DNA from: a virus
Virus record (IMG/VR): IMGVR_UViG_3300020477_000122
Location: 1 to 24,905 of that record
Reading direction: 5' to 3' (one strand)
DNA length: 24,905 nt
A program made the translations under genes and the position numbers. Of this stretch, positions 1 to 24,905 are shown in pieces. The notes beneath the pieces are model-generated. The model ran no database searches and was not told the origin of the DNA. It saw only the letters and a list, made by a program, of their open reading frames with translations. Position 1 is the stretch's first letter; each line of letters begins with the position of its first letter.

Positions 1-278
1 CATCTTTAGTTTCCTCCAATGGTTTGGCGGAGAGACTTTGAAGGATCTTCCCCTTCTTTATGTCCTCCTGGTGCTGTTCGTTGGTAGCCATGTCTTGCAA
101 GGTATCGTAGGAGTAGCCAAGGAGAGCGATCAAGGTAGCGGACACGTAAATATCCGCTCCCTTCTCGTTGATCTCTCGTTGCCTCGCCACCTTCACCAAG
201 CGTCCAATGTTCTCCGGTTTTAAATTACGCTCCAATTCACGTACTATTATAAGACCTATTCTTTCGTCCTTTGTCATG
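1..278 (-). CDS. Hypothetical early protein, 3' end outside window
   Basis: This reading frame opens with ATG at 278 and stays open for 92 codons until it leaves the window at its left edge, so the C-terminus is missing. The protein starts MTKDERIGLIIVRELE and is helical and charged, with many Lys, Glu and Arg residues; I see no membrane segment or catalytic motif. The start is well supported because AAGGAAACGAC lies directly before the ATG, the same box used by the two genes upstream. It sits about 17 bp downstream of the previous stop, so it is probably the third gene of a leftward early operon. I do not recognise the family. Confidence 0.75.
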
Positions 279-289
279 TCGTTTCCTTG
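279..289 (-). promoter_or_regulatory. Extended Shine-Dalgarno box AAGGAAACGAC
   Basis: The minus strand reads AAGGAAACGAC immediately upstream of the ATG at 278. It fixes the start of the gene that runs off the left edge. The AAGGA part matches the anti-SD of 16S rRNA; the conserved AACGAC that follows does not. Confidence 0.7.
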
Positions 290-295
290 TGTTGA

Positions 296-874
296 TTATC
301 CGTGCTTCCGCAAAAGAGCGAAGGCTTCGGTTTCGGGGAGAGAGTTCAAGCACTTGACTCCCTGCTTCCGCAAGATGGAACACATTGGCATGAGGTCGCC
401 TTTGTAAACGAATTCCTTGTACAAGTCGGAAGCCTTTTGCTTCCACGTAAGAACGTCGCCGTCCTTGATGCCGCAAACCTTGCGAAGAATCTTCTTGAAT
501 TCACGTCGTTCCTCCGCCACGTGAACGAGAGCGTCGATCACGTCTTTGGCTTTCCACGCATTGGGAGTCTCGTCCCAATCGTAAGCGAAGTCGCTGTCGT
601 CTTCGTATCTTTCCGCCAACGAGTAGTGAGGAAGGGAAGCGATGAAGTCTCTGATTTCTTGAGGGTCGCCCCCTATGTCTCCGTCCCAATCCGCCGTCCA
701 GTACACGTAAGGTTCGCCTCCATTGCCTTCATCCAAGAAGGTAGCGACCTTTCGTTTCTTCCAGTATATATCCGCGTTCGCGCCGCGTCCTTCGTGACCG
801 TTGAAAGTGACCAGCTTCTTGACCGTGAAGTCGGAGTCACGTAATAGTTCAAGTGATTTTTGATAGTTGTTCAT
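296..874 (-). CDS. Conserved hypothetical early protein, 192 aa
   Basis: The 192-residue product begins MNNYQKSLELLRDSDF. Around residues 20-60 it has a pattern (FNGHEGRGANADIYW, then KVATFLDEGNGG) that I recognise loosely from small phage and bacterial proteins of unknown function, where a G-rich turn is followed by a strand and a D-x-GNGG turn. The second half is helical and mixed-charge, with two cysteines. No enzyme motif is visible. The start is supported by an AAGGAAACGAC box at 878-888. It lies between two other leftward genes, about 27 bp after the upstream stop, and probably shares their transcript. A 180-codon frame on the opposite strand over the same span has no ribosome-binding site and looks like a shadow. 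Confidence 0.75.
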   Translation of the reverse strand: MNNYQKSLELLRDSDFTVKKLVTFNGHEGRGANADIYWKKRKVATFLDEGNGGEPYVYWTADWDGDIGGDPQEIRDFIASLPHYSLAERYEDDSDFAYDWDETPNAWKAKDVIDALVHVAEERREFKKILRKVCGIKDGDVLTWKQKASDLYKEFVYKGDLMPMCSILRKQGVKCLNSLPETEAFALLRKHG

Positions 875-877
875 AGC

Positions 878-888
878 GTCGTTTCCTT
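878..888 (-). promoter_or_regulatory. Extended Shine-Dalgarno box
   Basis: AAGGAAACGAC on the minus strand, three bases before the ATG at 874. It is preceded by ATCAACAC, which is also found before the box at 279-289, so the similarity between these two leaders is longer than the SD itself. Confidence 0.7.
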
Positions 889-901
889 GTGTTGATGGTT
901 G

Positions 902-1450
902 TTAAACAGTTTCTTCAGCGTACTCCTCATCGCTCACGTAATTTTCCACCACGTCCCAACGTCGGCAGAAAGCGCGGAGGTAATCGACTTGGTAGTCGTC
1001 CACCCAAAATTCGTGGACGTTCTCGTCAGGCATGACCCATCCACCGTCCCTAGTATGCAACATGAGGTTTTCGGGGGTCATCTCGTAGCTGGCGTCGTCC
1101 AGCATCGACTGAGGACACGTAGCCTTCAGCCATCTATCGTATTCGATGACCAACGATGGCTGAGTGTCCGTGAGAACTGGATTGGTAAAGACAACGATTG
1201 AATAGTAATCGTAACCCCTGTCGTCCGCCAAGGCGCAACAATATCCCTTGATCGTATCGCTGGAATATCCAGTTATATTTTCCAAAACGCGCGGCGTGTC
1301 GTCCAAATTAAGAAGGGCGATCAAAGCTTCGTGAGATTGGTTGTAATGCGATAAAGGATGCGCGTCCAGCAAAGCGATTGCTTCACGTCCCTTTACGATT
1401 ACTTGAGTGGGCGCTTCGTCCCGATGAATGATTAATCCGTTTTCGTACAT
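902..1450 (-). CDS. Acidic hypothetical early protein, 182 aa
   Basis: This is the first leftward gene after the divergent control region. I place the start at ATG 1450 (MYENGLIIHRDEAPTQ), because AAGGAAACGAC lies at 1454-1464. The frame stays open upstream to an ATG at 1693, but that stretch is AT-rich, full of short repeats and translates to unconvincing sequence. The 182-residue product is strongly acidic: by hand count about 34 Asp/Glu against about 12 Lys/Arg, with a C-terminal end rich in D and E. No catalytic motif or membrane segment is visible. First early position plus acidity recalls DNA-mimic inhibitors such as T7 Ocr (gp0.3), but there is no sequence resemblance I can point to, so the role is unknown. 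Confidence 0.7.
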   Translation of the reverse strand: MYENGLIIHRDEAPTQVIVKGREAIALLDAHPLSHYNQSHEALIALLNLDDTPRVLENITGYSSDTIKGYCCALADDRGYDYYSIVVFTNPVLTDTQPSLVIEYDRWLKATCPQSMLDDASYEMTPENLMLHTRDGGWVMPDENVHEFWVDDYQVDYLRAFCRRWDVVENYVSDEEYAEETV

Positions 1451-1453
1451 GGC

Positions 1454-1464
1454 GTCGTTTCCTT
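1454..1464 (-). promoter_or_regulatory. Extended Shine-Dalgarno box deciding the start at 1450
   Basis: AAGGAAACGAC on the minus strand, three bases before ATG 1450. It argues for the shorter form of the acidic protein instead of a start at 1693. Confidence 0.75.
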
Positions 1465-1528
1465 GTTGAGATTTTTGAATCGCCCCCCACCACACGGAAA
1501 AAAGGGTTCGAGGCAAGAACTTTCTTTC

Positions 1529-1550
1529 CACTACTACGTAGTGTTTTTTT
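1529..1550 (+). terminator. Possible intrinsic terminator in control region
   Basis: CACTAC (1529-1534) pairs perfectly with GTAGTG (1538-1543) over a 3-base loop, and seven T follow. The polarity is rightward, yet no rightward gene lies upstream, so it may block stray transcription into the cassette or be an operator (ACTACGTAGT at 1533-1542 is a perfect palindrome) and not a terminator. Confidence 0.4.
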
Positions 1551-1560
1551 CGGCAGCCAA

Positions 1561-1600
1561 CCACGTAAAGCGAAAGTTCGCCACGTAAAGCCACGTAAAA
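1561..1600. repeat. Three CCACGTAAA direct repeats
   Basis: CCACGTAAAG occurs at 1561-1570 and 1581-1590, with CCACGTAAAA at 1591-1600: three copies in phase at 20 and 10 bp. Spacing by one or two helical turns is typical of protein-binding arrays. The copies sit upstream of the first leftward early gene. Confidence 0.55.
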
Positions 1601-1618
1601 CTCTCCACACCAGGAGAG
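1601..1618. promoter_or_regulatory. Perfect 6-bp hairpin next to the repeats
   Basis: CTCTCC (1601-1606) and GGAGAG (1613-1618) flank a 6-base loop. In the leftward direction it is followed by TTTT, so it could be a weak leftward terminator/attenuator or part of an operator. Confidence 0.35.
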
Positions 1619-1722
1619 CGGAAGGCATTTTTCAAACGGTGGAATTTTGGCCGTGGAATTTTTAAAGATTCTTGGATTTTCAACATTTTTCAAAATCGAA
1701 AAAACGGCGAAAAAAGGTTACC

Positions 1723-1781
1723 GGTTTGCAAAAAACTTTTCAAAGGCAAATCTATCCGGTTAAATAGTTTCGGTTGCAAAC
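1723..1781. promoter_or_regulatory. Paired operator-like sites
   Basis: GGTTTGCAAA (1723-1732) and GGTTGCAAAC (1772-1781) are near-copies with dyad character (TTTGCAAA, GTTGCAAAC) 49 bp apart, between the divergent genes. This is the layout expected for a repressor that bends or loops DNA, but no regulator gene is visible in the window. Confidence 0.3.
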
Positions 1782-1886
1782 TACCCAAGAAAACCAATCC
1801 GAAAAGACGAAAAAGATTTTCCTTGCCAAAAAAATAAAAATTCTTTTTCTAGGGGAAACTTTTCCAAATCCTAACCACTAACTAAC

Positions 1887-1897
1887 AAGGAAACGAC
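1887..1897 (+). promoter_or_regulatory. Extended Shine-Dalgarno box
   Basis: AAGGAAACGAC on the plus strand, followed by AAA and the ATG at 1901. The preceding CTAACTAA is shared with the leader at 2120-2127. Confidence 0.7.
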
Positions 1898-1900
1898 AAA

Positions 1901-2110
1901 ATGAAATTTAATAGCGAAACAATGAAAAGAGAAGGAACATGCATTTTAGACGCTAGAGAACAAGAAGACTTAATGCATGCGCTTACAGTTGCCATTGAAC
2001 GCGCTGAAAAAGTAACCGAAAACCTTACAGGAGGCGGCTACCCTACGGAAACCTTCTTGAGACAGAAAAAGGTTTTCACAGCGCTTCGAAACAAAATCAA
2101 AAACCTTTAA
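1901..2110 (+). CDS. Small hypothetical protein, 69 aa
   Basis: First gene of the rightward cassette. The 69-residue product (MKFNSETMKREGTCILD...) is probably all-helical after a short N-terminal strand, with alternating charges and a basic C-terminus; there is no membrane segment. The start is fixed by the box at 1887-1897. Codon use is A-rich compared with the late genes on the other strand, as in the whole cassette. The next gene starts 32 bp downstream, so the two are very likely co-transcribed. I do not recognise the family. Confidence 0.7.
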   Translation: MKFNSETMKREGTCILDAREQEDLMHALTVAIERAEKVTENLTGGGYPTETFLRQKKVFTALRNKIKNL

Positions 2111-2126
2111 TCCCTAAACACTAACT

Positions 2127-2136
2127 AAGGAAACGA
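2127..2136 (+). promoter_or_regulatory. Extended Shine-Dalgarno box
   Basis: AAGGAAACGA upstream of the ATG at 2143, preceded by CACTAACT as in the leader of the first cassette gene. Confidence 0.65.
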
Positions 2137-2142
2137 TATAAA

Positions 2143-2349
2143 ATGATTATATTAAACTACAAAACCAAAAAAGAATTAAAAGAATCAATCGGGAAACCCT
2201 TACGCTATCGGGAAACAAGTTTGTTTGGGGCGGAATACGTTTCAAACGGTTTCGTGACTGGTTGCAACCGTCCCCACTTAACAGGATACAAACGCGAATT
2301 TTTCGCTCGCGTTCAAATCGAAAACGACAAAATCAAAAAGGTTTCCTAA
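2143..2349 (+). CDS. Small conserved phage hypothetical, 68 aa
   Basis: The 68-residue protein begins MIILNYKTKKELKESIGKPLRY and continues with a G-rich beta pattern ending in FFARVQIENDKIKKV. From memory this resembles small phage proteins with the KTKKELKxSIGKPLRYxETS pattern, function unknown. It looks like a compact single domain with no membrane segment. It ends one base before the GP88-family gene, so translation of the two is probably coupled. Predicted to be cytoplasmic and basic. My family recollection was not checked by any search. Confidence 0.75.
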   Translation: MIILNYKTKKELKESIGKPLRYRETSLFGAEYVSNGFVTGCNRPHLTGYKREFFARVQIENDKIKKVS

Positions 2350-2350
2350 G

Positions 2351-3076
2351 ATGAAAAAAACTAAAAAAACCAAAAAAACCAAAACAATCTCAAAACGGTT
2401 TAAACTACTAGCAATAGGCGGCGACCCGAAAACGAGAAAAGGACAAAAAAAGGGATGGTTAACTGCAATTCTTTACCTTGTCCCCGCTGGTCAATTAGGA
2501 ACAAAGAATCTTTGCGCCAGCGCTTCGGACGGTTGCGCGGAAAGTTGCTTGTTTCAACAAGGTCGCGGAAAGATGAATTCCGTACAACAAGCGCGACTAA
2601 GGAAGACTTTGTTCTTTCAAGACGACCGCAACGGTTTCCTTGATCAAGTGAAAGAGGACGTTTCCAAGGCAATCGAGTGGACAAAGTCAAAAGGTTACAA
2701 ACTAGCAATTCGTCTTAATGGAACAAGTGACGTTTGCTTTGAAAGATTCGACCTAATGGAAACCTTTCCAAGCATTCCTTGGTACGATTATACAAAGCAT
2801 TCTTTCCGCTTTCATTCCAAGTGGAAACTGCCAAGCAATTACCATTTAACGTTCAGTCAAAGCGAAGCGAATCACAGCGAAGCGAAACGCCTTGCGAAAC
2901 GTGGCGAGAACGTCGCGATAGTCTTCCGCCACAAGTTGCCGAAAAAGTGGTACGGTCGAACCGTAATCAATGGAGATGAAAACGACCTTCGCTTTCTAGA
3001 TTCGAAAGGATGCGTTGTTGGATTGCTTGCAAAGGGAAGCGCCAAGAAAGACCAAACTGGATTCGTCATCAACTAA
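2351..3076 (+). CDS. GP88-family phage protein, 241 aa
   Basis: I recognise the phage 'gene product 88' family: GGDPKT (23-28), KGWLTAILYL (34-43), a cysteine cluster C55-x6-C62-x3-C66, GRGKMNSVQQAR (71-82), RLNGTSD (121-127), YDYTK (145-149), YHLTFSQSEAN (164-174), NVAIVF (187-192), INGDENDLRFLD (206-217) and a final GLLAKGSAKKD. The family occurs in many phages and its biochemical role is, to my knowledge, unknown. The series of short strands ending in polar residues (LNGTSD, YDYTK, LTFSQSE) suggests a TIM-barrel-like fold, and three clustered cysteines could hold a metal or Fe-S centre; both are my inference. The N-terminus carries a Lys/Thr tract (KKTKKTKKTK), possibly nucleic-acid binding. 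The start at 2351 follows the previous stop by one base. It is encoded against the direction of every late gene. Confidence 0.88.
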   Translation: MKKTKKTKKTKTISKRFKLLAIGGDPKTRKGQKKGWLTAILYLVPAGQLGTKNLCASASDGCAESCLFQQGRGKMNSVQQARLRKTLFFQDDRNGFLDQVKEDVSKAIEWTKSKGYKLAIRLNGTSDVCFERFDLMETFPSIPWYDYTKHSFRFHSKWKLPSNYHLTFSQSEANHSEAKRLAKRGENVAIVFRHKLPKKWYGRTVINGDENDLRFLDSKGCVVGLLAKGSAKKDQTGFVIN

Positions 3077-3080
3077 ACGA

Positions 3081-3090
3081 AAGGAAACAA
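3081..3090 (+). promoter_or_regulatory. Shine-Dalgarno box, variant AAGGAAACAA
   Basis: Ribosome-binding site for the ATG at 3095; it differs from the consensus of this phage only near its 3' end. Confidence 0.6.
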
Positions 3091-3094
3091 ACAA

Positions 3095-3292
3095 ATGATT
3101 GAAAAAGAAAGAAAATGGAAACAAGCGCCAATACCTTTCGGATATCGTGAAAGGGACGAGGAACTAAACAAGGCATTGCGCGAAGCAATCGAAAGACCTT
3201 TGCCAAGTCTTCCGCGCTGGCAGAAACTATTGATCGGTTTGGGTTCGATTAGTTTCTGGTTGCTCTTTTTCTGGCTATTAACGATAGCTTAA
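3095..3292 (+). CDS. Small C-terminally anchored membrane protein, 65 aa
   Basis: Last gene of the rightward cassette. Residues 1-42 are charged and helical (MIEKERKWKQAPIPFGYRER...), and residues about 44-64 form one hydrophobic helix (LLIGLGSISFWLLFFWLLTIA) ending at the C-terminus. The expected topology is a cytoplasmic N-terminal part with a tail anchor. The ribosome-binding site at 3081-3090 supports the start, 18 bp after the GP88-family stop. A strong terminator follows. It could be a lysis-related or superinfection-exclusion protein, but nothing specific identifies it. Confidence 0.75.
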   Translation: MIEKERKWKQAPIPFGYRERDEELNKALREAIERPLPSLPRWQKLLIGLGSISFWLLFFWLLTIA

Positions 3293-3314
3293 GGACAAGC
3301 CAAACAAACGATAG

Positions 3315-3348
3315 GAAGCCTCCCTTGGAAACGAGGGAGGTTTCTTTG
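3315..3348 (+). terminator. Intrinsic terminator of the rightward cassette
   Basis: CCTCCCT (3319-3325) pairs with AGGGAGG (3334-3340), and the stem extends with GAAG/TTTC to about 11 bp including one G-U pair; the loop is 8 bases. A T-rich tail (TTTCTTTGTG) follows. It lies 22 bp after the last rightward stop codon, exactly where the cassette transcript should end. Confidence 0.85.
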
Positions 3349-3368
3349 TGTCTACTTCCCAAGCGCAA

Positions 3369-3438
3369 CCCCTAGCCAATACCCTAGGCAAACCTTAGGC
3401 GCACCCCTAAGCAATCGCATAGCGTACCCTTAAAGGGC
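3369..3438. repeat. Short CCTAG/CCTAA-type repeat array, possible terminal-repeat flank
   Basis: Six imperfect short units follow one another: CCCCTAGCC (3369), CCCTAGGC (3382), CCTTAGGC (3393), CCCCTAAGC (3404), CATAGCG (3418) and CCCTTAAAGGGC (3427). Their cores are spaced about 10-12 bp apart. In T7, arrays of imperfect CCTAAAG repeats flank the terminal redundancy and take part in DNA maturation or packaging. The resemblance in sequence, spacing and position (between the end of the late region and the early region) suggests the same role here. No coding frame is present. Confidence 0.5.
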
Positions 3439-3672
3439 TTTGAAGGCGTCAAGGTAGGTCTTACCATTGGCAACGATTTAAAAGCCTAAAGAGACGCGCG
3501 TATGCCGCCGGAACGATAGGTCGTTTGTAAGTGAAACCAAAAAACGGCGGTAAAGAGAGAAACGAGCGATCTTTTCGAAAGCGACCTGAAAAGCGACCGA
3601 AACCGTACCGAAACGGACAATCAATCCGATGCGAACGAGGCCAATAACAACATGTTTAATTTCCTAGGGTAC
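3439..3672. other. Non-coding stretch of the putative genome-end region
   Basis: No gene is visible. The stretch contains repeated GAAA-GCGACC patterns near 3578-3605, an inverted pair CCGCCG / CGGCGG near 3504 and 3545, and the palindrome GGGTACCC starting at 3667. If this phage has direct terminal repeats, as T7 does, this segment is a reasonable place for them; the window alone cannot show a duplicated end. Confidence 0.45.
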
Positions 3673-3720
3673 CCCCCTATCGTTTTTGTAAAAATTAGAC
3701 GGGTATTAGGGGGATTTTTT
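3673..3720 (+). terminator. Terminator-like hairpin
   Basis: CCCCCTA (3673-3679) pairs with TAGGGGG (3707-3713), with a 27-base loop that contains GTTTTTGTAAAAAT; six T follow at 3715-3720. The polarity is rightward. It could be a back-up stop for the rightward cassette, or a structured element at the genome end. Confidence 0.5.
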
Positions 3721-3773
3721 CCACGCCACCATAGCGATAACCCCTTCAGAAATTTTTATCAAAACTTTTCAGG

Positions 3774-3825
3774 TGGTGGAGGAGGCGGGATTTGAACCCG
3801 CGTCTCAAGGGCGAACCTTGATCGA
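3774..3825 (-). other. 3' part of a class II (probably Leu) tRNA: putative attP core
   Basis: The minus strand holds a perfect T-arm, GCGGG-TTCAAAT-CCCGC (3785-3801), followed by a 7-base acceptor strand, discriminator A and CCA (3774-3776). Before it is a 6-bp stem TCAAGG/CCTTGA with a 5-base loop (3805-3821), which fits the long variable arm of a class II tRNA; discriminator A favours Leu over Ser. No D-arm or proper anticodon arm precedes it, so this is not a complete tRNA gene. T7-like phages with an integrase (for example cyanophage P-SSP7 and several pelagiphages) carry such tRNA 3' ends as attachment sites. An integrase would have to lie outside the window. Confidence 0.6.
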
Positions 3826-3828
3826 GTC

Positions 3829-4053
3829 CTATACTCCCCCTTTGAAAGGGTTGTCGTTGTCCTCTTCGAAATCGTCGTCCCATTCACAGGGGTCTTCGTG
3901 GGTGTCTTGAGGGGGATCCTGAAAAGCGTCTATCTTGGTGGTTTCCATGACTCCTATGAGGGTTTCCACGGGTAGGTCGAATTCGAGTAGGTAACGCTTT
4001 AGCAGCGCTAGTAGATCGAACCTGAAAGCGTCTGCTTGTTCGTGGTGGTTCAT
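3829..4053 (-). CDS. Hypothetical acidic protein downstream of terminase, 74 aa
   Basis: Last leftward late gene. The 74-residue product (MNHHEQADAFRFDLLALLKRY...) has a helical N-terminal half and a strongly acidic tail (CEWDDDFEEDNDNPFKGGV). GAGAAAG lies about 9 bases before the ATG and can serve as ribosome-binding site. It occupies the position of T7 gene 19.5, between the large terminase and the genome end, but I see no convincing sequence match. Its final codons abut the tRNA-like element. Upstream is a 220-bp gap with a promoter-like inverted repeat that could drive it. Confidence 0.65.
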   Translation of the reverse strand: MNHHEQADAFRFDLLALLKRYLLEFDLPVETLIGVMETTKIDAFQDPPQDTHEDPCEWDDDFEEDNDNPFKGGV

Positions 4054-4084
4054 GGTGACTTTCTCATGTGCGTATACGTGCGCG

Positions 4085-4236
4085 CTTTTAAAACGTTCTT
4101 TATAAGAGACTATACAGGAGATAAAACAAAAGATAAAACAAGAGAGACCACAACAGACAACATAAGTTAATACGGTGTTTAAGTTATCTCTTGTTTTATC
4201 TCCTGTATAGTCTTTTTAAAAAGCGTCTTTAAAAGG
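4085..4236. repeat. Inverted pair of promoter-like elements
   Basis: GACTATACAGGAGATAAAAC and two further bases (4108-4129, plus strand) recur perfectly, inverted, at 4191-4212. Similarity continues outward (CTTTTAAA-ACG-TTCTTTATAAGA on the left, CCTTTTAAAGACG-CTTTTTAAAA on the right), about 45 bp per arm. The left arm also carries a 12-bp tandem duplication of GATAAAACAA. The core ACTATACAGGAGA resembles the initiation end of T7-type promoters (CACTATAGGGAGA). The minus-strand copy would drive the gene at 3829-4053; its twin points the other way, toward the terminase. Alternatives are an RNA hairpin or a replication/maturation element. Confidence 0.5.
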
Positions 4237-4248
4237 GGTTTATACCCC
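4231..4248 (-). terminator. Short terminator-like hairpin after large terminase
   Basis: Read leftward, GGGGT and ACCCC (4235-4248) form a 5-bp stem with a 4-base loop, followed by TTTT. It lies 26 bp after the terminase stop. The stem is short, so it is probably leaky. Confidence 0.4.
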
Positions 4249-4273
4249 CCTCTCCATATTAGGGACCTTTTCG

Positions 4274-5959
4274 TTAGAACCAGGTGTTGGAAGGCGTTTT
4301 GAAGTTATTCGTCTTGAGAGCGGAGTCCATGAATCTTCTGAGTTCGTTTTCAAGCGCCTCTTCGTTTCTGTTCTTGATTTGATCGTCTGCGTCTTGAGAC
4401 ATTTGTTCGGTCCAGTAGTTGACGGCGATGGCGAGGGCGTCGAGTCTGTCGTCGTTCATAAGCGAACCTCTGTCTCCGGTGATTCTGGAAAGCTGGTGTA
4501 TGAGGGTGTACCTGACCTGTCTTTCGGTTGGGTAGGAGAGAACGCTCTTGTAATCGTTTTTGATGACTGAGGGATCAATGATGAGTTTATGTCTGTTGAG
4601 AACGGGTTCGAGTGTATCTATGATTCGTTTCTCTTTTTGTTTATGGTGTCTGACTTCCTCTATGGAACAAGGGTGAGTTGTTCTGAGGATGGGTTTGAGG
4701 AGTTCGGTGAACATGCCGTCGCCCATATTGGACTCCACGATAATTTTGTTAACCTTGTGTTTAGCGGCCTTTCTGGCGAGTTGGTTGAGGGTTCCTTCTT
4801 CGTAACCGCCCTTGAGTCCTCCGCAGTCTGGAACGAACAGTTGGCCGTTCAGCATCTTGACCACGGCGTAACCGGTTTCGTCCTTTCCTCTGCCGCTTGG
4901 ATCGATGGACATGACGGAACCCGTATAAGGAATCATTTTCCCCACGGTGTCCATAGGTCTGAAGAACCTGTCTCCGTTGAATCCGACGTTGGGAACGGAG
5001 TTGTCCCAAGCGTAATCGGGAGAGGAAGACCACACCAGTTTTTCGTAGGCGACTTCTTCGTCCACGTCGGTGACCAGCAGGTCGTTCACCTTGAGAGGGT
5101 ATCTATCCGCGTCCGACAGTCGCGGGTTCAGCATGAACTGCATGGCGTAACCGCTTCTGCCGTAAGAAAGTCTTCTTTCCTCCAAGTCCATGTTGGAGAA
5201 CCTGAGAGGTTCGGTGGAGGTTCCGACGTTTTCGGGGTCGCATTTGTCGGTTATTATGGAAGCGAGGGAGGAACCGTATAGTTTTTCCGCTTTGTCTCGT
5301 TCGAGGTATTCGGCAGTCCAAATCTTTGCGGTGTAGCCTCGTTCCCTGAGTTTGTTGTAGATGGAGTCCTCGCATTGAGGAGTACCCAAGAAAATGATTT
5401 TCGAGGAATCGAGAGGTTTGACGATGGCTTCGAACTCCTTCACTTGTTCATCGAGTTTGTCCCTCATGCCTTGGGTGGCTGAATTGTTGGGAACCTCGAC
5501 GTCGTCCGCGACGATGACGTCCGCTCTGCTTCCGGTCAACTGAGAGGTGACTCCCAAGGACTTCACGGAGGGAGCGTGAGCGGGAGGGGCGCTGCCTACG
5601 TCGAAAGAGACCTTCGAGAACCGTTGACCGTCTCTAGGCTTCAAGTGATGAAGCAAAGGTATTTCGTTGACGAGTCTGAGGGTGAAGGTGGAGAAGTCGT
5701 CCGACCTGGATTTGGAAGCGGACACCACCAAAAAGTTCTTGGTGGGATCCAAAAGCAGTTGATGAACGACGTAGGCGGAACATATCCAGCTTTTCCCTAC
5801 TCCCCGAAAAGCCATGACGACCCCTCTCTTGGGACCGTGCTGCATGAAGTCGGCTATATCGTACTGGAGGTCGGTGGGATTGGGAAGACCCAACGCCTTC
5901 CACACGAGATACAGGAAGTTTCTAAAGTCTTTTAGTTGTTCGGGAACGTCTTCATTCAT
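4274..5959 (-). CDS. Large terminase subunit (T7 gp19-like), 561 aa
   Basis: ATP-driven DNA packaging motor and nuclease. Visible motifs: Walker A FRGVGKSW (51-58) with K56, Walker B ADVIVADDVE (146-155), a coupling segment IIFLGTPQ (188-195), and an RNase H-like nuclease with D353 (SIDPSGRGKDETGY), E409 (IIVESNMGDG) and D503/D504/D507 (MNDDRLDALA). The length is close to that of T7 gp19. It docks on the portal and cuts concatemers during packaging, normally together with the small subunit encoded just upstream. A 94-bp gap with no gene separates it from the small subunit. The start ATG has a poor Shine-Dalgarno. All expected catalytic residues are present, so it should be functional. Confidence 0.97.
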   Translation of the reverse strand: MNEDVPEQLKDFRNFLYLVWKALGLPNPTDLQYDIADFMQHGPKRGVVMAFRGVGKSWICSAYVVHQLLLDPTKNFLVVSASKSRSDDFSTFTLRLVNEIPLLHHLKPRDGQRFSKVSFDVGSAPPAHAPSVKSLGVTSQLTGSRADVIVADDVEVPNNSATQGMRDKLDEQVKEFEAIVKPLDSSKIIFLGTPQCEDSIYNKLRERGYTAKIWTAEYLERDKAEKLYGSSLASIITDKCDPENVGTSTEPLRFSNMDLEERRLSYGRSGYAMQFMLNPRLSDADRYPLKVNDLLVTDVDEEVAYEKLVWSSSPDYAWDNSVPNVGFNGDRFFRPMDTVGKMIPYTGSVMSIDPSGRGKDETGYAVVKMLNGQLFVPDCGGLKGGYEEGTLNQLARKAAKHKVNKIIVESNMGDGMFTELLKPILRTTHPCSIEEVRHHKQKEKRIIDTLEPVLNRHKLIIDPSVIKNDYKSVLSYPTERQVRYTLIHQLSRITGDRGSLMNDDRLDALAIAVNYWTEQMSQDADDQIKNRNEEALENELRRFMDSALKTNNFKTPSNTWF

Positions 5960-6053
5960 TGGTGAATACCGTTTAAAGGGGCGAGAAGGTGTCTAGAAGG
6001 CGTTGCAGGGGCGTTATGGGTCTCTTCTATCACGGAAGGAGTTGCAAAGCTTT

Positions 6054-6305
6054 TTAAGAGGGTGCTTGACTGATTGCTTGTTTCACTTCGTCGGGGTCGT
6101 CGAAGGGAAGCATACGGGCGAGGTCGCCCAAAGGAGTACCCGATTCCGACATGGAGACCACGTCGTTGTCCTTGAGAAGCTGTCTCGCTCCGTTCAAGAG
6201 GGCGGCGTTGTATTCTCCGGTTTCCCTCATCTCCTCTATGGAGTCCTTGTAGGTGTTGGTAAGGAGAATTTGCAGTTCTTCGAGTTTCTCTCTTTTTGTT
6301 TTCAT
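6054..6305 (-). CDS. Small terminase subunit (T7 gp18-like), 83 aa
   Basis: The 83-residue protein (MKTKREKLEELQILLTNTYK...) is helical with an acidic C-terminal half. Its length and its position directly before the large terminase match T7 gp18 (DNA maturase A), and the N-terminal pattern with KLEELQxLLTxTY and a later ALLNGARQLLKDN is typical of small terminases of T7-like phages. It recognises phage DNA and regulates the large subunit. The ATG overlaps the upstream stop as ATGA, so translation is coupled with the membrane/coiled-coil gene before it. An overlapping 124-codon frame in another register is a shadow. Confidence 0.85.
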   Translation of the reverse strand: MKTKREKLEELQILLTNTYKDSIEEMRETGEYNAALLNGARQLLKDNDVVSMSESGTPLGDLARMLPFDDPDEVKQAISQAPS

Positions 6306-6568
6306 CTACGGTAATCCCTTGTTCCCACAACCAGTTCGAGAAGCCTGTCCAACTTGTCGTTCATCGCTTCGAGTTTAGCTTCCAAACCCGCCATTCTTTT
6401 TTCCACGGAGATATCTCGTTCATGTTGGGCGGCCAGTTCCACCTCTATTTTGGTGAGACGCGCTTCGTCCTTGTCGAGTCTATCGGAAAACTTCTTTCCC
6501 AACCAAGCGAACACACCCAAGGCCACCGCCAGTATGGTGTCGAAAAAATGAGATATTTGTTCTTCCAC
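6302..6568 (-). CDS. Membrane-anchored coiled-coil protein, holin or inner-membrane spanin candidate, 88 aa
   Basis: The product starts with a hydrophobic helix (about residues 8-25, FFDTILAVALGVFAWLG) followed by a basic stop and a long charged coiled coil (about 30-80, DEARLTKIEVELAAQHER...). The start codon is GTG at 6568, one base after the upstream stop TAA. The position between tail genes and the small terminase is that of T7 gene 17.5 (holin), with T7 gene 18.5 (i-spanin) also nearby in T7. The topology, one N-terminal membrane helix and a periplasmic or cytoplasmic coil, fits an i-spanin or a small holin-like protein. No sequence match that I can name decides between them. Confidence 0.7.
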   Translation of the reverse strand: MEEQISHFFDTILAVALGVFAWLGKKFSDRLDKDEARLTKIEVELAAQHERDISVEKRMAGLEAKLEAMNDKLDRLLELVVGTRDYRR

Positions 6569-6569
6569 T

Positions 6570-7100
6570 TTAGGCCGCCACTTCCATTATGGTGAGTGTG
6601 GTGGAGGCAACGCCTCCCATTCTTCGAGCGCCGCCCCAACCGTTCAGCGTCCAAGTACCCGCTCCATTCGCTCCCGCTCTGATTTTGAAGGTGGTGGAGG
6701 AAGTGGTTCCCGCCGCCATTTCATGCACCAACGTGGTGAGAAAAGGAGCGTTTGCATCGTTAGGTTTTTCTTGAACGACGGCAGCCAAGGCGTTTGCCGT
6801 GGAGTCTTGAAACAACGCCGTGATGATGTTACACGCAGTCAAGGCTGCGGAGTGAAAGACGTTGGCGGTTATAATCAACCTGTTCGAAGCGCTGTTGGGA
6901 GTGATGGCAAGAGTAATTGCTTCGTTGCCTTCGGTGATTTGAGGAATGGTGTCGTCGTCCACCATCAAGGTAGTTCCGGTGGCTACCGCCGAAGTGGAAG
7001 CGGTTACCGTCTGCCATATCTTTTGGGCGGACGTGCTTAAATAAGTCGTACCCGCGTTCAAGTCCGACAACATGCGTGAGTGAGATTGAGTAATGGCCAT
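6570..7100 (-). CDS. Tail/receptor-binding accessory protein, 176 aa
   Basis: The 176-residue beta-rich product (MAITQSHSRMLSDLNAGTT...) contains DDTIPQITEGNEAITLAITP, FQDSTANALAAV, and a C-terminal TTFKIRAGANGAGTWTLNG followed by GARRMGGVASTTLTIMEV. I recall this pattern from jellyroll-like domains at the C-termini of tail fibres and from separate tail proteins in marine phages. It has low Cys content and many Thr, Ala and Gly residues, as usual for fibre tips. It lies downstream of the fibre and the small fibre-associated gene, so it probably adds to or caps the adsorption apparatus. Whether it is a free subunit on the virion cannot be told from sequence. Confidence 0.65.
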   Translation of the reverse strand: MAITQSHSRMLSDLNAGTTYLSTSAQKIWQTVTASTSAVATGTTLMVDDDTIPQITEGNEAITLAITPNSASNRLIITANVFHSAALTACNIITALFQDSTANALAAVVQEKPNDANAPFLTTLVHEMAAGTTSSTTFKIRAGANGAGTWTLNGWGGARRMGGVASTTLTIMEVAA

Positions 7101-7121
7101 GATTGAATATTCGTTGAGTGT

Positions 7122-7538
7122 TTACAAAGCTAAGACGAGTTCCTTCAGTTTCTTTTCGGACTTCGCCGCATCCATCGAGGTTTGAACGTCCGCGTATTTC
7201 TTACGAAGCTTTTCCCTTTCCGCTTCGGCGGCGTCCGCCTCGCTCGGTATGGTGGCTTTCAAGTCCCAAGGACTCATCTCCAGGGTTCTCGCCCTCCGCC
7301 GCTTGTCGTGAGCGATGAGTTTGGCTTTGGGCAAGTCCGTTTTGATTTTTCCCCCGTCGGTCTTCCAAGCGTCTCGAAAGGTTCTGTCCACGGGAACGTC
7401 GGAAACGTTTACTACTTCGTGGGAAACGCCTTCGGGAACGGAACGCTTCGCCACTTCTTCCAGAGTCAAAGAAGAATCCACGGGAGTCACTATGCAAAGC
7501 GCCCCGTTTTCGTCGGTGTAAGTAAGTCTTTTGTCCAT
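7122..7538 (-). CDS. Fibre-associated conserved phage protein, 138 aa
   Basis: The product (MDKRLTYTDENGALCIVTPV...) has a pattern I recognise from tail regions of phages and prophages: an N-terminal strand pair with IVTP, then SHEVVNVSDVPVDRTFRDAW, KTDLPKAKLIAHDKRR, and a helical C-terminus. These proteins usually lie beside tail fibre genes and have no proven function; a fibre assembly or chaperone role is possible. The C-terminal third is a charged helix (EADAAEAEREKLRKKY). The leader at 7539-7566 is almost pure A/T (TTAATAATATTTAAA) and lacks a Shine-Dalgarno sequence, so initiation may depend on an unstructured leader. Confidence 0.7.
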   Translation of the reverse strand: MDKRLTYTDENGALCIVTPVDSSLTLEEVAKRSVPEGVSHEVVNVSDVPVDRTFRDAWKTDGGKIKTDLPKAKLIAHDKRRRARTLEMSPWDLKATIPSEADAAEAEREKLRKKYADVQTSMDAAKSEKKLKELVLAL

Positions 7539-7566
7539 TTTATAAAAATTTAAATATTATTAATTA

Positions 7567-8964
7567 TTAATCGAAGGCCACTATGGATACTCTTTCGGGG
7601 TCAACTAGGTCACCTGCGCTGGCGTCGCTCGCCCCTACCGAAGTTTCCACCGTTCGAACCGTAACCTGCGTTGCCGAATTAGCGAAAGCAATAGCGGCTA
7701 CGTTGTATTTAGGTGAAGCGTAGTCGTGGTGAGAAGTCGTAACGACAAGCGGCGACATTACGTTTATGTCCTCGATGGTGTTCCAAGTGTAAATACCTAC
7801 TCCGCCGTCAACGAAAGAGGCGACGTTGAAACTACTGGATTCCGCTCCCGCCGGCGTAGTCGCCCCTGAAACGGTTCCCGCCATAGCTACCGTGGGAAGC
7901 GTGTTTGATACTACGTTCCCTCCGGTGGCTATGTTGGTGACCCTGCCGTTGACGTCCGTGGTTATAACTCGTGGGTAATAATAAGTACCCGCTGTCCCTT
8001 TCGCGTCGAGCGCCCCGGTTCCTACGGCGTTGTCCGCTATTTTAGCAGCAGTAATAGCGTCATCCGCTATCTTTGCGGTTGTCACCGCGTCATCTGCAAT
8101 CAATGCCGTGGCAATGCCGTCATCCGCTATCTTCGCGGTTGTCACCGCATCGTCTGCAATCAACGCCGTGGTAATAGCGTCGTCGGCTATCTTCGCGGTT
8201 GTGACCGCGTCGTCGGGAATCTGTGAAGTGGTGATGGAACCTGTGGACACGGGAACGGAGTAACCTCTTTGAACGACCACTATGGCTGCGGATGCAGGTG
8301 GCGCCGAAGTGAAAGTTATTCTGTCGTTGTCCGCGTCTATGGCGTAAGCGGTGGTAGGTGTCTGCAACACGCCGTCGATAGCCACCTCGTACATGGTGTC
8401 TCCATCCAAGGTGATGGCAGGAGAGAAAGCGAATTGGGTGGTCGCCCCATCTCCCGTGAAAGTATACTTTGCCGACTCCGTGCTGGAACCTGTTATGGTA
8501 TTGCTTATTTGGGTGTCTACGTAGTTCTTGGTAGGAGCGTCGGCGGTCCCCGTGGGTTCAGCGAGATTGGCTATACGCAAACTCAAGGCGTCCCAAATCG
8601 TAGCGTCTCCAACGGCCTTTTGAAAAGACAAGTCGTTCAGTTCGCTCATCTCCTCGTTGACGTAACGATTGTGAAGATACGCCCTGTCGAGGTCTGACTC
8701 GGTCAATACCGAACCATTGACGAAATCCACCAAATTAACGTCGGGTTCGCTTATTCTTCGCACCCTGACCTTCTGTCCGGCGGTGGCGCCGCTGGTCAGC
8801 ACGACCTTGGTGGACGGTGAAGTCGTGATCGTGTAATGCGTTGTAAGTGTTTTCGTCACACCGTCGATCTCAACGACGACGTGGCGGTCTTCGAGATACG
8901 GAAACGAAAACGCGAAATCCGTCTGCGCTGCCGTAGCTGTGTAATCGACGTATGTAATAGCCAT
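7567..8964 (-). CDS. Tail fibre protein with T7 gp17-like N-terminal domain, 465 aa
   Basis: Residues 1 to about 125 (MAITYVDYTATAAQTDFAFSF ... VLTESDLDRAYLHNRY) match the N-terminal domain of T7 gp17, which attaches the fibre trimer to the tail tube. A second beta domain follows (YTFTGDGATTQFAFSPAITL ...). Then comes a 10-residue repeat rod (IADDAVTTAK-type units, about 248-312), encoded by 60-bp DNA repeats. The C-terminal part, from YYYPRVITTDVNG to the end, is beta-rich and probably forms the tip. The protein is shorter than T7 gp17 (553 aa). It recognises the host surface. A weak GGAA ribosome-binding site precedes the ATG. Two accessory tail genes follow. Confidence 0.9.
   Translation of the reverse strand: MAITYVDYTATAAQTDFAFSFPYLEDRHVVVEIDGVTKTLTTHYTITTSPSTKVVLTSGATAGQKVRVRRISEPDVNLVDFVNGSVLTESDLDRAYLHNRYVNEEMSELNDLSFQKAVGDATIWDALSLRIANLAEPTGTADAPTKNYVDTQISNTITGSSTESAKYTFTGDGATTQFAFSPAITLDGDTMYEVAIDGVLQTPTTAYAIDADNDRITFTSAPPASAAIVVVQRGYSVPVSTGSITTSQIPDDAVTTAKIADDAITTALIADDAVTTAKIADDGIATALIADDAVTTAKIADDAITAAKIADNAVGTGALDAKGTAGTYYYPRVITTDVNGRVTNIATGGNVVSNTLPTVAMAGTVSGATTPAGAESSSFNVASFVDGGVGIYTWNTIEDINVMSPLVVTTSHHDYASPKYNVAAIAFANSATQVTVRTVETSVGASDASAGDLVDPERVSIVAFD
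8041..8220. repeat. 60-bp tandem repeats in the tail fibre gene
   Basis: Three consecutive 60-bp copies (8041-8100, 8101-8160, 8161-8220) are closely similar; each contains GCTATCTT-GCGGTTGT-ACCGC. Each encodes two 10-residue units of the fibre rod. Differences are mostly at third codon positions, so the array has been kept at protein level. Recombination between copies could change fibre length. Confidence 0.85.
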
Positions 8965-9008
8965 GATTTATTCCGTGTTGTTGTGGTTGTTGATGAAAAT
9001 TTAAAACG

Positions 9009-12000
9009 TTACTCGTCTCCCAACTCAGGGTTTCCCGCAGGTGCTTTGTCACCAACGCCGGGAACGTGTTTCAAAAGAGGAAGCTGGTAAGGCGCTGGCG
9101 GGTTTTCTTTCTCAAGGAATTTCTCAAGAGGCGAACCAGGTTCTTCAACTTCTTCCGATTCGCCGTATTCAAAATGTTCTTGGCGGATTTCGGTGTCTTC
9201 TAAAATCTCCAACAAGATTTGCCTTCCTTCCGTTCCCCACTCTTCTTCCAGTATTTGTTCCCAAGCCGCTTGCCTGTAATCAGATAGAACGCGGTTTGCC
9301 GCCTTAATGCGAGGGTCCTTTAAATCGACTCCCGTCGGAAGTTTTCCCTTTTTTATTTTAATATCAGAATATTCACTAAACGAAAGGCTATCGACCAACG
9401 CCTGTTTCACGTTGAGTCCATCAAGTGTAATGGTTGAGTAAACTTGTTGCCAACGGTCGTAAGCGTCTTGTCCGTCCGCTTTCCTTATCGTTCTCAAATC
9501 CACACCGTTTTTAATGGGGTCTGCAAAGTGAAATTCCCCGTCCAGTTCTATTAGAATCGCCCAAGCCGCGTGCCTTACTTCTTTCGCATCGTTTAAATCA
9601 ACGTCTGAAACGTCGATGCTTCTTCTGCCGGCCGCGTCCACCTTGTAGTATTTATTAAGATCGGCGCGTTGACGGGTGGTTTTGATGGGGTTTATCCACG
9701 AAGTGACCTTCCCCCATTTCGATTCCCTGTCGAAATCACGAGGATGGGACTGTACGATGTCTCCGAAAGCGTCTCTGTAACCAGGGACGTTCCGCGATAT
9801 ACCCGCTAACCTCTTCGCCCAAATCTGCATAATCTCATCACCCCTTCTTCTTTCGTCGTCGGTAGCCATAGCTATCGCGTTCAATCCCGAAGGAATAACA
9901 ATGGAAGAGAGTCCTTTAATTTTTCGTTCCCAAGCAGAACTGTTCTCGCTCTGTTCCGTCATTGCCGTTAGAACGTCGTTCATACTTTTATAGTAAGACT
10001 TGTTGGCGATGTTGTTTGAAACCGTTAACATAACTGTTTGTATAGCTAACATAGCTTCGTCTTTTTCCTCTTCGGTTCCGTGTTCCCAAATCTTTTTCGC
10101 GTCGCAAACCATACCCGCCACCGTGGCGAAAGGTTCGAGGTTCAAGTAACTTAAACCAATATCCAAACCTTCTTCGCTGGTGGGGTCTGTGAACCTTATT
10201 TCATAATCACCCAAACCCGTGGCAATTTGAAGATTTTCCCTTATCTTCCAGTTCTGTTCTTCTTTCCCTACGATTACACCTTCATCGTGTAGATACCAAA
10301 TCGCCGCTATCATGCCAGACCCCACGACCATGCGACCTTTCGCCCTAGCCATAATGATGGGGTCCGCGCTGTTCAAATCCTGCATCGTCTTCGCCCACAA
10401 CCCATTATAGTATTTTCCTATGACGGGAACGTCGCCAAGGACCGCCGTGTGACTAAGCGCTTCACGCATGATGTTTCTACCCGTCCGCATGAAAGGGAAA
10501 AGAATAGTCTGACCCAAGGGAGAAAGGTCTCTCAGTCCTGTCTCCATACTTTTCATCGCTTTTTCAATCTGGTTCATGTCGCTGAATTCCCCCAGCGCCT
10601 CTTGAAAAGCCATTTCCTTACTGGAGCGCAAGATGTATTCAGCGAATTGACTAGTGGATTTGTCCCAATTTTCCTTAACGTAGTTGTCGATGAATTCAGG
10701 ATAGTCCTTTACGGGAACCTTTAAGTCCCTCGCGGCCACGACCGCCTCTCTTCTTACGACGTCTTCGGTCTTTATTTTGTTTTCTTTGAAAATCTTCTCT
10801 ACGTAAGCTTTGTAATACTCGTCGAATTCCCCTACGTCTTCGTTCGCCCTCGACAGTTTTGTCCAATCATGGTGCGCCTTGGCAAACGCCATGGAATGCG
10901 CCAAACGGGTTTTAGCAAACCCATCTATGGCGGACAAGGTCCTCCCCGGTATGTCCATGAACGATCCCGCGTTCTCCAATACTTGTCCTAACTCTCCGGT
11001 AAGACCCGTGTTTTCCTTCGACAAAGCGCTGGTTCCAAGTCTTTCAAAGTGAGAGTCCAGGGAGGCGTCTCCCGACTTGAAAGCTTTTTTAGCTTCGTGC
11101 CATGCCAAACTATTGTAGACGCCGTAAACGCGGTTTGCCTTGTTGGTCATTACGTTCCAATGGAAAGTGGCGGCGTCTTCGAACTCCTGCTTCGTTTTTC
11201 CTCGTCGCGCCCAAGGAGCGGTTGCCATGTATTTTGCTCCTATATAACCAAGGAACGGGTGATAATACTGCATGGTGACGTTTCCTATCACCGCCTTGAT
11301 GTGGGTGAGGGGAGCGGATAACATACTGAAATACAGGTAATCGATTCCAACGTCCCTTATCTTTCCTACCACGGTAGGACTTCGGTGACCTTGCAACGCG
11401 CGTCCCGCCTTCGTGGATTTTTGAAAAGCTTGCTGTTGATCCATCAAAATCCTTTTAACCTCGGCGGTGTCGTCGGCTTGTTGCACCGCTTTTAAAATCC
11501 GCCTGATGGCTTGAAGTTCTCCCCATGTCTGAAGTTGCGCCTTCAACTGTTCAGGAGACAGTTCGTCCGCTCTCTTCAGGTTACGAAGTAAAGCGTCTTC
11601 CGTGGCTTTCTCCACTTCCTCGAACTGTACTTCGGTGACGTCTTTGACGAATTTACGCATAGCCAACAAGCGTCCTGAAGCGGTTCCCACTCTTTTCCAC
11701 TCCATCATAAGAGGAATGGTTCTGGAAATCGCCAACATATGGTCGTTCAACACCTTGGGGTCGGCTAAATCGACGTCAACGTCTTGAAGGCGTTTAGTAA
11801 GTAAGGTAAAAGCGTCGTCTATAAGGGCGGCTGTTCCACCCATCCTGAGAAGACTACCCTCGATGGCGTCCGCCAACTCGGCTGTTTCCGCAGTCAAACG
11901 ACCGTTTACAAGTAAATCGATGGAGGTGGCTTCCTCGGCGCCTAAAGTTTTCTTTACCCGCTCCCTTACGTTGGCGATAAACTCTTCCTTACTTAAGGTT

Positions 12001-14531
12001 CCCGCGTCCAACTCTTTCTTGAGGTGGTCTTGCAAGACGTTTATAAGACGCTGCACGTCGGGGTCGTTGGACAATACGTCGGGATTGATGGCGTCGTCCG
12101 GTGATCTTTCCCTCGCTCCTCCACCCTCTAAAAAGTCGTCGGCAACTTCCTTGGCCTTCGCTTCGACGTCTCCGGTCACCAGCGTGGACTCCGCCGCATC
12201 GACTTTAGGCGCACCCAATCCCGCTCGCTGTCCCTGCCTAAGTTGTCGCTGTACTTCAGGGGAAAAATCCGACAAAGGAACGCCTTCGGGTTTTATTCCC
12301 TCAAGACTTTCCAATACTTCGGGAGGAAAGGCTTCGTCGGTCAAACCGTCTAAATCAAAACCCTTTGCGTAGACCCTGTCTCCCTCGATGATCAACCCCA
12401 CGTTCTTACCCCCTGTGTCGTTCTCCAAGAGACCGCGCTCGAAGAGAGGGTTTTCCAGCCGAAGCTTTTCAAGAAGGTCGGCGTCCGTACCCGAAACGTC
12501 CTTCAACCGACTCATTTCAGTTATAGGTTGTTGAATAGCCGCCGTGGTTATTAGGTTGCCGTCGGCGTCTTTTACTTCCCTAAAAGCCGTAGGTATGAGT
12601 AAGTCGGGATTGGAAGCGTTATATATTCTAGCGTTTTCAGGTCCTGTGTTGTCTAGAATTTTATAGAACTCACCCGTTTCTTTGTTTTTCCAAACCTTCG
12701 CTACTCCGCTTCTCCAAAACTGCATCGTGCCAGAGGCCGTTCCGAAAATTTCATCGCCCAAAGCATCGAGTTCGGGTTTTGGTTTCAAACCTGAATCAGG
12801 CGTGGCATTTGACTCCACCCCTTCCAGCGCCTTGTTAACACGCTGTTGTAACTCAGGAGAAGTTACAATGTCTTCAAGAGGGGCAACTCCTGAAGTTGTG
12901 GTCGCTTCCGGTATTTCAACTTCTATTTCCTTTTTCCCCGCAAGTTCCAAGGAAGCGTCTTCATGCGCCTTGGCTATGACCTCTTGTTCTTTTTCCAATA
13001 ATTCAATAGCGTCCGCGAGAATGTTTTGTTCTTCGGGATTTATCTTCCGTAAGTTGGATTCAGCTTCAGCCAACCACTCTTCGGCTTCCGCCAAAGCTTT
13101 CGGATTGTCTGCGGTCGCCTTGACCGCTTTTTTCGCGGCTATAACCTCTTGTCTCAAGGTTTGTTCAAGAATACGCGGTATGGAATCACCTGGTTTCGCG
13201 TTTGTCAGAGCGTACTCCAGCCTACCTAATCCGCCGCCCAACGTCATACCCATACCAAACGCCAACAATAAACTCTTTGCGTCAAATTCCTCTCGCCTTC
13301 CCGAAGTAAATTCCAACGTTTGACGAACACCTTCTTCAGCTGAAGCCATAAGCGCTCCTTCACCTGCGCGCAGCAAAGTGATAGCTGCCTTCGACATGTT
13401 CTTGGTGCTTACGAAACCGGGAACGGTGCCTAGGAGGGTGGCGGCAGCGTTCTGTTCCCATTCAAACCCTTCTTGGTGACCTAAGTTTACGCGTATGTCC
13501 TGCGCCCAAGCGTTTGATGCTGAAGAAACCGCTCCCAAACCCGAAAAGTAAGTTACCCGTGAACCCGGAGGTCCCGCTAAAAGCGGCGACGCCACAATTG
13601 CGAACGTGATAGGCGGAACGATTTCAACGGCTAAAGGCGCGCCGAATTCGTAAAGATATTCAAACGTACTTGCGTCGGGGAGTTCACCACCTAGGCCAGC
13701 CGCCGCATGGAACCGGCGGTTTGGGTAAAACTGGTGGAAAAGTCCCGATGAAAAAGGTACCGTTTCTTCCGTTATTTCGTCGTAGGACTGACCCGTATCG
13801 GTCAAAACCAATTCGTCGGCTGCCCTTTCTGGATCGGTTTCAGCGCTTCCTCCCCACCGCTTTTCAAAGAAAGGCACCAAACCCGACTTTTCAAAATCAT
13901 CCAAAGCGGCGTCGTCCATCTCGAACGGACGAGAAATGTAATAACCGTCACTAGAAACAAACTGTTCTCTCTCCCCCGGCTTCAGTTCCCTGAGACGCAT
14001 AAACAATTCTTTAATACGTTCTTTGACATAGGGATGGTTTTTATATCGATCTAATTGTGAGTGACTACCTATAGGCGCGTATCTCCCAGACATTGGAACC
14101 CCAAAGTCCTTTATATCCACTTCCTTTTTCGCTTGGTAATAAGCATCCTTCGCCTGTTGTTGTATAGCGACGTCTTGTTGGGAAGGAACATACCCCTCCC
14201 AATTTTCTTTTCCCACCTGCTGTTTGAAACCTCTCACGACCCGTTCCATGTTCATTTCAGAAACGAAGTGTCCCAATTTAGGGGCGCGTTTTTCCAACAC
14301 TTCTATAATGTCGGGTTCAATTCTGTTGTAACCACCCTCTTTCAAGGCGTTAAGAATCTCATGCCGCTTGACGGGGTCGGGTTCTCCGCCCATAGCGGTT
14401 CCCTCCTTCATGGCGTCGCCAAACAACTCCGCCGCGATCTCCTGCGTCAAGACCACGCTTTTAGGTACGGCGGTCTTTTTAGGTTCTTCCTTTGGTGTCA
14501 AAGTAGTTTCTTCTTCTTCTTCTTCGCTCAT
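9009..14531 (-). CDS. Giant internal virion / DNA-ejection protein (T7 gp16-position), 1840 aa
   Basis: By position (after gp14- and gp15-like genes, before the fibre) this is the gp16 equivalent, which is injected and helps build the DNA conduit across the envelope. At 1840 residues it is longer than T7 gp16 (1318). The N-terminus is charged (MSEEEEEETTLTPKEEPKK) and shows no lytic transglycosylase motif, unlike T7. Hydrophobic stretches occur near 312-350 (VPPITFAIVASPLLAGPP). Residues about 610-730 look kinase-like (see findings). The C-terminal half has the conserved feel of large phage polyvalent/ejection proteins: YLYFSMLSAPLTHIKAVIGN, then FPFMRTGRNIMREAL and GSGMIAAIWYL. The ATG overlaps the upstream stop by ATGA. 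Confidence 0.85.
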   Translation of the reverse strand: MSEEEEEETTLTPKEEPKKTAVPKSVVLTQEIAAELFGDAMKEGTAMGGEPDPVKRHEILNALKEGGYNRIEPDIIEVLEKRAPKLGHFVSEMNMERVVRGFKQQVGKENWEGYVPSQQDVAIQQQAKDAYYQAKKEVDIKDFGVPMSGRYAPIGSHSQLDRYKNHPYVKERIKELFMRLRELKPGEREQFVSSDGYYISRPFEMDDAALDDFEKSGLVPFFEKRWGGSAETDPERAADELVLTDTGQSYDEITEETVPFSSGLFHQFYPNRRFHAAAGLGGELPDASTFEYLYEFGAPLAVEIVPPITFAIVASPLLAGPPGSRVTYFSGLGAVSSASNAWAQDIRVNLGHQEGFEWEQNAAATLLGTVPGFVSTKNMSKAAITLLRAGEGALMASAEEGVRQTLEFTSGRREEFDAKSLLLAFGMGMTLGGGLGRLEYALTNAKPGDSIPRILEQTLRQEVIAAKKAVKATADNPKALAEAEEWLAEAESNLRKINPEEQNILADAIELLEKEQEVIAKAHEDASLELAGKKEIEVEIPEATTTSGVAPLEDIVTSPELQQRVNKALEGVESNATPDSGLKPKPELDALGDEIFGTASGTMQFWRSGVAKVWKNKETGEFYKILDNTGPENARIYNASNPDLLIPTAFREVKDADGNLITTAAIQQPITEMSRLKDVSGTDADLLEKLRLENPLFERGLLENDTGGKNVGLIIEGDRVYAKGFDLDGLTDEAFPPEVLESLEGIKPEGVPLSDFSPEVQRQLRQGQRAGLGAPKVDAAESTLVTGDVEAKAKEVADDFLEGGGARERSPDDAINPDVLSNDPDVQRLINVLQDHLKKELDAGTLSKEEFIANVRERVKKTLGAEEATSIDLLVNGRLTAETAELADAIEGSLLRMGGTAALIDDAFTLLTKRLQDVDVDLADPKVLNDHMLAISRTIPLMMEWKRVGTASGRLLAMRKFVKDVTEVQFEEVEKATEDALLRNLKRADELSPEQLKAQLQTWGELQAIRRILKAVQQADDTAEVKRILMDQQQAFQKSTKAGRALQGHRSPTVVGKIRDVGIDYLYFSMLSAPLTHIKAVIGNVTMQYYHPFLGYIGAKYMATAPWARRGKTKQEFEDAATFHWNVMTNKANRVYGVYNSLAWHEAKKAFKSGDASLDSHFERLGTSALSKENTGLTGELGQVLENAGSFMDIPGRTLSAIDGFAKTRLAHSMAFAKAHHDWTKLSRANEDVGEFDEYYKAYVEKIFKENKIKTEDVVRREAVVAARDLKVPVKDYPEFIDNYVKENWDKSTSQFAEYILRSSKEMAFQEALGEFSDMNQIEKAMKSMETGLRDLSPLGQTILFPFMRTGRNIMREALSHTAVLGDVPVIGKYYNGLWAKTMQDLNSADPIIMARAKGRMVVGSGMIAAIWYLHDEGVIVGKEEQNWKIRENLQIATGLGDYEIRFTDPTSEEGLDIGLSYLNLEPFATVAGMVCDAKKIWEHGTEEEKDEAMLAIQTVMLTVSNNIANKSYYKSMNDVLTAMTEQSENSSAWERKIKGLSSIVIPSGLNAIAMATDDERRRGDEIMQIWAKRLAGISRNVPGYRDAFGDIVQSHPRDFDRESKWGKVTSWINPIKTTRQRADLNKYYKVDAAGRRSIDVSDVDLNDAKEVRHAAWAILIELDGEFHFADPIKNGVDLRTIRKADGQDAYDRWQQVYSTITLDGLNVKQALVDSLSFSEYSDIKIKKGKLPTGVDLKDPRIKAANRVLSDYRQAAWEQILEEEWGTEGRQILLEILEDTEIRQEHFEYGESEEVEEPGSPLEKFLEKENPPAPYQLPLLKHVPGVGDKAPAGNPELGDE

Positions 14532-16477
14532 TTTGGTATTTTGAAATTAGCGGGACCGCCTCGTAATTTGGGGTCATTGTAGAATGCCTCTAATTTAGTC
14601 TTTGTATCTGCTTCCCATTGCTTGAAAACCGCGTCTGATATGGTTTGGATTTCCAACCTTATCTTTTCCTTGGCTTCTTCGGGAGACGTCGTGGGATCCT
14701 CTTCGTATTCTTTGTATTTTTTAGCTACAGCCGATTCAAATTTTATTTTAAAATCTTCAGCGAAAACCCGCTGCTGGTCCCTTGCGCCGGATTCCCCCGA
14801 AGGGTGGCGGTTTTTCATCATTGACCATATTGTGGCGTCAGGTCCTGATACTAGCCTCGTTTGATTTCTCTCGACCTTCTTGTACTCCGCCAACTGTCCA
14901 CCAAACCAACTCGTCATAGGGTTGCGGCTTGCTCTCTGCGTTCCCGTAAATTCTTTCCTCCCGCCTAATATAAAGTCTTCTCTATTATCCACCTGATCTT
15001 TGTAGGCGTCCATTGGACGAATTACTTTTGCAAAGTTTCTCTTGTCGTCGATACGCAGCTTCAAAGTACTGTATTGGGCGGAAGTTATAAGACCCAATCT
15101 GTTCGCGCTTTCCAGTTTCTCTTCAGTAGACCGACCCGGTTGGGTTGGGGTTGTCCTGACAAGAAATTCTCCTAATTGTACTTCCTTTATTAAATTCGCA
15201 TGTTCAACAGGATCCAACAACGCCGACTTACTTGCCGGACTAACCAAACCATTTTGGGTTTTATACCAAGAAGTGACTTCATTTACGGCGTCCGCTTGCA
15301 GGAAGCGGGGAACGTCTCTCCTAATCCGTGCCAAAGCGCTATTATAGTCAGCTAATGGGATAGGTCCTCCCAGCGTCACCCGTTGGTTGCTTAGGTCTTC
15401 GAAAATCTCGGCAACAACCACGTCCTTCGCTTTAAGGATGGCGTTTTGATTCGTCTTTTCGATAGTGGACGCCATCCCGTCAACGGTTTGAAGAAGGGCG
15501 ACTATGGATTGACCTGTAGCGCCGTCGGCAAACCGCGCTCCCTTGTCGTTTATTTGCCATTTACTTAGCTTTTGCAGGAAGTTCCTGACCTGAGATGGAG
15601 TATACCTGGTTCTCCCGCTGTTAGGGTCAACGAACATGAGACCGTTTAATAGTTTTGGTCTTATCGAATCATTGAAAGCTTTGTTGTGCGCTCCTAGGAA
15701 AAGACCCCCAGCGTGGTCTATCCAATCGTGGAACGCTTTGTTATCTTGCAGTTCTCCTCCCGTGCTTATGACGGCCTCAAGATGAGGATCTATCATTTTT
15801 ATCCAATCCTGCTTTCCCTCTTCTGTTTCAAGATCGAGTTGTCTCCGCCTGACGATACTTCTGAACTCGTTGTCCACGCGCGTCATTGCCTCAATGGCGT
15901 GTTTCTTGACAATGGGACTTTTAAATTCAGGACGATTCAGAAAAGACTCCTGACTACCTTTTAAAAATTCTTCAAGGTCGTCCACCGTGGCCGCGTTTTC
16001 CATTAAAAAGTCACGGTAAACGCCTTCAGCCATAACCTCTGCCTTCGCTTGCATCGCTCCCAACCTACGGACAGCGTTGGCATCATCTCCGAAAGCGCCT
16101 TTATTGAGCGCCGTACGAAGCTTTCCCATTATTCCTTTTTGCTTCGCCTTCGCTGCCTCCTCTTCTTCCTGAAGCGCTTTAAGTAACCGTTCCTCCCCTC
16201 CTTTAGGGTCGGACTTGAAACCAAGGTAACCCTCCTGCATGAGTATTTTATCCCTGAGACCTCTACCCGCCGTGTAATCCCGAAGGGTCGGGTTGATCTT
16301 GGACAACGCATTACCAAGTTGCAGGAACTTGTTCGTGGCAGGTGCTTGCGGAACGGCAACGCTGTATCTTCCACCACTTCTAGCTACGGGTTGAAGGATA
16401 GGCGCCGCAGGAAGATTCCCCGCATCGACCCGCCCTTGTCGCGACCGCTGTAAAAGTTGTTGTAAAGAAGAAGCCAT
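14528..16477 (-). CDS. Internal virion protein (T7 gp15-like position), 649 aa
   Basis: The 649-residue product (MASSLQQLLQRSRQGRVDAG...) is mainly helical, with long Lys/Glu/Ala-rich segments, as expected for the gp15-type core protein that stacks with gp14 and gp16 inside the capsid and enters the cell on ejection. T7 gp15 has 747 residues. There is no signal peptide or membrane helix. It starts two bases after the gp14-like stop and ends in a 4-base ATGA overlap with the giant ejection protein, so the three are a translationally coupled set. Assignment rests on position, size and composition, not on a clear motif. Confidence 0.8.
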   Translation of the reverse strand: MASSLQQLLQRSRQGRVDAGNLPAAPILQPVARSGGRYSVAVPQAPATNKFLQLGNALSKINPTLRDYTAGRGLRDKILMQEGYLGFKSDPKGGEERLLKALQEEEEAAKAKQKGIMGKLRTALNKGAFGDDANAVRRLGAMQAKAEVMAEGVYRDFLMENAATVDDLEEFLKGSQESFLNRPEFKSPIVKKHAIEAMTRVDNEFRSIVRRRQLDLETEEGKQDWIKMIDPHLEAVISTGGELQDNKAFHDWIDHAGGLFLGAHNKAFNDSIRPKLLNGLMFVDPNSGRTRYTPSQVRNFLQKLSKWQINDKGARFADGATGQSIVALLQTVDGMASTIEKTNQNAILKAKDVVVAEIFEDLSNQRVTLGGPIPLADYNSALARIRRDVPRFLQADAVNEVTSWYKTQNGLVSPASKSALLDPVEHANLIKEVQLGEFLVRTTPTQPGRSTEEKLESANRLGLITSAQYSTLKLRIDDKRNFAKVIRPMDAYKDQVDNREDFILGGRKEFTGTQRASRNPMTSWFGGQLAEYKKVERNQTRLVSGPDATIWSMMKNRHPSGESGARDQQRVFAEDFKIKFESAVAKKYKEYEEDPTTSPEEAKEKIRLEIQTISDAVFKQWEADTKTKLEAFYNDPKLRGGPANFKIPK

Positions 16478-16478
16478 G

Positions 16479-17024
16479 TTAAGCGATTCCCTTGTTTTTC
16501 CTGTAAGTTTCTATCTCCATACCCGTCCTGTATCCCGATGCTGCGGCTTGCGCCGCGCTTAAAGTTCCCGTGAGAAAATCGGGTTTGGGTATGGGTCGGT
16601 TGATGTTTATTAAATTAGCCTGACTCCTGAAGCCGGCGTCCTCCAAAGCGAGACCGGACTCGATACCCAACAGTTCTTGCTGTCTCAAACTTCTTGAGGT
16701 GAATTCTCCATATTGACGTAGATAGTCGTCCATAAGCGCTTCTACGGACGCTCCCGCAACACCTGACTCACCCGCTGAAGTTCTCGCCCTGGAAAGCGCT
16801 TCCTTGCTTTTTCTGGAAACCTCTCCCAACTGCTGGTTAATCGCTTCCTGTTGCTGCGCTTCCGCCATTCGCATGGAGGTTTGTTCCTGCAAGGCGCGTT
16901 GGTGTTCCGCTTTGGTTGCCCATCTTTGGTGTCGCGCTTGAAGATTCGCTTGCCTTCGTTGCCCCGCAAAAGTGGCTACGGCTGAAACGCCTGAGATAAT
17001 GGCTGCTGCTGCTGCGTTACACAT
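16479..17024 (-). CDS. Internal virion protein (T7 gp14-like), 181 aa
   Basis: I start the gene at ATG 17024 (MCNAAAAAIISGVSAVATFAGQ), because gp14-type proteins commonly begin with MCN-x-A and a hydrophobic Ala/Val segment; the longer frame from 17108 overlaps the upstream gene by about 80 bp. After the hydrophobic N-terminus (about 5-22) comes a long Gln/Ala/Arg-rich helical region (RRQANLQARHQRWATKAEHQ...), then a Ser-rich middle and a final SAAQAAASGYRTGMEIETY. T7 gp14 is 196 residues. It is ejected first and is thought to form the outer-membrane part of the channel. There is no good Shine-Dalgarno, so coupling to the gene ending at 17030 is likely. Confidence 0.82.
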   Translation of the reverse strand: MCNAAAAAIISGVSAVATFAGQRRQANLQARHQRWATKAEHQRALQEQTSMRMAEAQQQEAINQQLGEVSRKSKEALSRARTSAGESGVAGASVEALMDDYLRQYGEFTSRSLRQQELLGIESGLALEDAGFRSQANLININRPIPKPDFLTGTLSAAQAAASGYRTGMEIETYRKNKGIA

Positions 17025-17029
17025 AACAA

Positions 17030-17491
17030 TTATATTTTTGGTATCATAAATTCGAGATAACCCTTTGGTTTTTCGCGGAGAAAATCCGCTCCCAACCACT
17101 TCAGCCATCTCATTGAAATTTTATTGGAGGAACTAACCAAGTTGACGAGGCACCTGTAGTCGCCCATCAACTCGTTCACCCACGCTTTGGAGTTTCTTAT
17201 GAAGTCTCTTTTTACGAAGCGAATCCTGTCGGTTCCCAACATCCACACGCACCCTACCGTTGGAACGTGGGTGGCGGCAACGCCGAACATGGCGATAAGC
17301 TTCCCTTCCCTGTCTATGAGAGAGAACTTCTTTTGGGAAACCGTGAAGCTTTCCCGAACCGCTGTCCAAGGATGTTGGTCGAGACCTATGATTTCCTTGA
17401 AATCCGCTATTCTCATCTCCTCGTACAACTCGAAGACGTCGTCCACTTCGGAAACCCTGACCTTGCAGGAAGTATATTCAGCCTCATCCAC
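17030..17491 (-). CDS. T7 gp13-like GNAT-fold protein, 153 aa
   Basis: The position between tail tubular protein B and the gp14-like gene, and the length (T7 gp13 is 138), fit gene 13, needed for virion morphogenesis. The sequence has a GNAT-like layout: N-terminal helix pair, strand FSLIDREGKLIAMFGVAA, strand VGCVWMLGTDRIRFVK, helix WVNELMGDYRCLVNLV, and an end typical of GNAT proteins (MRWLKWLGADFLREKPKGYLEF). No acetyl-CoA P-loop of the Q/RxxGxG/A type is obvious, so catalysis is doubtful. The start codon is GTG at 17491, overlapping the end of the upstream gene by 8 bases, which suggests translational coupling. Confidence 0.75.
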   Translation of the reverse strand: MDEAEYTSCKVRVSEVDDVFELYEEMRIADFKEIIGLDQHPWTAVRESFTVSQKKFSLIDREGKLIAMFGVAATHVPTVGCVWMLGTDRIRFVKRDFIRNSKAWVNELMGDYRCLVNLVSSSNKISMRWLKWLGADFLREKPKGYLEFMIPKI

Positions 17492-19844
17492 CGTACCGCT
17501 TGCTTCGAGGAGCGACGAAACTCTCGAATTCAGCCGCCAGTATTTTCAGGGGAAGAGCGCTGGTGGATTTTATCTTGATGACCGCTTCATCGTGTTTGAC
17601 TTGAATGGGAAACCTGAAGGAACCCGTGCCTAAGACAAGAGAACCTATCGTACTGTCCGCTCCAAGATTGGTTGGGTTGAATACGTAGGTGTAAGCGTCC
17701 CTGTAGAGAGGAGTCACTTCTATCCTGAAATGTCCGGTGTCGGAATAACTAACCGCCCCGGTCCTTAAAATTTGATAAGTGAAGGCGCTAGGCGCTCTTC
17801 CTCCCTTTTCCGTGGGTTGCTTCAAGGTCTGCGTGGAAAACTCGTATTCGACTTCGTATTCGAATCCCAACCAGTAAGCGCCAGCCGATATATCGAAGTC
17901 CACCGAACAACTGTTCGCGGATACGCGGGTGGTTGGGTAGCGTATGCCTGTCTTGGTGTAAACAACCGCCCCATCAGGGTCGTAGGGAAGTCCCGTGATG
18001 GTAGTCTTGCTTGAACTGTAAACGTCGCTGAGAGACGCTCCGTCAAGCCTCCTGTCCAAATAGGTGGTGTAGGTCTTTCCCGCGTCCTTCAAACCCACTT
18101 CCATAGGCATCTTTTCAAGGTAGGTTCCTCCGCTGTCCTTCGTGACCATGTAAAGGTCGCTGTCCATGAAACCCACGCCAACGACGTCGGTGGACAATTC
18201 GTAACGACTCCAAGCGGATTGAACCTTTTCCTTGTTCTGCCAAAAGTAATTGTAGACGTATAAATGTTTTAAGTCGGAACCCGAAGTGGCTACGATAACG
18301 TCTTCCGTGGGAGTACCTACCAACTGCCGCATGGTGGAAGGTATGTAACGAGGAACTTGGGAAGTGATTTCCGAAGCATCGAAAACGTCGGTGTCCTTGT
18401 CTACGTAGAACTCGTAGACCCCCTGGTGTCCTCCCCTCCTGAAAGGGAAATAAACGAAGTTGGTCAACGCCAATGGTTTCAAATCCTGTTCGGTGTCGTA
18501 CTCCGTAATGGGACTTATGTTCACGGTTCTCGCCGTCAACAAATCCCCTCCCCTCAAAACGAACTGAGATTGAGGAGAGAACAGTACCAGCTTCTCTTGA
18601 AAGGGAACGGCGTGTTGAAGGATACTTACCTTGGTGTGGGCGATTCCAACGTCTATGGGGTCTCCGTCCAATAAACTCAACATCGTGGTTCTAAAGAAAT
18701 TAAAATAACTATCCGACTCGGAGAACACCACGGAACCGTCCGAAAGAAAACCCAACCTGTTCTTGAAAAAGAATATGTCATTGATAGTGGATCCCACGAA
18801 AGACGGGTTCGAATTACTGGTGGCGTCTCCCACCAACCTGTTCGTCCACGTCGCCACGTCTATCATGTAGGTGGTGATAACTCCAGATGCGTTGATGGTG
18901 GGAACCATCGTAATCGGCATAGTCGTGTTGTTTATGGTGGTGGGTACACCGTATCCGACGTCTTCCACCCAAGAACCTTCACCGAAAGATTCATCGTCCT
19001 TGGTGGCGAATTTTACGTAGTAGTCGTCTTGCGTGAGTTCCACGCTTCCCTTTACCTTCACCCTGAAACCATCGAAACATTTCTTAGGTAAGTCCGTAAT
19101 GGCGTCCACTTCCTTGAAAATCAAGCCAAGTCCCGTGTTCGACAAACCGTCTCTTACGGATATTGTCATTCCCGAAGTCTTCACTATCTTGATGGTGGAA
19201 CCGTTCCGCGTGAAGGTGTAACCGGAAACAGTCCCCAAGGCGGTCACTATCTCAGCCGCTATGTGAGCGCTGTCGGCTTCGTCTCCTCCGCCACTCGACG
19301 CTCCGCTGGTCGCGGTCTTGTCCACTCCGTCCAAGGTGACGGTGTATTCCTTCTCGTAGTCTCCCTGCTTGACGAACACTATGGCTTCTTCAGCCAACGC
19401 CGTGGAAGTGGTTCCCGCCATAGCCACCGTCTTGGACTTATTGACCACGAAAGTGTAGTCGGCAACCGTCAACGCCCTGAGATTGGCCAGCGGTCCATCC
19501 GTGGATAAATAAGAAGTGGCGTTAGCCGTAATCGTGGCGGGTACGGACGCTCCCGTGGAGGCGTTGAAAATACTAACGGTAACCCCTGTTCCTCCGCCGT
19601 CATCGAAAACGGCGACGTGTTGGTTGGCGGAATCCCTGTTTATGAAATGCACCAAGGCGTCGTCGTTTATCGCCGTGGCCTTGATCTCCGCTATCAAACG
19701 AGAGTTGGGACGCTTCTCAAGTCCATCGACTACGCTTGCCCTCGCATTTACTTGGTTCTCGCATTGGCCTGAATAACGAAGACTGTCGGGTTGCTGCGAA
19801 ACCCCCTGTACGAGGTTCGGAACACTCGTCGTTATAAGAGGCAT
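17484..19844 (-). CDS. Tail tubular protein B (T7 gp12-like, nozzle), 786 aa
   Basis: The start MPLITTSVPNLVQGVSQQPDSLRYSGQCE is a hallmark of gp12-type nozzle proteins (pNLxxGVSQQPxxxRxxGQ). The length (786; T7 gp12 is 794) and the position after tail tubular protein A agree. The protein is beta-rich, forms the hexameric tail nozzle and carries the fibres. It also contains IFFFKNRLGFLSDGSVVFSES, FPFRRGGHQGVYEF and a beta-rich C-terminus with LGTGSFRFPIQVKHDEAVI, all usual for this family. It begins about 6 bp after the upstream stop. No truncation or frameshift is seen. Confidence 0.95.
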   Translation of the reverse strand: MPLITTSVPNLVQGVSQQPDSLRYSGQCENQVNARASVVDGLEKRPNSRLIAEIKATAINDDALVHFINRDSANQHVAVFDDGGGTGVTVSIFNASTGASVPATITANATSYLSTDGPLANLRALTVADYTFVVNKSKTVAMAGTTSTALAEEAIVFVKQGDYEKEYTVTLDGVDKTATSGASSGGGDEADSAHIAAEIVTALGTVSGYTFTRNGSTIKIVKTSGMTISVRDGLSNTGLGLIFKEVDAITDLPKKCFDGFRVKVKGSVELTQDDYYVKFATKDDESFGEGSWVEDVGYGVPTTINNTTMPITMVPTINASGVITTYMIDVATWTNRLVGDATSNSNPSFVGSTINDIFFFKNRLGFLSDGSVVFSESDSYFNFFRTTMLSLLDGDPIDVGIAHTKVSILQHAVPFQEKLVLFSPQSQFVLRGGDLLTARTVNISPITEYDTEQDLKPLALTNFVYFPFRRGGHQGVYEFYVDKDTDVFDASEITSQVPRYIPSTMRQLVGTPTEDVIVATSGSDLKHLYVYNYFWQNKEKVQSAWSRYELSTDVVGVGFMDSDLYMVTKDSGGTYLEKMPMEVGLKDAGKTYTTYLDRRLDGASLSDVYSSSKTTITGLPYDPDGAVVYTKTGIRYPTTRVSANSCSVDFDISAGAYWLGFEYEVEYEFSTQTLKQPTEKGGRAPSAFTYQILRTGAVSYSDTGHFRIEVTPLYRDAYTYVFNPTNLGADSTIGSLVLGTGSFRFPIQVKHDEAVIKIKSTSALPLKILAAEFESFVAPRSKRYGG

Positions 19845-19850
19845 AATTTA

Positions 19851-20432
19851 TTACCTGTCAACGACGCGAAGTACGTCGTAGTTATCAAAAATTGTGCGGT
19901 CGGCGCTCTCGCTGTCTGCGTCTATCGCTGCGGCTTTCGCTTCTATTTCATCACGCAAAGCGAAGCCGGCTATCTCTTGGCTACCCAAGAAGCGACTGGC
20001 GAAAATACGCGCGGCCTTGGTCGTGACGTAATGACGAAACTGTTCGGGGATGGAAGTAAAATCCAAAAGAAAGGTCACCGTAAGCTTCAGGTCTCCCGTG
20101 AAAACGTCGGTGTGATCTTTCCTGTCGTATAACTGAGTTCCTCGCTGAACTAAATCCAGGTCGGTGTGCTTGTCCGTTTCCGCGTCTATCTTCAAAACGT
20201 TGACGGGTAACGTCACCTTGCCGTCCGTGTCGGGAGTGAAAACGTATTCCCTCTCCGTGTTGAAATGCCACCCCAAGCTTTGCACTTGGCGGTTGGTTTC
20301 ATCTAAAACAGCTTCAGCCGACACCACGGAAACGGGTCTGCTGTCACCTCCCAAGGTATTTACAGGCGCTTCACCTATAACTCCCAACATGGTGTTCACA
20401 GCTTCAAGCTTCGTCGTGGTGGCTAAACTCAT
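19851..20432 (-). CDS. Tail tubular protein A (T7 gp11-like, gatekeeper), 193 aa
   Basis: The product begins MSLATTTKLEAVNTMLGVIGEAPVNTL, the typical opening of gp11-type proteins (T-xLEAVNxMLxxIGExPV), and continues with VQSLGWHFNTEREYVFTPD and a C-terminal helix bundle (FRHYVTTKAARIFASRFLGS). The length (193; T7 gp11 is 196) matches. A dodecamer links the portal to the nozzle. It lacks a recognisable Shine-Dalgarno; the leader is ACACACGTATATATT. The region just upstream contains a large hairpin. Confidence 0.95.
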   Translation of the reverse strand: MSLATTTKLEAVNTMLGVIGEAPVNTLGGDSRPVSVVSAEAVLDETNRQVQSLGWHFNTEREYVFTPDTDGKVTLPVNVLKIDAETDKHTDLDLVQRGTQLYDRKDHTDVFTGDLKLTVTFLLDFTSIPEQFRHYVTTKAARIFASRFLGSQEIAGFALRDEIEAKAAAIDADSESADRTIFDNYDVLRVVDR

Positions 20433-20463
20433 AATATATACGTGTGTGTTTTGAAAATCCTCA

Positions 20464-20527
20464 CAGACGGAGGTCGAAAACAGGAAAAGGAAACGACGCC
20501 TAAAAAGCCTGTCCCAACCCCCGTCTG
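20464..20527 (-). terminator. Nested hairpin between capsid and tail tubular A genes
   Basis: CAGACGG (20464-20470) and CCGTCTG (20521-20527) form outer arms, with inner arms ACAGG / CCTGT (20480-20484, 20508-20512). Read leftward the structure follows the capsid gene and is trailed by GATTTT. T7 has its Tphi terminator at the same position, between genes 10 and 11. The T-tract is weak, so an RNA-processing site is the alternative. The loop holds a reverse-oriented copy of the AAGGAAACGAC box (20487-20497). Confidence 0.4.
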
Positions 20528-20561
20528 GAGAAAATTCAGTTAATCCTAAACAACGTCCGGT

Positions 20562-21632
20562 CTACTTGTGCAACTCAATAGCGCACTCAGGACGGAGAAC
20601 TCCGTGACCCATTGCGTATTTAGCGACGAACAAGGTACCTTGACGCTCGATTTGATACTCGGCCTCGGTAGCGAGGTCCATCAACTTCACGGTGCCAACG
20701 GCGCTCGGATGAGCGACGATGCCAACGGTGTTGGAGAAATCGCCATCGTAACCATCACCGGCAGCGAACAAGTCGTTGCTTGCGCCCTCGTCTCCCGAAG
20801 AAGTGCCTCCAGAGGAAGCCATGTTCGTCGATGGGACGTGGGTGGATTTGTAGATGCTGATTCCAGCCACTTGCGGGATAGTTCCCGAAGCGAGTGAACC
20901 CGAACCTCCGATGTCCTTGTTGGACGCCGAAGTAGCGACTACCAACGAACCCGAACCGCCTGTGATGAGTTTGTAGTACTCTTGCGGACGAAGAACGCAG
21001 AAGCGTCCGTCGGCGGGAACGTCGTTATCGTCGAGACCAGCGGCAGCCGTGAACAGCGCGGCGATGAGTTCCGGTCCCGTGGGATCGGTGGTGTCGGCGT
21101 CCGAACCAGCGCCGGCAGGTGCGCGAAGCAGGTTCTGCGAAACGTCCAACTCTCCGCCTGTCTTACCACCGGTTACACCGGGAGTTACAGTACGAGCGGC
21201 AGCGATGAACGACTTTGCGATGGCGCGGTCGAACCGATTGGCAAGCGCGCGACCCAACTCCGTGGAGTAGACGCTGCGAATGTCGTAGTGGTTCTTCAAC
21301 TCGTCGATGCTACTGAGGAACGTGGAAGCGAGAAGAACGTCGTCGATGGTGATGACTTGTTCATTCTTCTTCGGGTCACTCAGATAACTGTTACCAGCGT
21401 CCGCAATGTTAGCGCCGGGAGTGTGATAACTAGCGGTTGCAACTCCCGTGACGGGGAACGAAGCGCTTTTACCAGACTCGATGGTGCGTACCGTGTGTAG
21501 TGGTTTGAAGACGTTGTTCTCTTCAAACGTAGTTAATATTTCACCGGCAAATTTCTTCAGAAAGAGCGCGTTTGCGTCTCCCGCTGAATTAACTTGTCCG
21601 ACTCTAGATGGAGTTGTGTCTCCATTAGCCAT
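20562..21632 (-). CDS. Major capsid protein (T7 gp10A-like), 356 aa
   Basis: The HK97-fold shell protein. It opens with MANGDTTPSRVGQVNSAGDANALFLKKFAGEILTTFEENNV, followed by HTVRTIESGKSASFPVTG, the conserved opening of T7-like capsid proteins. Later come YDIRSVYSTELGRALANRFDRAIAK (spine helix), the A-domain segment DVPADGRFCVLRPQEYYKLI, and the C-terminal TEAEYQIERQGTLFVAKYAMGHGVLRPECAIEL. Length 356 (T7 gp10A is 345). AAGGATTAATC supplies a good ribosome-binding site before the ATG. It is preceded by 139 bp without a confident gene, containing a small palindrome (CTCGCGCACGAG near 21709), where a strong late promoter may lie. Confidence 0.96.
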   Translation of the reverse strand: MANGDTTPSRVGQVNSAGDANALFLKKFAGEILTTFEENNVFKPLHTVRTIESGKSASFPVTGVATASYHTPGANIADAGNSYLSDPKKNEQVITIDDVLLASTFLSSIDELKNHYDIRSVYSTELGRALANRFDRAIAKSFIAAARTVTPGVTGGKTGGELDVSQNLLRAPAGAGSDADTTDPTGPELIAALFTAAAGLDDNDVPADGRFCVLRPQEYYKLITGGSGSLVVATSASNKDIGGSGSLASGTIPQVAGISIYKSTHVPSTNMASSGGTSSGDEGASNDLFAAGDGYDGDFSNTVGIVAHPSAVGTVKLMDLATEAEYQIERQGTLFVAKYAMGHGVLRPECAIELHK

Positions 21633-21771
21633 GATTAATCCTTGATTAAGGTTTGATGATTTTGGTTGTTATACCGCTTCATAAGTCTATTCATCCGCGC
21701 TCAGTTGTCTCGCGCACGAGGCTGAACCTTCTGCTTTCGACTTAAAAATTGGAAAGTGATGACGAAAGCGT

Positions 21772-21888
21772 TTACTTCAACGCTTCCAGTATAAAGAACA
21801 CGACGGTCGCTCCACCGATGACTACCAACGCTTTGCCGCGACGGTTCAGGGTGGAGAACCAATTAAGAAACTTTTTTAGAAATTCCAT
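21772..21888 (-). CDS. Small single-pass membrane protein, 38 aa
   Basis: An ATG at 21888 opens a 38-codon frame (MEFLKKFLNWFSTLN, then RRGK, then the hydrophobic run ALVVIGGATVVFFILEAL, ending in K). Positive residues before the single predicted helix (about 19-37) imply that the N-terminus stays in the cytoplasm. CTGGAAGAAA precedes the ATG and includes a GGAAG ribosome-binding site. The start overlaps the 3' end of the upstream lipoprotein-like gene by 26 bases in another frame. It could be a small holin-like or regulatory peptide acting with that neighbour. The short length limits confidence, but start site, overlap and topology agree. Confidence 0.6.
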   Translation of the reverse strand: MEFLKKFLNWFSTLNRRGKALVVIGGATVVFFILEALK

Positions 21889-22297
21889 TTTCTTCCAGTT
21901 GTTTACGGGTTTTCTTGTTTGAGAGATAGGTGAATACGAAGGGGAGTACCTGCACCGCTATTATAATAAATATACATATTTTAAGGAAACTCCAGACTTG
22001 ATCGACCACACCATCGAAGAATCCTGTCTCCCTAGCTTCTTCCAAACGCAGTTGAACAAGCTTCTCGACGTCGCCTTTACTATAAGCCTCAACCTCTTCC
22101 TTGAGGTTTTTGTTTTCCTTTACGACTTGAGCGCCTTTACCCGCGCCCCAACCTATCCCCGCTCCCACAGCCGCCCCCGGAACGCCTCCTACTACCGCAC
22201 CTCCCGCAGCGCCTGTGGTCGCGCCTACGACGGGGTAGAAGGAGGAAGTTGAACAGCCTCCTAAGAAGAGTAGTAAAGAGACGGCTAAACATTTCAT
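21863..22297 (-). CDS. Lipoprotein with C-terminal membrane helix: possible u-spanin, 144 aa
   Basis: Residues 1-15 (MKCLAVSLLLFLGGC) form a lipoprotein signal with lipobox LGGC, followed by STSSF; Ser at +2 favours the outer membrane. Residues about 24-55 are a glycine-zipper segment (VVGATTGAAGGAVVGG...). A charged coiled-coil-like linker follows (57-92), then a hydrophobic helix (about 103-125, FLKICIFIIIAVQVLPFVF) and a basic tail. An N-terminal lipid anchor plus a C-terminal inner-membrane helix is the architecture of unimolecular spanins such as T1 gp11, which fuse inner and outer membranes at lysis. It starts one base after the scaffold stop, an unusual place for a lysis gene. Alternatively it is a glycine-zipper envelope protein with another role. 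Confidence 0.7.
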   Translation of the reverse strand: MKCLAVSLLLFLGGCSTSSFYPVVGATTGAAGGAVVGGVPGAAVGAGIGWGAGKGAQVVKENKNLKEEVEAYSKGDVEKLVQLRLEEARETGFFDGVVDQVWSFLKICIFIIIAVQVLPFVFTYLSNKKTRKQLEENGISKKVS

Positions 22298-22298
22298 A

Positions 22299-23090
22299 TT
22301 AAAGGTTACTGACCGCCAACCTGCGGTCTATCATGGCGTGGTAGGATTTATCTCCCTCTTTGTAACGGGGGTCTTGCATCGCCCGACGCACTTCGTGCAT
22401 GGATTGGAAAGGAAGCGTACCCGTACCCGTTGTTTCTCCCGTGACGAGTTTAGGTCCCACGTTTCCGGTTTCCGTTTTGTAACGAGCGTAAAGACCGCTC
22501 ACGGCAAACTTGGCTTGATCGACAGTTCCCGTGGAAACCGCTTCGTTGAAAGTTTTCATTTCGTCGTCCGACAAGTTCTCTCCCGCCCACGCGGTCATGT
22601 CGTCGTAATTACCTTCCGCCGCTGATTTAATGGCTGCGGATTGGTTGTCTTGAAGAGCGACCTGTCCCGCCGCGAACGAATCAACCAACTCCTTGGAGAG
22701 ACCTATCTTGGCGAGAGATTCGTAAGTGTCGTTGGTCAACTCCCCTTTTTCAAAGAACTCTTGGGACGCTTCGCCTATAACGGTAGTCGTTGCGGATGGA
22801 TCCACCTCGTCCGTAGAGGTTTCTTCCGACCCGCCTAGCTTCTTTTCAAGGGCGGAGTAGGCTTTCGCCATATCTTCGGGGTTCTTGAATTTTTCAGGAA
22901 GCCACTCAGGACGCTCCTGGTCCCCTTCGGGCGCTTCTTCAGCTTCTACAGCCGGAGCGTTCTCCCCTTCAGGAACGTCCTGAACAACTTCCTCTCTCTT
23001 CGCCAACTCCTCTTCCCTCTTAGCCAACTCTTCGGGTTCCAGTTCGCTGTCTACCTTCTCGTTGATCTCAACTCTATGTAATTCGGCCAT
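22299..23090 (-). CDS. Capsid assembly scaffold (T7 gp9-like), 263 aa
   Basis: The protein is highly acidic and helical, lies between portal and capsid, and has the usual scaffold pattern: an acidic N-terminal part with a duplicated ELAKREE heptad-like repeat, RPEWLPEKFKNPEDMAKAYSALEKKLGG (a common motif in T7-like scaffolds), and a basic C-terminal helix (MHEVRRAMQDPRYKEGDKSYHAMIDRRLAV) that should contact the capsid protein. T7 gp9 is 307 residues. It directs procapsid assembly and leaves before or during packaging. AAGGAAACGA at 23095-23104 fixes the start. It is followed directly by the lipoprotein gene. Confidence 0.93.
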   Translation of the reverse strand: MAELHRVEINEKVDSELEPEELAKREEELAKREEVVQDVPEGENAPAVEAEEAPEGDQERPEWLPEKFKNPEDMAKAYSALEKKLGGSEETSTDEVDPSATTTVIGEASQEFFEKGELTNDTYESLAKIGLSKELVDSFAAGQVALQDNQSAAIKSAAEGNYDDMTAWAGENLSDDEMKTFNEAVSTGTVDQAKFAVSGLYARYKTETGNVGPKLVTGETTGTGTLPFQSMHEVRRAMQDPRYKEGDKSYHAMIDRRLAVSNL

Positions 23091-23094
23091 CTTA

Positions 23095-23104
23095 TCGTTT
23101 CCTT
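23095..23104 (-). promoter_or_regulatory. Extended Shine-Dalgarno box of scaffold gene
   Basis: AAGGAAACGA four bases before the scaffold ATG at 23090. It is the only late gene that carries the full box found before the early and cassette genes. Confidence 0.65.
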
Positions 23105-23136
23105 GTTTCTTAGGTTGTTAAACGTTGTTTTATATA

Positions 23137-24717
23137 TTAAACACCTTCTACAGGCGCTTCTTCAACTTGTTCGGGAGACGCTTCTCCCTCCGACTGCATG
23201 TATTGTTCTTGGGCGGCGTTGACCATAGGCGCCATAGCCGGCGGTCCCAATTTTTCAGTCATCTGCTGCATCTGCGCCATTTGTTGTTCTTGTTGAATTT
23301 CTTCGGTGGTCTTGATGAGACCTTCCGTTTCGATTCCAAGAGCGGTCGCTCTTCTCGTAAAGTAATCTCCCAAGTTAACGTATTGGGCGACCGCTTCGGG
23401 TCCCACCACTTGGTTCGCTCCCGCAAGAAACAAATCAAGGCGGTTGAGGTCGTTTCCTCTACCTAATGCCTCAACCCCCGTGACGATGGTAGGCTTGACC
23501 ACGTCCTTGGGAATATCGGGTAGACGATTCTGTTTGGCCATGCGCGTCATAAGACGCTCCACCAGCGGTAGCTGAAGTTCCTGCGATAAAATTGAATACA
23601 ATCCACCCAATGCCGCTTCCAGTTCCTGCGACAACATGCGGATTTCCTCGGCGGTTACCCGCTCCGCGTCCCTCACCACGTTGCTGTTCAACAAGAAGGC
23701 GTGACTCAAGCGGTCTTGTATTCCCGCCATCGTGACCTGCGCGGTTCTAAAGTCGTTGAACTTCTGCAACTGAAGAACGCTGACGTCTCCGTCGCTTCCT
23801 TGAACAATCGCCCCATTAGGCGCTTCAGCCAAAGTACGGGCGCGAGTCGTTCCGTTGGGATTGACCATGAACACTACCTTGGCGGCGGCTGCCGAACCCT
23901 CGACGATTGCCTTGGTCAACGCTTCCAGAGACTTGAGGTCTCCTAAATATTCCTCCACGAAACCACGACCATAGGATTCGCCGTCTATTCGAGTGTAGCG
24001 GAGAGGTAACCAAGGAGACTTGTCCACGGGATACTCCCCGTAACTCTCCTCTATAACCACTCCCTTGACGTCTTGCTGGACAACAAACTTGTCGCCTTGC
24101 CGCCGGACGGAAGTGAACAAGTCGCAGGTGTCTTCCTTGGACTCGCGGTAAACTTCGTCTCTCACGCTTTCGGGAAGCATCATGGGAGCGATGGTTTCCT
24201 TGGTTGCTATATGAGTGACGTTCCCCATAGGGTCTCTCTTCACCACGTAGCGGTCGGGACGGAAAACCCGCATACCACCATCGTCGGGTAGATACAACAA
24301 GGCGTTCCCCGTGATCAACAAAAGACGAAGCGCCTCGAATACTCCTACCCTGAACGCTTCTACCTCCACCTCCTGGGAGACCGACCTCTCAACTTCGGCC
24401 AAAGCTGATTCCAGTTCCGTTCGGAAGTCGTCTCCCATGCCGCTCTTTTCCAGTTCGTAACGGTCTATGACCAACCGAAAGAAAGGAGAGTTAGGTGGCA
24501 ACAGAGCGAGGAGGAGTTTACTAGACAAATTGTTTACGCCCCGCGCTCCTATCCCTTGGTAAGGCGTGGAATATTTCGTGGCGTAGTTGTTTCCTTCGGG
24601 AGGAAGAACGTAGGGAATAGTCAATTCCGAAGCGTCTCTACCTCGATCAAGGAAAGACCACCTCTGATTCTCTAGCTGCGTGTAGAGATTCTGCGCTGAT
24701 TCAATTTCTTGGTTCAT
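23137..24717 (-). CDS. Portal protein / head-tail connector (T7 gp8-like), 526 aa
   Basis: I start at ATG 24717 (MNQEIESAQNLYTQLENQRWSFLDRGRDASELTIPYVLP), which overlaps the upstream stop as ATGA and has GAAGA before it; a GTG eight codons upstream is less likely. The opening RDASELTIPYVLPP, followed by TPYQGIGARGVNNLSSKLLLALLPPNSPFFRL, is characteristic of T7-type portals, as are YGRGFVEEYLGDLKSLEALTKAIVEG and RVTAEEIRMLSQELEAALGGLYS (tunnel/stem helices). The Gln/Met-rich C-terminus (EEIQQEQQMAQMQQM) is also usual. Twelve copies form the DNA channel at the packaging vertex and bind terminase and tail. T7 gp8 is 536 residues. Confidence 0.96.
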   Translation of the reverse strand: MNQEIESAQNLYTQLENQRWSFLDRGRDASELTIPYVLPPEGNNYATKYSTPYQGIGARGVNNLSSKLLLALLPPNSPFFRLVIDRYELEKSGMGDDFRTELESALAEVERSVSQEVEVEAFRVGVFEALRLLLITGNALLYLPDDGGMRVFRPDRYVVKRDPMGNVTHIATKETIAPMMLPESVRDEVYRESKEDTCDLFTSVRRQGDKFVVQQDVKGVVIEESYGEYPVDKSPWLPLRYTRIDGESYGRGFVEEYLGDLKSLEALTKAIVEGSAAAAKVVFMVNPNGTTRARTLAEAPNGAIVQGSDGDVSVLQLQKFNDFRTAQVTMAGIQDRLSHAFLLNSNVVRDAERVTAEEIRMLSQELEAALGGLYSILSQELQLPLVERLMTRMAKQNRLPDIPKDVVKPTIVTGVEALGRGNDLNRLDLFLAGANQVVGPEAVAQYVNLGDYFTRRATALGIETEGLIKTTEEIQQEQQMAQMQQMTEKLGPPAMAPMVNAAQEQYMQSEGEASPEQVEEAPVEGV

Positions 24718-24905
24718 TCTTCGGGTACTTCCGGTTTCCACTCGTCCTTTGCGAGTTCCGTTCTTATTTGAGAGTACGTGAGCGTATCCTTCCCGTAGAG
24801 AAAGCGTGGTTTGCTACCTTCGTATTTCACGAAGGTCTTGGACTCGTCATTGTTCCAGCGCAATGTGTCGGCGCTGGTTTGCAAGACTTGTGAAAAGTCT
24901 ATGGA
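24714..24905 (-). CDS. C-terminal end of a conserved gene upstream of portal, 5' part outside window
   Basis: A frame is open from the right edge to TGA at 24714, giving 63 residues that start SIDFSQVLQTSADTLRW and include ESKTFVKYEG, FLYGKDTLTYSQI and LAKDEWKPEVPEE. The pattern (Arg-Trp, then FVKYEG, then YSQI and KDEW) is consistent with a small conserved protein encoded just before the portal in T7-like phages, position of T7 genes 7 and 7.3. It overlaps the portal start by four bases (ATGA), which supports both the frame and the chosen portal start. The function is unknown. Confidence 0.7.
   Translation of the reverse strand, partial: SIDFSQVLQTSADTLRWNNDESKTFVKYEGSKPRFLYGKDTLTYSQIRTELAKDEWKPEVPEE

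Follow-up and report, generated by a model that had tools for sequence, protein, structure and literature searches.

The question raised by this locus is what two small overlapping genes, both encoding membrane-associated proteins, are doing between the scaffold and major capsid genes of a T7-like phage. The DNA analysed here (the window) is a virus fragment of 24,905 bases, positions 1 to 24,905 of IMGVR_UViG_3300020477_000122; since it is a fragment, it probably lacks much of the early region. A preliminary description had seen in the larger product, a 144-aa protein, the layout of a unimolecular spanin (u-spanin), with a lipobox, a C-terminal helix, a basic tail and an added glycine zipper, and had noted a 38-aa single-helix protein overlapping its 3' end. 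Following the analysis described below, we consider it likely that the 144-aa protein is a unimolecular spanin of a previously undescribed family and that the 38-aa protein is a lysis accessory. The sequence basis of this reading is formed by topology signals, conservation, purifying selection, co-occurrence, and the equivalence of the scaffold-capsid interval (the slot) among phages, from which we infer lipidation, sorting to the outer membrane, insertion of the zipper, membrane fusion, and the role of the partner.

Sequence features of the gene pair

One border of the slot is the gene for the scaffold protein (22299-23090, minus strand), which matches Phage_T7_Capsid (1.1e-9) and the head assembly profile phrog_1052 (4e-44); the other is the gene for the major capsid protein (20562-21632, minus strand; Gp10A-like, 5e-69). 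Further on from capsid and scaffold, T7 gp13/gp14-like genes were recognised by profile matches. The ORF for the 144-aa lipoprotein (21863-22297, minus strand) starts with an ATG at 22297, 1 nt further on from the scaffold stop codon (22299-22301), and its 3' end is overlapped by 26 nt by the ATG ORF for the 38-aa protein (21772-21888, minus strand), which has a basic N-terminus and a single helix. Elsewhere in the window, an 1840-aa protein in the position of T7 gp16 (9009-14531, minus strand) is without any Pfam match at E <=1, and a 241-aa ORF (2351-3076, plus strand), on the strand opposite to the late genes, contains a cysteine cluster (CASASDGCAESC).

The lipobox LGGC of the 144-aa protein (residues 12-15; 22253-22264, minus strand) provides Cys15 as the predicted lipidation site, with Ser next to it. 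When both strands of the entire window were scanned for lipoboxes, this protein was the single credible lipoprotein, and looser settings added only one implausible TTG ORF on the opposite strand. The glycine zipper occupies residues 23-56 (22130-22231, minus strand), and its Pfam matches are weak, scoring below the cut-offs (Gly-zipper_OmpA, 16.2 against 27 bits; Gly-zipper_Omp, 10.5 against 25). The periplasmic part, approximately 85 residues, is free of cysteine. The only strong internal hydrophobic segment, residues 104-122 (21932-21988, minus strand; mean hydropathy 2.59), forms the predicted C-terminal transmembrane helix and is followed by the basic tail; the assignment is supported by hydropathy, family conservation, and the structure model.

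The AlphaFold2 model of the 144-aa protein, built from 32 sequences, contains helices only (mean pLDDT 72.9, pTM 0.37, with pLDDT in the 50-76 range for most periplasmic residues) and is confident only in the C-terminal helix (93-143). A superposition on SlyB covers residues 15-64 (Z 4.6, rmsd 3.5 over 50 residues, 28% identity), and one on a subunit of a Legionella outer-membrane complex covers residues 10-62 (Z 6.1); both fall within the range of unrelated helical proteins, and we take them as consistent with the proposed reading, though not as proof of it. A PDB profile search with the lipoprotein family gave nothing significant, and the best match in a fold search of viral structures was a 171-aa protein (E 4e-3, TM 0.37).

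The likeness to SlyB, in which a glycine-zipper segment likewise comes after a lipidated N-terminus, brings up another possible function. The lipoprotein could be a superinfection-exclusion or envelope-modifying factor of the TraT or SlyB kind, assisted by the 38-aa protein, which would prevent other phages from adsorbing or their DNA from entering, or stabilise the envelope. Glycine zippers are indeed typical of bacterial outer-membrane lipoproteins, and 14 of the 32 family members give weak Gly-zipper_Omp matches; the SlyB superposition agrees with this. However, the linker and the C-terminal transmembrane helix of the phage protein are unmatched in SlyB, and such a conserved helix with a basic tail is unexpected in a pure outer-membrane lipoprotein. 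Moreover, the gene stands immediately behind the scaffold gene among late genes, in a slot common to other lipoprotein sets, one of which includes a profile-confirmed spanin (see below). We regard an envelope function as unlikely.

The lipoprotein family, its partner, and known spanins

An initial scan with the window protein retrieved one relative, L002, from a phage that is unrelated and has another capsid, where both proteins are present (~50% identity) and overlap in the same order as in the window. Profile searches of viral contigs yielded >100 loci related to the 144-aa lipoprotein, and the 103 loci with an assignable start gave 66 distinct full-length lipoproteins. The signal with the lipidation Cys, the zipper, the transmembrane helix, and the basic tail (charge +3 to +9) are kept in 66/66 of them; Asp at +2 and periplasmic Cys each occur in 0/66, and the periplasmic part measures 81-92 residues. 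In the alignment of 32 sequences, glycines 29, 33, 49, and 53 of the zipper are invariant, while C15, S16, P22, P39, G45, A46, and the A71..G75-D76-V77 motif are nearly so. Given this conservation in 66 homologues and a median pairwise dN/dS of 0.09 (T7-like members, overlap excluded), the features of the 144-aa protein are more than chance, and the u-spanin layout and the added zipper first noticed in a single sequence hold for the whole family. The family is known only from uncultured phages: tblastn with four members against 50,697 phage records produced zero matches at E limits of 1 or 10, and none was found in a scan of a bacterial and archaeal genome collection.

The search for the pair in related phages, suggested in the preliminary description, gave an equally regular picture for the partner. 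Single-transmembrane ORFs of 34-54 aa, some of which may use a shorter start, overlap the lipoprotein end in 67/67 assessable T7-like members, always between scaffold and capsid; two further members cut by contig ends were left out of this count. A profile of the T7-slot partners matches the window 38-aa protein with E 0.012, all shuffled controls being worse (best 0.13), and the partner dN/dS of 0.48, based on ~25 codons, indicates selection weaker than that on the lipoprotein. Both ORFs, then, are genuine and show the evolution expected of genes.

The pair is also found in unrelated phage types. Some relatives with other capsids have a partner of 31-39 aa, with a net charge of +3 to +4 ahead of the helix and a C-terminal tail of 1-4 residues. 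In certain other phages, with or without the small partner, the next gene after that for the lipoprotein encodes either a 45-60-aa single-transmembrane, holin-like protein or a protein with a transmembrane helix and a coiled coil; the holin label here is based on weak profile scores. Homology of these 45-60-aa neighbours to T7 gp17.5 was also considered and is unsupported (hhalign 1.2%). As to the 38-aa protein itself, we infer that it is probably a lysis accessory. With the N-terminus inside, a C-terminal helix, and an overlapping frame, it would most likely act as a small holin, an antiholin, or a spanin modulator.

In the phylogenetic tree, the other nine T7-slot sequences form a strongly supported clade, outside which the window lipoprotein falls, nearest to L002. 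The nearest relatives of the window pair, the partner likewise, are non-T7 loci (L002, L104). Separate acquisition of the window pair was considered but not adopted, since the tree requires just one change and is compatible with one common origin for the T7-slot members. In one 47-kb contig, IMGVR_UViG_3300048010_000183, the lipoprotein region is present twice (L149, L152), probably as a result of an over-long assembly of a phage genome.

The published u-spanin class comprises 58 proteins in 13 families, with a lipobox, a C-terminal transmembrane domain, and no periplasmic Cys in any of the 58; the T1-type u-spanins are beta-rich, and ~13% of the surveyed phage genomes, T7-like cyanophages included, have no recognisable spanin (PMC6139136). 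The 144-aa protein shares with T1 gp11 and the other u-spanins the lipobox, the C-terminal transmembrane helix with a short tail, and the absence of periplasmic cysteine; it is similar to T1 gp11 in length (144 against 133 aa), and both are proposed to bridge two membranes. In contrast to the beta-rich T1 gp11, it is predicted to be helical and has the glycine zipper; its gene lies between scaffold and capsid rather than after the endolysin gene, and it is accompanied by an overlapping small membrane partner. The hhalign probability between the two is 1.7%, over 14 columns around the lipobox only. Membership in the T1 gp11 family was rejected, as there is no sequence match; the model, of low overall confidence, also gives no indication of a beta-rich domain. 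Its direct match to the spanin profile phrog_3268 (E 0.024) is weak and at chance level. From these comparisons, in which T1 gp11 represented the 13 published families, we propose a u-spanin-like protein of a new family.

The Rz/Rz1 systems resemble the window locus in having a lipoprotein gene in the late region, and an Rz1-like gene of the phage LUZ100 occupies the same slot. However, they consist of two chains, whereas here the lipid anchor and the transmembrane helix belong to one chain; the 38-aa partner, with one transmembrane helix, is without a periplasmic domain and is no i-spanin. A literature search for a link between spanins and glycine zippers gave a single item, on phage P1 holins.

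Lysis functions elsewhere and the proposed mechanism

In T7, the spanin genes 18.5/18.7 lie between the terminase genes, unlike the slot of the window. At the corresponding place in the window, the small and large terminase genes are 94 nt apart (5960-6053), with the spanin gene absent, and in G001, a 38-kb relative with the same lipoprotein family in its slot that extends from RNA polymerase to terminase, the two terminase genes overlap. A conventional spanin pair elsewhere in the genome, named in the preliminary description as the finding that would speak against a single-protein spanin, was looked for in the window fragment and in the 38 kb of G001 and was not found; G001 has, on the gene strand, just a single further plausible lipobox ORF, of 50 aa, in the far-off early region. 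This ORF (L205:2885-3037) is cysteine-rich and gave no matches in a PHROG scan.

Immediately before the small terminase gene, in the position of the T7 holin 17.5, the window encodes an 88-aa protein with a transmembrane helix and a coiled coil (6302-6568, minus strand). Its conservation (47-68%) in relatives of two different slot types (A and C, described below) shows that it is not what the slot replaces. The 88-aa protein was also considered as a rival i-spanin and rejected, given this conservation in both types and no accompanying o-spanin frame.

The search for an endolysin with PF01510 (Amidase_2) and PF00959 (Phage_lysozyme) gave zero matches in seven related records, and none was recognised by PHROGs in ten G001 proteins. 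This result and the small single-transmembrane partner in every assessable T7-like member would be expected if the pair formed a lysis device of its own, either self-contained or dependent on an unknown factor that degrades the wall, instead of supplying a spanin that acts after a classical holin and endolysin. However, endolysins are diverse, and the search covered two families plus the ten proteins; in addition, separate holin-like proteins adjoin the lipoprotein in other phages. We consider such a device improbable, somewhat more so than an envelope function.

Under the preferred reading as a single-protein spanin, the 144-aa protein would receive a lipid at its N-terminus, which would then be sorted to the outer membrane, into the inner leaflet. 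Beside the lipid anchor, the glycine zipper may form a helical hairpin packed in or against this membrane, the linker, mainly helical, would span the periplasm, and the C-terminal helix would serve as the inner-membrane anchor with the basic tail in the cytoplasm. After degradation of the peptidoglycan, the protein would draw both membranes together and fuse or disrupt them, leading to virion release.

The scaffold-capsid slot in related phages

The scaffold-capsid interval was classified in 131 loci having both borders. A lipobox ORF is present in the slot in 116/131 relatives, compared with 3/1,385 control windows of the same length and on the same strand elsewhere on the same loci, and still in 57/72 when the loci with the window family (type A) are set aside; these figures represent enrichment and not probability, as the loci are phylogenetically non-independent and 64 T7-like loci came from searches with the lipoprotein itself. 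Several lysis-like gene sets without homology to one another alternate in the slot. Type A, the window lipoprotein family, is found in 59 loci; type B consists of a 60-aa LTPTPxDD protein (phrog_9685), a short ORF, and an overlapping lipoprotein; type C of a lipoprotein ORF lying within that of a 154-aa membrane protein, in a different frame; and type D of small basic proteins, in some cases with a secreted GAAYGHYQIH protein.

The slot is also represented in a cultured phage. LUZ100, a T7-like phage of Pseudomonas, was published as having no annotatable spanin (PMC10134795). Its slot contains a type-B gene followed by the lipoprotein gp38, annotated as hypothetical, which matches the Rz-like spanin profile PHROG 1275 at 1.6e-12, and gp38 is overlapped by an unannotated GTG ORF of 78 aa with a hydrophobic N-terminus (OP329100 20275-20511); the two together occupy L217:5276-5618, corresponding to OP329100 20275-20617. 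By this profile match, gp38 is an Rz1-like spanin, and independently of the window family the match identifies the slot as a site for spanins. The preliminary description had supposed that lysis genes inside the head-assembly cluster would be a new arrangement for T7-like phages. The presence of lysis-type genes in the cluster stands, but not its uniqueness, since LUZ100 and other relatives have spanin-like genes in the same slot.

The two phages with the most similar capsids (L003 and L004, 92-94% identical) nevertheless lack the window lipoprotein and have a different lipoprotein set, made up of other small genes, in its place, from which it follows that the content of the slot is exchangeable. 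The same observation bears on a possible role of the 144-aa protein in the head or virion, either as an assembly factor or as an ejected protein, as might be suggested by the gene position between scaffold and capsid and by a weak match to the tail-associated lysin profile phrog_1047 (1.6e-4). We judge this match to follow from the low-complexity zipper sequence; moreover, a conserved lipobox and transmembrane helix are not virion traits, and the lipoprotein also occurs beside unrelated capsid types. A virion role thus appears very improbable.

More tentatively, and with slightly more doubt than conviction, we propose a wider picture, in which helical glycine-zipper u-spanins accompanied by a tiny peptide are widespread, the zipper hairpin is the element for outer-membrane fusion, and the slot is an exchangeable spanin cassette. 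If so, outer-membrane disruption by a zipper hairpin would be a mode undescribed for T1-type u-spanins, and the cassette would have been overlooked even in LUZ100, an isolate reported as spanin-less. The present results point to the slot as a fixed place to seek spanins and to a large family missed by annotation; with one locus occupied in turn by different spanin-like designs, the slot also provides a natural experiment. A glycine-zipper u-spanin, if confirmed, would give a helical system for comparison with T1 gp11.

Several slot proteins of the other types were observed in addition. The secreted type D protein with the GAAYGHYQIH motif (164-165 aa; L040:7600-8094, L048:1948-2445), which has zero Pfam or PHROG matches, is possibly a wall-degrading enzyme. 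The LTPTPxDD protein of type B (60-72 aa, with one or two transmembrane helices), a possible holin, comes first in the slot of many T7-like phages (L004:144-329, L042:9125-9307, L097:3642-3830, L094:3655-3873). Finally, in type C, exemplified by L012 (9422-9886 and 9561-9836) and the same in most of L005-L036, the embedded lipoprotein has 87-106 aa, its frame is open across ~28 loci, and the whole looks like an embedded spanin-type arrangement.
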